NCBI GenBank assembly: GCA_002919235.1
Contig: PKEX01000008.1
Location: forward strand, 62,001 to 126,000
Direction of reading: 5' to 3'
DNA: 64,000 bases
Source: Clostridia bacterium
GTDB taxonomy: Bacteria > Bacillota > Limnochordia > DTU080 > RSA5
Shown here: piece by piece, positions 1 through 64,000 of the stretch
Layout of the letters: each line of letters opens with the position of its first letter
How positions within the stretch are numbered: position 1 is the stretch's first letter
Notes under the pieces: model-generated
What the model was told of the DNA's origin: nothing
Database searches by the model: none
The model's input: the letters and a program-made list of their open reading frames with translations, nothing else
Made by a program: the position numbers and the translations under genes

Positions 1-76
1 TCAGCATCATCAGCCGGAAAAGGAAAAAGGCGACCAACAGGATGTCCAGCGCGTCGATGACGGTGAAGGACGGCAC
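1..76 (-). CDS. cdaA: Diadenylate cyclase CdaA, N-terminal start only (partial)
   Basis: Only the first 25 codons lie in the window. They start at a GTG (74-76) preceded on the minus strand by AGGTGG nine bases upstream, and an in-frame stop lies further upstream with no other start between. The peptide begins MPSFTVIDALDILLVAFFLF, a single hydrophobic segment. It closely matches the first transmembrane helix of CdaA (DisA_N family), the membrane enzyme that makes c-di-AMP from two ATP in Bacillota. The DGA and RHR catalytic motifs are outside the window, so the assignment rests on this helix alone. Confidence 0.55.
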   Translation of the reverse strand, partial: MPSFTVIDALDILLVAFFLFRLMML

Positions 77-167
77 GGTGCGCTTCCACCTTAGGGGAGC
101 CGAGGTTCAGTACAGGGGCTAACTTTCGCTTGGAAGAGAGCGTTATCCTTTCTCCCTATTCGTGGAA

Positions 168-197
168 GCGCCCGCTCTCGCCGAGGAGAGCGGGCGC
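168..197 (-). terminator. Strong hairpin after cimA
   Basis: Twelve perfectly paired bases (168-179 with 186-197) close a six-base loop, 42 bases past the cimA stop. No U-run follows on the minus strand, so it may be a weak terminator or an RNA-stabilising 3' end rather than a textbook intrinsic terminator. Confidence 0.4.
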
Positions 198-238
198 CGC
201 CGTGCGGCATCGCGCGCCGGCGGGGACGCACGGCCGCC

Positions 239-1873
239 TCAGGCCGAACCCCCGGCTTCGGCTCTCTGGGCCAGGGGCATCGGGGTGGCGTCCACGTGAA
301 TCAGCCCGTACTCAATCCCGTCCGCCAGCGCTCGCCAGCTGGCCTCGATGATGTTGGCCGAGACGCCCACCGTGCCCCAGCTCTTCTTTCCGTCGGACTG
401 GGTGATCAGCACCCGGACCTTGGCGCCGGTGCCCGCCCGCTCGTTGAGGACCCGCACCTTGTAGTCGACCAGCTTGATCCGGCGGATCTCCGGATACGCC
501 TCCTCCAGCGCTTTGCGCAGCGCCATGTCCAAGGCGTTCACCGGGCCGTTGCCATCCGCGGCGGTATGGAGCACCCGCTCGCCCACTCTCACCTTGATGG
601 TGGCCTCCACCACCGGCTCGTCCTCGGGGTGCCGCTTGTCGATAGTGACCCGCAGGCCCAGCAGCTCGAAGAAGGGACGGTAGAGGCCCAGCTCCCTCTT
701 GAGGAGCAGTTCGAAGCTGGCCTCCGCCCCTTCGAAATGGTATCCCTGGTGCTCCAGTTCCTTGATGGTCTCCGTCACCTTGCGCAGCACCGGGGAGTCC
801 TTTTTCAGTTCCACGCCGTACTCCCGGGCCTTGTAAATGATGTTGCTGCCGCCCGAGAGCTCCGAGACCAGCACCCGCCGCTGGTTGCCCACGGCCTCCG
901 GCGGGATGTGCTCGTAGGTTTCAGGATGCCGCAGGATCGCGGAGACGTGGGCGCCCCCTTTGTGGGCGAAGACGCTCTTGCCGACGAACGGCTGGCGCGG
1001 GTCGGGACGCATGTTGGCCAGTTCGCTGACGAACCGGGAGAGCTCGGTGAGCTTGGGCATGCTCTCCGGGGGGACACAGGCGTAGCCCATCTTCAGCTGC
1101 AAGTTGGGGATGACCTGAATCAGGTCGCAGTTGCCGCTGCGCTCGCCGTACCCGTTCATGGTTCCCTGCACGTGCACGGCGCCCTCTCGCACCGCCGCGA
1201 GGGCGTTGGCCACGGCCAGTCCCGAATCGTTGTGGGTGTGGATGCCGATGGCCGCCGGGATCCGCTCCCGCACCGCGCGGACGGCTTCCGCCACCTCGTG
1301 CGGGAGCCGGCCGCCGTTGGTATCGCAGAGAACCACCCGGGAGGCTCCCCCCCGCACGGCGGCCTCCAGGGTCTCGAGCGCGTACTCCCTGTCCGCGAAG
1401 TACCCGTCGAAAAAGTGCTCCGCGTCGTAGATCACGTCCATGCCGTGAAAGCGCAGGAACGCGACGCTCTCTTCGATCATCCTCAGGTTCTCGTCCAGGG
1501 TGGTCCTGAGGGCATCCGTCACGTGAAACGTCCAGGACTTGCCGAAAATGGTGGCCACCTTGGCGCCCGACCGGATCAGCGCCTTCAGGTTTTCGTCGTC
1601 CTCCACGGCGACGTGAGCCCGCCGGGTGCTGCCGAACGCCGCGACTTTGGCGTGGATGAGTTGGACGTCCTTGATCCGCTCGAAGAACTCCGCGTCCTTG
1701 GGGTTGGAGCCGGGAAAGCCCCCTTCGATGAAGTCGATGCCGAACTGGTCGAGCCGGATCGCGACGTTTACCTTATCTTCTACCGAGAAGGAGATGCCTT
1801 CTCCTTGGGTGCCGTCGCGCAGCGTCGTGTCGTACAGCTCGATCTTTTGCCTCTGCTCCGCAGCGGAACTCAT
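239..1873 (-). CDS. cimA: (R)-citramalate synthase CimA
   Basis: Condenses pyruvate with acetyl-CoA to (R)-citramalate, the threonine-independent route to 2-oxobutyrate and isoleucine. The N-terminal HMGL-like TIM barrel opens with YDTTLRDGTQGEG, the CimA-type version of the LeuA motif, and carries the metal-binding HTHND motif. The C-terminal part is a LeuA dimer/allosteric domain. About 544 residues is a normal length. Start: ATG at 1873 has a GGGGAGG 12 bases upstream plus a nearer GGAG; an ATG at 1885 directly abuts that SD. An upstream ATG at 1930 forms a 4-base ATGA overlap with leuA but adds a Pro/Arg-rich tail unlike the family. Last gene of the ilv-leu-type operon; placement after leuA fits branched-chain synthesis rather than homocitrate synthesis. 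Confidence 0.88.
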   Translation of the reverse strand: MSSAAEQRQKIELYDTTLRDGTQGEGISFSVEDKVNVAIRLDQFGIDFIEGGFPGSNPKDAEFFERIKDVQLIHAKVAAFGSTRRAHVAVEDDENLKALIRSGAKVATIFGKSWTFHVTDALRTTLDENLRMIEESVAFLRFHGMDVIYDAEHFFDGYFADREYALETLEAAVRGGASRVVLCDTNGGRLPHEVAEAVRAVRERIPAAIGIHTHNDSGLAVANALAAVREGAVHVQGTMNGYGERSGNCDLIQVIPNLQLKMGYACVPPESMPKLTELSRFVSELANMRPDPRQPFVGKSVFAHKGGAHVSAILRHPETYEHIPPEAVGNQRRVLVSELSGGSNIIYKAREYGVELKKDSPVLRKVTETIKELEHQGYHFEGAEASFELLLKRELGLYRPFFELLGLRVTIDKRHPEDEPVVEATIKVRVGERVLHTAADGNGPVNALDMALRKALEEAYPEIRRIKLVDYKVRVLNERAGTGAKVRVLITQSDGKKSWGTVGVSANIIEASWRALADGIEYGLIHVDATPMPLAQRAEAGGSA

Positions 1874-1926
1874 CGTCGTCTCCATCCTCCCCTCGCCGCA
1901 AGACGCCCGGGGCGCCCTCGGGGGCG

Positions 1927-3486
1927 TCATCCTACTTCCTTCTTGTTGCCCCCCGGATTCGCCTCTTCCCGGGCTTTCGCCTGCCGGTCGTGGACCAGGC
2001 GGTTCACCGCCTGGAGGTACGCGCGGGCGCTGGCCAGGATCACGTCGGTGCTGGTCCCCCGGCCGATGTACTGGTTGCCGTTGTCCCGGATCCGTACCAC
2101 CACCTCGCCCAGGGCGTCCTTGCCGGAGGTCACCCCCTGGAGCGAGTAGCTCTCAAGGTCGATGGGGATCCCCGTCACCCGGTCGATGGCCCGGTAGACG
2201 GCGTCGACGGGCCCCTCCCCGGTGGCCGCCTCCTCCACCACCTGGTCGCCCTTGGCGATGCGCACGGTGGCGGTGGCCACCAGCGTGCTGCCGGTGGTCA
2301 CGTGGAGATACTCCAGGTTGTACACCTCCGGCACCTGAACGATCTCTTCTTCCACGATGGCCTGGAGATCCCGGTCCGTCACCCGCTTCTTCTTGTCGCA
2401 CAGCTCGATAAAGCGGGCGTACGCCTTTTCGATCTCTTCGTCGCTCAGGCGGTAGCCCATCTCCGTCAGGCGCTGCCGGAACGCGTGGCGTCCCGAATGC
2501 TTGCCCAGCACCAAACGGCTCTGGGGCACCCCGATGGAGGCCGGGGTCATGATCTCGTACGTGCTGGGCTCTTTCAGCACCCCGTCCTGGTGGATGCCGG
2601 ACTCGTGAGCGAAGGCGTTCTCCCCGACGATGGCCTTGTTGGGCTGCACCGCCACGCCCGTCAGCGCGCTGACCAGGCGGCTGGTGCGGTAGATGTGCTC
2701 GGTGACGATGCCGGTGTCGACTTGGAAGTGGTCGCCCCGCACCCGGAGGGCCATGACGATCTCCTCCAAGGCGGCGTTGCCTGCCCGCTCGCCCAGGCCG
2801 TTGATGGTGCACTCCACCTGGGTGGCGCCGGCCCGCACCGCAGCCAGGGAGTTGGCCACGGCAAGGCCCAGGTCGTCGTGGCAGTGAACGCTGATCACCG
2901 CCTTCTCGATCCCCGGCGTGTGCTCCCGGATGTACGCGATCAGCCGGGCGAACTCGTCGGGCGTGGTGTACCCGACGGTGTCTGGAATGTTGATGGTGGT
3001 CGCGCCCGCTTCGATGGCCGCTTGGAACACCCGGCACAAGAAGTCCCAGTCGCTGCGGGTCGCGTCCTCGGCGGAAAACTCCACGTCGTCCACGTACTTC
3101 TTCGCCATCCGGCAGGCTTGGACGGCCATCTCCAGCACTTCTTCGGGACTCTTTCGCAGCTTGTACTTCATGTGAATGGGCGAAGTCGCGATGAACGTGT
3201 GGATGCGGGGCTTTTCTGCAGGCTCCAACGCCTGGGCCGCCCGGACGATGTCCTGCTCCACGGCCCGGGCCAGCGCCGCGATGACGGGCCCCCGGACCTC
3301 CCGGGCGATGGCCTGCACCGCCTCAAAGTCGCCGGGAGAGGCGATGGGAAAACCGGCTTCGATCACGTCCACTCCCAGCTGGGCCAGGTGCCGCGCGATC
3401 TCCAGCTTCTCCCCGGTGTTGAGGTTGATCCCCGGAGACTGCTCCCCGTCCCGCAGCGTCGTGTCGAAAATCCGGATGCGGTTCAT
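1927..3486 (-). CDS. leuA: 2-isopropylmalate synthase LeuA
   Basis: First committed step of leucine synthesis: acetyl-CoA plus 2-oxoisovalerate gives 2-isopropylmalate. The protein opens with [13 protein letters not shown] (DRE-TIM metallolyase signature) and has the HCHDDLGLA metal motif near residue 200. A C-terminal LeuA regulatory domain (roughly residues 390-510) binds leucine in this family. 519 residues is full length. ATG start with AAGGAGG upstream. It follows serA by about 20 bases and precedes cimA. leuB, leuC, leuD and ilvD are not in the window. Confidence 0.95.
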
Positions 3487-3505
3487 CTCGCTTTCGCCCT
3501 CCTTC

Positions 3506-5098
3506 TCACCCTCGCGGCCACTCCACCAGCCGGACGTCCCTCAGGTCGGAAATCCCCCGCAGGCGCTGGAGGATCTCGTCGTCCAGGGGGTTGTCAATCC
3601 CTAGGACCATCACGGCGTACGAGCCGATCTCTTTCCTGCCCACCTGCATGAAGGCGATGTTGATCCCGTACTCGCCCAGCAAGGTGCCCACTTTGCCGAT
3701 GATCCCCGGCCGGTCCACGTTGTAGGCGACCAGCACCCGGCCCTCAGTGGCCACGTGGACGGCGTAGCCGTCGATGTCGGTGATCACCGGGCGCTGGCCG
3801 CCGGCGACGATGCCCGACACCTGCCGCACCCGCTCTCCCAGGCGCCCCAGCACCGTGATGGAGTTGGAGACGGTGGCCCCCGCGCCCTCTTTGGTGACGG
3901 CGATGCGCATCTGCCGCTCCTCGGCGAGGTACCGGGCATTCACGTAGTTGACGGTCCCGTGGAGCATGTGCTCCAGCATCCCCTTGAGCAGGGCGCTGGT
4001 GAGCGCCTCTTCGTCGAAGCGCCCCGCGTCCCCCCGGTACACCACTTCCAGGCGGTCGAAGTTGCCGCCGAACACCGAAGTGAAGAAGTGGCCCAGCCGC
4101 TCCGCGAGCTTGAGGTACGGAGCGAGGCCGTCGACGCCCGCCGCCCGCAGCGCCGGGGCGTTGACGGCGTACTTCACCGGCTCGCCGGCCAGGGCCCGCA
4201 CCACGGACCGCACCACGTCCACCGCCACGCTCACCTGGGCCTCGTGCGTCGAAGCCCCCAGGTGCGGCGTGGCGATGACCTGCTCCAGGGTGAGCAGGGG
4301 ATTCTCCTTGGGGGGCTCCTGGGCGAACACGTCCAGCGCGGCCCCGGCGACCTTGCCGCTCTTGATGGCATCGTATAGGGCGGCTTCGTCGATGATGCCT
4401 CCGCGGGCGCAGTTGATCACGTAGACGCCCGGCTTCATCAGGTCGAACTCCCGCCGGCCGATCAAGCCCTCGGTCTCCCGGATCAACGGGGTGTGCACCG
4501 TGATAAAGTCAGCCGCCTTGCAGATCTCCTCGATGGTGGCCAACGTGACGCCGACCCGCTTGGCCCGCTCCTCGTTGACCAGGGGGTCGTAGGCCAGCAC
4601 TTTCATGCCCAGGGCCACCGCCCGCTGCGCCACCTCGCTGCCGATGCGGCCCAGGCCGATGACGCCCAGGGTCTTGCCGAACAGCTGCGTCCCCACGAAG
4701 CGGGATCGCTCCCACTTGCCTTCCCGCACCAGCGAAACGTAGGCCTGGGGAATCCTGCGGGCCAGGGCCAGCATCATGGCGAGGGTGTGCTCCGCCGTGG
4801 AGACGGTGTTCCCCTCCGGGGAGTTGATGACCACGATCCCCCGCCGGGTGGCCGCGGCCAAGTCCACGTTGTCCACTCCCACCCCGGCCCTGCCGATCAC
4901 CTGCAGCGAGCGGGCCGCCTCGATCAGCTCGGCGTCCACCTTGGTCGCGCTTCGGACGATCAGCCCGTGGTACTCCCCGATCCGTGCCAAAAGCTCCTCC
5001 CGGGACCAGCCGGTGCCGTCGGTCACTTCGACGCCCTCGGCCGCCCGCAGCGCTTCCATGCCTTCCGGCGCGATGCCGTCGCTGACCAGCACCTTCAC
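3506..5098 (-). CDS. serA: D-3-phosphoglycerate dehydrogenase SerA
   Basis: Oxidises 3-phosphoglycerate to 3-phosphohydroxypyruvate with NAD+, the entry to serine synthesis. It has an N-terminal D-2-hydroxyacid dehydrogenase fold with the Rossmann motif [10 protein letters not shown] and catalytic HLGAST. A long allosteric-substrate-binding region and a C-terminal ACT domain (about the last 75 residues) make it the roughly 530-residue long form. The GTG at 5098 overlaps the upstream aminotransferase stop as GTGA and has GGAAG eight bases upstream; another GTG two codons earlier (5104) is possible. Its place inside an ilv/leu operon couples serine and branched-chain supply. Confidence 0.95.
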
Positions 5099-6243
5099 TG
5101 CCACGACTTCCAGACCTCCAGAGCCCTTCCGGCGCCCCGGCCCCACGCCACCGGCGCGCCCAGCTCGGCCAGACCCATTTCCACCGCTGCCAGCGTGGTC
5201 ACCATGTCCAGCGGCGTCGCCGCGCCCATGTGGCCGATGCGGAAAATCTTTCCTTTCAGATCGCCCTGCCCGCCGGCGAAGGTGACGCCCGTCTTCTTGC
5301 GCACCGCTTTCCGCAGCGCCTCCGGGTCGACGCCCCCTCCGGTCGCGGCCGTGAGCGTCGGCGAGGCCCAGCGGTCCTCGACGAACAGGGTAAAGCCCAA
5401 GGCCCGCAGGCCTTCCCGCACCATGGCCCGCATCAGCCGGTGCCGCTCAAAGCGGGCCTCTTTCCCCTCTTCCTCCATCATCGCCAGGCTCTCGTCCAGG
5501 GCGTACATCAGCGAGACCGCCGACGTGTAGGGCGACTCAGCGTTCTGCGCCGCCTTCTTGTACCGCGACCAGTCGAAGTAGTAGCGGTGGCCCCGGCTGG
5601 CCCTGGCTTTCTCCCAGGCCCGAGGGCTCACCCCCACGAAGGCCAGGCCGGGCGGGAGCATGAGGCACTTCTGCGATCCTGTCACCACCACGTCGACACC
5701 CCAGGCGTCCATGGGCAGGGGCGCGCCGCCCAGGCTGCTCACCGCGTCCACCACCAGCAGGGCGTCGTGGGCCCGGGCCACCTTGGCCAGGGCCTCGATA
5801 TCGTTCAGCACCGCGGTGGACGACTCGTTCTGGGTGGCGTACACCACCTTGGCGCCCGGGTTCTGGGCCAAGACCCTGTCCAGGGCGTCGGGCTCGACGC
5901 CCTGGCCGTAGGGGTACTTGAGCTCGATAGGCTTGGCGCCGAATGCGTGCGCGAGCTCAAGCCACCGCTCGCCGAACTTGCCGCCGTTCAGCACCACTAC
6001 TTCTTCGCCGGGGCTGGTCAGGTTGGCCACCGCCGACTCCATGGCCGCCGTGCCCGAACCGGCGATGATCAGCACGTCGCCTTCGGTTTCAAAAAGCGCC
6101 TTGAGCCGGGACTCCACCCGCCGGAACAGCTCGACGAACTCGGGGCTCCGGTGCCAGAGCATCGGGCGGGCCGAGGCCAGCGCCACCCGGCTCGGCACCG
6201 GCGTCGGTCCCGGCACCCGCAAGAGCTTGTCGCCGTCAAACAC
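5095..6243 (-). CDS. Class V aminotransferase, likely serine-pathway (phosphoserine/serine-glyoxylate type)
   Basis: PLP-dependent fold-type I class V enzyme of 382 residues. PLP contacts are visible: GSGTAAME near residue 62 for the phosphate, DAVSSLGG for the ring, and GSQKCLMLPPG with the Schiff-base lysine. By homology it belongs to the serine-pyruvate/alanine-glyoxylate aminotransferase group. Because its stop overlaps the serA start by four bases, the likely role is converting 3-phosphohydroxypyruvate to phosphoserine, in place of classical SerC. That role is inferred from context. The GTG start follows GGGGGAG with a six-base spacer. Confidence 0.8.
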   Translation of the reverse strand: MFDGDKLLRVPGPTPVPSRVALASARPMLWHRSPEFVELFRRVESRLKALFETEGDVLIIAGSGTAAMESAVANLTSPGEEVVVLNGGKFGERWLELAHAFGAKPIELKYPYGQGVEPDALDRVLAQNPGAKVVYATQNESSTAVLNDIEALAKVARAHDALLVVDAVSSLGGAPLPMDAWGVDVVVTGSQKCLMLPPGLAFVGVSPRAWEKARASRGHRYYFDWSRYKKAAQNAESPYTSAVSLMYALDESLAMMEEEGKEARFERHRLMRAMVREGLRALGFTLFVEDRWASPTLTAATGGGVDPEALRKAVRKKTGVTFAGGQGDLKGKIFRIGHMGAATPLDMVTTLAAVEMGLAELGAPVAWGRGAGRALEVWKSWQ

Positions 6244-6302
6244 GTCAAACTCCCCCTCGGGCCCGGTCCCGGCTGTCGCCGCCGCGCCCGGGCCCTCTCA
6301 TC

Positions 6303-7313
6303 TCACGCTTGCTCTTCGACCTCGGGCTTCTTGATCCACGGCATCATGGCCCGCAGCTCCCGGCCCACCTGCTCGATGAGGTGCTGCTTCTCCTTCTCCC
6401 GCATCGCCGTAAAGCGGGGACGGTTGGCCTGGTTCTCCAGGATCCACTCGCGGGCAAACCGGCCGGACTGGATGTCGTCGAGAATGCGCTTCATCTCGCG
6501 CCGGGTCTCCTCGGTGATGATCCGCTTGCCCGCGGTGAGGTCGCCGTACTCCGCGGTGTCCGAGATGGAGTAGCGCATGTAGCTGATGCCGCCCTCGTAG
6601 ATCAAGTCGACGATGAGCTTAAGCTCGTGCAGGCACTCGAAGTAGGCGATTTCAGGCTGGTAGCCCGCCTCTACCAGGGTGTCGAAACCGGCGCGGATCA
6701 GCTCCGAGACGCCGCCGCACAGGACCGCCTGCTCACCGAAGAGGTCGGTCTCGGTCTCTTCTTTGAAAGTGGTCTCAATGACGCCGGCCCGGGTGCAGCC
6801 GATGGCCTTGGCGTAGGCCAAGCCGATCTCCTTGGCCCTCCCCGTCGCGTCCTGGTGGACGGCCAGGAGCCCCGGAACGCCCGCGCCTTCCTGGTACATG
6901 CGGCGCACCAGGTGTCCCGGGCTCTTGGGCGCCACCATCAGTACGTCGATATGGGGCGGCGGCACGATCTGGTGGAAGTGGATGTTGAACCCATGGGAAA
7001 AGACCAGCGCTTTCCCCTCGGTGAGCTCCGGTTCGATCTCGCGGTACACCTGGGGCTGGACGTGATCGGGGACCAGCATCACGATGACCTGGGCCTGAGC
7101 GGCCGCCTCCTTGGCCGACACCGGCGCAAAGCCGTGCTTTTGGGCCAGCCGGTAGTTGGCGCTCCCCGGCCGGTTGGCCACGATGACGTCAATCCCGGAG
7201 TCCCTGAGGTTCTGCGCGTGGGCGTGGCCCTGGCTGCCGTACCCGATGACGGCCACGCGCTTGTCCTTCAGGTAGCTCAAATCGGCGTCGCTGTCGTAGT
7301 ACATCTTGGCCAT
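6303..7313 (-). CDS. ilvC: Ketol-acid reductoisomerase IlvC
   Basis: Converts acetolactate or acetohydroxybutyrate to the dihydroxy acid using NADPH and Mg2+ in valine, leucine and isoleucine synthesis. It is a short class I enzyme of 336 residues. The Rossmann [10 protein letters not shown] motif lies near residue 24, followed by a cofactor loop with RPGS, consistent with NADPH. The all-helical knotted C-terminal domain carries the metal-binding acidic residues ([10 protein letters not shown] and following helices). ATG start with GGGACGAG upstream. It is set apart from ilvN by a 165-base spacer holding a large stem-loop. Confidence 0.96.
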
Positions 7314-7376
7314 GCCTACTCGTCCCTTTCCATATAGAGATGTTCATTAGAAAACCGGTCTTTGAGAAAAACGGCT

Positions 7377-7425
7377 CCTAAGAGGCAACCCCTTCGAAAG
7401 CTCGAAGGGGCCGGCCTTCTCTAGG
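7377..7425 (-). promoter_or_regulatory. Intercistronic stem-loop between ilvN and ilvC
   Basis: CCCCTTCGA (7389-7397) pairs perfectly with TCGAAGGGG (7402-7410), and outer arms near 7377-7386 and 7415-7425 extend the stem with small interruptions. On the minus strand a TTTTTCTC tract follows a few bases later. It could act as a leaky terminator or as a 5' stabiliser for an ilvC-leading mRNA, as I recall for processed B. subtilis ilv-leu mRNA. Confidence 0.5.
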
Positions 7426-7478
7426 GCTGCTGCCGGGTTGCTGCCGGGCTCCCGGCAGGTTCCGGGAGGCTGTCCGCC

Positions 7479-7990
7479 TCAGGCGGTGGCCGAAACGCCC
7501 CTCGACGCCGGCTCCGGCCGCGCGCCCCGCGCCAGCGCGATCCTGCCGGTGCGGGCCAGCTCCTTGATGCCGTGAGGCCTCAGCAGCCGGATCATCGCCT
7601 CGATCTTTCCCTCGTCGCCCGTCACCTCGACGATGACGGACTTCTCGCTCACGTCGACGATCTTCGCCCGGAAGATGTCGACGATCTGCAAGATCTCCGA
7701 GCGGTTGTGGGAGTCGGCGGTCACCTTGATGAGCGCCAGCTCCCGGTCGACCATGTCCTCGTGAGTGAGGTCCGTCACCTTGAGGACTTCGATCAGCTTG
7801 TGCACGTGTTTGGTGATCTGCTCCACTTCCCGGGAGTCGCCCTCGACCACGATGGTCATCCGGGCGACTCTGGGATCCTCCGTCGGGCCTACCGCGATGC
7901 TTTCAATGTTGTACCCTCTGCGGGTGAAGAGTGCCGCCACCCGCGAGAGGACGCCCGCCTGGTTCTGCACGAGGATGGAGAGCGTGTGCT

Positions 7991-7994
<4 letters not shown>
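7479..7994 (-). CDS. ilvN: Acetolactate synthase regulatory (small) subunit IlvN
   Basis: Small subunit of acetohydroxyacid synthase. It raises activity of IlvB and confers valine feedback inhibition. An N-terminal ACT domain (residues 3-75; [20 protein letters not shown] then YNIESIAVG) is followed by the ALS_ss C-terminal domain to about residue 155. 171 residues is typical. The ATG overlaps the ilvB stop as ATGA (7991-7994), so translation is coupled and subunits are made in step. Confidence 0.96.
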
Positions 7995-9730
<1,736 letters not shown>

Positions 9731-9815
9731 GCCGATCCCTCCAAACCGCTTTCTCCCGTCCCGCTCGGGACTGGCAGTATTCCGCATGATCCGCTCATCC
9801 GTTTCTAAGGGAACA

Positions 9816-9869
9816 AAAAAACCTCACCGCCCCCACACCACCCACCGTGGATGCCAGGGGCGAGAGGTT
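9816..9869 (-). terminator. T-box-controlled intrinsic terminator before ilvB
   Basis: On the minus strand AACCTC-CGCCCC (9857-9869) pairs with GGGGCG-GAGGTT (9821-9835) and is followed by seven U (9816-9822). It competes with the T-box antiterminator just upstream. Confidence 0.88.
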
Positions 9870-10186
9870 CATCCTGCTCGCGGTACCACCCGACTTCACC
9901 GCTGCCTCGCGGCAGCGGTCTCAGCGACTCAACGCCTCGGCCGCAACCGGAAAGCGCCGTTGAGTCTCGCGGGGTTAACGGGTCACCCGCCATGAGACGG
10001 GCCCCGGCATCGCCTACGCAGCGCCGGCCGCACGGGGACGGCGCCTTCAGCGAGCGGCTCCGAAGCGAGTTCGACGAGGGCGCTCAAGGCACCGGCTCGC
10101 ACCGCCCGCCGGCTCTCTGGGCCCGGCCTCTCGTCTACTGCTCTTCGTCATCGCCTTTGCCGTATCAAAGGGTTTCCTATGAATTG
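9816..10186 (-). promoter_or_regulatory. T-box leader of the ilvB operon, specifier CUC (Leu)
   Basis: The T-box core GGGTGGTACCGCG is at 9879-9892 on the minus strand. Upstream stem I shows the K-turn half GATGACG near 10150, the AG-bulge/apical pattern AGAGAGCCGG...GTGCGAGCCGG, and the distal K-turn strand CTTCGGAGCC. The specifier triplet, just 5' of that strand and followed by G, is CTC at 10067-10069, a leucine codon. The UGGU bulge matches a tRNA with discriminator A, as in tRNA-Leu. Uncharged tRNA-Leu should stabilise the antiterminator and let the ilv-ser-leu operon be read. Confidence 0.92.
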
Positions 10187-10191
10187 GTTAT

Positions 10192-10220
10192 AGAATAACC
10201 AGCCTGCCGATGCTTGTCAA
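10192..10220 (-). promoter_or_regulatory. Promoter of the ilvB T-box leader
   Basis: A perfect -35 TTGACA (10215-10220) is separated by 17 bases from -10 TATTCT (10192-10197). Transcription should start near 10185. The -35 box overlaps the stop codon of the upstream flavodoxin-like gene. Confidence 0.8.
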
Positions 10221-10642
10221 GGCTTTTTTCTGATCAGATTTTCCAGGCGCCGGCTGAACGCCCGGGCCTCCGCGAGCCCCCGGATCGCGGCAAAGTCCTG
10301 GACCATGGCGCCCTGGCGTTCGAGGATTCCCATCAGCCGGCGCAGCGCTTTGCCCGTTCCGAAGATCGCCGGTTTGACAAAGGCGGCGGCCTGCCTTCCC
10401 TCCAGGCGGGTGAAGCGCTTGATCGTCGCATCCACGTCCGCGGCCACTTCGCCCCGCCAGAACCCCAGGACCGGGCTGCCCACGCAGATGACGTCGTACG
10501 GGGCCGCGCTCACCGGCCCGCCGGTCCGCTCGTCGGCCTCCTGGAGATCCACCCGCACGGCATGCTCGCTCAGGGACGACGCAATGGCCTTGGCCAGAGG
10601 TTCGATGCCGCCCCTCTTGGAGTAGATGATCAGCGCTCTCAC
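10217..10642 (-). CDS. Flavodoxin-like domain protein
   Basis: A 141-residue single-domain protein. The start MRALIIYSKRGG matches the flavodoxin first strand and FMN-phosphate loop pattern, followed by a helix and strand DVICVGSPVLGFWRGE resembling the second FMN loop. It is most like flavodoxin-like or HemG-type small flavoproteins; FMN binding is predicted, not shown. GTG at 10642 lies about nine bases after GGGGGG. It is 90 bases downstream of the alanine T-box-controlled aminotransferase and may be co-transcribed. Its stop lies in the -35 of the next operon. Confidence 0.7.
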   Translation of the reverse strand: MRALIIYSKRGGIEPLAKAIASSLSEHAVRVDLQEADERTGGPVSAAPYDVICVGSPVLGFWRGEVAADVDATIKRFTRLEGRQAAAFVKPAIFGTGKALRRLMGILERQGAMVQDFAAIRGLAEARAFSRRLENLIRKKP

Positions 10643-10731
10643 GATTCCGTTCCCCCCGGGGCCTTGCGCCCGCTCACCCTCGGCGCCCCGGACGCCTCGC
10701 CCCACACGGCGAAGGCTCGGCGGCTCATCCT

Positions 10732-12027
10732 TCAGAACGTTCGACTTAGCTCACCGATCTCCTGCTCAAGAGGGGGCTTGCCCGCCGGCCGCGCCCCCGC
10801 CTTGCGGCGGGCCATCTCCCGCTTGAGGAACGCGCCCAGCCGGCGGATCCCTTCGACGATCCACTCGTCCGGCGCCTGGCTGTACGCCAGCCGGATGGTG
10901 TTGGGGCCTGATCCATCAGTGAAAAAGGCGCCGCCGCTGACGTAGGCGACCCGCTCTTCGGCCACCGCCCTGGGCAGCATCTCCTTCGCGTCCATCCCCT
11001 CAGGCAGCGTCACCCAGATGAAGAAGCCGCCCTCCGGATACGTCCAGTGGACCTCTTTCGGGAAATGCTCTCCCATGGCCTCGATCATCAAGTCCCGCTT
11101 TCGCCGGTACACATCGATGATCGAGCGCAGGTGGCGCTGGAGAAGCCCTCGCTTTTCGCACTCTACGATGAGCTTTTGGCCGAAGGTGTTGGAGCAGAGG
11201 TCCGTCCCCTGCTTCGCGATGGCCATCTTGCGGATCACGTCCTCGGGGCCGATCACGTATCCCACCCTCAGGCCCGGAAAGGCCACTTTGGAGTAGCTCC
11301 CGAGGTACAACACGCGGCCGTCCCCGTCGAAGCTCTTGACGTGGGGGCGGGGACTGCCTTCGAAACGGATCTCGCCGTAAGGGTTGTCTTCGACGACGGC
11401 GAAGCCGAAGCGGACCGCCAGCTCCACCAGGCGCCGCCGCCTTTCTTCCGACAAGGTGACCCCGGAAGGGTTTTGAAAGTTGGGCACCACGTAGCAGAGC
11501 TTGGGCCCGGAGCCGGGCCGCCCGTTCCCGGCCCGGTTCTCAAGGAGCCGCTCTTCCAGGAAGCTCACCTGCAGCCCGTCGTCGTCCAGGGGAATGGGCC
11601 AAAACGCCGCCTCGTAGTTGCCGAAGGCGGAAATGCCCCCTATGTAGCCGGGCTTTTCGACGATGACCGCGTCGCCGGGGTCTAGGGTCACCTTCGCGAT
11701 GAGGTCCAGCGCCTGCTGGGATCCGTTGGTGAGCAGCACCTCCTCCGGCCGGCACGGCACCCCTTCCCCGGTCATCCGGTGGGCGATCAGTTCCCGCAGT
11801 TCGTAAAGGCCCTCCGTCGGACCGTACTGGAGACTGGTGGCCCCCATCTGCCGAGCCACCCCCTCCGCCACCTCTGCCACCTCGTCGAGGGGGAAGGTTT
11901 CAGGCGACGGGAAGCCCCCGGCGAAGGAGATGATGTCCCCCCGTTCGGCCAGCTTGAAGGCCTCGCGGATGTCGGACGCTTTCATCCTCTGTGTCCTGGC
12001 GGCGAACAGTCCTTCCCAAAGACCCAT
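10732..12027 (-). CDS. PLP-dependent aminotransferase, predicted alanine-forming
   Basis: Fold-type I class I/II aminotransferase of 431 residues, of the 2-aminoadipate/LysN and MocR-catalytic-domain group but without an HTH domain. Visible motifs are FAGGFPSPETFP near the N-terminus, NGSQQALD (PLP phosphate), NFQNPSG, the conserved VVEDNPYGEI, and SYSKVAFPGLRVGY with the Schiff-base lysine. ATG at 12027 has GAGGG eight bases upstream; a GTG at 12036 abuts that SD. Family alone would allow a broad amino donor, but two tandem T-boxes reading GCC (Ala) lie directly upstream, so alanine synthesis from pyruvate is the favoured role. Confidence 0.85.
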   Translation of the reverse strand: MGLWEGLFAARTQRMKASDIREAFKLAERGDIISFAGGFPSPETFPLDEVAEVAEGVARQMGATSLQYGPTEGLYELRELIAHRMTGEGVPCRPEEVLLTNGSQQALDLIAKVTLDPGDAVIVEKPGYIGGISAFGNYEAAFWPIPLDDDGLQVSFLEERLLENRAGNGRPGSGPKLCYVVPNFQNPSGVTLSEERRRRLVELAVRFGFAVVEDNPYGEIRFEGSPRPHVKSFDGDGRVLYLGSYSKVAFPGLRVGYVIGPEDVIRKMAIAKQGTDLCSNTFGQKLIVECEKRGLLQRHLRSIIDVYRRKRDLMIEAMGEHFPKEVHWTYPEGGFFIWVTLPEGMDAKEMLPRAVAEERVAYVSGGAFFTDGSGPNTIRLAYSQAPDEWIVEGIRRLGAFLKREMARRKAGARPAGKPPLEQEIGELSRTF

Positions 12028-12076
12028 GGCCGTCACCCTCGGTTCGCGTAAGTTGCCGGGCTCTTTCGCACCGGAA

Positions 12077-12344
12077 CGAGAAAAGCTCCCGGTCTCTCGC
12101 TCAGAGACGGGAGCCGATCCCGCGGTACCACTCTGATTACCGGGCCTGTGCGACCCGGTCCCTCACAGGGGCGGATACCGGCGCCCCGGCCGTCCGCTCG
12201 TCGCGGTAGGAGCATCAGGGGGCGGCCCCGCGCGACGGCGGGCGCAAGATCCTTTCAGCCGGGGGATCTCTCTCTGTAGCGCCGTCCTTTCGCGCTTCTT
12301 CCCCGTCATCGCTCGCTGCGCTGCTCTTTTCTTGTCCGCCGGAA
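12077..12344 (-). promoter_or_regulatory. Second (proximal) T-box leader of the aminotransferase gene, specifier GCC (Ala)
   Basis: The T-box core GTGGTACCGCG lies at about 12119-12131 on the minus strand. Stem I starts with GAGCGATGACGGGG and closes with CCCCCTGATGCTC. The triplet before the purine and closing C-run is GCC (12224-12226), an alanine codon. An apical AGAGAG loop is visible between them. It begins directly after the terminator of the first T-box with no clear promoter of its own, so both sit in series on one transcript. Confidence 0.85.
12081..12115 (-). terminator. Terminator of the proximal T-box
   Basis: On the minus strand GCTCCCGTCTCT pairs with AGAGACCGGGAGC (one bulge) and is followed by TTTTCTC. 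It ends about 50 bases before the aminotransferase start. Confidence 0.85.
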
Positions 12345-12706
12345 AGCAAAAAGAGCTTTCACCCGTGTAGGGCGAAAGCTCCAGGCTTCGCGGTACCACC
12401 TACGTTTGCCCACCCCTTGCGGGGCGAGCCTCAGTCTCCCGCGGGCACCGCACCGGCTCGACACCAGCGGGGCGACCTGCGCGGCCCTGCGGGATGCGGG
12501 AGTTAACGGCCCCCGGCGACTCGCAAGCCGCCGGCCGGCTGCGGATACTCGGGGACGAAACCCGTCCTCTTTCCCCGCAGCGGCTCGGAGGTGGCTATCC
12601 ACGGACCTCCGGCGCCGCCTTTCCACCCCCGGCGGCTCTCTCTTGCCGGCTCCGGCCCGCTTCTCTCCTCGTCATCGCCTTTGTGCAACCGGAAGGTTTT
12701 AGGTAT
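12345..12706 (-). promoter_or_regulatory. First (distal) T-box leader of the aminotransferase gene, specifier GCC (Ala)
   Basis: The T-box core TAGGTGGTACCGCG is at 12389-12403 on the minus strand. Stem I has GGCGATGACGAGG near 12680 and closing strand CCTCCGAGCC near 12583-12592. The specifier triplet before the flanking A is GCC (12593-12595), alanine. The apical AGAGAGCCGCC...GGCGGC pattern is clear. It lies 3' of carB but points away from it, towards the aminotransferase. Confidence 0.88.
12348..12381 (-). terminator. Terminator of the distal T-box
   Basis: GAGCUUUCGCCC pairs with GGGUGAAAGCUC (12370-12381 with 12353-12364, one G-U pair) around a five-base loop and is followed by five U (12348-12352). 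Confidence 0.9.
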
Positions 12707-12712
12707 AGGAGT

Positions 12713-12741
12713 ATATTACCACGTGCTTTGCTCCGCGTCAA
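12713..12741 (-). promoter_or_regulatory. Promoter of the tandem T-box leader
   Basis: -35 TTGACG (12736-12741), 17-base spacer, -10 TAATAT (12713-12718) on the minus strand. It lies just past the carB stop, so the aminotransferase unit starts independently of arg/carB. Confidence 0.78.
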
Positions 12742-12748
12742 GCCTTCG

Positions 12749-15700
12749 TCAGATGCTTTTCAGCGGGACCGGCCGCCCTTCCTTGCGCCCCAGCTGCTCC
12801 AAGTACTGGTCCAGCGGCCGGGCGTGAAGCTCCTCCCCGCCGTGGCGGTCTCTAAGCACCTCCAGGAGCGCCCGGGCGGTATCCAGCGCCGTGAGGACGG
12901 GGACCCGGAACTCCACCGCGGCCCGCCGCATCTGAAAGCCGTTGCGCTTGGGGATCTTTCCCCGGGTCGGCGTGTTCAGGAGGAGATCGACCTGGCCTCC
13001 CTTGATCACGTCGATCACGTCGGGCCGGCCGTCGCCGATCTTCCACACCTCCTGGACCGGAAGACCCGCGGAACGCAGGAGCTGGGCGGTTCCGTGCGTG
13101 GCCAGGAACTGGTATCCCAGCCGGTGGAAGCCCTCCAGGATCTCCAGGGCTTCGCCCTTGTCCTTGTCCGCCAGCGTCGCCAGGATGCGGCCGGACATGG
13201 GAAGGACCGCGCCGGTGGCGACGATGGCCTTGTAGAGGGCCTTGGGATAGTCCAGGTCAATTCCCAGCACCTCGCCGGTGGACTTCATCTCGGGGCCGAG
13301 GAAGACGTCGACCAGGCTCAGCTTTTCAAAGGAAAAGACGGGGGCCTTCACCGTGACGAAAGGCGGCGGCTCCACCAGACCCTCCCGGTAGCCGGCGTCA
13401 GCCAGCTTGTAGCCCAGCATGGCCTTGGTGGCCAAGGCCACCATGGGGATCCCCGTCACCTTGGAAAGGAACGGCACCGTCCGGCTGGCCCGGGGGTTCA
13501 CTTCCAGGACGTACACCTTGCCCCGTTCCACCACGTACTGGATGTTCACCAGCCCTACGACGCCCAGCCCCTTGGCGATGCGGATGGTGTACTCGACGAT
13601 CTGGCGCTCCTCGTCGGGGCTGAGGCTCTGGGGCGGAAAGACGGCGGTGGAGTCGCCCGAGTGCACCCCGGCCCGCTCGATGTGCTCCATGATGCCGGGG
13701 ATCACCACCGTCTCCCCGTCGCAGATCGCGTCGACCTCCACTTCCTTGCCGGCGATGTAGCGGTCGACCAGGACGGGATGCTCAGGGCTCACCTCCACGG
13801 CGAACTTCATGTACTCGTAGAGCTCCGCCTCGTTGTGCACGATCTCCATGGCCCGGCCGCCCAGGACGTACGAGGGCCGCACCACCACGGGAAAGCCGAT
13901 CTTGAGGGCGACGCCCATGGCCTCCTCCACCGAGGTGACCGCCTTCCCCTCCGTCTGCGGGACGCCGATCTCGTCCAAGAACCGCTCGAACTTGTCCCGG
14001 TCCTCGGCCAGGTCGATGGAGTCCACCGGCGTGCCCAGGACCTTGACGCCCGCCCGGTGCAGGGGCAGCGCCAGGTTCACCGCCGTCTGCCCGCCGAATT
14101 GGACGATGACCCCCTCGGGCCGCTCCTTGTCGACGATGTTCAGCACGTCTTCCAGGGTGAGCGGCTCGAAATAGAGCCGGTCCGAAGTGTCGAAATCGGT
14201 GGAGACCGTCTCCGGGTTGTTGTTGACGATGATGGCCTCCACCCCGGCGTCTTTCAGCGCCCACACCGAATGGACCGAGCAGTAGTCGAACTCGACGCCC
14301 TGCCCGATGCGGATGGGGCCCGAACCCAGGACCAGCACCTTCCTCCGGTCCGTGGGCTGCGACTCGTCCTCGCTGCCGTAGGTTGAATAGAAGTAAGGCG
14401 TGACCGCCTCGAACTCGCCCGCGCACGTGTCCACCACCTTGTACACCGGTGCGATCCCCGCGGCGAGGCGGGCTTTCCGCACCTCGTCCCAGGTGGCGCC
14501 CAGCAGCTCCGCGAGGCGGGCGTCGGCGAACCCCATCTCTTTCGCCCGGTGGACGAGGGAGGCCAGCTCCTCGTCCCACGGGCTGCCGGCCTTCGCGGCC
14601 AAGCGCTCCTCCATCTCCACGATTCCGGCGATCTTGCGCAGGAACCACCGGTCGATCTTGGTGATCTGGTGGATCTCGTCGACGGTGGCCACCTTCCGCC
14701 GCAAGGCCTCGGCGATGGTGAACAGCCGCAGGTCGTCCGCCTGCTTGAGGCGGCGTTTGATCGCCTCGTCGCTCTCTCCCGCAAGCTCCTTGACGGAGAG
14801 CGCGACGGCGCCGATCTCCAGCGACCGGACGGCCTTCTGCAAGGCCCCTTCGAAGGTCCGGTCGATGGCCATCACCTCGCCGGTGGCCTTCATCTGGGTG
14901 CCCAGGACGCGGTCGGCCGTCTGGAACTTGTCGAACGGCCAGCGCGGGAACTTCACCACGCAGTAGTCCACCGCCGGTTCGAAGCAGGCGGTGGTCTTCT
15001 TGGTCACCGGGTTTTCGATCTCGTCCAGACGCAGGCCGATGGCGATCTTGGCCGCCACCCGGGCGATGGGGTACCCCGTGGCCTTGGACGCCAGGGCGGA
15101 AGAGCGGCTCACCCTAGGGTTCACCTCGATGACGTAGTACTGCGGGCTCTCGGGATCCAGCGCGAACTGGACGTTGCAGCCGCCCTCGATCCCGAGGCGG
15201 CGGATGATGCGGAAAGCCGCCGCCCGCAGCATCTGGTACTCCTCGTCCGTCAGCGTCTGGCACGGGGCGGCGACGATGGAGTCGCCGGTATGGATGCCGA
15301 TGGGATCCAGGTTTTCCATGCTGCAGACGGCGATGCAGTGGTCCGCCCCGTCGCGCAGCACTTCAAACTCGATCTCTTTCCACCCCGCGACGCTCTTGTC
15401 CAGGAGCACCTGGCCTACCGGGCTGCTCTTGAGTCCCCGGGCGGTGATTTCGACAAGGTGCGCCTCGTCATGGGCGAAACCGCCGCCTGCCCCGCCCATG
15501 GTGTAGGCCGGCCGCACGATGATGGGGTAGCCGATCTCCCGGGCAAACTCCAGCGCCTCCTGCACGCTGTGGACGATCGCGCTCTCGGGGACCGGTTCGC
15601 CGATGGACTGCATCGCCTCTTTGAAAAGCTGGCGGTCTTCCGCCGTCTGGATCGCGGAAAGAGGCGTGCCCAGCAGGCGGACGCCGTAACGCTCCAAAAT

Positions 15701-16018
15701 CCCAGCCTCGGAAAGAGCGACGGCCAGGTTGAGCCCCGTCTGCCCGCCCAGGGTGGGCAAGAGCCCGTCGGGTCTTTCCCGCTCGATCACCTTGGCGGCA
15801 AACTCCAAAGTGAGCGGCTCCAGGTACACCTTGTCGGCGATGCCGAGGTCGGTCATGATGGTGGCCGGGTTGGAGTTGACCAGGACCACCTCGATGCCCT
15901 CTTCGCGCAGGGCCTTGCACGCCTGGGTCCCCGCGTAGTCAAACTCCGCCGCCTGGCCGATGACGATGGGTCCCGACCCGATCACCATCACCCTTCTCAG
16001 GTCGCGCTGCTTGGGCAC
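12749..16018 (-). CDS. carB: Carbamoyl-phosphate synthase large subunit CarB
   Basis: Makes carbamoyl phosphate from bicarbonate, ammonia and two ATP for arginine and pyrimidine synthesis. The 1089-residue protein shows the internal duplication: two halves each opening with [18 protein letters not shown] and each with an ATP-grasp domain (PxxGGQT motifs in both). An oligomerisation segment lies between, and a C-terminal MGS-like allosteric domain begins near residue 940. Start: GTG at 16018 lies 11 bases after GAGGAG; a GTG at 16030 abuts the SD. It overlaps the argD end by about 22 bases, so it is part of the arg operon. No carA is adjacent. Confidence 0.96.
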
Positions 16019-17229
16019 TCCGACACACACTCCTCAGCGGCCTGCTCCAGTATGCTGAGGGCCTGGTCGATCTCCTCATCGCTCACGATGAGCGGCGGCA
16101 AGAGACGCAGCACCCGTTCAGCAATGACGTTGACCAGGATCCCCCGCTTCAAGCAGGCCGAAAGAAACTGGCTGCCCGCCGCCTTGAGCTCCACCCCCAG
16201 CATCAGCCCAAGGCCGCGCACTTCTCCGAACACCTCCGGGCGGCGGCGGCTCAGGGCGATCAGGCCCTCCCGCAGCCGTTCGCCCGCGGCGGCCGCCCGC
16301 TGCAGCACCCCGTCCTCAAAGAGCGCCTCCAGCACGGCCAAGCCGGCCCGGGCGGCCAGGAAGTTGCCGCCGAAGGTGGAGGCGTGGGTCCCCGGTTCGA
16401 AAGCCCGGGCCACCCGCTCGGTGGCCAAGGCCGCGCCGATGGGCACCCCGCCGCCCAGGCCTTTCGCGAGGGTGCAGATGTCGGCTTGCACGCCATAGTG
16501 CTCGGCCGCCAGGAACTTCCCCGTCCGCCCCACGCCCGTCTGCACCTCGTCGAGGATGAGCAAGATGCCCCGCTCGTCGCAGAGCTCCCGCACGCCCTGG
16601 AGGTACTCGGGCGCGCACGGGTTGACGCCGCCCTCTCCCTGCACCGGCTCGAGCATCACCGCGGCCGTCTGATCGGTCACCGCCCGGCGCAGGGCGTCCA
16701 GGTCGTTCAGCCGCACGTACCGAAAGCCCGGCGGCAGGGGCGCGAAGCCTTGCTGGTACTTGGACTGTCCCGTCGCCGTTACCGTGGCCAGCGTCCGGCC
16801 GTGGAAGGAGTTGAGGGCCGTGATGATCTCGAAGCGGCCGGGCTGTCCGGAAGTGGCATGGTAGCGCCGGGCCAGCTTGATCGCGGCCTCGTTGGCCTCG
16901 GCGCCGCTGTTGCAAAAAAAGACCCGGTCGAAGCCGGTCACCTGCGTCAGCCTGTGGGCCAGCTCCGCCTGAGGCGGGATGTAGTAGAGATTGGAGGTGT
17001 GAAGGAGCGTGTCCGCCGCCGCCCGGATGGCCGCCTGCAGCCTGGGATGGCCGTGGCCCAGGGCGGTGACTCCGAGGCCGCTGATGAAGTCCAGGTACGC
17101 CCGGCCGGTCACGTCGTAGAGCCAGGCGCCTTCTCCCCGGGCGAAGGCCAGCGGGAGCCGGCGGTAGGTGTTCATCACCGCCCGGTCGGTCATCTGGAAG
17201 ACGCTGTCGGCTTCGGCACTCGAATACAA
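15997..17229 (-). CDS. argD: Acetylornithine aminotransferase ArgD
   Basis: Class III PLP aminotransferase that makes N-acetylornithine from N-acetylglutamate semialdehyde. Motifs: [17 protein letters not shown] for PLP phosphate, [21 protein letters not shown] for the ring Asp, and [14 protein letters not shown] with the Schiff-base lysine. Start: TTG at 17229 has AAGGAGG exactly eight bases upstream, better than the GTG at 17247 that overlaps the argB stop as GTGA. The protein is then about 410 residues, normal for ArgD. Confidence 0.95.
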
Positions 17230-17243
17230 CGCAGCTACCTCCT

Positions 17244-18134
17244 TCACGGGACCACCATGGTGCCGATGCCCTGGTCGGTAAAGATCTCCAGGAGCAGCGA
17301 ATGCATCTTGCGCCCGTCGATGATGTGCGTACGGGCGACGCCGCCTTCCAGGGCGCGGATGCACGCTTCCACCTTGGGGATCATCCCGCCGGCGATCTGG
17401 CCGTCCTGGATCATGCGGTGCGCCTGCTCCGTGCGGAGCGAAGAGATGAGCGTGGTGCGGTCCTCGGGATCCGCAAAGATCCCCTCCACGTCGGTGAGCA
17501 TGATGAGCTTGTCGGCCTTGAGCGCCGCCGCCAAGTGCCCCGCCACCGCGTCCGCGTTGATGTTGTAGCTCTCGCCTTCGAGGCCGACGCCCACGGGGGC
17601 GATGACCGGGATGTACCCCTTCTCGCTGAGCAGGCGGATGGGCTCAGGGTTGACGCTCTCCACGTCGCCCACAAACCCCAGGTCCACCTCGCCCTCGGCG
17701 GCCGGGCTCTGGCTCACGGCTCCCCGGCGCCGGCGGGCGACGATGAGGTTTCCGTCCTTGCCCGAAAGGCCCACCGCTTTCCCGCCGTACTTGTTGATCA
17801 AGGAGACGATCTCCTGGTTCACCTTGCCCACCAGCACCATCTGGACGATCTCCATGGTCTCGGCGTCCGTCACTCGATGGCCGCCGACGAAGACCGGCTC
17901 CTTGCCCAGCCGCTCCATGGTCCGGCTGATCTCGGGGCCGCCGCCGTGGACGATGACCGGGTTGAGCCCGACGTACTTCAGCAGGATCACGTCGAGCATC
18001 ACGGCCTTCTTGAGCTCGGGGTCCGTCATGGCGCTGCCGCCGTACTTGATGACGAAGGTCTTGCCGAAAAACGTCCTGATGTACGGCAGCGCTTCGATGA
18101 GCACCTCTGCCTTCTGAATCGATCCGTTCACCAT
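17244..18134 (-). CDS. argB: Acetylglutamate kinase ArgB
   Basis: Phosphorylates N-acetylglutamate, the second step of the acetylated arginine pathway. Amino-acid kinase fold of 296 residues with the KYGGSAM phosphate loop near residue 28, VIVHGGGPEIS for substrate, INADAVAGHLA, and IAGGMIPKVEAC near the C-terminus. The N-terminal helix (ALPYIRTFFGKTFVIKYGG) is the type found in arginine-inhibited hexameric enzymes, so feedback control is plausible. ATG at 18134 follows GGGAGG. Confidence 0.95.
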   Translation of the reverse strand: MVNGSIQKAEVLIEALPYIRTFFGKTFVIKYGGSAMTDPELKKAVMLDVILLKYVGLNPVIVHGGGPEISRTMERLGKEPVFVGGHRVTDAETMEIVQMVLVGKVNQEIVSLINKYGGKAVGLSGKDGNLIVARRRRGAVSQSPAAEGEVDLGFVGDVESVNPEPIRLLSEKGYIPVIAPVGVGLEGESYNINADAVAGHLAAALKADKLIMLTDVEGIFADPEDRTTLISSLRTEQAHRMIQDGQIAGGMIPKVEACIRALEGGVARTHIIDGRKMHSLLLEIFTDQGIGTMVVP

Positions 18135-18186
18135 GCTCCCTCCCAAAGCGCTCTCGAGCTCCCGGACATCCGCGGAGCGCAGGGCC

Positions 18187-19416
<1,230 letters not shown>

Positions 19417-19454
19417 GCTCGCTCATCCTCTCGAAAGATCGGCGCCTCGTCCGT

Positions 19455-20492
19455 TTATGGGGTGAACCCGGCCGCCCACAGCCCCGTGGTCTCGGGAAGG
19501 CCGAAGCGGAGATTCATGTTTTGAATGGCCTGTCCTGCCGCGCCCTTCACCAAGTTGTCGATGACGCTGGTTACCTGCACCCGGCGGGTGCGGGCGTCGT
19601 AGCGGGGGGCCAGATCGCAGAAGTTGGTCCCCGCCACGCTCTTGGTGTCGGGGAGGCGCTCGGCCAGGACGCGCACGAACGGCGATTCGCGGTAAAATTC
19701 CCGGTAAAGCTCGACGAGATCCGCCTGGTCCAACGCGGTGGAGGCCCGGGCATTGACGTGGGTCAGGATCCCCCGGCTCATGGGCACCAGGTGCGGGCTG
19801 AAGCTGACGGGAGGCACTTCCCTGCCCAAGAGGAGGGAAAGGCCCTGCTCGATCTCGGGAGTGTGCCGGTGGCCCGGATAGCCGTAGGCCTGCACGTTTT
19901 CCACGCAGTGAGGGAAGTGGTACATGGGCTTGGGCGCGGCGCCGGCGCCGGAGACGCCCGACATCGACACGATCGAGATGGTCTCCAGATCGATCCAGCC
20001 GGCCCGGGCCAAGGGTGCGAGAGCGAGGAGCGCCGACGTCGGGTAGCACCCGGGATTGGCGATGAGCCGGGCCTCTTTCACTTCTTGCCCGAACAGCTCG
20101 GCCAGGCCGTATACGGCTTCGGCGGCCAGCTCGGGGCGGGTATGGGGCACCTTGTACCAGGTTTCATACACCGCGGGATCCCGGAAGCGGAAGTCGGAGC
20201 CGATGTCGATGAGCACCGCCCCGGCGTCCAGGATCGCACCGGCCAGCTCCATGGCCACGCCGTGCGGCGTAGCCGTGAACACCACGTCACAGCGCCGGCC
20301 CATCGCGGCGGCGTCCACCGGCTCTAGAACCAGGTCGTAGAGGCCGGCGAAGGCCGGCAGCACCTCCGCCACCGGCTGGCCCGCCTTGGAGGACGAGGCG
20401 ACGTACACCACTTCCGCTTCGGGGTGCGAAAGGAGGAGCCTCAGCAGCTCACTGCCGGCGTACCCCGACGTTCCCACGATCCCTACCTTCAT
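19455..20492 (-). CDS. argC: N-acetyl-gamma-glutamyl-phosphate reductase ArgC
   Basis: NADPH-dependent reduction of N-acetylglutamyl phosphate to the semialdehyde. The 345-residue protein opens with GIVGTSGYAGSELLRLL (Rossmann fold) and has the catalytic cysteine in IANPGCYPTS near residue 145 plus the GVSGAGAAP segment. First gene of argCJBD-carB, about 50 bases after a promoter overlapped by ArgR boxes. Confidence 0.96.
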   Translation of the reverse strand: MKVGIVGTSGYAGSELLRLLLSHPEAEVVYVASSSKAGQPVAEVLPAFAGLYDLVLEPVDAAAMGRRCDVVFTATPHGVAMELAGAILDAGAVLIDIGSDFRFRDPAVYETWYKVPHTRPELAAEAVYGLAELFGQEVKEARLIANPGCYPTSALLALAPLARAGWIDLETISIVSMSGVSGAGAAPKPMYHFPHCVENVQAYGYPGHRHTPEIEQGLSLLLGREVPPVSFSPHLVPMSRGILTHVNARASTALDQADLVELYREFYRESPFVRVLAERLPDTKSVAGTNFCDLAPRYDARTRRVQVTSVIDNLVKGAAGQAIQNMNLRFGLPETTGLWAAGFTP

Positions 20493-20539
20493 TGCACGCG
20501 CATCCTTTCTCCATCGTCCCGCGCCCGCCTACCGGCGGG

Positions 20540-20578
20540 AATGAAAAAAGTATAACCCCAAATGAATAAAAATGCAAC
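20540..20578. promoter_or_regulatory. Tandem ARG boxes (ArgR operator) at the argC promoter
   Basis: AATGAATAAAAATGCAAC (20561-20578) is nearly identical to the Bacillus ARG box consensus as I know it. A weaker box, AATGAAAAAAGTATAACC (20540-20557), matches 11 of 18 positions. The two start 21 bp apart, the two-helical-turn spacing used by an ArgR hexamer. They cover the -35, spacer and -10, so arginine-loaded ArgR would block RNA polymerase. Confidence 0.82.
20549..20577 (-). promoter_or_regulatory. Promoter of argCJBD-carB
   Basis: -35 TTGCAT (20572-20577), 17-base spacer, -10 TATACT (20549-20554) on the minus strand, within an AT-rich island in otherwise GC-rich DNA. Confidence 0.82.
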
Positions 20579-20591
20579 CCCGCCGCGGGGG

Positions 20592-21227
20592 TCACCGGGC
20601 GCCGGCGCGCACCGCGTGGAGGACGCGGTAACCGCCTTCTTTCTCCAGCTCCTGCACGTTGCCGAAGACCGACTCGATGTGGGCCCGCAGGCTCTTCGCG
20701 CCGTGTTTGGTCTGGGCGACGCAGGTGAACATCCCACCGGGAACCAGCCGTTCGGGCGCGCCGTCTACCAGGTCCCAGACCACTCTCTTTCCCGCCCGGA
20801 TGGGGGGATTGGTCACGATGGCGCCCAGGGCGGCCCCGGGGGGAAGCGGCTCGTAGCCCTCGCCTTCCAGCACCGCCACATCGCGGGCGCCGTTCAGCGC
20901 GGCGTTGCGCCGGGCCAGCTCCACCGCGCGGCGGTTGGGATCGACCATGTAGACGAGCCGGCCGGGGAAGAGCTTGGCCAAGACGATGCCGATGGGCCCG
21001 TACCCGCACCCGAGGTCGAGGAGGGGCGCCGGTGCCGAGCGCTGCAGGGCGTCCAGGGGCAGCGCCTCCAGCAGGATGCGGGTACCCCGGTCGATCCTGG
21101 CTTTGGAGAAGACCCCGGCGTCCGTCATGAACCTCAGCGAAAGGCCGCGAATCTCCTCCGCGATCAGCCGCAGGTTCCGTTCGGAACGGGGGTCGGCGGT
21201 GTAATAGTGGTCGTCAGCACGAGACAC
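20592..21227 (-). CDS. Class I SAM-dependent methyltransferase, RsmC-like
   Basis: A 211-residue protein with the SAM-binding LLDLGCGYGPIGIVLAK motif and the NPPIR catalytic motif typical of RsmC-type rRNA guanine N2-methyltransferases and B. subtilis YbxB-like proteins. The target is probably an RNA guanine; which one is not clear. GTG at 21227 has GGAGG eight bases upstream and lies inside the 3' end of the preceding gene (14-base overlap), the last member of a translationally coupled chain. Confidence 0.85.
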   Translation of the reverse strand: MSRADDHYYTADPRSERNLRLIAEEIRGLSLRFMTDAGVFSKARIDRGTRILLEALPLDALQRSAPAPLLDLGCGYGPIGIVLAKLFPGRLVYMVDPNRRAVELARRNAALNGARDVAVLEGEGYEPLPPGAALGAIVTNPPIRAGKRVVWDLVDGAPERLVPGGMFTCVAQTKHGAKSLRAHIESVFGNVQELEKEGGYRVLHAVRAGAR

Positions 21228-22128
21228 TCTCTTCGCCTCCCGGATCCTCTTCCCTCGCTGCCCCGCGCCCACCCGCCAAAGCCCTGGGATCGAGCGCGTC
21301 CAAGAGCCATGCGAGCGCCGTCAGGTCCGCCGCGTTGTGCTCGATCACCGGCGCGATGGCCGCCTCGTCTCCGTCCCGAACGTAGCGGTAGTAGAGGTCA
21401 GGCACCTGGTCGCCGGGGACGTCCCCTTCCCGGACGAGACCCAGGAGCCCGCCGGCGACGGTGGTGAGCCGGCAGTCGGGGAAATGGGCGCCGTAGCGGC
21501 GCCGGCAGGTGTGGAGCAGGTCGACGTGGAGGGCGAAGGTGACGGGCGGCAGGCCGTAGAGACGAAAGCGGGCGCGGACGAACGGTTCGTCAAAGGCTTT
21601 CCCGTTGTAGCTGACGCAGACGGCCCGCCCTTCCAGCTCCAGGGAGACCTGCTTCAATACGGCCGCTTCTTCTTCAAACCCTCTCGCGAAGTACTGGCGG
21701 ATCTCCCACCGGCCCGCACTCCAGAGCGCCACTCCCACGAGGAAGACCGGCAAGGTCTGGGCCAGCCCCGTGGTCTCGATGTCGACCACCGCCACCTCGT
21801 CGCGCCCGAAGAGGGGGAGGAGTTCGATATCCCGGGCCCCCGCGGCCAGCAGCGCCCGGGCGTCCCGCTTCGCCAGCGCGGCCGAGATCCGGGTGGCCGC
21901 CCGGCCGAAGCGGGGATGGCGGGCCAGATCCAGCAGCGTGCGGTATCCCGACTGGGCCAAGCGCTCCCGGGTGCGGGGACCGACCCCGCGCACCAAGTCC
22001 AGCCGGCGTTCCAGCGGCTCAGCCTCCAGGGCGTGCCGGCCCCGCGGGCCCTCCGGGATCACCCGTATCAGCCGCAGCGCGCGGCCTAGCTCGTTTTGGA
22101 ACTCCTGCCGCACCGGCGTCCCGGTCAC
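21214..22128 (-). CDS. RNase H-like exonuclease domain protein, YprB-like
   Basis: About 304 residues. The N-terminal part holds a helix-hairpin-helix segment (VRGVGPRTRERLAQSG, roughly residues 55-75) suited to DNA or RNA binding. The rest is an RNase_H_2/DEDD-type 3'-5' exonuclease domain beginning VVDIETTG (first acidic pair), with YNGKAFDEPF and an HNAADLTALAWLL motif near the end. It resembles B. subtilis YprB. The GTG at 22128 overlaps the preceding stop as GTGA and has GAGGGG upstream. No substrate is known from the sequence. Confidence 0.75.
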   Translation of the reverse strand: MTGTPVRQEFQNELGRALRLIRVIPEGPRGRHALEAEPLERRLDLVRGVGPRTRERLAQSGYRTLLDLARHPRFGRAATRISAALAKRDARALLAAGARDIELLPLFGRDEVAVVDIETTGLAQTLPVFLVGVALWSAGRWEIRQYFARGFEEEAAVLKQVSLELEGRAVCVSYNGKAFDEPFVRARFRLYGLPPVTFALHVDLLHTCRRRYGAHFPDCRLTTVAGGLLGLVREGDVPGDQVPDLYYRYVRDGDEAAIAPVIEHNAADLTALAWLLDALDPRALAGGRGAAREEDPGGEESVSC

Positions 22129-22709
22129 GTCCCGTCCCCTCTTTCCAGCGGGCCCAGGCGCCTGCTTTCGGTCACGACCCAGCGGACGGGCCGGTCGTGC
22201 GCCTCCACCGGCAGCTCGGGCAGCAGCAGCGCGTCGTAGGCCAGGCCCACCGTGGTCACTGCCGGATCCAGCTCCGCCAGGAACCGGTCGTAGTAGCCGC
22301 CGCCGTATCCCAGCCGGAAGCCCCGCAGGTCGTAGGCGACCGCGGGCACCAGCACGGCGGCGAGGGCGTCCAGCGGGACTTGAGGCTGGCCCCGCGGCTC
22401 CAGGATGCCGTACGCGCCGGGAGCCAAATCCGCCTCGCTGAACGCAAGGCGCGGCACGATGCGGCCTTCGCGCACCTCCGGGAACGCCACGGCGGCCCCT
22501 TGCCGCCAGAGGCCCCGCACCCACGGCATGGGGTCCACTTCCCCCCGGGTCGGGGCGTACGCCATCACCAGGCCCGCCCCCGCTGGGAGGAGCCGCTCCA
22601 GCGCCTTACAGACCGCCCCCGATTTCGCCGCCCGGTCCTCGTCCGAGAAGCCGAGGCGGCGAGCCAAGAGCTCTTTCCGGAGCGCCCGTTTCCGCTCCCT
22701 CACGGTCAC
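22125..22709 (-). CDS. 5-formyltetrahydrofolate cyclo-ligase
   Basis: Converts 5-formyl-THF to 5,10-methenyl-THF with ATP, returning an inhibitory storage form to one-carbon metabolism. The 194-residue length and the GYGGGYYDRFL signature near residue 137 are diagnostic of the MTHFS/YgfA family; basic residues at the N-terminus (RERKRALRKELLARR) match the ATP-site start. The GTG start overlaps the DUF84 stop as GTGA and has GGAGG nine bases upstream. Confidence 0.92.
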   Translation of the reverse strand: MTVRERKRALRKELLARRLGFSDEDRAAKSGAVCKALERLLPAGAGLVMAYAPTRGEVDPMPWVRGLWRQGAAVAFPEVREGRIVPRLAFSEADLAPGAYGILEPRGQPQVPLDALAAVLVPAVAYDLRGFRLGYGGGYYDRFLAELDPAVTTVGLAYDALLLPELPVEAHDRPVRWVVTESRRLGPLERGDGT

Positions 22710-23293
22710 CCGCCGCCCCCTCCTCCTCCCGGCCCGGCGAGCTCCTCCTGGTACTCCTCGGGAGAGAGGAAGGGCGCGAGCGCCAGGGCCAGCGCCTCTT
22801 CGAAGAAGCGCTGCCGGCTCACCAGCCCCCGGGTGAGGTAGCCGACCGCGCCCTCGTTCGCGTTGACGTCGGCCCGCCCCACCTTTTCGATCATCAGATC
22901 GCCCAGCACTCGTCCCGCGCGAATCGCCCGCCCGTACCGGTCCGGGAGCCGGAGCTTGCCCGACGGGGCGGTGGAAAGGACGCCGTCCCGGCGGCGGAGG
23001 ACGGCCACCCAGTTCAAGAGATAACAGGCCTCGCCCTCGAACTCGACGCCGCCCTCAAGGCCCACGCCGAAATGCCCTCCGGCGGCCGCCGCAGCCCGGG
23101 CGCGGTAAATGGCCCCCTCCCGCACCTGCTCTCCCACGGGCATCTCGCCGATGGCGGCGGGCAGCGCGACGGGCACCGGCAGGACCTGGACCCCGTCGAA
23201 AGCCCGGGAGAAGACGGTGCGCACCGCCTCCACCTTGGCCGGGTTGGTCGAACCGACGGCTACCTCCAGCGCCGCTTCGTCCCTGCTTTGCAC
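22706..23293 (-). CDS. DUF84 family inosine/xanthosine triphosphatase (YjjX-like)
   Basis: House-cleaning nucleotidase that by family removes ITP, XTP or other damaged purine triphosphates. About 195 residues with the family start VAVGSTNPAKVEAV, GVGLEGGVE in the middle, and a normal core length. GTG at 23293 has GGAGG five bases upstream; a GTG at 23311 is an alternative. The last seven residues are poly-Gly because the codons double as the GC-rich SD of the next gene. Confidence 0.85.
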   Translation of the reverse strand: MQSRDEAALEVAVGSTNPAKVEAVRTVFSRAFDGVQVLPVPVALPAAIGEMPVGEQVREGAIYRARAAAAAGGHFGVGLEGGVEFEGEACYLLNWVAVLRRRDGVLSTAPSGKLRLPDRYGRAIRAGRVLGDLMIEKVGRADVNANEGAVGYLTRGLVSRQRFFEEALALALAPFLSPEEYQEELAGPGGGGGGG

Positions 23294-23322
23294 CGGCGCC
23301 TCCAAGCCCACGACACCCCCTG

Positions 23323-25602
23323 TTACAGCAGGATCGAGACCTCGTCCCGGTCCATCCGCTGGATGCAGCGGGAGAGCTTGGCCGCGAGGATCTCGTCCTG
23401 GCGGGCCGCCTGCCGCACCTGCCGCAGCACGTCGATGGCCCGGCGGAAGGCGAAGACCACGTCTCCTTCGTCGGCGCCGCTCACCCGCACCACTTCGCCG
23501 AAGGGTTCGCCCCTGCTCCACAGGTACGCCGCCTCGGCCAGGTGGTCGTTGAAATCCGTCTGGGAGAAGCCCAGGTACACCCGTTCCATCTTGGCCAAGA
23601 ACTCTACCGTCCGCTTGACGAGCCCGGTGTCGAAGACCCGGTGGCGGCGGCGCTCCTCCCCTTTGCGGGGATCGTAGTCCAGGGAGGCGGCCAGCGCGTT
23701 GATTTCGTCCTCGCTCCAGTCGTGGAAGACGCCCCGGAAGAACAGCTCCGTCACCAAGAGCTCGCTCCCGTTGATCTCGGACGCGAAGAGCCCCCGGGAG
23801 GTGAGCTGCCCGTCCCGGACGTAGTCCAGCGCCGCAAGGAGCGCCAGCTTCTCTTCGAACTCCTGGATGAACGCGTCGTCCGCAGGGAGCTCTGCCAGCG
23901 ATGTCTCGATCCCCTCGATCCGGCTCTCGAGCGCCCGGTACTCCTTGGCCAGGCGTTGGAACCGCTCCAGCGCCTCCGGGCCGAAGCTGGACCGGACTCG
24001 CTGCACCACCCGCCGGTGCTCCCGGATCTCCCGGCGCAGCGCCTTCTGTCCCTTGCGCTCCCCCGCCGCCTGCTTGCGCTCGAGCGCCCGTTCCAAGCGG
24101 GCCAGCGCCCGCTGGCTCTCTACGGCCTCAAGCAGCCTGTCGGCATCCCGCCACGAGAGGTCGCCCAACAGCCGGTCCCGCTCGCTGCGGAGCTTCTCCA
24201 GCTCCCGGTGGAGCCTCTGCTTGGTCTGGCTCAGCTGGAAGGTGGCGAAGTTTCGCCGGAGGATCGACTCGATCTCGTCCCGCTGGTAGTTCTTGACCAG
24301 GTTGAGCACGGTGTTGTAGGAGAGCGTGAACCGGCTCTCGATGGGCTCCACGTCTTCCTCCCGCAGCGACGGGAAATCCCGCGGGTTGAAGAAGTTGAAG
24401 TCCACCGCGGCAAACACGTAGCCCTTTTCGTCAATCCCCCGCCGGCCCGCTCTTCCCGCCATTTGGAAGTACTCCCGGTTCGTCAGGGAGCGAAAGCGTG
24501 AGCCGTCCCACTTCGAGAGGGAGTCGAAGCACACGGTGCGGCACGGGAAGTTGAGCCCGACGGCGAACGTCTCGGTGCAGTAGAGCACCTGGATAAGCCG
24601 CCGCTCAAACAGCTCTTCCACCACGTCCTTCACCACGGGCAAGAGGCCGGCGTGGTGGTAGGCCACCCCTCGCAGCAGGATGGGCTGGATCTCCCGGAGG
24701 CTCCGCTCGCCCGCGCCTTCGTAGCGCCGCAGCGTCCGCTCGATCACCTCCATCACCTGCTCCTGCTCCTCCGCGCTGAGCCAGGCCTGGGTCTCCGCGA
24801 GCTCCCGGGCATTCTGCTCGCACTTGCGGCGGGAGAAGGTGAAAAACAGGCACGGCAGCAGGTCCGGTGCGATGTGGCGCACCAGGTCGATGTGGCGGGT
24901 GGGCTCAAAGGTGGCGGCGACGCTCCCCGACGGCGTGGTGCCAAACCGCGCGGCGTAGCGCCGGTACCTCTTTTCCAGCTGCTTGAAGGTGCACTCCCCC
25001 AGCGCCTGCTCGAAAAGGTGGTGCTCCAGGGGCACCGCCCGGGTCCGGTGGATCACCACCCGCACCGGCCGCCCGTGGATCTCTTCGATCCACCGGGCCA
25101 GTTCGTGAATGTTGGGCACGGTGGCCGAAAGCCCGAGGAAGCGCATGGTGGGGGGCATGAAGATGAGGCTCTCCTCCCACACGCTCCCCCGCTCGGGGTC
25201 GTCGATGTAATGAATCTCGTCGAAGATGACGTGGCTGACGTTCTCCAGCCGGGCCGGCTCGGTGTGGAGGAGGTTCCGGAAGATCTCCGTGGTCATGATG
25301 AGCACCGTCGCCGTGGGGTTGACGACGATGTCGCCCGTGAGGATCCCCACGTTTTCCTCCCCGAGCAGGGCCTTGAACTCCTTGAATTTCTGGTTGCTCA
25401 AAGCCTTGATGGGCGCCGTGTACACCACTTGGCGGCCCGCCCGGAACGTCATCTCGATGAGGTAGTCAGCGATCAGGGTCTTGCCCGTCCCGGTGGGCGC
25501 CGACACCAGGACCGAGTCCCCCGCCGCCAGCGCCTCGATGGCTTCCCGTTGAAAGGCGTCCAGCGTGTACCCGCGATAGGTCGCCAGCTCCTGCTCAACC
25601 AA
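23323..25602 (-). CDS. Ski2-like DEAH-box RNA helicase with DSHCT domain
   Basis: A 759-residue superfamily 2 helicase. Motif I APTGTGKT (near residue 35), Ia APIKALSNQKF, II DEIHYI, III SATVPN, and VI QMAGRAGRRG are all present. They are followed by a long helical insert with coiled-coil character (about residues 420-560) and a C-terminal DSHCT domain. The architecture matches Ski2/Mtr4 RNA helicases. Bacterial members occur in Actinobacteria, Cyanobacteria and some deep Bacillota; their RNA targets are poorly known. TTG at 25602 has AAGGAG about ten bases upstream. The arch-like insert is shorter than in Mtr4. Confidence 0.9.
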   Translation of the reverse strand: MVEQELATYRGYTLDAFQREAIEALAAGDSVLVSAPTGTGKTLIADYLIEMTFRAGRQVVYTAPIKALSNQKFKEFKALLGEENVGILTGDIVVNPTATVLIMTTEIFRNLLHTEPARLENVSHVIFDEIHYIDDPERGSVWEESLIFMPPTMRFLGLSATVPNIHELARWIEEIHGRPVRVVIHRTRAVPLEHHLFEQALGECTFKQLEKRYRRYAARFGTTPSGSVAATFEPTRHIDLVRHIAPDLLPCLFFTFSRRKCEQNARELAETQAWLSAEEQEQVMEVIERTLRRYEGAGERSLREIQPILLRGVAYHHAGLLPVVKDVVEELFERRLIQVLYCTETFAVGLNFPCRTVCFDSLSKWDGSRFRSLTNREYFQMAGRAGRRGIDEKGYVFAAVDFNFFNPRDFPSLREEDVEPIESRFTLSYNTVLNLVKNYQRDEIESILRRNFATFQLSQTKQRLHRELEKLRSERDRLLGDLSWRDADRLLEAVESQRALARLERALERKQAAGERKGQKALRREIREHRRVVQRVRSSFGPEALERFQRLAKEYRALESRIEGIETSLAELPADDAFIQEFEEKLALLAALDYVRDGQLTSRGLFASEINGSELLVTELFFRGVFHDWSEDEINALAASLDYDPRKGEERRRHRVFDTGLVKRTVEFLAKMERVYLGFSQTDFNDHLAEAAYLWSRGEPFGEVVRVSGADEGDVVFAFRRAIDVLRQVRQAARQDEILAAKLSRCIQRMDRDEVSILL

Positions 25603-25637
25603 GGGGAAGACACTCCTTCGTCTACGGCACGCCTTCC

Positions 25638-26474
25638 CTAGCGCGGCTCGTGGTCTGCGTTGTGGGCGATCCTGGCGCACGCCGCGGCCACCAGGGCCGC
25701 CGCCAGGTCGTCCAGGAACGTGTTCACTTGCTCCGTCTGGCTTAGCTTAGCCAGGATGCCCGGCCGCTCCACCGCCAGGTAGCCGAAGTTCGACATCCCG
25801 ATGGAGCCGTAGATGTTGATCACCGACGAGGCCAGCGCTTCGTCGATGCCATAGAGGCGGTGGTCGCAGCGGACGATGCGGCCCAACGGCTCCCGCAGGA
25901 GCTTCGCTTCGGCCATGAGGTCCAGGGTGATCCCCGTGAGGACTGCGTGCTGCACTTCTCGCTTGGCCAAGATCATGTCCAAGCTCTTCAGGCACTCCTC
26001 CAGGGTCAGGTGGGGGTTGTACGGGCGCTGAAGCTCGAGCACCAGCTCCGCGAGGTGGACGAGATCGACGCCCCGGGCCCGGAGGAGCGATTTGACCTCG
26101 TGTTCCAAGTCGACCTCTTCCGGCCCGCTCCGTTCGGGCTCTCCCTTTTCCTCACCGGGCTCCCGAGGCGTCCAGCGCTTCCTGTCCCGGGTGCGATACT
26201 TCTCCATCGCACGGGAGAAGGCGACCGAAAGGTCGATCCCTTGCGAATTGGCAAAGGCGCAGAGGATGAAGAGAAGATCTCCCAATTCCAGCTCGAGATC
26301 GGTCTCGGCCTCGCCGGGCTTCTTCGGCTTTTCCCCAAACCGGTGGTTCAGTTCCCGGGCCAGCTCGCCCACTTCTTCGATCAACCTGGCCAGCATGGAG
26401 AGCGGCCGCCAGTATCCTTCTTTAAACTGGGAGATCCACTGGTGGACCTCCCGCTGCATCTCTCGCATGTCCAT
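25638..26474 (-). CDS. MazG-like NTP pyrophosphohydrolase fused to PgpA (YutG-like) domain
   Basis: A 278-residue two-domain protein. Residues 1-105 are a MazG-like all-alpha fold with LIEEVGELARELNHRFG and ELELGDLLFILCAFANS, carrying the EExxE and ExxD metal-binding pattern of the YpjD/MazG group. Residues about 118-275 match the soluble PgpA/YutG phosphatidylglycerophosphatase-like family: KREVQHAVLTGI, DEALASSVINIYGSIG, TFLDDLAAALVAAACARIAH. A charged linker joins them. I know these as separate proteins, so this looks like a fusion; what couples nucleotide cleaning to this domain is unknown. First gene of the overlapping minus-strand cluster. Confidence 0.8.
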   Translation of the reverse strand: MDMREMQREVHQWISQFKEGYWRPLSMLARLIEEVGELARELNHRFGEKPKKPGEAETDLELELGDLLFILCAFANSQGIDLSVAFSRAMEKYRTRDRKRWTPREPGEEKGEPERSGPEEVDLEHEVKSLLRARGVDLVHLAELVLELQRPYNPHLTLEECLKSLDMILAKREVQHAVLTGITLDLMAEAKLLREPLGRIVRCDHRLYGIDEALASSVINIYGSIGMSNFGYLAVERPGILAKLSQTEQVNTFLDDLAAALVAAACARIAHNADHEPR

Positions 26475-26605
26475 CTCCGGTCATAGCCCCTTCGGGTGTG
26501 CAGATTGTGCTACGGCACGGGAGTTCCCTTCCGCCCTCCCGGCTCCCTGCAGCGGCGCAGCCTCTCCCCGCCCGCGCCGCGGGAACCCCGGGCAGCCCGG
26601 GCATT

Positions 26606-26635
26606 TTGCCCTGCGCCCGGCTCCTGGAGTATACT
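26606..26635 (+). promoter_or_regulatory. Probable promoter of queG
   Basis: TTGCCC (26606-26611), 18-base spacer, TATACT (26630-26635). Transcription would begin near 26642, giving a very short leader before the ATG at 26653. The divergent MazG/PgpA gene starts at 26474. Confidence 0.55.
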
Positions 26636-26652
26636 GGGGGCGAGGTGCGCTC

Positions 26653-27792
26653 ATGAGGCTGGAGGACGAGCTCAAAGCGTATGCCCGCGCCATCGGCATC
26701 CACTCCCTGGGGATCGGCAGCGCCGCCCCGTTCCCTGAAGAAGCCGCACTGCTGGAATCCATGCGCGAGGAGGGCACCTACCCTGCCTTCACCGAGCGGG
26801 ATCCGGCGCTTCGCACCCGGCCGGGCCGCTGGCTGAAAAACGCCGCCAGCGTCATCGCCATCGCCGTCTCCTACCACTCCCAAGAACACCATCACCCTCC
26901 GGCGCGCGGCGAGCTCCGGGGCCTGGTCTCCCGCTACGCGTGGGGGAGAGACTACCATCCGGTTCTCAAGGAAAAGCTCGACGCCGTCGTCTCCTTCCTC
27001 TCGCAGCGGGTCGGTCGCCCGGTGGCCTTTGCGCCCTTCGTCGACACCGGTCCGCCGGTGGAACGGGCCGTCGCCGTCCGGGCCGGCATCGGCTGGTTTG
27101 GGAAGAACGCCTGCATCTACACGCCGCGCCACGGCTCCTACGTCTTCCTCGCCCAGGTAGTGACCGACGTCGAGCTGGAGCCCGACCCGCCCGTAAGCCG
27201 TGCCTGCGGCCCGTGCGACCGCTGCATCCGGGCCTGCCCCACCGGCGCCATCGAGCGGCCCTTCTGGGTGAACCCGTACAAATGCCTCTCGTACATCACC
27301 CAGATGCCCGGCATGATCCCCAAGGAGTACCGGAAGGCCATGGGCCGCCGCCTTTGGGGCTGCGACGTCTGCCAAATCGTCTGCCCTTGGAACTGGGAAG
27401 CCGAAAAGGAAGGAGACCCCGCTTTCAGCGCCGGGGAAGGCGAAGGGCCGCGACCCGAGCTCATCCCGCTGCTCACCATGAGCAACGCCCAATTCCGGGC
27501 TCGCTTTGGCCGCACGGCCATGGGCTGGCGAGGGAAGAAGACCATCCAGCGAAACGCCTGCATCTGCCTGGGAAACATCGGGGATCCCCGGGCAGTCCCC
27601 GCGCTGGCCGACCGGCTTCACCGCGATCCCAAGCCGGTGGTCCGGGCCAGCGCCGCCTGGGCGCTGGGCGAGATCGGCGGCGCGCAGGCCCGCCGGGAGC
27701 TGGAGCGGGCCCTGCGCCGCGAGCAGGACCCCATGGTGATCGGGGAGATCCGGGACGCCCTGGACGCCGCTGGGAAGACGGCGCAGGCGTGA
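26653..27792 (+). CDS. queG: Epoxyqueuosine reductase QueG
   Basis: Cobalamin- and Fe-S-dependent reductase for the last step of queuosine synthesis in tRNA. An N-terminal cobalamin-binding region is followed by two 4Fe-4S cluster motifs, CGPCDRCIRACPTGAI and CDVCQIVCPWN. A C-terminal HEAT-like repeat (GDPRAVPALADRL...VVRASAAWALGEIGG) is typical of long-form QueG and binds tRNA. 379 residues. ATG at 26653 follows GAGG by seven bases. It stands alone between two minus-strand blocks. Confidence 0.95.
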   Translation: MRLEDELKAYARAIGIHSLGIGSAAPFPEEAALLESMREEGTYPAFTERDPALRTRPGRWLKNAASVIAIAVSYHSQEHHHPPARGELRGLVSRYAWGRDYHPVLKEKLDAVVSFLSQRVGRPVAFAPFVDTGPPVERAVAVRAGIGWFGKNACIYTPRHGSYVFLAQVVTDVELEPDPPVSRACGPCDRCIRACPTGAIERPFWVNPYKCLSYITQMPGMIPKEYRKAMGRRLWGCDVCQIVCPWNWEAEKEGDPAFSAGEGEGPRPELIPLLTMSNAQFRARFGRTAMGWRGKKTIQRNACICLGNIGDPRAVPALADRLHRDPKPVVRASAAWALGEIGGAQARRELERALRREQDPMVIGEIRDALDAAGKTAQA

Positions 27793-27817
27793 CGCGCGCG
27801 GCCCGGGGCCGGGCCGG

Positions 27818-28786
27818 TCAGAGCCCGGAGAGCGGGTCGAGGACGATCACCACCGCAAAGCGCCCCAGGAAGTCGTACTCCTTCACCGCCTCCCGGATCC
27901 TTTCCGCGTCAGCCCGGCCGATCACGACGTCCGTCCGGGGCAGCCCCCGCGTCCCCTGGGCGTCCACGACCAGCGGGAGCCGCAAGGGGTAGACGTCGCT
28001 CACCCTGAGGCGCGGGTGCGCGACGCCGTCGCTGAGGTCCGTGGCATAGGCCACCAGGCCTTCGGCCATCATCTGCGCCTGGTTGGCGCCGATGCCGGCA
28101 AAGACCAGCTGCCCGTCCTCATCCCAGATCCGGGGGTTCATGCCCCGCTGAAGATCCGTCCCTTTCGCGTTGACCACCAGGCCCGTGTAGATCGGCTCGC
28201 CCCGGGAAAGCCGTTCCTCCCACTCCCGGGCCAGCCTCTGCTCCAGCGAATCCGCTTCGAACAGGCCGATGTCGTCCCACACCATCTCGCCGGATCCCGT
28301 CAGCACCACCTGGCGCCACCCGGGCTGCGTGGGCGCGTCAAAGCGGAACTCGATCTTCACCCAGCCGTCCTCGGGATCGATCCCCCGGAACACCCTGGGA
28401 TGGCCCCCTTCCCACCGCACGCCCACCACCGCGACCGACCCGGGTGCCAGGGCCCGGACCCACGCCGTCACGGTGTACCTCAAACCCGGTTCAAGAGCGG
28501 GCCCGACGGTCTGCACGATCTCCGCGCCGGGATCGAGGGCCGGCCGGAGGACGACGCCGCCGGTGCCGTCGCGCCCGGCATACGCGTCGTAGCGGGTGTG
28601 CTCCCCCTTCAAGATCCAGTAGTCCGGACCGGAAAAACCGGGATTCCGCAAGTAGTTCCTGGCCGGCGCTCCGAACAGGGTGGCGGTCACTCCCGCCGTG
28701 GCCGCTGCCGCCGCCGGGGCTGCGGCCTGCACCGCCCAGGCCAGGAGGACGACCAGCGCGCCGGCGCGCCGCAGGCCCCGGCTCAC
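27818..28786 (-). CDS. Secreted protein with CBM-like and LPP20/FlgP-like domains
   Basis: 322 residues. A signal peptide covers about residues 1-30 (hydrophobic core, then AAAPAAAAA). Residues about 40-185 (NYLRNPGFSG...YWILKG, RYTVTAWVRA, WDDIGLFEAD) have the strand pattern of CBM4/9-type carbohydrate-binding jelly rolls. The C-terminal part (YTGLVVNAKGTDLQRGMNPRI, DEDGQLVF) resembles the LPP20/FlgP-like domain of envelope proteins. It has no catalytic residues I recognise, so it is probably an envelope-associated binding or structural protein. Its start overlaps the preceding gene's stop (28783-28786). Confidence 0.6.
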   Translation of the reverse strand: MSRGLRRAGALVVLLAWAVQAAAPAAAAATAGVTATLFGAPARNYLRNPGFSGPDYWILKGEHTRYDAYAGRDGTGGVVLRPALDPGAEIVQTVGPALEPGLRYTVTAWVRALAPGSVAVVGVRWEGGHPRVFRGIDPEDGWVKIEFRFDAPTQPGWRQVVLTGSGEMVWDDIGLFEADSLEQRLAREWEERLSRGEPIYTGLVVNAKGTDLQRGMNPRIWDEDGQLVFAGIGANQAQMMAEGLVAYATDLSDGVAHPRLRVSDVYPLRLPLVVDAQGTRGLPRTDVVIGRADAERIREAVKEYDFLGRFAVVIVLDPLSGL

Positions 28787-29832
28787 GACAGAAACACCCT
28801 CTCGCCGGTCTGGGCGGCCCGGTAGATGGCCTGCACCAGCTCCACCGCTTTGGTCCCCTCTTCTCCGTCCACCAGGGGAGGCCGCCCGGTCCTCACCGCT
28901 TCCACGAAATCCTCCAGCTGCCGCCGGTGGTTGTCGAAGGAGATGGCCATCGGATCGCTGGCGGCGCCGGAAAGCTCCCGGGCCCCGTAGCGTTCCAGCA
29001 TTTCCGCGACCGGGTGGGGATCGCCCCCTTCGTACCAGGAGGCGACGGCGTCATCCACCAGGACCACGCCCCCGCGGTCGCCGTGGATTTCGACGCGCTT
29101 GGGATAGCCCGGAAAGACGGACGTCGTGGCCTGGATCACCCCGATGGCGCCCGAGGTGAAGCGGAGCAGCGCCGAGAGGGTGTCCTCCACTTCAATCCGC
29201 TGGTGGGCCAGGCAATCCGCCCGGGCGTCGACGCTCTCCACCGACCCCATGAGCCAGAGGAGCAGGTCGACCGCGTGGATGGCCTGGTTCATCAGGGCGC
29301 CGCCGCCGTCCAGCTCCCACGTGCCCCTCCAGGCGCCCCCGTCGTAGTACGACTGCGGCCGGTACCACTTGACGTACGCATCGCCCATGACGATGCGGCC
29401 GAAGCGCCCCTCCTCCACGGCCCTTTTCGCCGCCTGGTTGGCCGGTGCGAAGCGGCTCTGGAAAATCACGCCCACCTGCACTCCCCGGGCGCGCGCCCGC
29501 TCCACGATGGTGCGGCAGCGCTGTACCGTCACCTCCAGCGGCTTTTCTACCACCACGTGCTTGCCCGCTTCGATGGCGGCCAGCGCCGGCTCGAGGTGAA
29601 ACCCCGACGGCGTGCAGACGATCACTGCGTCCACGTCGTCGCGCCCGGCCAGCGCCTCCAAAGTGGGCTCCCAATCGACGCCGTGCTCCCTGGCGACGGC
29701 CTGCGCCCGCTCGGGCGTCCGGCTCCACACCGCCACAAGGCGCGCCGAGTCCATCTTTTTTATGCTTTCAATGTGGGCCATGGAGATGGCGCCACAGCCT
29801 GCGATCGCAAAGCGAAACGGTGCGTCCGCCAT
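28783..29832 (-). CDS. Gfo/Idh/MocA family oxidoreductase
   Basis: NAD(P)-dependent sugar or polyol dehydrogenase family, 349 residues. The N-terminal Rossmann fold shows AIAGCGAISMAHIESI and VVVEKPLEVT (the EKP motif, catalytic Lys); the C-terminal alpha/beta domain has GGGALMNQAIHAVDLLLWLMG with the conserved D and H. The substrate is not evident. It is translationally coupled to the downstream secreted CBM-like protein, which hints at an envelope sugar, but that is only context. Confidence 0.85.
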   Translation of the reverse strand: MADAPFRFAIAGCGAISMAHIESIKKMDSARLVAVWSRTPERAQAVAREHGVDWEPTLEALAGRDDVDAVIVCTPSGFHLEPALAAIEAGKHVVVEKPLEVTVQRCRTIVERARARGVQVGVIFQSRFAPANQAAKRAVEEGRFGRIVMGDAYVKWYRPQSYYDGGAWRGTWELDGGGALMNQAIHAVDLLLWLMGSVESVDARADCLAHQRIEVEDTLSALLRFTSGAIGVIQATTSVFPGYPKRVEIHGDRGGVVLVDDAVASWYEGGDPHPVAEMLERYGARELSGAASDPMAISFDNHRRQLEDFVEAVRTGRPPLVDGEEGTKAVELVQAIYRAAQTGERVFLS

Positions 29833-29871
29833 CCGGAAGCCTCCCTCAACGTCCGTTCTCCCGCCGCGAGC

Positions 29872-30210
29872 TCACGGCTGAAGCGCCGCCAGCGCTTGGG
29901 CCAGCGCGCGCCGGAGCTCGTCCTTCTCCTTCTTCCCGACCCAGCGGGCCGCCTCCCGGCCCCGGTGGAAGAGAATGAGGGTGGGAATGCTGCTCACGTC
30001 ACACCGTTCGGCGGTGGCCAAATTTTCATCGGTATTTACCCGGAGCCTCCGCAGCCGCCCGCGGAACTCCTCGAGCGCTTCGGCCAACACCGGCGCGAAC
30101 TTGCGGCACGGCCCGCACCACGGCGCCCAGAACTCCACGAGGACCGGGTGCGGCGCCTTGAGCACCCGCTCCTCAAACTCGTCGTCCCGAAGGTCGATAA
30201 GGCTCGTCAC
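29872..30210 (-). CDS. Thioredoxin family protein
   Basis: A 112-residue single thioredoxin fold with the redox motif WCGPC in VEFWAPWCGPCRKFAP near residue 30 and the cis-proline in SSIPTLILFHRG. It acts as a cytosolic thiol-disulfide reductant; there is no signal peptide with the GTG start at 30210. That start has AGGCGG about ten bases upstream; longer upstream frames are Arg-rich and not family-like. Confidence 0.85.
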   Translation of the reverse strand: MTSLIDLRDDEFEERVLKAPHPVLVEFWAPWCGPCRKFAPVLAEALEEFRGRLRRLRVNTDENLATAERCDVSSIPTLILFHRGREAARWVGKKEKDELRRALAQALAALQP

Positions 30211-30355
30211 GGGTCTGATCCGCCTTTCCTGAAGGCGCCGGCTGCGGGCGAGCGGCCCGCGGCGCAGGGCCCCGGGCATGTCCACCCCTCTTGCCTGCCT
30301 TGTCTAAGTTCCGACGCCCGCGCCCAAATCCCTTGCTCACGCTGGCCGCGGGCGA

Positions 30356-30388
30356 CAAAAAGAGGCGACCCCTCTTTCGAGGTCGCCC
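30356..30388 (-). terminator. Intrinsic terminator after the NifU-C gene
   Basis: GGCGACC (30364-30370) pairs with GGTCGCC (30381-30387); on the minus strand TCTTTTTG follows the stem. It separates the small NifU-C gene from thioredoxin. Confidence 0.85.
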
Positions 30389-30418
30389 CGCGTCGTTCCC
30401 TCAGTCGTCCGGCGAAAC

Positions 30419-30679
30419 TCAGACGGCCTGGACCGCCGTGATGCCCGGCACCTTCCGCTTGATGATGCGCTCGATGCCTGCCTGCAGCGTCACCAGGGAC
30501 ATCGGGCAGCCGCCGCAGGCGCCCACCATGCGCACCTGCGCCACGCCGTCTTCCGTGATGTCGACCAACTCGACATCGCCGCCGTCCATCTGGATCGCCG
30601 GCCGGATCTCATCCAGTGCCTGCTGCACCTTGGCCATCAGTTCGACCGTGCTCTCCATACCCTCTGGCACCTCCATCAC
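30419..30679 (-). CDS. NifU C-terminal (Nfu) Fe-S scaffold protein
   Basis: An 86-residue protein that is only the NifU C-terminal domain: RPAIQMDGGDVELVDI then VGACGGCPMS with the CxxC pair that holds a 4Fe-4S cluster between two subunits. It acts as an Fe-S carrier delivering clusters to targets such as QueG-type or radical SAM enzymes. The matching Nfu N-terminal domain is a separate gene at 41736-42008. Confidence 0.92.
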   Translation of the reverse strand: MMEVPEGMESTVELMAKVQQALDEIRPAIQMDGGDVELVDITEDGVAQVRMVGACGGCPMSLVTLQAGIERIIKRKVPGITAVQAV

Positions 30680-30804
30680 ACCTCACGCTGTCGCCGGCGA
30701 CGCCTGGAGCTTCCCGGCATGGACGTTGCCTCCTCTAGTGTACCGGGGAACTGCGCCGGCGTCAACCGCCGCCGGTCCCGGACCCCGCCCCGGGAAGGGC
30801 CGGC

Positions 30805-32070
30805 TCACGATTCGTGCCGCCACCACTCCACCTCTCCCGAGAAGCGGCCGAGCGCGGCGTCCCGCTGCTCCTCCTTGGCCCTGACCCCTTCGTTCACCAG
30901 GGCCACTTCCTCCTCGCCCAGGTACTCGTCCATGAGCTCCGTGGCCACGTCGATCACTTCCTTGCTGGCCGCGGTCGCGTTGACGTCGGTGAACACGTCG
31001 ATCAAGGCGGGGACCAGCCGCTCGCGGTCGACTCGTGCCAAGACCCGCAGGGCGGCCGCCTGGACGCTGGCCACCCGGTCTTCCACCGCCAGCCGGCGCA
31101 CCGAGCCCGCGACCCCCTTCGGATCCTGCAGGAACGCGGCCAGCTTCACCGCGACTTCCCGCACCGCGGGGCTCTCGTCGCGCATCAAGGCGTTAAGCGT
31201 CGCCTGGAGGGCGTCTTGCTTCGCCGCCTTGATCAGCTGGTCCACGCTCCGGGCCGACGGATCCTCCGGCACCAGCTTGAAGTCGCCGTCGCTTTCGAAC
31301 TGCAGCACTGTCGCGGCCGCCTTGGCCCGCGTCTTGGGATCGATGAGCACCAGCCCCACGATCTCGCTGGCTGCCGCGGTCAGCACTCTCTCCTGGGCCA
31401 GGGTGAGCGCCACGTCCCGCACCCGGCTGCTCTTGTCCTTGAGCCACTTGATCAACAGATCGTCGGAAGCGCTCTTGCCGCCCTCGAGGAGCGCGTCCAG
31501 CGCCTTTTTCTCCAAGCGGTCGATCTTTTCACCGAAGGGCCTCCGGTAGAAGCGGGCCAGCTCGTGCAGGTGCCCGTCGTGGCCCGACTTGCCGATCAGG
31601 TAGATGGCGAGGCACTGGAGCAGGTACTCCTTGGAGTTCAGCGCGTCGACCAGCGGCTGGTGGAGCTCCTCAGGATCCGCCGCCAGGACAATCCGGATGA
31701 GTTCCCCTGCGAGCCACCCTTCTTCGGTCAGGGCGATGACGCGGAACAGCGCGGGCAGCACGTCCCGGGTGGCGACGCGGGAGAGGGTCGCCTTCGCCTG
31801 CTCCCGGTTGGTGTAGAACATGTGCCGGATGTGCCGCTCGATGTCGCCGGCCTCTTGGTCCGTGCGCACCCGCGACAGGACCAGGCGGTAAAAGTGATCC
31901 TGCACCTCGGGGTCGTCTTGCGCGGCTACGGCCTTGAGGAAATAACGGCTCTTTCTCGGCGTGAGAGCGAGCTGCTCCAGCTCGGCGAGAACCGTCCGAT
32001 CAAAACCGCCGTCCGTCCGCAGGCTATTGAACAGATTCTCCACCTTCAGGCGGAACGTCTCGTTGTCCAT
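30805..32070 (-). CDS. HEAT-repeat protein of unknown function
   Basis: About 421 residues, nearly all helical, with repeated HEAT-like units recognisable as hydrophobic helix pairs, for example LINALMRDESPAVREVAVKL-like segments and VDRERLVPALIDVFTDV. No enzymatic motif, signal peptide or membrane segment. It is likely a protein-protein scaffold. ATG at 32070 or 32076, both about nine or more bases after GAGG. It has a long leader and its own strong -10, so it is a single-gene unit. Confidence 0.65.
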   Translation of the reverse strand: MDNETFRLKVENLFNSLRTDGGFDRTVLAELEQLALTPRKSRYFLKAVAAQDDPEVQDHFYRLVLSRVRTDQEAGDIERHIRHMFYTNREQAKATLSRVATRDVLPALFRVIALTEEGWLAGELIRIVLAADPEELHQPLVDALNSKEYLLQCLAIYLIGKSGHDGHLHELARFYRRPFGEKIDRLEKKALDALLEGGKSASDDLLIKWLKDKSSRVRDVALTLAQERVLTAAASEIVGLVLIDPKTRAKAAATVLQFESDGDFKLVPEDPSARSVDQLIKAAKQDALQATLNALMRDESPAVREVAVKLAAFLQDPKGVAGSVRRLAVEDRVASVQAAALRVLARVDRERLVPALIDVFTDVNATAASKEVIDVATELMDEYLGEEEVALVNEGVRAKEEQRDAALGRFSGEVEWWRHES

Positions 32071-32076
32071 ACGCAT

Positions 32077-32250
32077 GGCCGATAACCTCGCTGTCTGATT
32101 AGATATCCCGGCTGTACCGTGGGCGTACGAGGCGTGAGAACGCGATAAGACACAGTGACCCCTGGGGGCTCAGGTGGCGTCGGACATGTCCGCATCAGCT
32201 TGCGGAAGGGGTCTGACGATCGCTGGCTTGTGCGCACGAAAACGCGCGCT
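32077..32250 (-). promoter_or_regulatory. Long, possibly structured 5' leader of the HEAT-repeat gene
   Basis: The predicted transcript has about 170 untranslated bases. Minus-strand ACCCCT near 32212 can pair with AGGGGT near 32158, enclosing a TCCGCA/TGCGGA hairpin. I could not match it to any riboswitch class I know. Confidence 0.3.
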
Positions 32251-32253
32251 TTT

Positions 32254-32282
32254 ATTATACCAGACTCCGCCTGGAGGGAAAA
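32254..32282 (-). promoter_or_regulatory. Promoter of the HEAT-repeat gene
   Basis: A consensus -10 TATAAT (32254-32259) on the minus strand, with a weak -35 TTTCCC about 16 bases upstream. Confidence 0.55.
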
Positions 32283-32289
32283 GGGACGC

Positions 32290-32919
32290 TTACGGAATCT
32301 GGTAATCCCGGTAGGCCACCTCGAGCGTGAAGCCGTAGGGCAGGGCCCTCGCGCTCTGGCGCGCCAGCAGCAGCCGGCCTTCCAGGTCGAGGTACTCCTG
32401 CCGCACCAGCAGGGTGCCCCAGGAAAAGACCGCCTCGGCCCGCTCGATCCGGCCCCGGCAGGTGTCGATCCAAAACGTCGCTTCCTTGGCCCCGCTCCCG
32501 CGATAGTCGATGCGCGGGCCCCGGAGGACCAGGATCCCCGGCTCGGCCAACTCCACGACCCGGAGATCGAAAAGATCCAAATTTTTCATTAAGCCCACCA
32601 GGTCAGCGGGCAGCGAAGGGGGGACGAACCCAGGCGCTCCCCGCGTCTCGGACTTGAGCCCGTCGCGATCCTGCCAGACGCTGGACTCAAACTGCCAGGT
32701 GGTGAAGAGGGCCCTCAGGGTCACCTCCTGGCGAAAGCGCGTCCCCACCGGCAGCTCGGCGCTGGCCTCCACCCACCGGACCAGCTCCTGGAGCCGCTCG
32801 GCGGGGAAACACCCCTCGCCGGCCGACGCCCGGCCTGCCAGCGCCGCGCTCCCCACGGCGAGCGCCGCGATCATCACCGCCAGCATCCACCCGCTGCCTG
32901 CGAGACGCCGGCAAACCAT
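32290..32919 (-). CDS. Secreted hypothetical protein, possibly LolA-like fold
   Basis: 209 residues with a clear signal peptide (MVCRRLAGSGWMLAVMIAAL, cleaved after about residue 34 near ASA). The mature part alternates beta strands such as RFRQEVTLRALF, GILVLRGPRIDYRG and ATFWIDTCRGRI, which resembles the open beta-barrel half of LolA/LolB or sigma-regulatory RseB proteins. No motif proves this. ATG at 32919 with AAAGGGGG about nine bases upstream. Confidence 0.6.
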   Translation of the reverse strand: MVCRRLAGSGWMLAVMIAALAVGSAALAGRASAGEGCFPAERLQELVRWVEASAELPVGTRFRQEVTLRALFTTWQFESSVWQDRDGLKSETRGAPGFVPPSLPADLVGLMKNLDLFDLRVVELAEPGILVLRGPRIDYRGSGAKEATFWIDTCRGRIERAEAVFSWGTLLVRQEYLDLEGRLLLARQSARALPYGFTLEVAYRDYQIP

Positions 32920-33134
32920 GCGGGGGCACCCCCTTTCCGGCGGCTTCACCGCCGCTGCCCCGTCCGCGGCTGCATCTCCTGGCCGGTACTGTTATCATAT
33001 TCCTCGGAAACCGGCGACAGGGCCCGGGGCATCACTTCGGCGGCGCCGAAGCCCCCTCCTTCAGCCCGGGTCCAGCTTTCCCCGGAGCGCACCGTTGTGG
33101 TATCCTTGAGGTGCAGAGAAAAGGGAGATCCGCG

Positions 33135-33980
33135 ATGGCACAGGTGAAGGAACAGGTCGTCACGCTCCAGTCCGGCGATTCGCGGATAGGCGTCCCGTGC
33201 GCCGTCTGCTCCTCGCCCCTCGCGGCGGGCGAGGAGGCGGTGTTCTGCCCCCGCTGCAAGAGCGGCCATCACCTGCGCTGCTGGATTCAGCAGGGCGGCT
33301 GCGGCCGGCGCGGCTGCCGCCAGGTAGCCAGCCGGGAGCTGCTGCCCGAAAAGGTGGAAGCGCCCATCCGCCCGTCAAAGATCCCGCCCCGGGCGATCGC
33401 CGCCGTGGTGGCCGCGATCCTCTTCATCGGCGGGTGGCTGGTCTGGAATGCCCGGAACGCCGCCATCATCCGTGCCAACACCATGACCGTGATGGTCCCG
33501 TCCCTCGAAGACGATCTCCTCTGGCGTCAGCTGGTCGACGAGTACAACGAGGATCCGCCTACGGGCAAACGCCTTGAGCTCATCTACACGCCGTACGGCC
33601 CCACGGGCATCGACTACGAGCAAAAGCTCCTCGTCCTCCTGGCCGCGCGGGACGGCCCCGAAGTGGTGGTCCTTGAACCTGACCTCTTCTCCGTCTATCT
33701 CCAGCAGGAATTCCTCACCCCGGTCGACGAGGTGGTGGCTGCCCTGGTGGAGCAGGGGGTTCCCTTGGACGCCGCGCGCCTGGCGGAGGCCCGGCGGGAA
33801 GGCGCCCACTACGGGATCCCCCACCCCGAGCGCCACGCCTTCCTGGTCACCCCGGTGGTCACCCGGCACACCGGAGAGGGGCCCGAGCTCCTCCGGGTGA
33901 TCGCCCAGCGGCTTTACGAGCTGACGGTTCCGGAGGCGCTGCGCGCCGCACCCGCACCGGAAGCGGAAGCCGCGCCCTAA
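33135..33980 (+). CDS. RING-finger-like zinc domain, membrane helix and solute-binding-like domain protein
   Basis: 281 residues. Residues 22-61 hold C22-x2-C25, C38-x2-C41, H45/H46, C49, C56 and C61, spaced like the prokaryotic RING finger family 1. A single membrane helix follows at about 87-104. The remaining part (TMTVMVPSLEDDLLWRQLVDEY, RDGPEVVVLEPDLFSVYLQQ) resembles a truncated extracellular solute-binding protein fold. Topology puts the zinc domain in the cytosol. ATG at 33135 after GGGAG. It ends convergently on the flavin reductase stop. Function unknown; possibly a membrane sensor. Confidence 0.65.
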   Translation: MAQVKEQVVTLQSGDSRIGVPCAVCSSPLAAGEEAVFCPRCKSGHHLRCWIQQGGCGRRGCRQVASRELLPEKVEAPIRPSKIPPRAIAAVVAAILFIGGWLVWNARNAAIIRANTMTVMVPSLEDDLLWRQLVDEYNEDPPTGKRLELIYTPYGPTGIDYEQKLLVLLAARDGPEVVVLEPDLFSVYLQQEFLTPVDEVVAALVEQGVPLDAARLAEARREGAHYGIPHPERHAFLVTPVVTRHTGEGPELLRVIAQRLYELTVPEALRAAPAPEAEAAP

Positions 33981-34444
33981 GCCAGCTGCCGGTAGGCCCC
34001 TTGGAAGAAGATCAACGGCCTTCCTCCCGGGGCGCTCAGCGCTTCCACCTTGCCCACGAAGATGGTGTGGTCGCCCCCGTCGTACGCTTGCCAGAGGGTG
34101 CAGTCCAGCCAGGCCAGGGCTTCCTTGATCACCGGGGTGTTTACTCCCTCTTCGATCCACGTGATGTCGACGGGGATATCCCTCGCCCCCGCGAAGTGGC
34201 GGGAGACCGCCTCGTGCTCCTCTGCGAGGACGCTGATGCCGAATTTCCCCTCCTGGTGGATGAGCGCATGAGTGCGGTTCCTCTTGTCGACGCAGACCAG
34301 CACCAGCGGGGGCTCCAGAGAGACGGAGGTAAACGCGTTGGCCGTCATCCCGTGCACCCCTTCGCCGTCCCGTACGCTGACCACCGTCACCCCGGTGGCA
34401 AACTGCCCTAGAGCGCTGCGAAACGCGCGAGAGTCGAACTGCAT
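33977..34444 (-). CDS. Flavin reductase family protein
   Basis: 155-residue FMN-binding split-barrel protein. FATGVTVVSV near the start, GMTANAFTSVSLEPPLVLVCV and FVGKVEAL are typical of HpaC-like NAD(P)H:flavin oxidoreductases that supply reduced flavin to monooxygenases. No partner monooxygenase lies nearby. ATG at 34444 has GGAGG six bases upstream. Its TAG stop overlaps the TAA of the convergent upstream gene. Confidence 0.85.
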   Translation of the reverse strand: MQFDSRAFRSALGQFATGVTVVSVRDGEGVHGMTANAFTSVSLEPPLVLVCVDKRNRTHALIHQEGKFGISVLAEEHEAVSRHFAGARDIPVDITWIEEGVNTPVIKEALAWLDCTLWQAYDGGDHTIFVGKVEALSAPGGRPLIFFQGAYRQLA

Positions 34445-34599
34445 CCCGTTCCTCCTCGCTCCACGTCCTCGAAGTAGCCCGAAAGGGCGGTGCCTAGCCT
34501 TCACCCTACTCGATGCGGCAGAAGTTTTCAACCCTGTGATACAATGACACCCGGGGCCGCCTGCGCAAGGACGCGCCGGCGGCGACGGAGGGAGATTCC

Positions 34600-35229
34600 G
34601 TGATCCAGATCGAGACGCTGTCCATCGGCCCGATCGAAACCAACTGCTACATCGTGCGGGACGCAAACCGCCGTGCGTTCGTCGTCGACCCCGGATGCGA
34701 ATACCAGCCCATCCTGGACGCGGTGCGGGGCCTCGAGGTGACCGACATCCTCCTCACCCATGCGCACTGGGACCACATCGGCGGTGTCGCGGCGCTGAAG
34801 GAGGCCACCGGGGCCCGGGTGTGGGCGCACGAGGCGGAAGCCCAGTGGCTCCTGGATCCCCGGCTCAATCTCTCGTCGGAGGTACCGTTCCTCCCGCAGC
34901 CGGTGGTCGCGCCTGCGGCGGACGTCCTGCTCAAGGGCGGCGAGCGCTTTGAACTGCTGGGACAGGCCATCGAAGCCCGGTTCACCCCGGGCCATTCGCC
35001 GGGGCACCTGTCCTACGTGATGGGGGACGTGGTCTTCGGCGGCGATGCGCTGTTTGCGAGTTCCATCGGGCGGACCGATCTTCCCGGAGGCGACTACCCG
35101 ACGCTGATCCGGAGCATCCGTGAGCAGCTCCTCACCCTCCCGCCGGAGACCGCCGTCCTGCCCGGCCACGGTCCGTCCACCACCGTGGAGCGGGAGCGGC
35201 GGACCAACCCGTTCTTGGCGCTGGGCTAG
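34600..35229 (+). CDS. MBL-fold hydrolase, glyoxalase II-like
   Basis: 209 residues. The metal motif THAHWDH (HxHxDH) lies near residue 55, followed by TPGHSPGHLS, GDALFASSIGRTD and LPGHGP, giving a full set of ligands for two metals. This group includes hydroxyacylglutathione hydrolase-like and persulfide-dioxygenase-like enzymes; substrate is not determined. The GTG start follows GGAGG. A TG-extended -10 TACAAT at about 34541 may be its promoter. Confidence 0.85.
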   Translation: MIQIETLSIGPIETNCYIVRDANRRAFVVDPGCEYQPILDAVRGLEVTDILLTHAHWDHIGGVAALKEATGARVWAHEAEAQWLLDPRLNLSSEVPFLPQPVVAPAADVLLKGGERFELLGQAIEARFTPGHSPGHLSYVMGDVVFGGDALFASSIGRTDLPGGDYPTLIRSIREQLLTLPPETAVLPGHGPSTTVERERRTNPFLALG

Positions 35230-35256
35230 AGGCGAGGCGCGGGCGCCTTCCGCCCG

Positions 35257-35285
35257 TTGACTTCATAGCCCGGCAGGACTATAAT
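35257..35285 (+). promoter_or_regulatory. Promoter of the aroF attenuator leader
   Basis: -35 TTGACT (35257-35262), 17-base spacer, perfect -10 TATAAT (35280-35285). Transcription should start near 35292, about 33 bases before the leader-peptide ATG. Confidence 0.9.
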
Positions 35286-35324
35286 AGGGACAACATCCAG
35301 TTTCCGGGCGAGGAGGTGCACACG

Positions 35325-35405
35325 ATGCGGGCCGCCGGTATCCGCCGGTTTGATCGCTCGTTCTTTTTTGGGTACTGGTACGGCTTTACGTATCGTGTGC
35401 CCTAG
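35325..35405 (+). CDS. Aromatic leader peptide controlling aroF
   Basis: A 26-codon open frame with ATG at 35325-35327 and TAG at 35403-35405, preceded by GAGGAGG at ideal spacing (eight bases). Nine of 26 residues are aromatic, and residues 13-23 read FFFGYWYGFTY: eight of eleven are Phe, Tyr or Trp. The frame ends inside the 5' arm of an antiterminator hairpin. This is the classic design of a ribosome-sensed amino-acid attenuator leader. The peptide itself needs no function. Confidence 0.9.
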   Translation: MRAAGIRRFDRSFFFGYWYGFTYRVP

Positions 35406-35468
35406 AACGAGCCGCCTCTCACGAGACGCTTGGGCCTGGGGCACACGAAAGACGCCCCGGCCCTTTTT
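35395..35468 (+). terminator. Attenuator: mutually exclusive antiterminator and terminator
   Basis: Antiterminator: GTGTGCCCT (35395-35403) pairs with GGGGCACAC (35438-35446). Terminator: GGGCCTGGGGC (35432-35442) pairs with GCCCCGGCCC (35454-35463, one bulge), followed by five U (35464-35468). The arms overlap at 35438-35442, so only one can form. A ribosome stalled on the aromatic codons (35361-35393) leaves the antiterminator free. A ribosome reaching the stop masks its 5' arm and lets the terminator form. Confidence 0.88.
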
Positions 35469-35495
35469 GTATGCCGCCGACAAGCAGCTCTGCAC

Positions 35496-35529
35496 GGGCC
35501 GTGGGCCATTGGCACCCACGGCCCTTTTT
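35496..35529 (+). terminator. Second intrinsic terminator before aroF
   Basis: A perfect ten-base stem GGGCCGTGGG (35496-35505) with CCCACGGCCC (35515-35524), nine-base loop, then five U (35525-35529). It lies 28 bases past the first terminator's U-run and 36 bases before the aroF start. Confidence 0.88.
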
Positions 35530-35564
35530 GCTGGAGAGGCGCCCGGCCGAGCGGAGGGAGACCC

Positions 35565-36362
35565 GTGATCGAGAACGGCCAATTCACCGTCATCGCAGGG
35601 CCTTGCGCCGTCGAGACCTACGAGACGACGCTGGCCTGCGCCCGGAGCGTGTTGAACGCCGGCGCCGCGCTGTTCCGGGCGGGAGCCTACAAGCCTCGCA
35701 CCAATCCCAAGTCCTTTCAAGGCCTGGGGGACAAGGGCCTCGAGATCCTGGAAGCCGTACGGCGGGAGACGGGGATCCGCATCGTCACCGAGGTGATGGA
35801 ACCGGGGCTGGTGGAGAAGGTGGCGGCCTGCGCGGACGTCCTCCAGATCGGGACCCGCAACATGAGCAACTTCCCGCTTCTGAAAGAAGTGGGCAAGGCG
35901 CGCCGCCCGGTCATCCTCAAGAGGGGGATGGCCGCCACCCTAGACGAGCTCCTGCACGCCGCGGAATACATACTCCAGGAAGGGAACGAGCACGTGATCC
36001 TCTGCGAGAGGGGGATCCGGACGTTTGAAACCTACACCCGCAACACCCTGGACCTCAGCGCGGTGCCTGCCCTCAAGGAGCTCACCCATCTGCCCGTGAT
36101 CGTCGACCCCAGCCACGGCACGGGGCGCCGGTCCCTGGTGCCGCCCATGGCCCTGGCCAGCCTGGCCGCGGGAGCCGACGGCATCATGGTGGAGGTGCAC
36201 CCCGACCCGGACCGCTCCTGGACTTCCGACGGCAAGCAGTCCCTGGACCTCGCCGGCTTTGAGCGCCTCATGGAAGACGTGAAGAGGCTCCTCCCCCACT
36301 TCGGCAAGGAGCTGGCGCCGGCCTGGCCCAAGCGCACGCCCCACGCCGCGCGGTTGGCGTAG
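35565..36362 (+). CDS. aroF: DAHP synthase (type I-beta), core form without N-terminal regulatory domain
   Basis: Condenses phosphoenolpyruvate with erythrose 4-phosphate, the first step of the shikimate pathway. About 265 residues form only the TIM barrel: VIAGPCAVE at the start, [30 protein letters not shown] and [10 protein letters not shown], with the metal and PEP ligands (Cys, Lys, His, Glu, Asp) in place. Many I-beta enzymes carry an extra N-terminal ferredoxin-like or chorismate mutase domain for feedback control; here the GTG at 35565 (after GGAGGG) leaves no room for one. Expression is controlled by the upstream aromatic attenuator instead. Confidence 0.93.
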
Positions 36363-36397
36363 AAAAAAGATCACGGGCGCTTCAGGCGCCCGTGATC
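36363..36397 (-). terminator. Terminator of the M42 peptidase gene (also closes aroF region)
   Basis: A 12-base perfect stem, GATCACGGGCGC (36369-36380) with GCGCCCGTGATC (36386-36397). On the minus strand it is followed by TTTTTTC. The peptidase TGA stop lies at the loop. On the plus strand the U-tract is poor, so it is chiefly a minus-strand terminator. Confidence 0.88.
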
Positions 36398-37458
36398 TCC
36401 TTCACCCGCCCGGCGTCCAGCCGGCGGATCACTTCCACCATCAGGCGGGCGGTATTTTCGATGTCGTCCAGGTGGACGACGCCGGCGTGGCTGTGGATGT
36501 AGCGGACGGGGACGGCGATGGCCAAAGACGGCACCCCCCGCCCGAAAAGGTGCATCCGGCCGGCGTCCGTCCCGCCTCCCGGCATCGCCTCGAACTGGAC
36601 GGGAATCCCCGCCTCCTCCGCGACGTCCAGGACGAAGTCCCGGAGCCTGCGGTGCGGCACCAGGGAGGCGTCGTAGATGAGTATGGCCGGCCCTTTTCCC
36701 AGCTTCTCCTGGGCTTCGTGGGGCGCGACGCCGGGCGTGTCCCCGGCGATGCCGGTATCCAGGGCAAACGCGATGTCAGGCTCCACCGCGTAGGTGCTGG
36801 TGGCAGCGCCCCTGAGCCCTACCTCCTCCTGCACCGTGGCGACGCCGTACACTGCGTTGGGATGCGGCACCTCCTGGAGCCGCCGCAGCACCTCCACCAC
36901 CAGCGCGCAGCCGACCCGGTTGTCAAAGGCTTTCCCCATCACGTACTTGGGGTTGGCCAGGGGCGTGTAGGGGCAGACCGGCACCACCGGGTCGCCGGGC
37001 CGCACCCCCAAAGCCTCCGCCTCCTCCTTGCCGGCCGCCCCGATGTCGATGAACATGTCCTTCTTTTCGACGACCTTCTTGCGCTCCTCCGGGGAAAGGA
37101 TGTGCGGCGGCTTGGAGCCGATGACGCCCATGAGCTGGCCTTTGCGCGTGTACACCACCACCCGCTGGGCCAGCATCACCTGCTCCCACCAGCCGCCGAG
37201 GGTCTGAAAACGAAGGAACCCTTCCTCGGTGATGGAGGTGACCATAAAGCCGATCTCGTCCATGTGCCCCGCAAACATGATCCGGGGGGAGGCGGCCGTC
37301 CCCTCCTTCCGGGCGATCAGGCTGCCCAAGCGGTCGGAGCTCACTTCGGCCAGCCCCGAAAGCCGCCTCTCCAGGATGGCCCGGACGGGCTCCTCGAAAC
37401 CGGGGACGCCCGGAGCCTCGCTCAGCTCAGCCAGCAGCTCGTTGATGGATTCCGACAC
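36382..37458 (-). CDS. M42 family metallo-aminopeptidase
   Basis: 358-residue dinuclear-metal peptidase of the M42 glutamyl aminopeptidase/endoglucanase-named group (YsdC, FrvX, PepA-like, TET). Ligands are visible: FAGHMDEIGFMV, AFDNRVGCALVVEVL, VQEEVGLRGA (catalytic Glu pair), FALDTGIAGDTPG and YIHSHAGVVHLDD near the end. Such enzymes form large dodecameric shells that degrade peptides. It faces aroF convergently. Confidence 0.92.
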   Translation of the reverse strand: MSESINELLAELSEAPGVPGFEEPVRAILERRLSGLAEVSSDRLGSLIARKEGTAASPRIMFAGHMDEIGFMVTSITEEGFLRFQTLGGWWEQVMLAQRVVVYTRKGQLMGVIGSKPPHILSPEERKKVVEKKDMFIDIGAAGKEEAEALGVRPGDPVVPVCPYTPLANPKYVMGKAFDNRVGCALVVEVLRRLQEVPHPNAVYGVATVQEEVGLRGAATSTYAVEPDIAFALDTGIAGDTPGVAPHEAQEKLGKGPAILIYDASLVPHRRLRDFVLDVAEEAGIPVQFEAMPGGGTDAGRMHLFGRGVPSLAIAVPVRYIHSHAGVVHLDDIENTARLMVEVIRRLDAGRVKEITGA

Positions 37459-37581
37459 GTGCCGTGCTCCTTTCTGGTTTTGCGGCCCAGGCCGTCCGTT
37501 CCGCCGCCTCTTTCCGGGAGGGCTTTCCCGCCGGCGCCACGAACCCAGCAGTCAGTTTGGCTCAGCGGGAGGAACCTCCGG

Positions 37582-37788
37582 ATGATACGCGTCGGACGCC
37601 TTCTCTTCCTCGTCTTGGTCCTCATAGGCATCGCCGTCGGCCTTCTCCGCCTCAGCGAGCAGCAGGTTCCCCTCTCCGACCTGGCGGCCACGGGCCTGTG
37701 GTCCGCCGCGGCGCTGGCAGCGCTCTTCGCCCTCCTTCTGGGGCTGGGAAAGCTGCTGGGCAGGCTCTTCGGCGGCGACGACGGCTGA
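37582..37788 (+). CDS. Small two-helix membrane protein
   Basis: 68 residues, with a first hydrophobic helix at about residues 7-22 (LLFLVLVLIGIAVGLL) and a second at about 38-60 (GLWSAAALAALFALLLGLG), then a GDDG tail. ATG at 37582 has GGGAGG nine bases upstream, which supports a real gene. I do not recognise a family. Confidence 0.55.
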   Translation: MIRVGRLLFLVLVLIGIAVGLLRLSEQQVPLSDLAATGLWSAAALAALFALLLGLGKLLGRLFGGDDG

Positions 37789-37794
37789 CGCCCG

Positions 37795-38199
37795 CTATTC
37801 GCCCTGCTCGCCCGGCTCCTCCGCCGGGGTGCGCATGAACCGCACCAAGAGCAGGGCGAGGACGGTGACCACCAGGACAGCCGCGCCCTTGATCGCCGCG
37901 CTGACGGGAACCAGCAGCGCTCCGGCGACAAAGAGCGCGTAGCCGAGAAACAGGCCCCCGTAGAGCACGGGATCGACCACGTTCACGGCCGTCCTGGGCA
38001 CCGGGATAAAGCCCAGAATCCTTTCGGGCTCGTCCACCGGGTGCGCGTAGCGGTAGTCGAAGAAGGCCCCGGGGCATCCCCTGGGGCAGCGGTACTGCCG
38101 CACGTCACGGTAGAGCACCATCCCCCGCTCGGTGTGGCGGTAGTGCTCTCCCACCCGGTAGACCATCTCTTCGCCGCACACCTTGCACTTGTGCGCCAT
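37795..38199 (-). CDS. Zinc-ribbon membrane protein of unknown function
   Basis: 134 residues. An N-terminal cytosolic zinc ribbon uses CKVCGEE (residues 5-8) and CPRGCPG (near 38-42). Two hydrophobic helices follow (about 73-95 and 100-120), ending in an acidic EEPGEQGE tail. No enzyme motif. It ends convergently six bases from the small membrane protein. Confidence 0.6.
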   Translation of the reverse strand: MAHKCKVCGEEMVYRVGEHYRHTERGMVLYRDVRQYRCPRGCPGAFFDYRYAHPVDEPERILGFIPVPRTAVNVVDPVLYGGLFLGYALFVAGALLVPVSAAIKGAAVLVVTVLALLLVRFMRTPAEEPGEQGE

Positions 38200-38264
38200 C
38201 CTGCCTTGCCTCCTCGATCAACCGTCACCGCCCGAGGCGGGCCGGGGGCCATGCCGCCAGGCCG

Positions 38265-39500
38265 TCAGTAGAGCGGGGTGTTGGCGTCGTACGACTCCAG
38301 GCGCCGCTTGACGCTGCGCAAGAACCGCCCGCAGACCGCCCCGTCCAGTACCCGGTGGTCCAGGCTCATGCACAGGTTCATCATGCTCCGGATGGCGATG
38401 GCGTCGCCCACCACCACCGGCCGCTTGGTGATGGTCTCCATGCTGAGAATGGCCGCCTGCGGGTAGTTGATGATGGGCGCCGAGAGGATCGAGCCAAACG
38501 CGCCGGTGTTGTTGATGGTGAACGTGCCCCCCGCGACGTCGTCAGGCGTCAGCGTGCCCGCCCGCGCCCTCGCCGCGAGATCGGCGATCTCCCGGGCGAT
38601 CCCCACAATACTCTTCTGATCGGCGTCCCGGATCACCGGAACGATGATGCCGTCATCCACGTCGACGGCGATCCCGATGTTGATCCGCCGCTTGATGACG
38701 ATGCGGTCTTCTTCCCAGGTGGAGTTGAGGATGGGATACTCCCTGAGCGCCTCCACCGCCGCTTTGACCACGAACGGCAGGTAGGTGAGGTTGAAGCCCT
38801 CCCGCCGGCGGAACTCTTCCTTGATGCTCTCCCGCCATTCCACCAGGCGGGTGACGTCCACCTCCACCATGGTCCAGGCGTGGGGCACCGTCCGCTTGCT
38901 CTGCACCATCCTCTCGGCGATGGTCCGCCGCATGCGGGTGATGGGCACCACCTCGTCCGCGTCCAGCAGGCCGGGGGCCGGGGCAGGCGGTGCGGCTTTC
39001 GCCCGGGCGCCGGCGTCCGCTATCGCGCGCTCCATGTCCTTCTTGCTCACCCGGCCGCCGCGGCCCGTTCCCACCACGGTCGCGGGATCGATGCCGCTTT
39101 CGGCCGCGAGGCGCCGCACCGCAGGGCTGTACGCATGGGGGGAACGGCTGCGCGCCGGGCCTGCCCCGTTCAGCGCCTCCTCGCGAGCGGCGGCGCGGGG
39201 CTCCCCTGCCACTTGAGCCGCCGCGGCCGGCTGCTCCCCTCCCGCCTCGGGGGCCGCTTCGCCTTCTTCCAAAATGATCGCGATCACCTGTCCGACGGCG
39301 ACGGTCTCACCCTCGCGCGCCAGCAGCCGGTGGACCACGCCGCGATACGGCGACGGGACCTCGGCGTTCACCTTGTCGGTGTCCACTTCCACCAAGGGTT
39401 CATCGACGTCGACGAAGTCGCCCTCGGCCTTGAGCCACCGGCCGATCACCCCTTCGACGACGCTCTCGCCGAGCTTGGGCATGACGATCTCCTTGGGCAT
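38265..39500 (-). CDS. bkdB: Branched-chain 2-oxoacid dehydrogenase E2 (dihydrolipoyl acyltransferase)
   Basis: Transfers the acyl group from lipoyl-lysine to CoA. An N-terminal lipoyl domain (residues 1-77) has the modified lysine in VDTDKVNAE. An Ala/Pro/Glu-rich linker leads to a peripheral subunit-binding domain (SPAVRRLAAESGIDPATV, about 122-155). The catalytic acyltransferase domain ends with the active-site DHRVLDG motif. 411 residues. It follows E1 beta in bkdAA-bkdAB-bkdB; the E3 gene (lpd) is not in the window. Confidence 0.92.
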   Translation of the reverse strand: MPKEIVMPKLGESVVEGVIGRWLKAEGDFVDVDEPLVEVDTDKVNAEVPSPYRGVVHRLLAREGETVAVGQVIAIILEEGEAAPEAGGEQPAAAAQVAGEPRAAAREEALNGAGPARSRSPHAYSPAVRRLAAESGIDPATVVGTGRGGRVSKKDMERAIADAGARAKAAPPAPAPGLLDADEVVPITRMRRTIAERMVQSKRTVPHAWTMVEVDVTRLVEWRESIKEEFRRREGFNLTYLPFVVKAAVEALREYPILNSTWEEDRIVIKRRINIGIAVDVDDGIIVPVIRDADQKSIVGIAREIADLAARARAGTLTPDDVAGGTFTINNTGAFGSILSAPIINYPQAAILSMETITKRPVVVGDAIAIRSMMNLCMSLDHRVLDGAVCGRFLRSVKRRLESYDANTPLY

Positions 39501-39568
39501 GAGCCTTCCGCTCCCCTTAACGCATGCAGACTCGCCCGGGCCCCGGGCACTCGCCCCGGCGGTGTCGA

Positions 39569-40555
39569 CTAGTAACGGGCCAGCTCCAAAATGGCTTCTT
39601 TCACCTGGGCCTTGCTGGGCAGCATGGCCCGCTCCAAAGCGGGGTGGTACGGCGTCGAGGGCACGTCCAGAGCCGCGAGCCGGCGGATGGGCGCGTCGAG
39701 GTACATGAAGGCCTCGTCCGCCACGGTGGCGGCCACCTCTGCGCCGACCCCGCCGGTCAGGTTGTCCTCGTGGACCACCAGGAGTTTTCCGGTCTTCTTG
39801 ACCGAGTCGACGATAGTCCTCCGGTCGAGGGGAAGGAGCGTCCTGAGGTCGATCACTTCCGCCTCGATCCCCTCCTCCCGGGAGAGCTCCTCGGCGGCCT
39901 GGAGCGCGTAGTGCATCGTCATGCCGTAGCTGACCACCGTCAGGTCCGTGCCCGCCCGCTTCACGTCGGCCGGGCCGATGGGGAGCACGAATTCTCCCTC
40001 GGGGTACTCTCCCTTGATCGCGCGATAGGAAGCTTTGTGCTCCAGAAAGATCACGGGGTCAGGATCGTAGATGGCCGCCAGCAGGAGTCCTTTCACGTCC
40101 GCGGGCGTGGTGGGGGCCACGATCTTGAGCCCCGGCGTGCTGAAGAAGAGCGCCTCCACGCTCTGGGAGTGGTACAGCCCCCCGTGGACGCCGCCGCCGT
40201 AAGGGACCCGGATCACGATGGGACAGCCGAAGTCGCCGTTGGAGCGGTAGCGGATCTTGGCCGCCTCGTTGATGATCTGGTCCACCGCCGGGTGGATGAA
40301 GTCCGCGAACTGGATTTCGGCCACCGGCAGGAGCCCGCCGAAGGCGGCCCCGATGGCGATGCCGACGATGCTGGACTCCGCCAGCGGCGTGTCCACCACC
40401 CGGTCCTCCCCGAACGCCTCGTAGAGGCCCTGGGTGGCGTTGAACACCCCGCCGTGCCGCCCCACGTCCTCGCCCAGCACCATCACCCGCTGGTCGCGCC
40501 CCATGGCCTCGAAAAGGGTGTCCCGCACCGCTTCCAGGACGTTCTTAACGGCCAT
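39569..40555 (-). CDS. bkdAB: Branched-chain 2-oxoacid dehydrogenase E1 beta
   Basis: Beta subunit of the ThDP-dependent decarboxylase, 328 residues. The N-terminal Pyr domain shows VMVLGEDVGRHGGVFNAT (catalytic Glu region), DTPLAESSIVGIAIGAA and QFADFIHPAVDQI; the C-terminal transketolase domain has VIDLRTLLPLDRRTI and HEDNLTGGVG. ATG at 40555 has AAAGGGGG seven to eight bases upstream and overlaps the E1 alpha end by 11 bases. Confidence 0.93.
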   Translation of the reverse strand: MAVKNVLEAVRDTLFEAMGRDQRVMVLGEDVGRHGGVFNATQGLYEAFGEDRVVDTPLAESSIVGIAIGAAFGGLLPVAEIQFADFIHPAVDQIINEAAKIRYRSNGDFGCPIVIRVPYGGGVHGGLYHSQSVEALFFSTPGLKIVAPTTPADVKGLLLAAIYDPDPVIFLEHKASYRAIKGEYPEGEFVLPIGPADVKRAGTDLTVVSYGMTMHYALQAAEELSREEGIEAEVIDLRTLLPLDRRTIVDSVKKTGKLLVVHEDNLTGGVGAEVAATVADEAFMYLDAPIRRLAALDVPSTPYHPALERAMLPSKAQVKEAILELARY

Positions 40556-41600
40556 GCGCGGGCCCCCTTTCCGCGTAGACATGGGCCGCCACGGTGGCTG
40601 GATCCGGGTCGGGCTGGCTCTCCGCCCAGGCGGCCGCTTCCCGGACTTCCTTTTCCGCCTCGGCTTTGATGGCCGCCTCCTCCTGGTCGTCCAGGAGCCC
40701 GATCTCCTTCAAGTACGCGGCAAAGCGCGGGATGGGGTCCTTCTCTTTCCACTGGGCCACTTCGTCCCGGGAGCGGTAGCGGCGGTCGTCGTCGTTGCTG
40801 GTGTGAGGCCCAAAGCGATAGGTCCTGGCCTCTACCAGCGTCGGGCCTTCGCCCGCCAGCGCCCGCTGCACCGCCTCGCGCGTCGCCTTGTACACTTCAA
40901 AGACATCGTTCCCGTCCACGCTGATCCCGGGCATGCCGTACGCCGCCGCCCGGTCGGCCACCCGGGGGACGGGCGACTGCTTCGAAAACGGCACGGAAAT
41001 CGCGTAGTAATTGTTCTCGCAAAAAAAGACCACAGGCAGCTTGTGAATGCCTGCGAAGTTCAGCGCCTCGTGGAAATCGCCTTTGCTGGCCACGCCGTCG
41101 CCGAAGGAGACCCAGACGATCCCCTCCTCATTCCGGACCTTCATGGCCCATGCCAGGCCGCAGGCGTGGGGAAGCTGCGTGGCCACGGGGCTCGACTGCG
41201 TCACGATCTTGAGCCGCCGGCAGCCCCAGTGCTTGGGCATCTGCCTGCCGCCGCTGCTGGGGTCGGCGGCCTTGCCGAACTCCCCCAGCATGAGCTCGCG
41301 CACGGTCATGCCCAGCGCCAGCACGACGCCGACGTCGCGGTAGTACGGCAGCACCCAGTCCCTGCCCGGCGTCAGGCACTTGGCCGCCGCCACCTGGGCT
41401 CCTTCGTGCCCGTGTCCGGTGACGGTGAACGGAATCTTCCCTTGCGTGAACAAGATAAACGCCCGCTCGTCGAAGGCCCGCGCCGTCACCATCGTCCGGT
41501 ACATCTGGAGCAGGTCGTCATCGCTCAAGCCGAGCCGGGTATGAATCCTCTCGCCCAGGGCGGCCTGCTTCTTGAGCGGCTCGCCGGTCGTGCGCTTCAC
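40545..41600 (-). CDS. bkdAA: Branched-chain 2-oxoacid dehydrogenase E1 alpha
   Basis: ThDP-binding subunit, 351 residues. The segments GKIPFTVTGHGHEGAQVAA, VLPYYRDVGVVLALGMT and KAADPSSGGRQMP align closely with B. subtilis BkdAA as I recall it. The ThDP motif runs from FGDGVASKGD to ENNYYAISVP. The phosphorylation-loop region PHTSNDDDRRYR favours branched-chain over pyruvate substrates. GTG at 41600 has GGGAGG seven bases upstream. Feeds branched-chain acyl-CoA to fatty acid synthesis or catabolism. Confidence 0.93.
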   Translation of the reverse strand: MKRTTGEPLKKQAALGERIHTRLGLSDDDLLQMYRTMVTARAFDERAFILFTQGKIPFTVTGHGHEGAQVAAAKCLTPGRDWVLPYYRDVGVVLALGMTVRELMLGEFGKAADPSSGGRQMPKHWGCRRLKIVTQSSPVATQLPHACGLAWAMKVRNEEGIVWVSFGDGVASKGDFHEALNFAGIHKLPVVFFCENNYYAISVPFSKQSPVPRVADRAAAYGMPGISVDGNDVFEVYKATREAVQRALAGEGPTLVEARTYRFGPHTSNDDDRRYRSRDEVAQWKEKDPIPRFAAYLKEIGLLDDQEEAAIKAEAEKEVREAAAWAESQPDPDPATVAAHVYAERGPAHGR

Positions 41601-41661
41601 TGGAGCACCTCCCAAAATTCCTTACTTTTGCCAGCCCGGATCCTTCTTCCTTCCGCGCCGG

Positions 41662-41686
41662 GAGGGGCGCGAGGCCCGCGCCCCTC
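41662..41686 (-). terminator. Hairpin between the Nfu-N gene and bkdAA
   Basis: A ten-base perfect stem, GAGGGGCGCG (41662-41671) with CGCGCCCCTC (41677-41686), five-base loop, no U-run on the minus strand. Either a weak terminator or an RNA-stabilising structure in the 135-base spacer. Confidence 0.4.
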
Positions 41687-41735
41687 TCAGCGTGCCTGCC
41701 CGCTGGATCCGGCCGGGAGGAGCCGCAGGACCGGC

Positions 41736-42008
41736 TCACCCCAGCTCCGATTGGAGGATGTCGGTGATGGCCGGGACCAAGTCGTCCCACGACGCCGAGC
41801 CGGTCTTGTTCACCGTGACGAAATTGCCCAGCATGAAGACGCTGGTCACCCCATCTAGCTCGAAAATGCGCCGGGCCAGGGGCGACTCCGCCGCCGCTTC
41901 CTTCGAGGTGTACGACTTGCTGCCCTGCTCCACCACCCGCACGCTCAAGTTGAACTTGAGCGCGTTGGGATTGGGCGTGGGCTGGACGTCGATGCTCACG
42001 TTCGCCAC
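41736..42008 (-). CDS. Nfu/NifU N-terminal domain protein (Nfu_N)
   Basis: A 90-residue protein matching the Nfu N-terminal domain: VQPTPNPNALKFNL near the start, SPLARRIFELDGVTSVFMLGNFVTVNK, then WDDLVPAITDIL. In Bacillus-type and mitochondrial Nfu this domain is fused to the CxxC cluster domain, which is absent here. GTG at 42008 has GGAGG ten bases upstream. It probably assists Fe-S transfer with the separate NifU-C protein at 30419-30679. Confidence 0.85.
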   Translation of the reverse strand: MANVSIDVQPTPNPNALKFNLSVRVVEQGSKSYTSKEAAAESPLARRIFELDGVTSVFMLGNFVTVNKTGSASWDDLVPAITDILQSELG

Positions 42009-42041
42009 GCGGCCTTCACCTCCGTGTCTCGTCACACTTTC

Positions 42042-43457
42042 TCATACGGGAGGCGCTTTCCTTTCCCGGGGCCGGAGCAATTCTCCCCGGGGAGGCCCCA
42101 CCACCTCTCCCCGCTCGGCCACGACCCAGCCTCGAACCAGGGTGCAGACGGGCGCTCCTAGGCCTTCCCGGCCCCAAAAGGGCGTGTTCGCGCTCTTGCT
42201 CTTCCACCACGGCCGCTCGATCCGCCAGCGGGCGCGGGGATCGATCACGACCAGGTCCGCGTCGGCGCCCGGCTCCAGTCTCCCCTTACGCGGGTAGAGG
42301 CCATAAGCGCGGGCCGGGTTCGCGCTGGTCCACCGAACCACCTGCTCCACCCGGCACAGGCCGCGGGCGGCCGCGTCCACCAGGAGCGGGACCAGGCTCT
42401 GCACCCCCGCGACGCCGAAGGGCGGGGACCAGACCGGTTCCCCCCGCCGGCCAGGAACCCGGTGGGGCGCGTGGTCCGTGGCCACGGCGTCGATAATCCC
42501 CTCCCGCAGGCCCCGCCAGAGGGCCTCCCGGTCCTCGCGGGCCCGCACGGGCGGCAGCGCCTTCATCGCCCGCCCCACGGCGGCGTAATCGCCTTCATCC
42601 AGCAGCAGGTAATGGGGGCAGGTCTCCGCGGTGACCGGCGCGCCGTCCTCCTTGGCGCGCGCGATGGCCTCCACCGCCTCCTTCAAGGCGACGTGGGCGA
42701 TGTGCACCCGGGCGCCGGTCTCCCGGGCCAGCCGGAGCGCGCCGTCCGTGGCCAGCAGTTCTCCGAAGCGAGGCCGCAAGAAGAGCAGGCTCCGGTAGTC
42801 CTCGGGGTCGAGGTGAGCCTCTTCCGCGGCGGCCCGCCGGATCACGTCCCGGTCCTCGCAGTGAAACGCGAAAACCAGGCCGGAACCGGCCCAGCGGCGG
42901 CAGAGCTCGTAGAGGGCGCCCCAACCGGGCGCCGCGATGTCGCCGGTGGTGGGCCCCAAGAACACCTTGATGCCGCACGCCCCCAGGGAGGCCAGCTCCT
43001 CCACCCGGGCGGCCAGGGTCTCTTCGCCGCCCGCCACCGCCGCGCCGAAGAGGCCGTAGTCCACGTACGAGCGGCCGCGCACGGCCTCCAGCTTGGCGGC
43101 CAACGCCGCGCCGTCGCTCACCGGGGGTAGAGTGTTGGGCATGTCTAGGACCGTCGTGACGCCGCCGCAAGCCGCGGCGGCGGAACCGCTCAAGAAATCC
43201 TCGCTCTCCGTCAACCCGGGCTCCCGGAAGTGGACGTGGACGTCCACCGCGCCGGGAAGGACCCACAGCCCCGAGGCGTCGATGATCCGCCCGCCGCCGG
43301 ACCCGGGGGCGTCTCCGCCCCCTTCCGCCCCGCCGCCGCGCCCCACATCCGGTACCAGGGCTGCGATGCGTCCCTCCTGGTCGATGACCAAATCGCCTAC
43401 CACGGGACCGTTTTCCGTCCAAATGGTCCCGCCTCGCACCCGCTCGACCCGTTCCAC
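42042..43457 (-). CDS. Dihydroorotase/allantoinase-family cyclic amidohydrolase
   Basis: 471-residue amidohydrolase. Metal ligands: DVHVHFREPG near residue 70, the probable carbamylated lysine in CGIKVFLG, AETCPHYLLL and DAVATDHAPH; the tail has SKSANTPFWG. The family covers dihydroorotase, allantoinase and hydantoinase, and these cannot be split safely by eye. It is isolated from pyrimidine genes and downstream of kamA with a 29-base gap, so a ring-opening role other than pyrimidine synthesis is possible. GTG at 43457 lies nine to twelve bases after AGGAGGGG. Confidence 0.8.
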   Translation of the reverse strand: MERVERVRGGTIWTENGPVVGDLVIDQEGRIAALVPDVGRGGGAEGGGDAPGSGGGRIIDASGLWVLPGAVDVHVHFREPGLTESEDFLSGSAAAACGGVTTVLDMPNTLPPVSDGAALAAKLEAVRGRSYVDYGLFGAAVAGGEETLAARVEELASLGACGIKVFLGPTTGDIAAPGWGALYELCRRWAGSGLVFAFHCEDRDVIRRAAAEEAHLDPEDYRSLLFLRPRFGELLATDGALRLARETGARVHIAHVALKEAVEAIARAKEDGAPVTAETCPHYLLLDEGDYAAVGRAMKALPPVRAREDREALWRGLREGIIDAVATDHAPHRVPGRRGEPVWSPPFGVAGVQSLVPLLVDAAARGLCRVEQVVRWTSANPARAYGLYPRKGRLEPGADADLVVIDPRARWRIERPWWKSKSANTPFWGREGLGAPVCTLVRGWVVAERGEVVGPPRGELLRPRERKAPPV

Positions 43458-43486
43458 CGCGCCCACCCCCTCCTGCACTGGACCGC

Positions 43487-44785
43487 TCACGCGGTGGTGT
43501 TCACCTGGGCGCTGCGCCGGCGCGCAAACTCCCGCTGCCGGGCGGCGCGGGACGTGTCCCGGGTCGGGTCGAGCCCGTCGCGCCGTTCGGCCATCAGCGC
43601 GGCCACTCCCTCCACCTTGCCCTTGGCCTCCCGGCAGAAGCTGCATTTTTCGGGGTCGTGGCCGTCGCCGTGGTCCGGTTCGGGGTAGGCGTAGATCCCG
43701 CCCTCGTAGTTGCGCAGGATGATCTTGCCCGGGGACTGCGAGACGATGTAATTGGGCCCCACCGGCACCTTGCCGCCGCCGCCGGGGGTGTCCACCACGA
43801 ACGTGGGGACGGCGTAGCCCGACGTGTGCCCCCGCAGGTGCTCGATGATCTCGATCCCCTTAGAGACCGGCGTCCGGAAGTGCTCGATCCCCTCCGAGAG
43901 GTCGCACTGGTAGATGTAGTAGGGGCGCACCCGGGCCTTCACCAGCTTGTGCACCAGAGCCTTTTGGATGTGGGGGCAGTCGTTCACCCCGCGCAGGAGC
44001 ACCGTCTGGTTGCCCAGGGGAACCCCGGCGTCAGCCAAGCGGGCGCAGGCTTCCTCCGCCTCCTTGGTCATCTCGTACGGGTGGTTGAAGTGGGTGTTGA
44101 TCCAGATGGGATGATACTTGCGGATCATCTTGCAGAACTCGTCGGTGATCCGGAACGGGTTGGTCACCGGCACCCGGGTGCCGAAGCGGATGATCTCCAC
44201 GTGGGGAATCTCCCGCAGGCTCTTCAGGATGTACTCCAGCCGGGAGTCTCCCAGGGAGAGCGGGTCTCCGCCCGAAATCAGCACGTCCCGGATCTCCGGC
44301 GTGGCCCGGATGTAATCCAGCGCCGTGTCGATGGCCTCCTTGGGGATGCTCCCTTCTTTCGAACCCACCAGCCGCCTCCGGGTGCAGTGGCGGCAGTACA
44401 TGGGACACATCTCGGTGACGATGAAGAGGACGCGGTCGGGATAGCGGTGGGTGATGAAGGGCACCGGCGAGTCCACGTCCTCATGCAGCGGATCGTGCAT
44501 GTCGTTATGGGAGAGGAGCGCCTCGTCGCCCAGGGGAAGCGCCTGCTTGCGGATGGGGCAGTCGGGATCGTCGGGATCCATCAGGGTGGCGTAGTACGGG
44601 TTGATGCCCACCGGAAATCCCCGGGCCGCGTAGCGCAGTCCCTCCTCTTCCTCCGGCGTGAGGTTGATCACCTGGCGCAGCTCCTCGATGCTCCGCAGCC
44701 GGTTGCGCATCTGCCACCGCCAGTCTCGCCACTCGGCTTCCGTCACGTCTTTCCAAAGCGGGATTTCCCGGTAATCTCTCTGCAT
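43487..44785 (-). CDS. kamA: Lysine 2,3-aminomutase KamA
   Basis: Radical SAM, PLP-dependent enzyme converting L-lysine to L-beta-lysine. The cluster motif CPMYCRHC gives C127, C131 and C134. A conserved PLP-lysine region and the substrate-binding aspartates are present in QCDLSEG and VVDTPGGGGK. These two Asp are the ones reported to bind the lysine epsilon-amino group in Clostridium KAM and are replaced in glutamate 2,3-aminomutases, so lysine is the expected substrate. 432 residues with a zinc-site-like C-terminal FCREAKG. Neither ablB nor lysine-fermentation genes are nearby. Confidence 0.92.
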   Translation of the reverse strand: MQRDYREIPLWKDVTEAEWRDWRWQMRNRLRSIEELRQVINLTPEEEEGLRYAARGFPVGINPYYATLMDPDDPDCPIRKQALPLGDEALLSHNDMHDPLHEDVDSPVPFITHRYPDRVLFIVTEMCPMYCRHCTRRRLVGSKEGSIPKEAIDTALDYIRATPEIRDVLISGGDPLSLGDSRLEYILKSLREIPHVEIIRFGTRVPVTNPFRITDEFCKMIRKYHPIWINTHFNHPYEMTKEAEEACARLADAGVPLGNQTVLLRGVNDCPHIQKALVHKLVKARVRPYYIYQCDLSEGIEHFRTPVSKGIEIIEHLRGHTSGYAVPTFVVDTPGGGGKVPVGPNYIVSQSPGKIILRNYEGGIYAYPEPDHGDGHDPEKCSFCREAKGKVEGVAALMAERRDGLDPTRDTSRAARQREFARRRSAQVNTTA

Positions 44786-44832
44786 AGGACCATCAGCTCC
44801 TTAGAGCGGCTTCGCGCCGGACCGTCCCGCCC

Positions 44833-46266
44833 TCAGCGCCGGACGGCCACGGGCGCCATCACGGCCTCGCTCATGCCGTGAATCACTTTCTTGTCCAGAC
44901 TGACGGCGGTCGCCAAAATGCCGCCCAGGCGGACTTCGCCCCCGACCACGAAATAGTAGGGGCAGAGGCGGACCCGGGCCGGCATGCTCTTGACCGACTT
45001 CTCTTCAAAATCGTAGTAGCGGACGGTGAATTTCCGTCCTTTGTGAAACCGCTGCAGCACGTGGGGCGTGGTTTCAAAGGCTTCCAGCGCCTGTTCCACT
45101 CCCTCGGCCCACTCGTCTTGGGGAAGGTCGTGGCCGATCTTCACTCCCCGGCTGCCCCACGCCTGCGGGCTGTAGCCCGAAGGTTTGATCACCAGCTCCC
45201 GCTCCCGCTGGGTGGCCGTCTTCAGCTGCCGCCAGTCGGAGACGGGAACGCCGCCCACGGACAGGCCGGGGATCTCGGCATGGGGCGGCAAGGGACGGGG
45301 ATCCATCACCCAGCTCATGGGAAAGACCCGTTTGAAGAGCTCATACCGCTCCTCTCCCAGCTGCTCCAGCCAAAAAGGCTTGAGCGCCCCGTGGTGGAGC
45401 AGCGCCATCAGGAGCTTTTCCTCGAGATGGGATTTGAGGGGCGGCGTCGCCCGCACGGTCTCCTTGCGGATCGCATACAGGATCAGGTCGATCTTGGGGA
45501 TGTTCTTGAGGTCAAAGAGCTCAAAAAACCGGTAGAGGACGTCGACTTTCTGCGGCCGGCCGTCGTGCTCCACGTAAAGGCCGTCCTCCTGGAAGCGCAG
45601 CTCCCGGGGGTGGACCGTCACCGCCCGCCGGCCCATTTCGCCGAGCCGGCCCGTGAGCCATGCCATCTCGCCCCGGTAGGCGTCCGACTCATCGCTGACC
45701 GCCACGGCCACCAGGGGATCCGGCATGCCTTCCGCCAGCGACGCCACCGCGTCCCAAAAGCCGTGGACGATGCCGTCGGCGCCGCCCACCAGTTCGTAGC
45801 CCAGCGCCGCGTACTGCCGCGACAGCGCGGCCAAGAGCCCGAAGCCGCCCGGGACCGAGTCCAGCTCCGAGACCACGAAGCCGTCGTCGGTGGGGATGAT
45901 GTCGGGCCGGATGATGACCGGCAGGTCGGTGCGAAACCGCCGCATCTTCTGGTAGTCGAGGACGGTCTCGCTCTTTCCCCGCTCCAGGTAATCTCGCACC
46001 CAGTCCGGCGCCGATCCCCGCACGCTCCGCAGGTAAAGGCGGTTGGCCGCCTCGTAGAAGGCCAAAAGGTGCGGTCCCAGCGACTCGATGGTGCGGTAGA
46101 GCGCCTCGTCGATCCAGAAGGGCTCGGGCGAAATGCGAAACGGCGTGTTCTGCTCGCCCTCCAGCATCATCCCCCGGTGGAGGTCGGTCCCTTCAAGCCC
46201 GGCGTTGACCGCCAGGGCTCGCTCGACGTCTGACGCGTGCACGGCTGGTGACTGACAGTTCGCCAC
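44833..46266 (-). CDS. ATP-grasp-like protein of unknown function
   Basis: 477 residues. The C-terminal half shows ATP-grasp-like features: ELVIKPSGYSPQAWGSRGVKIG (nucleotide-loop type), HVLQRFHKGRKFTVRYYDFEE and a following beta-rich segment. The first half has VIIRPDIIPTDDGFVVSELD and PGGFGLLAAL. It resembles circularly permuted or glutathionylspermidine-synthase-like ATP-grasp proteins, which form amide bonds. GTG at 46266 has GGAGG seven bases upstream; the longer frame adds an unlikely Arg-rich leader. Directly upstream of kamA (47 bases), so it may act on beta-lysine or a related amine. Confidence 0.6.
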   Translation of the reverse strand: MANCQSPAVHASDVERALAVNAGLEGTDLHRGMMLEGEQNTPFRISPEPFWIDEALYRTIESLGPHLLAFYEAANRLYLRSVRGSAPDWVRDYLERGKSETVLDYQKMRRFRTDLPVIIRPDIIPTDDGFVVSELDSVPGGFGLLAALSRQYAALGYELVGGADGIVHGFWDAVASLAEGMPDPLVAVAVSDESDAYRGEMAWLTGRLGEMGRRAVTVHPRELRFQEDGLYVEHDGRPQKVDVLYRFFELFDLKNIPKIDLILYAIRKETVRATPPLKSHLEEKLLMALLHHGALKPFWLEQLGEERYELFKRVFPMSWVMDPRPLPPHAEIPGLSVGGVPVSDWRQLKTATQRERELVIKPSGYSPQAWGSRGVKIGHDLPQDEWAEGVEQALEAFETTPHVLQRFHKGRKFTVRYYDFEEKSVKSMPARVRLCPYYFVVGGEVRLGGILATAVSLDKKVIHGMSEAVMAPVAVRR

Positions 46267-46338
46267 AAACTCGCCTCCATGATTTCGTCGTGCTCGGACC
46301 GGCGGGACAGCCGCAGGCTCCCGCATTCCCCTTGCGCT

Positions 46339-48084
46339 TTAGGCGTGCCCCGCCACCAGCATCCCCCGGTACTGGTGCTCCAAGAGACGGGCGTAGAGGC
46401 CTTCGCTCCCGGCCAGCTCTTCATGGGTGCCCAGCTGGACGATGCGGCCGTCGTCGATGCAGGCGATGCGGTGGGCGGAGCGGATGGTGCTGAGCCGGTG
46501 GGCGATGATGAACGTCGTCTTGTCCTGCATCAGCCGCTCCAGCGCTTCTTGGATCTGCACCTCCGTCACGGTGTCGACGGACGAGGTCGCTTCGTCCAGG
46601 ATGAGGATCTTGGCTTGCTTCAGCACGGCCCGGGCAATGGAGATCCGCTGCTTCTGGCCGACGGAAAGCTTCACCCCGCGCTCGCCCACCACGGTGTCCA
46701 GCCCGTCCGGGAGCCGGCGGACGAACTCCTCCGCATTGGCCAGGCGCAGCGCCTCCCACACCTCGTCTTCGGACGCCCCGGGCCGGCCCATCAACACGTT
46801 CTCTCGCACGGTCCCGTTGAAAAGAAACGGCTCCTGCGACACCACGGCGATGTGCGACCGCAGCTCCGCCAGGGAGAGCTCCCTCACGTCCACCCCGTCC
46901 ACGAGCACCCGGCCCCCGGTGACGTCATAAAAGCGAGGGATCAGCGAGACCAGCGTGGTCTTGCCCGCACCGGTGGGACCCACCAAGGCGATGGTCTCCC
47001 CCGCCGTCACGTGGAGGTCGATGCCGTGAAGAACCGGCCTTCCGTCCCGGTACGCGAAGGAGACGTTTTCAAACGTCACTTCCCCTCGCACGGGACGGGG
47101 CAGGCGCTTGGGGTGCGGGGGCTCCTGGATTTCGGGCGGGGTGTCCATGATCTCAAACACCCGCTCGCAAGAGGCCAGGGCGTCCTGCCAGAGATTGTTC
47201 AAGGCATGCAGCCGGCCCACGGGTTCGTAGAAGAGGTTCAAATACAGTATGAACGCCATGATGTCGCCCACGCTGGCCTCACCCCGGATGACCTGCATCC
47301 CTCCCACCAGGAGCACCAGCAGGCTTCCCAAGGAGCCGAGGAAGTTCATGCTGGGCGAGAAATACGCCCAGGTGAACATGGTTTCCAGCTGGCTTTGGCG
47401 GTAGCGGTCCGCGCTTTCGTGAAAGCGCCGCTCCTGCTCCTTCTCCTGGTTGAAGATCTTCACTTGCAGCAGTCCCGACAGCGCATCGTGGAGCACGGCG
47501 TTCATTTCCGCGGCCCGTTGTCTCGCGGTCCGGTAGAGGCGGCGCATGCGCCGGGTGTACCAGACGGCGCCCGCGGTCAGAAACGGCACGGGGACCAGGG
47601 CCACCGCGGCGAGGAACGGATTGAGGGAGAACATGATGGCGGCCACGCCCACCAGCGTCAGCGTGGCGACGATGAGCTGCTCCGTCCCGTCCAGGAGCAC
47701 CCGCTCCACGTGGTTCACGTCGTCCACCACCCGGGACATGAGCTCGCCGGTGGAGCGGTCCGCGTAAAAGCCCAGCGAAAGCCTCTGCATCTTGGCAAAG
47801 ACCTCGTCCCGCATGTCGAGGATGACCTGCTGCTCCAAGCGGTTGTTGAACCGGATCCTCAGCATGTTGAAGAGATCCCGCAGCAGGTAGCAGAGGGCGA
47901 TCGCCGCCCCGTGGAGCGCCAGCAGCCGGGCGCTCCCCGCCGCCAGCACCTGGTCGACGGCGGCCTTCACCAGATACGGGGGAACCATCGCCGTCAGCGT
48001 CGACAGGATGGCGAAGCTGAACGTGAGGACGGCCCGGGCGCGGTACGGCTTGAAGTAGCGCAGCACGCGAAGGAGCGGCTTCAT
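46339..48084 (-). CDS. ABC-type multidrug/lipid exporter (half-transporter)
   Basis: 581 residues. Six membrane helices (about residues 18-290) are fused to one nucleotide-binding domain with Walker A GPTGAGKT, signature LSVGQKQR, Walker B ILILDEATSS and the H-loop IIAHRLST. Homodimeric MsbA/LmrA/BmrA type; substrate unknown. The start overlaps the arsR-family stop as ATGA (48081-48084), so it is controlled and translated together with the repressor. Confidence 0.92.
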   Translation of the reverse strand: MKPLLRVLRYFKPYRARAVLTFSFAILSTLTAMVPPYLVKAAVDQVLAAGSARLLALHGAAIALCYLLRDLFNMLRIRFNNRLEQQVILDMRDEVFAKMQRLSLGFYADRSTGELMSRVVDDVNHVERVLLDGTEQLIVATLTLVGVAAIMFSLNPFLAAVALVPVPFLTAGAVWYTRRMRRLYRTARQRAAEMNAVLHDALSGLLQVKIFNQEKEQERRFHESADRYRQSQLETMFTWAYFSPSMNFLGSLGSLLVLLVGGMQVIRGEASVGDIMAFILYLNLFYEPVGRLHALNNLWQDALASCERVFEIMDTPPEIQEPPHPKRLPRPVRGEVTFENVSFAYRDGRPVLHGIDLHVTAGETIALVGPTGAGKTTLVSLIPRFYDVTGGRVLVDGVDVRELSLAELRSHIAVVSQEPFLFNGTVRENVLMGRPGASEDEVWEALRLANAEEFVRRLPDGLDTVVGERGVKLSVGQKQRISIARAVLKQAKILILDEATSSVDTVTEVQIQEALERLMQDKTTFIIAHRLSTIRSAHRIACIDDGRIVQLGTHEELAGSEGLYARLLEHQYRGMLVAGHA

Positions 48085-48374
48085 ACCCGGGTGCCGGCCC
48101 CCCGTTCCAGGGTGGCCAGGAGGCGGTCGACGTCCAAGCCGTACTCCTCAAACACCTCGGAATTGAGGCTGCAGTAGATCCACTGGCCGTCCTTCTCTCC
48201 CTTGACGAGCCCGGTCTCCCGCAGGATCTTGAGGTGGTGCGACAGGGTGGGCTGCGGCATGCCGAGGCGCTTGGCCAGGTCGCAGACGCAGTAGGTCCGG
48301 TCCGCCAGGGCCGCCAGGATCCTCAGCCGGTTTTCGTCTCCCAAGGCTTTGAAGAGTCTCGCCACGCCCGTCAA
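48081..48374 (-). CDS. ArsR/SmtB family metal- or arsenite-sensing repressor
   Basis: 97-residue winged-helix protein. The recognition region DLAKRLGMPQPTLSHHLKIL is preceded by CVCDL; this CVC motif in helix alpha-3 is the As(III)/Sb(III) or Cd/Pb ligand site of ArsR-type sensors. The TTG start at 48374 has AAGGA about ten bases upstream. It is first in a two-gene unit with the ABC exporter, so it probably releases the operator upon thiophilic metal binding. Confidence 0.88.
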   Translation of the reverse strand: MTGVARLFKALGDENRLRILAALADRTYCVCDLAKRLGMPQPTLSHHLKILRETGLVKGEKDGQWIYCSLNSEVFEEYGLDVDRLLATLERGAGTRV

Positions 48375-48391
48375 CGCAAATCAATCCTTGT

Positions 48392-48416
48392 GGATATTTA
48401 CATAAGTCGATATACC
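48392..48416. promoter_or_regulatory. Candidate ArsR-family operator
   Basis: An AT-rich imperfect inverted repeat, GGATAT at one end and ATATACC at the other, around 48392-48416, lying at and just after the predicted transcription start, as in other self-controlled ArsR units. Confidence 0.5.
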
Positions 48417-48417
48417 C

Positions 48418-48446
48418 ATCATAGCCCAGCCCCGGGGGATTGTCAA
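48418..48446 (-). promoter_or_regulatory. Promoter of the arsR-ABC exporter unit
   Basis: -35 TTGACA (48441-48446), 17-base spacer, -10 TATGAT (48418-48423) on the minus strand. Confidence 0.85.
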
Positions 48447-48519
48447 AGAAGGATTACCCCTCCCCCTCGCCAATAATGACCCGGAAGAGCGTCCCCGAAG
48501 AGATAGGGAGGGCTGCCCA

Positions 48520-49422
48520 ATGGAAGTGATCAAGATCACGCCCCGGGGCTACTGCTACGGCGTGGTCGATGCGATCCAGCTGGCCAAGCAGGTCGCGCGC
48601 GACCCGAGCTACCCCCGCCCCGTTTACATCCTCGGCATGATCGTCCACAACCGGCACGTGGTCCAGAGCCTCACCGAGGAGTACGGCATCATCACGCTGG
48701 ACGGGCCGGACCGCCTTTCCCTCTTGGACCAGATCACGTCGGGCACGGTGATCTTCACCGCGCACGGCGTCTCGCCGGCCGTAAAGGCCAAGGCCAAGGC
48801 GAAGGGGCTGGTCTGCGTCGACGCCACCTGTCCCGACGTCACCCGGACCCACGAACTGATCCGGGACTTGGCTTCCCGGGGCTACCAGATCATCTACATC
48901 GGCAAGCGGGGCCATCCCGAGCCCGAGGGAGCCATGGGCGAGGCACCCGGCAGCGTGCATCTGGTCGAGACCCGGGAAGACGTCGACCAGCTGGATCTCA
49001 AGACCGACAAGGTGGCAGTGACCACGCAAACCACGCTCAGCCAGTGGGATACCGCGGAACTCATCGAGTACATCCGCTCCCGCTACCCCGGCGTGCTGGT
49101 GTACAACGAGATCTGTTTCGCCACTCAGGCTCGCCAGGAGGCCGCGGCCACCCAGGCGAAAGAGGCCGACGTGGTCCTGGTGGTGGGCGACGCCCGCAGC
49201 AACAACTCCAACCGCCTGGTCCAGGTGGTCAGGGAGAGGGCCAGGCGCCCGGCGTATCTCATCGACACCGTCGAAGACATCGACCTCAACTGGCTGAAAG
49301 GGGCGCGCAAAGTCGCCGTCACCTCCGGCTCTTCGACGCCCACGCACCTCACCCGGGCGGTCATTGAGTTCCTCGAAGCCCTGGACCCCGACCAGCTCGA
49401 GGCGGGGCCCGCGCCGGGCTAA
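48520..49422 (+). CDS. ispH: 4-hydroxy-3-methylbut-2-enyl diphosphate reductase IspH
   Basis: Last step of the MEP isoprenoid pathway, giving IPP and DMAPP, with an Fe-S cluster. The three cluster cysteines are in GYCYGV (C12), DATCPDVT and NEICFATQ; HNRHVV, AHGVSP and the late SGSSTPTHL supply substrate contacts. 300 residues, ATG start. It diverges from the arsR unit and ends overlapping the mutY stop by four bases convergently. Confidence 0.95.
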   Translation: MEVIKITPRGYCYGVVDAIQLAKQVARDPSYPRPVYILGMIVHNRHVVQSLTEEYGIITLDGPDRLSLLDQITSGTVIFTAHGVSPAVKAKAKAKGLVCVDATCPDVTRTHELIRDLASRGYQIIYIGKRGHPEPEGAMGEAPGSVHLVETREDVDQLDLKTDKVAVTTQTTLSQWDTAELIEYIRSRYPGVLVYNEICFATQARQEAAATQAKEADVVLVVGDARSNNSNRLVQVVRERARRPAYLIDTVEDIDLNWLKGARKVAVTSGSSTPTHLTRAVIEFLEALDPDQLEAGPAPG

Positions 49423-50540
49423 GCGCGGGGTCCTTGTCCAGTCCCCGCCGCCTCCCGGACCCGCTCCCATACCTTTTGCATCGCGCGCGGCAGCGCCGCC
49501 TCGTGCATCCGCTCCACAGGGTGCCAGGTCCAGCCGGAGCCCGCTTCCGGTTCGCTGGCTTGGAGCGGCAGAGCCCGCACTCGGTAGACGTCCATCTCCC
49601 AGAGCAGGTGGCTGAAGCGATGCGTCACCCTGCCGGCGAAGCGGCACTCCGCCGCCGCGCTGCCGGTGAGGGACGCCAGCGCGTCCCGCAGCTGCTCCTC
49701 GTCCGCGACGCCCGGCGCGCCCGCCGGCTCCAGGTTGAGAAATTCCCACATCCCGCCTAAGAGCCCGCCGGCGGGCCGCTTCACCAGGAGGACCCGGCCG
49801 CCCTGTTCCACCACGCCCACGATTCTCCGCTCCGCCTTCACCTTCTCCCGGCGCTTTCGCACCGGAAGCCGGTGCGCCGCCCCCGTGGCCCGCGCCGCGC
49901 AGCTGGCCTCGAGCGGGCACGCGTCACACCGGGGACGCTGCGGAAGACAGAGCGTGGCGCCCAGCTCCATCAGGGCCTGGTTGAAGTCGCCCGGCCGCTC
50001 GCGCGGGACGGCATCGTCTACGGCCTGCTGGATCCTGCGGCGGGTGCGCGCCTCGTCCACCGGCTCCTCGATCCCCAGGTACCTGGCCATCACCCTCAGC
50101 ACGTTGCCGTCCACGGCGCCCTTGGGCTCGCCGAAGGCGATGCTGGCCACCGCCGCGGCGGTGTAGTCGCCGATCCCCTTCATCGCCCGCAAGGCGGCGT
50201 ACGAGCGGGGAAGCTCCCCGCCGTGGCGGGCCGCGGCCTCCCTCGCCGCGGCGTGCAGGTGGAGGGCGCGGCGGTAGTACCCCAGCCCTTTCCAGGCCGC
50301 GAGCACCTGGTCTTCGCTGGCCTCCGCCAGCGCCCGAAGATCCGGGAAGCGCTCAAGAAAGGCGTGGTAATAGCCCAGCACCGTCTTGACCTGGGTCTGC
50401 TGCAGCATCACTTCGGAGACGAGGATGCGGTAAGGATCCCGGGTCTTCCGCCAAGGGAGGTCCCGTTTCTCCCGGTCGTACCAGGCGAGGAGCTCCGCCC
50501 AAGGCCCTCCTCCAGGGCGGGCCCCCTTTGCCGCCTCCAT
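49419..50540 (-). CDS. mutY: A/G-specific adenine DNA glycosylase MutY
   Basis: Removes adenine opposite 8-oxoguanine. The HhH-GPD core has VMLQQTQV with the catalytic Glu just before it, MKGIGDYTAAAVASIAFG (HhH) and GAVDGNVLRVMAR with the catalytic Asp. A 4Fe-4S motif C-x6-C-x2-C-x5-C follows (CLPQRPRCDACPLEASC). The C-terminal NUDIX-like domain (about residues 240-365) recognises 8-oxoG. ATG at 50540 overlaps the preceding gene's TGA as TGATG. Confidence 0.94.
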   Translation of the reverse strand: MEAAKGARPGGGPWAELLAWYDREKRDLPWRKTRDPYRILVSEVMLQQTQVKTVLGYYHAFLERFPDLRALAEASEDQVLAAWKGLGYYRRALHLHAAAREAAARHGGELPRSYAALRAMKGIGDYTAAAVASIAFGEPKGAVDGNVLRVMARYLGIEEPVDEARTRRRIQQAVDDAVPRERPGDFNQALMELGATLCLPQRPRCDACPLEASCAARATGAAHRLPVRKRREKVKAERRIVGVVEQGGRVLLVKRPAGGLLGGMWEFLNLEPAGAPGVADEEQLRDALASLTGSAAAECRFAGRVTHRFSHLLWEMDVYRVRALPLQASEPEAGSGWTWHPVERMHEAALPRAMQKVWERVREAAGTGQGPRA

Positions 50541-51658
50541 CACGCTTCGCCCTCTTCCCACAGCGTTTCGATGGCCCTGACACCCGCCCGCACCGCGATC
50601 TCGGTGGCGCGGCAGCGATAGTCGAGAGGCTGCTCGAGGCCCATCTCCGTGGTGAAGCAAGCCGCGCCCATCTGGCCGGTGTAGACGCCGAACGCGTCGG
50701 GCGGCATTCGCCTGGAGGGGTTGGCGCTGTAGACGCCGGGATACGGTTCAACCAAGGCGCCTTCGGGAAGACCCAGGTACGGCAGGAGATCGTCCAGCCG
50801 GTTCAAGGGAAATCCTTCTGCGACCACGGTGTCGATCATGGCCCGGTACACGGCGGCGCCCCGCTGGAGCGCCGGGCCGTTGGCGTACAGGCCGAAACCG
50901 CCCCCGAAGTTTTCGTGAAGGTCAAAGACCCACTCGGGCCTGACCCGGTCTGCCAGCTCCCGGAGGGCCGCCACTTCCACCGGCGGCGTCTCCGAGGCGA
51001 AAAACCGGTTGAAGTTGCCCACCCGGCCCGATTCATCCACGTAGACGGTAGGCCCGCCGCCCCAGCCGTAGACGCTGCGGCCCTCGGCGTGCCGCGGCGT
51101 ACCCGGGACCAGGAGCCTCTTGCCCCGCAGCGCGTCCACCAGATCGGGATGCCGGGGCAGGAAGGCCTGGATGAACTCACCGGTGTCGGCGTTTCCAGGA
51201 TGCTCGGGGTCGAGGCTCATGAACGCCAGCGGCCCTACCACCGCGAGGACCAGGCCCTCCCGCTGGTAGATCACTTCCCCCCAATGGCGGTAGGCCTCCA
51301 CCGCCTGCCGGTGCGTTTCAAGATGCAGGTCCCCCTGGCCGGTAAGCCGGCCCAGGGTGCGGCTGATCCCGTCCCAGCCCAAGGGATCCCGGCACGGGAC
51401 GAAGAGCAGCCTTCCCCGGAACCCGGGCGATTGGGCCAGACGCCACGCGGTGATCACCCCCGCCGCCTCCTCGGCGTGAGCCCCTGCGGCGATGAGGACC
51501 GGAGGGCGGTCTTGCACCTCCGCCTCATCCCGGCAAAACGCGACCAGGGGCGTGTCGAGCAGCGTCTTTCCCAGCTCGATCCGGCGGAGTCCGAGGCGCT
51601 CGTACGCTTCGATCAACCGTTGATAGCAGGTGTAAGGGGCTTCGTCCCATCGCGTCAC
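50540..51658 (-). CDS. Zinc carboxypeptidase-like protein (M14 / succinylglutamate desuccinylase-like)
   Basis: About 372 residues. AAGAHAEEAAG near residue 60 supplies the HxxE zinc ligands, and FDLHENFGG later provides the second histidine; a C-terminal Glu in TTEMGLEQPL fits the general base. This is the M14-like metallopeptidase fold. The target (peptide or N-acyl amino acid) is unclear. The GTG at 51658 has AGGAG about 13 bases upstream, so the exact start is uncertain. It sits between mutY and the HTH-MBL gene. Confidence 0.7.
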   Translation of the reverse strand: MTRWDEAPYTCYQRLIEAYERLGLRRIELGKTLLDTPLVAFCRDEAEVQDRPPVLIAAGAHAEEAAGVITAWRLAQSPGFRGRLLFVPCRDPLGWDGISRTLGRLTGQGDLHLETHRQAVEAYRHWGEVIYQREGLVLAVVGPLAFMSLDPEHPGNADTGEFIQAFLPRHPDLVDALRGKRLLVPGTPRHAEGRSVYGWGGGPTVYVDESGRVGNFNRFFASETPPVEVAALRELADRVRPEWVFDLHENFGGGFGLYANGPALQRGAAVYRAMIDTVVAEGFPLNRLDDLLPYLGLPEGALVEPYPGVYSANPSRRMPPDAFGVYTGQMGAACFTTEMGLEQPLDYRCRATEIAVRAGVRAIETLWEEGEA

Positions 51659-51717
51659 TTCTTCACGGTCGCTCCTGCTCCAAGGTGATGCGCCGCCTTT
51701 TCCCGGCCGCCGGGCGG

Positions 51718-52533
51718 TCACGGGGCGACGAACGGGTTGCCGCGCTTTTCCTGGCCTACGGTGGTGAGCGGCCCGTGGCCGGGAAGCAGCACGGTCTCGT
51801 CGGGCAGCGACAGGATCAGCCGCGCCGAAGCCAGCAGCTGGTCGTAGTACTCGGGGCCCCGGTGCGCCCGGCCCAGCGAGCCGGCGAACAGGGTGTCGCC
51901 CACGGCGGCGACGCCGCCCGCGACAAACGTCAGACCGTGGGGGGTGTGTCCCGGGGTGTAAAGCACCCGCACCCGGGCGCCGCCGACGGCGAGCTCGGCC
52001 GGGCCGGTGACCGGGACCAACCCCGCCGCCCGGCACTCCGACGGATGAGCGTAGACGGGCACCTCCAACGCCTCCAGCACCCCGGCGAGGCCTGCGACAT
52101 GGTCCGAATGGCCGTGGGTCACCAAGACCGCGGCCAGCGTCCAGCCCCGCTCGCGCAGTGCGGCCAGCACGGGGCCGGGCGACCCCCCGGGGTCCACCAG
52201 CAGGGTGGCGCCGGTCTCCTTGAGGTGGATCAAGTAGCCGTGCGAACCCATGGGCTCGAACGTGAAGGAGACGATGTCGCAGTCGAGCCCGTCCAGGTCC
52301 ACCTCGGGCCGGTACTCGTCCTTCGCCATCCGCCACAGCGCCTCCCGCCCGAGCCCGAGCAGGCGGGCCAGGGCGTCCGACTCCTCCCGGGACGGGGCCT
52401 CCTGGTACGCTTCGAACGCCGCGAGCCTCCCGGGGTTCATCCCGGCCCGCCGCGCCGCCTCTTCGAGGGAGAGGCCCAATCCTTCCCTGGCCTTCCGCAC
52501 CACGTCGCCGAATTCGTCCTCAAGCCGCGCCAC
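51718..52533 (-). CDS. HTH (XRE-like)-MBL hydrolase fusion
   Basis: 271 residues. Residues about 8-62 form a helix-turn-helix of Cro/C1 type (KAREGLGLSLEEAARRAGMN). Residues about 85-271 form a metallo-beta-lactamase hydrolase with THGHSDH, YTPGHTPHGL, GDTLFAGSLGRA and LLPGHGP, close to the MBL enzyme at 34600. The HTH may bind DNA or mediate protein contact. GTG at 52533 has GGGAGG seven bases upstream, so the HTH really is part of the protein. Confidence 0.78.
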   Translation of the reverse strand: MARLEDEFGDVVRKAREGLGLSLEEAARRAGMNPGRLAAFEAYQEAPSREESDALARLLGLGREALWRMAKDEYRPEVDLDGLDCDIVSFTFEPMGSHGYLIHLKETGATLLVDPGGSPGPVLAALRERGWTLAAVLVTHGHSDHVAGLAGVLEALEVPVYAHPSECRAAGLVPVTGPAELAVGGARVRVLYTPGHTPHGLTFVAGGVAAVGDTLFAGSLGRAHRGPEYYDQLLASARLILSLPDETVLLPGHGPLTTVGQEKRGNPFVAP

Positions 52534-52705
52534 GCCTCATCCTCCCTTTCCGGTCCGACTCCTACTGGAGAGCTTCCTTTCGAGAGATTTGCGGGCCTTC
52601 CTGGTTTCGCCGCCGCCCGGCCCCGCTGGCAAGAGGTGCCTGCCCCCCTGCGGGCCTGCCCGTCATAACCCAAGACCGCGGCGGGCATGACAAGGGGCGG
52701 AGGGG

Positions 52706-54496
52706 ATGGCGTTGACGGACCTCAGCATCACCATCGGCGGCGACGCGGGACAGGGCGTCGAGTCCAGTGGGGCCACCTTGAGCCTGGCCGCGATGCGCTC
52801 GGGATGGTACGTGTTCAGCATCCAGGACTACCGCTCGCGCATCCGGGGCGGCCACAACTTCTACCAGATCCGGATCGCCTCCAGGGCCGTCCGCTCCCAC
52901 AGCGATCCGGTTCACCTGCTCCTGGCCTTGACCAAGGAGAGCGTCGACATTCACCGGGACAACCTGGCGCCCGGCGCCGGCGTCCTGTACGACGACTCGC
53001 TGAAGGTGGACGAAGGACCCGTGAAGGAGCAGGGCTGCCTCCTCTTTCCGATGCCTCTCACCGAGATCGCCGAGCGCCACGGGAACCGGGTGATGACCAA
53101 CACCGCGGCGGTGGCCGCCGGGGCGGGGGTCCTCGGCCTCTCCCTCGAGCGGCTGAAAAGCGTGGTCGAAGGGCGATTCGCCGCGAAAGGCCCGCGGGTG
53201 GTGGAGGCCAACCTGAGAGTGGCGGACGACGCCTACCGCATGGCGGTAGAACGCTTTCGCGGCGCCTTCCGCTATGCGCTGCACGGCGCCTCGCCGCCCC
53301 TGAGCACCCGGGACCCCGGCGGGAACGGCGGCGAGACCCTGTTGATCAGCGGCAACGAGGCCTTCGCCCTGGGCGCCGCCGCCGGCGGCTGCCGCTTCGT
53401 CTCCGCCTACCCCATGACCCCCGCCACCACCATCTTCGAGTGGCTGGTGCGGAAAGAAAAGGAGCTGGGCATCGTCACCAAGCACGCCGAAGACGAAATC
53501 GCGGCCGTCTGCATGGCGATCGGTGCAGGCTACGCCGGTGCCCGCGCCCTGGTGCCCACGTCGGGCGGCGGCTTTTCGCTCATGGTAGAAGCGCTGGGAA
53601 TGGCGGGCATGACCGAAGTGCCGGTGGTCATCGTGGACGTGCAGCGGGGCGGGCCGTCCACCGGCCTTCCCACCCGCACCGAGCAGGGGGACCTCCTCTT
53701 CGTGCTCCATGCCTCCCAGGGCGAATTCCCCCGCATCGTCCTGGCTCCCGGGACCCACGAGGAGTACTTCGAGGCCGGCTGGCGCTCCTTTACCCTGGCC
53801 GAGCGGTATCAGTGCCCCGTGATCGTCCTGGCCGACCAGTTCCTCGCGGCCTCGTTGTGCACCCTTCCCTCGGAAGCCCTGAGCTTCGACGCGGTGGTCC
53901 GGGACCGGGGCGAGCTCCTGGACCACGCGGCCCTGGACAAGCTGGAACCGGGCCAGTACCGCCGCTACCGGATCACTTCCTCCGGAATCTCCCCCCGCGC
54001 GCTTCCGGGACATCCCAACGCCGTCTACACCGTAGTCACGGACGAGCACGACGAAGAGGGCCACATCACCGAGGCCATCGAGAACCGGGTGCAGCAGATG
54101 TCCAAGCGCATGCGCAAGCTGGAACACGCGAGGCAAGAGATGCGGGGCCCCAAGCGGTACGGACCGGAGGACGCCGACCTCACGCTGATCTGCTGGGGAT
54201 CGGCGGTGGGTCCGGTGGTCGAAAGCTTGCCGCTGCTGGAGAAAGAAGGCGTGCGAGCCAACGCCCTTCACTTCACCGATATCTGGCCTTTCCCCGCCGA
54301 CCAAGCCCGCCGCGCCCTGGAAGGCGCCCGGAGGACCGTGGCCGTCGAGCAGAATTACACCGGCCAATTCGCGAAGCTCCTCCGCATGTGCACGGGGCAC
54401 GAGGTCTCCCACGGCGTTCACAAGTTCGACGGCCGGCCCTTCTCGCCCCAGCAGATCGCATCGGCCTGTCTTGAGGAGGTGGCCTCCCATGTCTGA
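52706..54496 (+). CDS. korA: 2-oxoacid:ferredoxin oxidoreductase subunit alpha (gamma-alpha fusion)
   Basis: Oxidatively decarboxylates 2-oxoacids to acyl-CoA with ferredoxin. The 596-residue chain joins an N-terminal gamma domain (GGDAGQGVESSG..., residues 5-185) to the alpha domain beginning near residue 210 (SGNEAFALGAAAGGCRFVSAYPMTPAT) with FPRIVLAPGT and the C-terminal transketolase-like fold. Most likely 2-oxoglutarate, though KorAB-type enzymes vary. ATG at 52706 directly follows GGAGGGG; a TTG two codons later (52712) has better spacing. Overlaps korB by eight bases. Confidence 0.92.
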   Translation: MALTDLSITIGGDAGQGVESSGATLSLAAMRSGWYVFSIQDYRSRIRGGHNFYQIRIASRAVRSHSDPVHLLLALTKESVDIHRDNLAPGAGVLYDDSLKVDEGPVKEQGCLLFPMPLTEIAERHGNRVMTNTAAVAAGAGVLGLSLERLKSVVEGRFAAKGPRVVEANLRVADDAYRMAVERFRGAFRYALHGASPPLSTRDPGGNGGETLLISGNEAFALGAAAGGCRFVSAYPMTPATTIFEWLVRKEKELGIVTKHAEDEIAAVCMAIGAGYAGARALVPTSGGGFSLMVEALGMAGMTEVPVVIVDVQRGGPSTGLPTRTEQGDLLFVLHASQGEFPRIVLAPGTHEEYFEAGWRSFTLAERYQCPVIVLADQFLAASLCTLPSEALSFDAVVRDRGELLDHAALDKLEPGQYRRYRITSSGISPRALPGHPNAVYTVVTDEHDEEGHITEAIENRVQQMSKRMRKLEHARQEMRGPKRYGPEDADLTLICWGSAVGPVVESLPLLEKEGVRANALHFTDIWPFPADQARRALEGARRTVAVEQNYTGQFAKLLRMCTGHEVSHGVHKFDGRPFSPQQIASACLEEVASHV

Positions 54497-55412
54497 GAAC
54501 GGCGCCGCGCCGTCCGGACGCCGGGAAGGGTCCGGTAGCCGGCTCACCTTGAAGGACTTCGCCAACCACATCAAGTCCTCGTGGTGCCCGGGATGCGGCG
54601 ACTTCGGGGTCCTGGCCGCCCTGAAACAGGCGCTGGTGAAACTGGGCATCGCCCCGCACCAGGCCGCGGTGATTTCGGGGATCGGCTGCGGATCCAAGAT
54701 CGTCGACTACATGCGGGTCAACGGCTTCATGACCCTGCACGGCCGGCCCCTCGCGGTGGCCACCGGCGTAAAACTGGCCAACCCGGACCTTCACGTCATC
54801 GTCGTCAACGGGGACGGCGACGCCTATGGCATCGGCGGGAACCACTTCCTGCACGCCGCGCGGCGGAACCCGGACATCACCCACATCGTGGAAAACAACC
54901 AGATCTACGCCCTCACCAAGGGCCAGTACTCGCCCACGTCGGACCGGGGGTTTAAGACCAGCACCTCTCCGGACGGCGCAGCGGAGTCCCCGGTCAATCC
55001 CCTGCTGGTGGCTCTGGCCGCCGGGGCCACCTTCATCGCCCGCAGCTTTGCCGGCGAGCCCAAGCACCTGGCGGAGATGATCGCCGCCGGGATCCGGCAC
55101 CGGGGCTACGCCCTCATCGACGTCCTCCAGCCCTGCGTCACGTTCAACAAGGTGAACACGTACGAGTGGTACGCCGAGCGCATCTACCGGGTGGATGAGG
55201 ACGAGGGGTACGACCCGGCCGACTTCGCCCGGGCCTGGCAGACGGCCGGGCAGTGGGGGGACCGCATCCCGGTAGGCATCATCTACCAGCGGGACGACGT
55301 GCCCCCCTACGAGGAGCACGTTCCCGCGCTCAAGGCGGGAGCCGTGGTGCACCGGCCCTTCGACGCGTTGGACGAAGAGCGCTTTGCCGCGCTGAAACGA
55401 GAGTTCATGTGA
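54489..55412 (+). CDS. korB: 2-oxoacid:ferredoxin oxidoreductase subunit beta
   Basis: ThDP- and Fe-S-binding subunit, 307 residues. WCPGCGDFGVL near residue 35 and SGIGCGSKI supply cluster cysteines; the ThDP motif is NGDGDAYGIGGNH followed by ENNQIYALTKGQ; a third Cys is in LQPCVTFN. It accepts no separate delta subunit, typical of the two-subunit KorAB form. ATG at 54489 has GGAGG nine bases upstream. Confidence 0.94.
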   Translation: MSENGAAPSGRREGSGSRLTLKDFANHIKSSWCPGCGDFGVLAALKQALVKLGIAPHQAAVISGIGCGSKIVDYMRVNGFMTLHGRPLAVATGVKLANPDLHVIVVNGDGDAYGIGGNHFLHAARRNPDITHIVENNQIYALTKGQYSPTSDRGFKTSTSPDGAAESPVNPLLVALAAGATFIARSFAGEPKHLAEMIAAGIRHRGYALIDVLQPCVTFNKVNTYEWYAERIYRVDEDEGYDPADFARAWQTAGQWGDRIPVGIIYQRDDVPPYEEHVPALKAGAVVHRPFDALDEERFAALKREFM

Positions 55413-55458
55413 GACGTCTCAAATCCCGAGCCTTCCGGCGGGCGGTGGAGGGAAAGCG

Positions 55459-55887
55459 ATGGATGCCGATATCGTCAAGCGTGTCCAAGAGAAAGTGGAA
55501 GGCCTGACATCCGCCGAGGCGGCCCATCTGGTCCAGAGCGTCATGCAGAGCATCGCCCGGGTGCTGGACCGGGCAGACCGGGAGCGGCTGGCCCGGAGTC
55601 TCCCCCCTGAACTCGCGACACACCTGCACACGGACATGGAGGCGGCGGACCCGCTGGTCGACGAACAGCTCTTCGTCGGTCCCATCGTGAGCCGCCTCCC
55701 GACCGAAGGCCTTTACGACCAGACCCTGGGCGGTCTGGACGTCCTCTCCGTCCCCGCCGGTGACGAGGCCACCCGCCGCCTCCGGGCGGTCTTTTCCGTG
55801 CTGAAAGAGCTGCTGCAAGAGCCGGAAAAGCGCCGCCTGGAGGCCGCGCTTCCCGGGGACGTCGCGGAATGGTATCAACAAGCCTAG
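55459..55887 (+). CDS. DUF2267 family protein
   Basis: 142 residues, all helical. The pattern VMQSIARVLDRADRERLARSLPPELA, then FSVLKELLQEPEKRRLEAALPGDVAEWY, is the DUF2267 signature: repeated segments ending in LP..., each helix pair similar to the other. Function unknown. It starts 46 bases after korB and may be co-transcribed; it ends five bases from the convergent LysM gene. Confidence 0.8.
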   Translation: MDADIVKRVQEKVEGLTSAEAAHLVQSVMQSIARVLDRADRERLARSLPPELATHLHTDMEAADPLVDEQLFVGPIVSRLPTEGLYDQTLGGLDVLSVPAGDEATRRLRAVFSVLKELLQEPEKRRLEAALPGDVAEWYQQA

Positions 55888-55892
55888 ACGCC

Positions 55893-56897
55893 TTACGGCA
55901 GCCAGCGGGCAGGGTCCACCGCCTGGCCGTTCACCCGCACTTCAAAATGAAGATGCGGACCCGTCGACCGGCCGGTGGAGCCGACGCGGGCGACGACGTC
56001 GCCCGCGTTCACCCGCTGGCCTACGCTCACTTCGACCCGCGAGGCGTGGGCGTAGCGGGTCTCGATGCCGCCCCCGTGGTCGATGATGACCAGGAGGCCG
56101 TAGGTGCCCGCCCAATCTGCGTAGGTCACCGTGCCCGGCGCCACCGCCCGCACCGGGGTACCATGGGGCGCCGCGATGTCGAGTCCCTCGTGCTGTCTTC
56201 CGCTGCGCAGGCCAAAGCTGGACGAGACGGTCCCCGTCACCGGCCAGCGTCCGAACGGCCGCGGCACGCCCGCGCCGGCGGTCCTGGCCAGCGCCTCCAC
56301 GGCGCCGCCGCCCATGGGCGGGATAATCAGCCTCTGGCCCGTCGCGATGCGGTCGGGATCCGCCAGGTTGTTCACCGCGACCAGGCTTTGGACCGTCACC
56401 CCGTAACGCTTGGCGATGGAGCTCAACGTCTCGCCGGCCCGCACCCGGTGCACGCCGCCGGAGGAGACGATCAGCTCCTGTCCGGGATAGATGCGCCCCG
56501 GATCAGAGATCCCGTTCCACGAGGCCAGCTGCTGCACGGTCATCCCGTACGTCTTGGCGATCTCCCAGAGCGTCTCGCCTTTCGCCACCACGTGAATGGT
56601 GGGCGTGATCGAAACCAGCAGCCGCTGTCCTTCCCTGATCCGGTTGGGATCGTCGATCTCGTTGAGAACGACCAGCATCTCGACGGTGGTGCCGTACGCC
56701 TTGGCGATGTGCGAAAGGGTCTCGCCCTTCTGGACCACATGGATCGAGGACGCCTGCGCGTCCCCCGGCGCGGCGGCCACCACGCTGGCGGCGATGAGCG
56801 CTGCGGCACACAGGGTCAGGCCTGCCCTCCTCCGCGGGGCCGCCTCGCGCTGCCACGCCCCGCCGGCCTCACCCCGATCGACTCCGGTGCGCCTCAA
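55893..56897 (-). CDS. Secreted LysM / M23 peptidoglycan endopeptidase
   Basis: 334 residues. A signal peptide spans about residues 1-50 (AGLTLCAAALIAASVVAAAP). Three LysM repeats follow at about 52-95, 101-145 and 150-193 (each xHxVxxGETLxxIAKxYG). The M23 peptidase domain at the end has HEGLDIAAPHGTPVRAV (zinc H and D) and GPHLHFEV (HxH). Cleaves peptidoglycan cross-bridges at the cell surface, or acts as a SpoIIQ-like scaffold. TTG start at 56897 has GGGGAGG seven bases upstream. Confidence 0.92.
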   Translation of the reverse strand: MRRTGVDRGEAGGAWQREAAPRRRAGLTLCAAALIAASVVAAAPGDAQASSIHVVQKGETLSHIAKAYGTTVEMLVVLNEIDDPNRIREGQRLLVSITPTIHVVAKGETLWEIAKTYGMTVQQLASWNGISDPGRIYPGQELIVSSGGVHRVRAGETLSSIAKRYGVTVQSLVAVNNLADPDRIATGQRLIIPPMGGGAVEALARTAGAGVPRPFGRWPVTGTVSSSFGLRSGRQHEGLDIAAPHGTPVRAVAPGTVTYADWAGTYGLLVIIDHGGGIETRYAHASRVEVSVGQRVNAGDVVARVGSTGRSTGPHLHFEVRVNGQAVDPARWLP

Positions 56898-57030
56898 CCG
56901 TATTCCTCCCCACTCTCCATCGGCCCGGCCGCACGGCGCAGCCCGGCCGACATCCAGTCTCCCCGGAACACATCGTACCAGCTGGACTCCGCGCCCAGCT
57001 CACCCGCCCCGTTTAGGAATAGTACCACGC

Positions 57031-57068
57031 GATCCCGGAATATCCGCCCGACCGGGATCACTTTTTTT
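57031..57068 (+). terminator. Plus-strand hairpin with U7, upstream of the LysM/M23 gene
   Basis: GATCCCGG (57031-57038) pairs with CCGGGATC (57052-57059) and is followed by ACTTTTTTT. It would stop plus-strand transcription, but no plus-strand gene lies nearby upstream. It sits in the 283-base spacer 56898-57180, in which I see no gene. Confidence 0.5.
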
Positions 57069-57180
57069 GAGCCGGCGGCAGGTAAACCCAGAATCGCCGA
57101 AGGGGAGCGCGGGTTCCAGCCACGTGGAGGAGCGTACCACAGGCGGTACGCCATGGCAAGGGGAGAGTGAGGAGAAACGC

Positions 57181-58161
57181 TCAAAATTGGAGCTGGAGCT
57201 GGACGGGCGCCAGCGGCGCTCGCTTCCGCCCTGCGGGATCCACGGCCCGGGAGACCCTTTCGAACGGGAGAGCACCGGCCGCCCCCAAGGCCGTGCGAGG
57301 CGGCTCTTCCCCCTCCGGAAAGCCCCCTTTGGCCCGGAGTTTCCCGCCCATCCGGGCGTCGATCCTCCAGACGTATTCTGCGGGTGCGTAGGCGCCCGGG
57401 TACATCCTGCCGTAGAGCGGCAGCAGCCGGGGCGCCTCGGACCGGATGAAATCCAAGTACACGTCCTTGACGCCCTCGTCGAGGCGCAGGACGCCCCAGT
57501 GGACAAAGCGGGCTCCGTGGGAGAAGGCCTCGTCGACCAGCCGCTCCAGCCCGGGGCCGTCGGTGAGGCCCGGGAGGACCGGCGCGATCATCACCCCCGC
57601 CTCGATGCCGCGGCGCGCCAGCCGGCCCACCGTCTCGAGCCTGCGCCGGGGCGCCGGCGTGCCGGGCTCCAGCCGCCGGGCCAAGTCTTCGTCCAGCGTG
57701 GTGAGGCTCAGCGAGACGGTGCAGCCCGGGCCGCGGGCCAGCTCCTGGAGGAGATCCACGTCCCGCTGGACCATGGTGTTCTTGGTGACGACGGAGCACG
57801 GGGTGGCGGCGTCCAAGAGCACCTCCAGAATCTGCCGGGTGAGCCGGTACTTTCCTTCTACGGGCTGGTACGGGTCGACGGCCGTGCCGATGGCCACCTT
57901 CTCCCGCTGCCAGCCGGGCCTTGCCAGCTCGCGGCGGAGCACCTCGGGAGCGTTCACTTTGACGAAGATCTTGTTCTCGAAGTCGCTGCCCGGGTCGAGG
58001 TCGAGGAACGTGTGGTAGCGCCTCGCGTAGCAGTAGACGCACTTGTGCTCGCAGCCCCTGTACGGGTTGATCGACCAGCGGAAGGGCATCCGCTGGGACA
58101 CCACCCGGTTGAGCAGCGATTTGCACTGGATTTCCACCACCTGCCGCTCGCTTTGGGCCAT
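57181..58161 (-). CDS. SPL-related radical SAM protein (Rv2578c-like)
   Basis: 326-residue radical SAM enzyme. The cluster motif CEHKCVYC lies near residue 37, after PFRWSINPYRG, and GTAVDPYQPVEGKYRLTRQ, VVTKNTMVQRD and LSLTTLDEDL follow. It belongs to the SplB-related group found in many bacteria that do not sporulate. Unlike true spore photoproduct lyase its role is unknown, with DNA repair only a suggestion. ATG at 58161 has GGAGG ten bases upstream. Confidence 0.85.
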   Translation of the reverse strand: MAQSERQVVEIQCKSLLNRVVSQRMPFRWSINPYRGCEHKCVYCYARRYHTFLDLDPGSDFENKIFVKVNAPEVLRRELARPGWQREKVAIGTAVDPYQPVEGKYRLTRQILEVLLDAATPCSVVTKNTMVQRDVDLLQELARGPGCTVSLSLTTLDEDLARRLEPGTPAPRRRLETVGRLARRGIEAGVMIAPVLPGLTDGPGLERLVDEAFSHGARFVHWGVLRLDEGVKDVYLDFIRSEAPRLLPLYGRMYPGAYAPAEYVWRIDARMGGKLRAKGGFPEGEEPPRTALGAAGALPFERVSRAVDPAGRKRAPLAPVQLQLQF

Positions 58162-58221
58162 CCGCGCCGCACCTCCCGCCGCCCTCAGCAAACACATGTT
58201 CGCCTCTTGTTCCTTAGCGTA

Positions 58222-58253
58222 AACAAGAAAAGCGCGGGTGTCAACACCCGCGC
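58222..58253 (-). terminator. Intrinsic terminator after nagB
   Basis: GCGCGGGTGT (58232-58241) pairs with ACACCCGCGC (58244-58253) around a two-base loop; on the minus strand TTTTCTTGTTT follows. Confidence 0.88.
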
Positions 58254-58293
58254 GTCTTCGGCGATGACGGACACGCTCTTCCCGGCGCCCCTT

Positions 58294-59022
58294 CTAGACG
58301 ACGCCGCCGGCCGCTTCCTGATCCAGGTAGATGGTGACCTTGGGGTGGAGCTGGAGGACCGATGCGGGCACGCCGGGCCCTGGCTCCTCCCGCAGCGCCC
58401 TGCGGATCGCTTCGGCTTTGGCCGCGCCCTTGGCCAGCAAGAGGATTTCCCGGGCCTCCATGATGTTGCGGATGCCCAGGGTGATGGCGCGGGCGGGCAC
58501 CGCCTCGGGCGAGCCGAACGGCCCCGCATTGGCCAGCCGGGTCTGCCAGGTGAGCTCCACCACGTGGGTGGTCTTGTCGAACGGGGTCCCCGGCTCGTTG
58601 AACCCAATGTGCCCGTTGCCGCCGATGCCCAGCACCTGTGCGTCCACCGGGCCCAGTTCCCAGTAGAGGCGGTCGTAGCGGGCCGCTTCCTCCTCAGGAT
58701 CGGGAGCGGCGCCGCTCGGGATGTGCCACGCGTCCGGGGCGATGTCCACCCAGCGGAACAAGTGCTCCCTCATGTACGCGGCGTAGCTCCTGGGGTCCGC
58801 GGGATCCAGGCCCACGTACTCGTCTAAGTTAAACGTGCGCACCGCCGCGAAGCTGATCTCGCCGCGGCGGTGCAGCGCTGCCAGTTGCCGGTACATGCCC
58901 ACCGGCGTGTTGCCGGTGGCAAAGCCGAGGACGGCGCCGGGACGGACCCGGGCCGCCACCCACTCGGCCGCGGCCCGGTCGAAAGCTTCTTCGCTCTCAA
59001 AGACCTTTAACGTGTATGGCAA
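58294..59022 (-). CDS. nagB: Glucosamine-6-phosphate deaminase NagB
   Basis: Isomerises and deaminates glucosamine 6-phosphate to fructose 6-phosphate. 242 residues with GFATGNTPVGMYRQL near the N-terminus, TFNLDEYVGL (catalytic Asp), GIGGNGHIGFNEPG (active-site His and Glu) and LLLAKGAAKA. TTG at 59022 has GGGAGG seven bases upstream. It may recycle cell-wall amino sugars; no nagA is adjacent. Follows fabI by 28 bases and ends at a terminator. Confidence 0.95.
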   Translation of the reverse strand: MPYTLKVFESEEAFDRAAAEWVAARVRPGAVLGFATGNTPVGMYRQLAALHRRGEISFAAVRTFNLDEYVGLDPADPRSYAAYMREHLFRWVDIAPDAWHIPSGAAPDPEEEAARYDRLYWELGPVDAQVLGIGGNGHIGFNEPGTPFDKTTHVVELTWQTRLANAGPFGSPEAVPARAITLGIRNIMEAREILLLAKGAAKAEAIRRALREEPGPGVPASVLQLHPKVTIYLDQEAAGGVV

Positions 59023-59050
59023 GCACGACCCTCCCATGCGCGCGAATGGC

Positions 59051-59821
59051 TCACATGCCCATGGCGTGGTAGCCCGCGTCCACGTGGAGCACTTCTCCGG
59101 TGACCGCCGAACCCAGGTCGGAAAGGAGATACAGCGCCGCCTGGCCCACTTCCAGCTGGGTCACGTTGCGCCGCAGCGGGGCGCGCTCCGCGTGGAGCTT
59201 CAGCATGGAGGTGAAACCGGAGATGCCCCGGGCTGCCACGGTGTTCACCGGGCCCGCCGAAATGGCGTTCACCCGGATCCCCTCAGGGCCCAGGTCCGAC
59301 GCGAGGTAGCGGACGGCGGACTCCAGGGCGGACTTGGCCACGCCCATCACGTTGTACCCCGGGACCGCCTTCTCCGCGCCGTAGTAGGTCAAGGTGACGA
59401 TGCTGCCGCCGTCCTTCATCAGCGGCCGGGCACCGCGGGCCAGCGCGACCAGCGAGTAGGCGCTCACGTCCAGCGCGATCCGGAACGCCTCGCGGGACGT
59501 GTTGACGAACTCGCCCTCCAGCGCCTCCTTGGGCGCGAAGGCGATGCTGTGCACCAGGAAATCCAGCTTGCCGAAGCGCTCGCCCAGCGCGGCGAACAAG
59601 GCGTCGATCTGCGCGTCCTCCGTGACGTCGCACGGCAGCACCACCGAGATGTCCAGCTCGGCGGCGAGCGTGCGGACGCTCTCTTCCACCCGCTTTCCCT
59701 GGTACGTCAGCGCCACTTCGGCGCCTTCGGCCCGCAGCACCTGTGTGATGCCCCAGGCGATGCTCCGCTTGTTGGTGACGCCCAGGACGACGCCCTTCTT
59801 TCCATCCATCAGTCCGGCCAC
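59051..59821 (-). CDS. fabI: Enoyl-[acyl-carrier-protein] reductase FabI
   Basis: Last reduction of fatty acid elongation, NADH-dependent. 256 residues of the FabI-type SDR: GVTNKRSIAWGI in place of the usual glycine motif, LVHSIAFAP, and the catalytic Tyr-x6-Lys pair in YNVMGVAK, followed by VNAISAGPVNT. GTG at 59821 has GGAGG eight bases upstream. Candidate target of triclosan-type inhibitors. Confidence 0.95.
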   Translation of the reverse strand: MAGLMDGKKGVVLGVTNKRSIAWGITQVLRAEGAEVALTYQGKRVEESVRTLAAELDISVVLPCDVTEDAQIDALFAALGERFGKLDFLVHSIAFAPKEALEGEFVNTSREAFRIALDVSAYSLVALARGARPLMKDGGSIVTLTYYGAEKAVPGYNVMGVAKSALESAVRYLASDLGPEGIRVNAISAGPVNTVAARGISGFTSMLKLHAERAPLRRNVTQLEVGQAALYLLSDLGSAVTGEVLHVDAGYHAMGM

Positions 59822-59983
59822 GTCTCTTGCCTCCTTGCAGCCTCGCGGCTCTGCGAGGCGGCATCACCACCGCATGTGGTACGGGGGGATGCTTCGACAA
59901 GGGGGCAGGCGTTCCTTTTCGGCGTAGGATTCCGGGGCCCGGACCTCGAAGCCTCCATCTCGTGTGAATTCGGAGGGATGGGT

Positions 59984-60934
59984 GTGAAGATCGCCTATAT
60001 CGTGAACCCTGTCGCCGGTTCGGGCAGGTCTTGGTCCGTCTGGCAGCGCTTGGTCGCCCGGCATCCCGAGCTCGAGCGCGACGCCGTCGTCACCCAGGGT
60101 CCGCACGACGCGGAGAGACTGGCGCAGGAGGCGGCCGACAAAGGCTACGAGGCCGTCGTCGCCGTGGGAGGGGACGGGACCCTCCACGAAGTGCTGAACG
60201 GCGCGCTCCAGTCGCGCAGAACCCCGGCGGTGGGCGTCATCCCGGCAGGGACGGGCAACGACTTTGCCCGCAGCGCCACGCTCCCCCGGGATCCCGAGCG
60301 GGCCTACCAGGTCTGCCGCCTGGGCCGGGCCGAGCCCATCGACGTGGGCTTGGTGAACGGCCGCGCCTTCATCAACGTCGCGGGGTTCGGCTTCGACGCG
60401 GCGGTGGCCGAGGAAGTGATCCGCCGCAGCGTCGAAGGGGGAAAGAGCGGTTCGGGCGCGATTCCTTATCTGCTCGCGGTGTTCAACCAGCTACGGACGT
60501 TTCGTCCCCGGGAACTGCGCATCGAGGTGGACGGGCACGCAGAGACCAGCCGCGTGCTCTTCGGCGCGGTCGGCAACGGCTCCACGTACGGCGGCGGGAT
60601 GAAGATCTGCCCTCACGCGAAGGTGGACGACGGCGTGCTGGACCTCCTCATCGGCGGCGACCTGGGACCCTTTGAAACCCTGATCAACCTGGCGAAGGTG
60701 TTCCGCGGAAGCCACGTTCATCACCCGAAATGCCGGTACCAGAAGGCCTGGAAGGTGGTGGTCGACGGAGACCCGTCCGTGCGGGTCCACGCCGACGGCC
60801 AGCTCATGGGGGCGCTGCCGGTCACCGTCGAGGTGCGGCCCCGGGCCATCCGGTTTCTCATGAGCCCTGAGTTCACGCCTACCCCGGCCGCGGCAGCCGG
60901 CGGCGAGTCACGGCAGCTCAGGCTCGACGCCTAG
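59984..60934 (+). CDS. Diacylglycerol/YegS-BmrU family lipid kinase
   Basis: 316 residues. NPVAGSG at the start and VAVGGDGTLHEVLNG form the ATP-binding GGDGT signature; GVIPAGTGNDFARS and the later VDDGVLDLLIGGD complete the DagK/YegS fold. Phosphorylates diacylglycerol or a related lipid at the membrane. GTG at 59984 has GGAGG seven bases upstream; an ATG at 59978 abuts it. Convergent with the GGCT-domain gene, whose 3' end overlaps by 27 bases. Confidence 0.9.
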   Translation: MKIAYIVNPVAGSGRSWSVWQRLVARHPELERDAVVTQGPHDAERLAQEAADKGYEAVVAVGGDGTLHEVLNGALQSRRTPAVGVIPAGTGNDFARSATLPRDPERAYQVCRLGRAEPIDVGLVNGRAFINVAGFGFDAAVAEEVIRRSVEGGKSGSGAIPYLLAVFNQLRTFRPRELRIEVDGHAETSRVLFGAVGNGSTYGGGMKICPHAKVDDGVLDLLIGGDLGPFETLINLAKVFRGSHVHHPKCRYQKAWKVVVDGDPSVRVHADGQLMGALPVTVEVRPRAIRFLMSPEFTPTPAAAAGGESRQLRLDA

Positions 60935-62638
60935 GCGGCGAAACAGCGCTTCGAGCTCCTCCACGTACCGGGGATCCAGCATCCCCCGGGCGCCGTCGGC
61001 CAAAAGGCCTGCGTATTCCGGAGAGGGCGGAATATCTCCCGGGCGCTTGTGGACGACGGTGTACGTCAGCACCGGGGAAAAGCGGACCCCCAGCGCCTCC
61101 ACTTCCACCCACTCCCTCTGGTAGCGCCCGGCGTGGACCCCCTCTCGCTCGTCCAGCTCCGCGAGGTCGCTCCAGGCGATGCGGTAGAGGATCCCCCGCA
61201 CCTCGCTGCCCTCCTCCGGGACCACGTCGGCGACACCGCCCGCCCGCACCGCCGAGCGGTGCGTGAAGGCCAGGCGGAAGCCCTTGAGCGCCGCCTCCCC
61301 CACCAGCTCGAACCGGGGGACGCTCTCGCGAAAGCTCTGCCGGGACATGCACGAACCGTACGAAAAATAGAGCAGGGTCCGGCCGGTGAGCGCCCGATCC
61401 AGGGGGACCAGCCGCCCCTCTTTCACGGCGCCGCTCACCGCGCCCACGGCCTCGTCCCAACCGATGCCGAACTCCACGGTGAGCCTCAGCGCGATCTCCG
61501 CCAGGGACCGCTCGCCGTCGGCCAGCTCCCGCAGCCGGGCGGCCGCGCAGCGGGACCAGTCAAAAAAGGCGCTCCACGCGCCCGGCTCGGCGAAACCCGG
61601 CGCCGACAGGTAGGGCCGGCCGGCGTCCAGCTTGCCGGCGAAGCCGGGACCGCCGGCGGGCCACCGCAGGCTTGCCAACGGCGCGCCCGTGCGGGCGGGC
61701 TTTCCGCCGGCCAGAGGCGCGAGGCCCCGCACCGCGGCCTCCATCTCCCGGCACCAGCCGGCCGCCTCCTCCTCGGCGTCGGCGCTCCCGCCCAGAGCGG
61801 GCGCCAGGGCGTGCAAGGCCCCGAGACAGGCTTCGAGAGAGTGGGACCACAGCGCCTCGAACGTCAAGGACGAGGATGGAGAGCGGGCGGCCACCCCCCG
61901 CCAAAAGCCCTGCGGCAGCGCCTGCAGCAGCCAGGACAGGACGGAGCTGGCGTCGCGATAACCGGAATACCGCCACCAGAGGGCGAGAGCCAGGACCACC
62001 CGGGCGGCGGCCTCCCCTGACCCCGGTGCAAAGCGGGCCTTCACCGCTCCCAGCGGCCGCGCGTCGGACAGCAAGGCTCCGGGTGTCCGGGCGCCGAAGT
62101 ACCTGAGGAGAGCGCCGGCAAAACCGCCGGCGCAGAGGAGGACTGAGCCGTCGCCGAAGGTGCGCGCCTCCACCTCGTGCCGCAGGCCGGGTCCCTGCCA
62201 GGCCGCGGGAAACACCGGCCGGCCCCGGGCGCGGCCGGCCTCCCGGGCGACGACAAAACGCACGGTCCGGACGGGCGCCCCGCCGGGCGGTGCGCCGTCG
62301 CCGGTCAAATGGTGAAAGCGCCAGACCAGGCCCAGCCACCAGCCCAGGACTCTGGCCGGGGGCCCGCCGGCATCCTCCGGCAGCACCGAGGAGATCACCA
62401 GATCGCCGCAGGACGCGGGAACCAGAAAACGCGCGTCCAGCCACTCCCGTTCCCACGGCCGCCGCCCTCGCCCTCCGCTGGACCACATCACTCGCCGCAC
62501 CGGCAGCCCCTCGGCCCGACAGCGCTGGCCCAGCGCCTCCAGGCTCTCCTCCGCCGCGGCCGAAAACTCCGGCGGCAGCGCGTCGTTCCAGCCGGCCACC
62601 GCCCGGCCGGCGCGGGCTAGGTAGTCCAGGACCCTCAC
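60908..62638 (-). CDS. Large protein with C-terminal gamma-glutamylcyclotransferase domain
   Basis: 576 residues. The last 150 form a GGCT-like domain: LLYFSYGSCMSRQSF near residue 425 (substrate loop), GFRLAFTHRSAVRAGGVADVV, EVRGILYRI and LDEREGVHAGRYQRE with the catalytic Glu. Residues 1-410 are rich in Trp, Arg and Ala, match no family I recognise, and have no membrane segments or signal. A helical segment near 385-420 resembles a small winged-helix-like unit (SLAEIALRLTVEFGIG). The GTG start has only a weak GGGGG upstream. Base composition is like its neighbours. Confidence 0.65.
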   Translation of the reverse strand: MRVLDYLARAGRAVAGWNDALPPEFSAAAEESLEALGQRCRAEGLPVRRVMWSSGGRGRRPWEREWLDARFLVPASCGDLVISSVLPEDAGGPPARVLGWWLGLVWRFHHLTGDGAPPGGAPVRTVRFVVAREAGRARGRPVFPAAWQGPGLRHEVEARTFGDGSVLLCAGGFAGALLRYFGARTPGALLSDARPLGAVKARFAPGSGEAAARVVLALALWWRYSGYRDASSVLSWLLQALPQGFWRGVAARSPSSSLTFEALWSHSLEACLGALHALAPALGGSADAEEEAAGWCREMEAAVRGLAPLAGGKPARTGAPLASLRWPAGGPGFAGKLDAGRPYLSAPGFAEPGAWSAFFDWSRCAAARLRELADGERSLAEIALRLTVEFGIGWDEAVGAVSGAVKEGRLVPLDRALTGRTLLYFSYGSCMSRQSFRESVPRFELVGEAALKGFRLAFTHRSAVRAGGVADVVPEEGSEVRGILYRIAWSDLAELDEREGVHAGRYQREWVEVEALGVRFSPVLTYTVVHKRPGDIPPSPEYAGLLADGARGMLDPRYVEELEALFRRLGVEPELP

Positions 62639-62774
62639 CCCCAGTGCAGGCCCGTGCTGCTTCTAGACATTTGCTTATGTGCCGGTGCCTGCGAGGGTTC
62701 GGGGCGGCCCTAGCCCTCCGGGACGACCTTTCTAGGAGCGCCGTCCCGGCGTGCGCCGCTTTCCGCTCCCTGGC

Positions 62775-63608
62775 CTATCCGCCGGCGAGGCGCCGCACCC
62801 GGTCGAGGTCGATGGGAATGCTCTCTCTTTTCCTCTTCGTGAACGTCACGATCTCGCGGTAGCCCACGTCCCAGAGCAGCCGGCACGCCCGCTCAAAGCC
62901 GGCGGCCACCAGCTCGGGAGCGTGCGCGTCGGAGCCCAGCGCCACCGGGACGCCGTAGTGAAAGCAGCACTCCAGGACCTCCCGCCGGGGGTAGCACTCC
63001 TGCACGCTCTTTCGCCATCCCGACGTGTTGAGCTCGATGGCGACGCCGCTCTCCGCGATCACCCGGATGGTCTCTTCCAGCAGAGGCGTGATCGCCCGGG
63101 TGGGCATGTGGCCCCGGGTCTTGATGCAGTCCAAGTGCCCGATGATGTCGTAGGCCCCGGAGCGGGCCGCCCTCTGCGTCGCCAGGAGGTACGCTTCGTA
63201 CACCTCCCAGGCGTCTTTCCCTTCGGGCAGCCGGGGGTCGAAGATGTTCCAATCGCCCAGCCAGTGCACCGAGCCGATGACGTAGTCCAGGTCGTACGAC
63301 TCCCAGAGCTGCTTGTAGTGCTCCTCCCAGCCGTCGACGTGGTCCGACTCGACGCCCAGCTTCACGTCGATCCGATCCCGGTACCGCTCCTTCAGAGCGG
63401 CCATCTCGGCGACGTAGCGCGGCAGCTCGCTTTTGGCCATGGCGCGTCCCGGCTCCACGTGGTCGCCGTCGCCCAAATGATAGATGGGGCTGTGATCCGA
63501 CAGGCCGATCCCGTCCAGCCCCTTCGCAATGGCCGCTTCGATTACGTCCTCCAGGGTGCCCTTGGCGTGTCCGCAGCGGTAGTGGTGGGTGTGATGATCG
63601 ATCAGCAC
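62775..63608 (-). CDS. PHP-domain histidinol-phosphatase
   Basis: 277 residues. The polymerase-and-histidinol-phosphatase fold is shown by DHHTHHYRCGHA at the start, GLSDHSPIYH, GVESDHVDG, VIGSVHWLG, HLDCIK and GSDAHAP near the end, a full set of metal ligands for three metals. Likely removes phosphate from histidinol phosphate (HisJ/YtvP type), though other phosphoesters are possible. GTG at 63608 has GGAGG seven bases upstream and overlaps the end of the next gene. Confidence 0.85.
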   Translation of the reverse strand: MLIDHHTHHYRCGHAKGTLEDVIEAAIAKGLDGIGLSDHSPIYHLGDGDHVEPGRAMAKSELPRYVAEMAALKERYRDRIDVKLGVESDHVDGWEEHYKQLWESYDLDYVIGSVHWLGDWNIFDPRLPEGKDAWEVYEAYLLATQRAARSGAYDIIGHLDCIKTRGHMPTRAITPLLEETIRVIAESGVAIELNTSGWRKSVQECYPRREVLECCFHYGVPVALGSDAHAPELVAAGFERACRLLWDVGYREIVTFTKRKRESIPIDLDRVRRLAGG

Positions 63609-64000
63609 TCCGGCTCCTCCACAGGCCCGGCGATGTGGATCCAATACTTTCCGTTCGCGTGATCGTACGACACGCGCAAGCCGGTAAACCGGCTGATGTA
63701 CGGGGCCGACTCGTCCCACCCGCGCCGGACCTCTTCCGGGGTGAGGCCCCACTTCTCCAGCTCGTCCTTGAACAGCTCTTCGATGGGCGCTGCGCCGAGG
63801 CTCACGCCTTCCGGGCCCACCACCACGTCGAACTCGTCGTCCAGCATATCCGTATGCTCCTGGAAGTTGACGACGAACGCGCGAAAGACGCCCTCCAGGT
63901 CGCCCCGGAGCTTTTCCCAATCAGTCTGACGCTCCATGAAGAAGCGGACGAATTCGCCCGGGTCCCTGCCCAGCGACTTGGCGTATCCCATGGCGGCGAT
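63602..64000 (-). CDS. Hypothetical protein, start probably outside the window
   Basis: At least 129 residues from an ATG at 63991, but no ribosome binding site precedes that ATG and the frame stays open (Ile-Ala-Ala) to the window edge, so the true start may lie further upstream. Mixed alpha/beta protein with DEFDVVVGPEGVSLGAAP and YDHANGKYWIHIAG. No family recognised. Coupled to the PHP phosphatase by a seven-base overlap. Confidence 0.6.
   Translation of the reverse strand: MAAMGYAKSLGRDPGEFVRFFMERQTDWEKLRGDLEGVFRAFVVNFQEHTDMLDDEFDVVVGPEGVSLGAAPIEELFKDELEKWGLTPEEVRRGWDESAPYISRFTGLRVSYDHANGKYWIHIAGPVEEPEC

Follow-up and report, generated by a model that had tools for sequence, protein, structure and literature searches.

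A putative six-segment, two-terminator aromatic attenuator upstream of a DAHP synthase gene in a Clostridia bacterium

The aromatic leader and its first terminator

How does a Clostridia bacterium couple transcription of a DAHP synthase gene to its supply of aromatic amino acids? We investigated this question at a locus on the forward strand of a 64,000-nucleotide stretch of genomic DNA (hereafter the window; coordinates are positions within it, and features lie on the + strand unless stated otherwise). Judged from the sequence, the best explanation overall is probably a six-segment, two-terminator aromatic attenuator upstream of the gene. The gene (35565–36362; GTG start, Shine-Dalgarno sequence at 35553–35558) encodes a 265-residue type I-beta DAHP synthase (AroF/AroA-beta) that matched PF00793 and scored 359.9 bits against TIGR01361 (B. 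subtilis type), above the curated cut-off of 267.75, which confirms the identity given in a preliminary description of this DNA. Its reading frame is open further upstream, through both terminators described below, to a TTG codon at 35430 (35430–36362, + strand); this is probably a coincidence, because the GTG at 35565 has a good Shine-Dalgarno sequence and the start of a relative's gene is equivalent. The enzyme has PF00793 without the N-terminal ferredoxin-like regulatory domain PF18152, and its paralogue L002 has both. Allosteric control through the ferredoxin-like domain is established for type I-beta enzymes elsewhere; an enzyme lacking that domain, as here, would depend more on transcriptional control.

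A scan of positions 34800–36000 found a single promoter, a sigma-70-type TTGACT-N17-TATAAT at 35257–35285, with both terminators lying between it and the gene. It matches the consensus at 11 of 12 positions, near-consensus rather than perfect as first described, and such promoters occurred at a mean of 0.1 in shuffled sequences. The Shine-Dalgarno sequence GAGGAGG (35310–35316) precedes a leader peptide ORF of 26 codons (35325–35405; MRAAGIRRFDRSFFFGYWYGFTYRVP, then the stop codon); both were located where the preliminary description had reported them, and the ORF is conserved in the relative L003. Residues 13–23, FFFGYWYGFTY (35361–35393), comprise eight aromatic residues with Phe, Tyr and Trp all present, as had been counted, and this is the maximum among the 108,805 stop-free 11-codon stretches in the six frames of the window. 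At least six aromatic residues per 11 codons occurred at only one other place, a minus-strand frame near 20575. By footprint reasoning, the productive stall sites are probably Phe13–Tyr19 (35361–35381); a ribosome stalled at Tyr23, and in part at Phe21, would be too near segment 2, which it would mask, favouring termination.

In the minimum-free-energy fold of the leader without a ribosome, segments 1 and 2 form a protector hairpin (1:2; 35370–35382 with 35389–35402), which had been overlooked previously and is enclosed by a 9-bp outer clamp (35356–35364/35404–35412), the whole spanning 35356–35412. Segment 2 also serves as the 5′ arm of an antiterminator (35394–35405; CGUGUGCCCUAG, including the stop codon UAG), pairing over 12 bp with segment 3 (35436–35447), which overlaps the 5′ arm of the first terminator. 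The antiterminator had been placed at 35395–35403/35438–35446; its competition with the terminator and its span across the stop codon were borne out, but the arms were about 1 nt off and the helix is really 12 bp long. A 9-bp complement of segment 3 arose by chance in 0.085% of shuffled leaders. The first terminator (T1, 3:4; 35432–35468) has a stem at 35432–35463 followed by U5 at 35464–35468 and a hairpin energy of −20.1 kcal/mol, and its stem is of ten base pairs, as described, with one bulged base. Thus the locus has what is expected of a leader-peptide attenuator: a promoter-proximal ORF with a Shine-Dalgarno sequence and start codon, codons for the end products of the pathway, and a terminator opposed by an antiterminator that excludes it and has its 5′ arm where a ribosome could cover it. 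We consider ribosome-mediated attenuation by the aromatic codons very probable.

The second terminator and its putative link to the first

Beyond T1 lies a second terminator (T2, 5:6; 35496–35529) with a stem at 35496–35505/35515–35524, U5 at 35525–35529 and a hairpin energy of −21.8 kcal/mol; 35 nt separate its end from the GTG at 35565. A simple promoter/terminator scanner missed both T1 and T2 (loop limit 8 nt, no bulge), and a separate finder was written. When the 254-nt leader was dinucleotide-shuffled 5000 times, this finder returned one such terminator in 27 of the shuffles and two in none. Only three terminators of this strength were found on the whole + strand of the window, two of them in this leader. 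Because both lie between the gene and the sole promoter found, T2 must be relieved as well as T1 for expression from that promoter.

The two terminators are complementary to each other. Segment 4, the 3′ arm of T1 (35454–35463), has an alternative partner in segment 5, the 5′ arm of T2 (35496–35506), and the 4:5 duplex (10 bp, with a bulged U at 35502) has an energy of −23.6 kcal/mol. Among unrelated terminators paired at random, 1.2% of pairs reached this strength, and segment 4 of the window was bound equally well by 0.5% of unrelated 5′ arms. In stepwise folding with the ribosome stalled at Trp18, 2:3 formed first, followed by 2:3 together with 4:5 once segment 5 was out and segment 6 was not; with the ribosome at the stop codon, T1 and then T2 formed. 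The RNA of the stalled state gave a z-score of −3.4. In the window 4:5 taken alone is 1.9 kcal/mol better than T2, and in most other leaders it is weaker than T2. In the long transcript of the window at equilibrium, T2 wins over 4:5 after completion of segment 6; relief of T2 must therefore be kinetic, with 4:5 forming first.

The elements, their mutual exclusion and their recurrence in relatives are visible in the sequence itself. From them we infer translation of the leader ORF, stalling of the ribosome and the order of co-transcriptional folding, and on this basis propose that the attenuator would match DAHP synthase expression to the availability of charged tRNAs for Phe, Tyr and Trp. With all three tRNAs charged, the ribosome would reach the stop codon and cover segment 2, so that 3:4 (T1) would form and transcription would stop; in an untranslated leader, 1 would pair with 2, again leaving 3 for 4. 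A polymerase slipping past T1 would then meet T2, segment 4 being occupied. If any one of the tRNAs were scarce, the ribosome would stall at Phe13–Tyr19 and mask segment 1, whereupon 2:3 would form and segment 4 would be freed. The freed segment 4 would capture the emerging segment 5 and delay T2, and one stall would thus disarm both stops.

A simpler possibility is that T1 alone is regulated, as in trp and phe leaders, with no 4:5 linkage; T2 would then be a leaky or back-up stop in its own right, perhaps a copy of T1 that has decayed. This possibility would be in keeping with the finding that 4:5 is not the final structure of the long window transcript at equilibrium, and with the many DAHP synthase leaders, for example those of the SWGYYYSAGYF type, that have one terminator only. 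However, an unlinked T2 with the stability and U5 tract given above would hold the gene off despite relief of T1, and the two terminators remain complementary, T1 through its 3′ arm and T2 through its 5′ arm, in lineages of differing sequence (see below). We therefore regard independent action of T2 as unlikely, and take the two-terminator relay to be the likely mode of action.

Related leaders and the proposed relay across lineages

The leader elements recur in relatives. We collected DAHP synthase loci from 73 genomes of the window genome's class and from a separate scan of named genomes, and scored a leader where an upstream short ORF with at least five aromatic residues in 11 codons was followed by a terminator. 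The same-family relative (L003/L032, genome G001) has the leader MAWGFFAFGYWYGFPYRVP, its own promoter (TTGACG..TATAAT, arranged alike), T1 and T2; over the codon and pairing core 38 of 40 bases are identical, and FGYWYGF.YRVP is kept. Two genomes of the same order have SWRFYFSFFF and SWRFYYYYFYF leaders, each with its own antiterminator and two terminators. The evidence for leader conservation comes from L003/L032, L004 and L005. Conservation of the aromatic codons and of both pairings in orthologous leaders, the check proposed for the preliminary attenuator reading, thus holds in same-family and same-order relatives; that reading is supported, but it had overlooked the second terminator and its linkage to T1.

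Similar leaders were found in more distant groups. Three loci from the Acidobacteria searches have QFYFWFYFYF-type leaders and two terminators. In Desulfobacterota, FGRFFFxFRSVHP leaders were present at about 25 of 30 loci, most with two terminators; segment 2 there consists of the S-V-H-P codons, with GUCCAUCCGG pairing with CCGGGUGGAC, and the members scanned belong to no Rfam family. These leaders (L180–L208) constitute a large, highly conserved Phe-rich family upstream of DAHP synthase genes or of DAHPS-PDT-ACT fusions, the fusion being present in many Desulfobacterota. Another family of leaders, with 13 loci in Clostridia and in the window's class, has a conserved SWGYYYSAGYF-like motif and lies upstream of DAHP synthase. 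Its terminator in the window's class is GGAGACUUUU..AGUCUCC, the downstream DAHP synthase frame is open far enough for the N-terminal domain, and its conserved non-aromatic SAG residues may reflect a pairing or a peptide constraint. A strict link between tandem leaders and loss of the ferredoxin-like domain was ruled out: L105 and the fused Desulfobacterota enzyme L187 keep the domain, and by the criteria used many DAHP synthase genes lacking it are not preceded by an aromatic leader.

We analysed the relay across lineages in about 1 Mb of fetched DNA, where 30 of the 36 adjacent same-strand terminator pairs were aromatic leaders, drawn from the window's order, Acidobacteria and Desulfobacterota. 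For these leaders the duplex of the T1 3′ arm with the T2 5′ arm ranged from −14 to −30 kcal/mol, whereas unrelated terminators paired at random averaged −11.5 kcal/mol (S.D. 4.7). In all 30 leaders the 4:5 pairing was the best fold before segment 6 exists (mean pairing probability 0.73). When all lineages were put into one MAFFT alignment, the 4:5 arms came out one base off, and so pair counts were limited to 20 aligned Desulfobacterota leaders and the other lineages were compared by duplex energy. In those 20 rows the paired cells amounted to 99% for 2:3, 96% for 3:4, 93% for 4:5 and 97% for 5:6, compared with at most 73% when the helices were slid by one column. Within Desulfobacterota, own 4:5 pairs could not be told from swapped ones by energy, because CCCGGGG is common to all of these leaders; this core is nearly palindromic and makes 4:5 partly automatic there. 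Among six lineages with differing arm sequences, only 0.56% of permuted assignments matched the true total 4:5 energy, a test that covers few lineages and loci picked by the same finder that defines them. T2 might have originated as a copy of T1, and complementarity kept as the sequences diverged argues for function.

The leader codons appear to follow the genes downstream. Phe made up 86% of the leader aromatic residues where a prephenate dehydratase gene lies downstream on the same strand (33 leaders) and 49% where none was found (23 leaders; Mann–Whitney p = 2e-7), a difference confounded with phylogeny. All three aromatic residues were present in ten of the latter 23 leaders, so that a single leader reading all three, previously called unusual, is not unique to the window. 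Two loci from the Acidobacteria search (L230 and L236) have a Trp-rich leader, NWFWWPWHF, before DAHP synthase and then trpE, which suggests retuning to the Trp branch. One Chloroflexi leader with all three aromatic residues precedes DAHPS-trpS, and DAHPS-aroA follows the mixed leaders of the three Acidobacteria-search loci above (L069, L216 and L229), pheA lying further downstream in one of them. On this pattern leader codons would track the downstream product (Phe-rich with DAHP synthase and prephenate dehydratase, Trp-rich with DAHP synthase and trpE, mixed with stand-alone DAHP synthase), again confounded with phylogeny. In the window the gene after DAHP synthase lies on the opposite strand, which fits a general aromatic signal.

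These leaders also bear on whether the aromatic peptide itself arrests the ribosome, as a sensor of an aromatic metabolite or free amino acid instead of tRNA starvation. Strong conservation of the FGYWYGF.YRVP core between both family members could be taken that way, as could the SAG motif of the other leader type. But leaders of other lineages keep the density of aromatic residues with no common peptide sequence, their codons follow pathway output, and pairing of segment 2 accounts for the RVP and SVHP residues; we consider nascent-chain arrest very improbable.

Genome context, known systems and significance

Leader-peptide attenuation is textbook in Proteobacteria and Actinobacteria and was long deemed rare in Bacillota, where TRAP and T-boxes are dominant. 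The contrast between the two, drawn in the preliminary description, fails for the window genome. It encodes TRAP (PF02081, 136 bits; mtrB), and in its trpE leader (L260, G000:C2) a strong terminator comes after six GAG repeats in a row, so that this leader is probably under TRAP control. T-box matches at E below 0.001 number 16 in this genome, one of them above the curated cut-off. Within the window, a T-box match below the Rfam cut-off lies at 9853–10160 (− strand) upstream of an acetolactate synthase-like gene (7991–9787), and two tandem matches, also below it, at 12100–12684 (− strand) upstream of an aminotransferase-like gene (10732–12036). Leader-peptide control here adds to, and does not replace, the usual Bacillota tools.

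The TRAP and T-box matches are also what speaks for control of DAHP synthase by a protein or ligand (TRAP, T-box or riboswitch) with the aromatic ORF incidental, a very improbable reading, given that the longest (G/U)AG chain in this leader is two, against six in that of trpE, and that aromatic codons recur in orthologous leaders of differing sequence. TRAP binding at the DAHP synthase leader was rejected on this count, as about 11 such triplets spaced 2–3 nt would be expected. A T-box was likewise rejected, with no RF00230 match there by cmscan or by the genome search that found T-boxes elsewhere. At gathering and lax thresholds Rfam gave nothing credible at this leader, the Trp_leader and Phe_leader covariance models did not match it, and the homologous leaders are also without a family.

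Enterobacterial trp and pheA leaders each read one amino acid and have one terminator. The window leader resembles them in its 1:2 protector, 2:3 antiterminator, 3:4 terminator and a stop codon in the segment 2 region, but differs in reading three aromatic amino acids and in having two terminators. The nearest functional precedent appears to be the aroR-aroF attenuator of Corynebacterium glutamicum, reportedly the work of Neshat et al. in 2014, in which an aromatic-codon leader likewise lies directly upstream of a DAHP synthase gene. That organism belongs to a different phylum, and the portions of the sources available to us mention no second terminator or relay, whereas the window leader has Trp and two terminators. 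According to the same portions, its leader carries Phe-Tyr-Phe and no Trp, and starvation for Phe raises read-through while Tyr has no effect (PMC11802643, PMC4046766).

In the enterobacterial his attenuator, the position of the ribosome sets whether A:B, C:D and E:F or B:C and D:E form (PMC4046918). The window fold shares this six-segment relay logic, alternating between 1:2, 3:4 and 5:6 on the one hand and 2:3 and 4:5 on the other. However, only E:F is described as a terminator in his leaders, whereas 3:4 (the C:D equivalent) and 5:6 of the window both end in U tracts, so that one stall must relieve two terminators. As other amino acids and genes are involved, the window leader is his-like in its working and not a his leader. 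The uORFC-13-1 motif of Acholeplasma aroF, in which a predicted uORF containing one or more Phe codons is followed by an intrinsic terminator (PMC8632094), precedes the same gene, but Phe is the sole amino acid named for it, and it has one terminator and is restricted to Acholeplasma and environmental sequences. The rimP-leader of Gammaproteobacteria also has two tandem intrinsic terminators, with a possible anti-terminator, but it precedes a different gene and no amino acid sensing is described for it; leader peptides have been proposed in Firmicutes for hisS/hisZ (PMC2965389).

In the freely readable literature, a set to which the 2010 comparative study by Lopatovskaya et al. (cited in PMC4833913) does not belong, we found no account of aromatic genes with relay leaders of two terminators. 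The leader-peptide switch itself is of a known type; the linked pair of stops, recurring in three unrelated bacterial groups, appears to be undescribed. On balance we favour an undescribed attenuator class that occurs in three phyla or more: a single stall would disarm two successive terminators, and the leader codons would be retuned to the downstream output, be it Phe, Trp or all three aromatic amino acids. A lineage equipped with TRAP and T-boxes very probably still uses a leader peptide at the first step of the aromatic pathway, reading all three end products. The cross-phylum set of leaders makes the relay directly testable, and, if the relay is true, two coupled terminators answering to one ribosome would tighten repression without losing the response.

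Follow-up and report, generated by a model that had tools for sequence, protein, structure and literature searches.

The trp, phe and his attenuators of E. coli operate by the order in which their segments are synthesized, and the segments of the his attenuator of E. coli and Salmonella are named A to F. When we folded hisL, the strand AGATCTTCCAG paired with GGAAGATC, the 5' arm of the terminator. The extra hairpin that lies between the sensing region and the terminator of the his leader has been proposed to minimize basal read-through (PMC1183508). Other described systems share a part of their layout with the locus analyzed here. In ermK of Bacillus licheniformis, two adjacent Rho-independent terminators follow one leader peptide (PMC4335068) as they do in our locus; ermK senses macrolides and not amino acids. 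The aroR-aroF system of Corynebacterium glutamicum also combines an aromatic (Phe/Tyr) leader peptide with a DAHP synthase gene, and the excerpts of that report which we consulted mention no second terminator (PMC11802643). Salmonella mgtCBR has two attenuators in series in one leader, but these act independently, with two leader ORFs, two signals and, as far as the excerpts describe them, no stem-loops resembling intrinsic terminators (PMC3641672). Tandem terminators are likewise found in the rimP-leader of Gammaproteobacteria, whose second terminator has inverted stem motifs; an amino acid leader peptide is not part of its description in the excerpts (PMC2965389). Judged by titles and the starts of abstracts, the open-licence literature yielded no amino acid attenuator whose two terminators are coupled in the way described below.

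The window, by which we mean the whole 64,000-nt stretch of DNA that was analyzed (GCA_002919235.1, contig PKEX01000008.1, positions 62,001-126,000 of the forward strand), encodes a DAHP synthase of 265 amino acids with a GTG start (35565-36362; this and all features below are on the plus strand), which is matched by the NCBIfam profiles PRK08673 (395 bits, cut-off 335) and TIGR01361 (360 bits, cut-off 268). DAHP synthase catalyzes the first step of aromatic amino acid synthesis. Upstream of the gene, a sigma-70-like promoter, TTGACT-17-TATAAT (35257-35285), agrees with the consensus at 11 of 12 positions (0.1 expected in shuffles). It is followed by AGGAGG (35311-35316), the ribosome-binding site of the leader peptide, and by a 26-codon ORF for the leader peptide MRAAGIRRFDRSFFFGYWYGFTYRVP (35325-35405), in which eight aromatic residues fall within 11 codons (FFFGYWYGFTY) and provide the Phe/Tyr/Trp sensing codons. 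A short leader ORF with AGGAGG, an ATG and clustered FFF and YWY codons is the trp/phe-type arrangement. The ribosome-binding site of the DAHP synthase gene itself, GGAGGGAG, lies at 35553-35560. Elsewhere in the window, a 289-aa ORF (33111-33977) has, by eye, a Cys-rich start like that of a zinc ribbon, a probable membrane segment and a part resembling solute-binding proteins; the NCBIfam search returned no match for it.

The 5' arm of the antiterminator (AT), strand A (TCGTGTGCCCTAG, 35393-35405), is located between the sensing codons and the leader stop, overlapping the last leader codons and the stop. Its 3' arm, strand B (CTGGGGCACACGA, 35436-35448), overlaps the 5' arm and the loop of the first terminator (T1); both strands emerged from the repeat search and from folding. 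The A:B hairpin has 13 pairs and a folding energy of -33.3 kcal/mol, compared with -20.1 kcal/mol for the T1 stem-loop (B:C, 35432-35463), whose stem has a one-base bulge (T35437) and which is conserved in G001, G002 and G004. The 3' arm of T1, strand C (35454-35463), is followed by a U-tract (35464-35468). Since AT and T1 are mutually exclusive in the window, and the Phe/Tyr/Trp-rich leader is combined with a 13-pair A:B helix that competes with T1, we regard T1 as an ordinary ribosome-mediated attenuator. The layout of A, B and T1 is standard for this type, and a response to starvation is predicted from it. A T-box or riboswitch was not matched by Rfam up to an E value of 1 in 35200-35600. 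Segment 1 (35318-35329), in the start region of the leader, can pair with 35389-35400 (92% over 12 nt, also seen in folding), which would act as protection when the leader is untranslated. The start and ribosome-binding region 35315-35325 (GGTGCACACGA) is nearly a copy of the T1 5' arm and loop at 35438-35448 (GGGGCACACGA), so that strand A is able to choose between both. In an untranslated window leader termination would be favored, and the leader's own start codon might be silenced.

The initial annotation had placed a second, perfect ten-base terminator (T2) at 35496-35529, and the coordinates hold. The T2 stem-loop (D:E, 35496-35524; -21.8 kcal/mol), which is also conserved in G001, G002 and G004, consists of ten perfect pairs between strand D (GGGCCGTGGG, 35496-35505; repeat search and folding) and strand E (CCCACGGCCC, 35515-35524) with a 9-nt loop, and TTTTT follows at 35525-35529. 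The same annotation had located the T1 3' arm correctly, at 35454-35463, whereas the gap that it gave as 28 bases is 27 bases from the T1 U-tract and 32 bases from the T1 stem. A simple terminator scan, limited to loops of 8, called neither T1 nor T2. The complementarity of C to much of D, also claimed there, was found as six pairs (35458-35463 with 35496-35501), a C.T mismatch and two further pairs (35455-35456 with 35503-35504); the repeat search gave 89% over 9 nt, and the duplex of the full arms amounts to -21.9 kcal/mol. As a null, we used 22 confident terminators, taken from the window and from stretches sampled in G128, G140, G085, G188 and G000. This set, which contained no real tandem pair, replaced a first control set of 33 tandem hairpins that were mostly coding noise. 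The C:D pairing of the window beats all 462 pairings of these terminators. Of 5,000 random pairings within a less strict collection (895 terminator-like hairpins, many of which are coding noise), only 0.38% were stronger. Some likeness is to be expected in any case, because GGCC-type stem bases are partly self-complementary. An alternative explanation is that T1 is the sole regulated terminator, with T2 as a constitutive, partly leaky fail-safe and the likeness of C to D as a matter of shared GC-rich bases. The T1-T2 linker is in keeping with this, as its folds do not surpass those of shuffled linkers (p 0.43 and 0.29; p 0.43 for the 32-nt linker of the window), and linker structure was rejected as evidence for coupling for lack of any gain over the shuffles. 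However, a constitutive terminator would cap induction, and with the covariation described below we consider a fail-safe T2 unlikely.

We favor instead a chained attenuator of the DAHP synthase gene, with A:B, B:C, C:D and D:E as alternative pairings that switch between the fed and the starved state, and we put the probability of this reading at roughly 0.75. The elements, their conservation and the covariation can be read from the sequences; the order of folding and the physiological effect we infer as follows. As long as aromatic amino acids are available, the ribosome would reach the leader stop and cover A, B would take C to form T1, D would be left for E to form T2, and transcription would end at either terminator. 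With aromatic tRNAs uncharged, the ribosome would stall at FFF/YWY, A would take B, and the freed C would capture D upon its transcription, before E exists, so that both terminators would be blocked. Leaders from other bacteria, described below, suggest that a single stalled ribosome opens both terminators, C holding D open. Fed-state read-through would be the product of two small numbers, both terminators answering one ribosome event. Because one event would drive both and read-through would multiply, the two terminators most likely lower fed-state leakage and widen the range rather than steepen the response into the sharper switch that the initial annotation had expected.

The relay itself, in which a free C pairs with D and opens both terminators, had been proposed in the initial annotation; nascent-chain folding and the recurrence and covariation of C:D elsewhere speak for it, whereas T2 usually wins at equilibrium. 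In whole-leader equilibrium folding, a ribosome at the leader stop gave probabilities of 0.97 for T1 and 0.94 for T2. With the ribosome on FFF, AT rose to 0.97 and T1 fell to 0.00 with T2 at 0.94, and with the ribosome on YWY, AT and T1 had these same values with T2 at 0.5. Full-length T2 was 0.82 to 0.94 under most conditions and 0.5 with the ribosome on YWY, and when AT was forced, T2 reached 0.87 compared with 0.13 for C:D. With A free, a drop of T2 exceeding 0.05 was seen at just 3 of 43 loci, and this predominance of T2 in most loci would also fit a fail-safe T2. An ever-winning T2 had been named beforehand as the outcome that speaks against the relay, and it was found at equilibrium for most conditions in the window and for most relatives. 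It was found for the E. coli controls as well: with the antiterminator strand free, the terminator probabilities of trpL, pheL and hisL are 0.96, 0.954 and 0.997, so the equilibrium test cannot reject an attenuator. Equilibrium switching, mostly negative and undiagnostic in view of these controls, was therefore set aside as evidence.

The check that had been suggested for the relay, folding with and without T1, gave a clear difference on the nascent chain, in contrast to the equilibrium, at which T2 mostly formed. With the 3' end at 35522 and C free, C:D reached 0.74 and T2 0.01, whereas with C held in T1, T2 reached 0.92. C:D appears once D emerges and persists to an accessible end of 35522, and T2 gains afterwards; the part of the T2 stem that C:D occupies is its base, which closes last. 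With C free and with C held, respectively, T2 of the window was 0.00 and 0.87 when the 3' end was three nt back, 0.02 and 0.90 when it was one nt back, and 0.51 and 0.91 with the full hairpin. Across the 43 loci, freeing C lowered T2 by more than 0.3 in 23, 12 and 8 loci at these three positions. In terms of this modeling, the relay in the window is plausible if the decision falls while E emerges and marginal if T2 can equilibrate.

A DNA similarity search for direct homologs was positive in only 1 of 59 other genomes. In G001, a genome of the same family (contig PKEU01000149.1, MAG RSA8) with a DAHP synthase 80% identical to that of the window, the leader end FGYWYGFxYRVP with its stop, A, B, T1 and T2 are kept, the T1-T2 linker has diverged, and the T2 stem shows C-G in place of the window's T-A. 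T2 of G001 is followed by TTTCCTTTT, a poorer U-tract, as would be expected if the T2 hairpin served chiefly in the stability or processing of the enzyme mRNA at its 5' end and were no terminator. Against such a role, the other tandem members listed have U-tracts after T2, and the U-tract of T2 is retained even in leaders whose first hairpin has none, which makes it very improbable. A model (R1) built from the window and G001 was searched against 98 loci and revealed two more cases upstream of DAHP synthase within the window's order, L005 (G002, E 0.0086) and L006 (G004, E 0.047), both of which a class-wide search under stricter filters had missed. Their leaders are aromatic (WRFYFSFFF and WRFYYYYFYF), and each locus has an antiterminator and T1, followed after 12 nt by a second terminator. 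Both retain C:D with a different sequence, TGCGGCC with GGCCGTA or GGCCGCA. The window's own version occurs in four genomes only, too few for covariation within that group.

DAHP synthase loci were considered on a wider scale, with 80 contig loci and with genomes from the class (72), from the order to which G074 belongs (Desulfobacterota; 116) and from the class to which G073 belongs (93). From these, 197 upstream regions, duplicates included, were scanned (the best loci per search and 20 further stretches). By a fixed rule, tandem terminators were found at 37 loci among these 197 regions; L010, L102 and one of the two L199 pairs were dropped as unlikely terminators, leaving 35 pairs. The loci were selected for tandem terminators and not for C:D, and in 30 of the 35 pairs C:D is among the strongest 5% of the confident-terminator null. 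Among the regions scanned, the tandem DAHP synthase attenuators make up four groups. The first is that of the window's order. The next two come from Desulfobacterota, one being a family of which FGRFFFSFRSVHPVV is an example leader, the other a type whose leaders contain Trp (L107, L194, L197 and L199). The fourth is that of the class of G073 (L077, L151, L156 and L157; also L152, L153 and L159). The relay coupling is well supported by the recurrence of C:D with other sequences in these other tandem attenuators, together with its covariation in repeated switches. The tandem layout is not universal, since aromatic leaders with a single terminator occur as well (L013, L020, L038, L050, L053, L063, L080, L091, L096 and L104, among others). 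Nine regions upstream of second DAHP synthase copies showed neither an aromatic leader nor a terminator by the rules used.

Several further observations were made in this survey. The four loci of the third group belong to another Desulfobacterota copy of DAHP synthase, with NRFWYWWCS and FCWWWWQF leaders ahead of tandem terminators, and their Trp-containing leaders suggest DAHP synthase copies specialized for different aromatic amino acids. Elsewhere in Desulfobacterota (L138, L142, L143 and others), the attenuator often precedes frames of ~630-670 codons that contain DAHP synthase and are probably fusions with another pathway enzyme. Aromatic-rich short ORFs are found upstream of DAHP synthase in several phyla, for example in the Chloroflexi MAGs L049, L050, L057 and L099, mostly with one terminator. 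This attenuator type seems to be widespread and is matched by no Rfam family in the window or in 18 other loci: Rfam 15 gave no match in the window, and a tRNA was the sole match over the 18 relatives.

The Desulfobacterota family, with 33 distinct leaders (two were missed by the motif and added by hand), allowed C:D to be analyzed statistically. The mean score of each leader's own C with its own D was 6.20 compared with a permuted mean of 5.77, and none of 20,000 permutations of D reached it; by the same approach, the likeness of D to the T1 5' arm was not significant (p 0.13). On the alignment A3 (31 leaders), 93.5% of the C:D cells are paired, 12 cells show double changes, and the covariation of 0.281 compared with 0.211 for shuffled alignments was reached by none of 500 shuffles. 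Slid versions of C:D were all far worse than the true register, and as references on the same alignment, T1 is 95.9% paired with a covariation of 0.213 and T2 98.6% paired with 0.393. At position 2 of C and position 6 of D, the 33 leaders have C-G (18), T-A (8), T-G (1), C.A (4), C.T (1) and G.G (1). Where this position of C is T, D has A in 8 of 9 leaders, and the T1 5' arm still has G in those eight (Fisher p 0.0003), so D tracks C and not B. The match of each C to its own D, the covariation and the tracking of C by D where the T1 5' arm does not follow all count against a fail-safe T2. The second C:D pair is broken (C.A) in 4 of the 33 leaders (L125, L146, L147 and L184). On the enzyme tree, which covers the 21 leaders for which an enzyme sequence is available, the T-A state requires seven changes, at least three of them forced by supported branches. 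Among phylogenetically independent pairs, 2.7 of 3 supported pairs changed the same way and none the opposite way (p 0.25, with too few pairs for significance).

The resemblance of C to E calls for another explanation to be weighed. In the window, C with its U-tract and E with its U-tract are identical at 14 of 15 positions, so that T2 could have been copied from the T1 3' arm or the two kept alike by conversion, with C:D as a functionless by-product; since C resembles E, recurrent conversion between both 3' arms could mimic part of the covariation. This origin is improbable, however, in view of the repeated parallel switches in C and D across the enzyme tree and of five loci (L152, L153, L159, L077 and L136) in which D is Watson-Crick paired with C but has only G.U with E. 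Apart from C:D, the leaders L123-L150 and L180-L193 have a conserved leader-peptide end, RSVHPVV, and the RNA arm that encodes it (GTCCATCCGG) pairs with CCGGGTGGAC; the conservation is best explained by this RNA arm and not by the peptide itself.

Five of the 33 Desulfobacterota leaders (L125, L139, L146, L147 and L190) have no U-tract after C, defined as fewer than 4 T in the 7 nt that follow C. In these five leaders, 31 of 35 C:D positions are paired, with the second pair being C.A in L125, L146 and L147. C:D therefore persists where the first hairpin is no terminator, which is a further point against a fail-safe T2 with a chance likeness. In such leaders, A would be able to regulate by termination only via C:D, which would be the layout of the his operon. 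The his attenuator and the window share chained alternative pairings and an extra hairpin ahead of the terminator, and by C:D complementarity and covariation the 3' arm of the first hairpin is the antiterminator of the final terminator, as in the his type. They differ in the sensed amino acids and in the gene, and above all in that the extra hairpin of his has no U-tract, whereas that of the window, with the U-tract of T1, is a terminator itself, so that one event would control two; the five U-tract-less leaders are of the his type in this respect too. Accordingly, the window version may be a his layout whose middle hairpin has gained a U-tract, or the his layout may be a window version that has lost it, the change being conceivable in either direction.

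The attenuator as such is ordinary; what we judge to be new is a his-type chain whose middle hairpin is itself a terminator. It is fairly probable, though less so than the chained attenuator in the window, that such "domino" attenuators are a recurrent class before DAHP synthase genes in distant groups, in which the 3' arm of the first terminator is the antiterminator of the second, and which turns into the single-terminator his layout, or arises from it, as the U-tract behind the first hairpin is lost or gained. Natural variants with and without the first U-tract are available for comparison, and they offer a directly testable case of one RNA strand that would complete one terminator and counteract the following one. 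The arrangement may also serve as a design for low-leakage amino acid sensors. It would also show how a simple attenuator can grow into a longer series of RNA switches under a single sensor.
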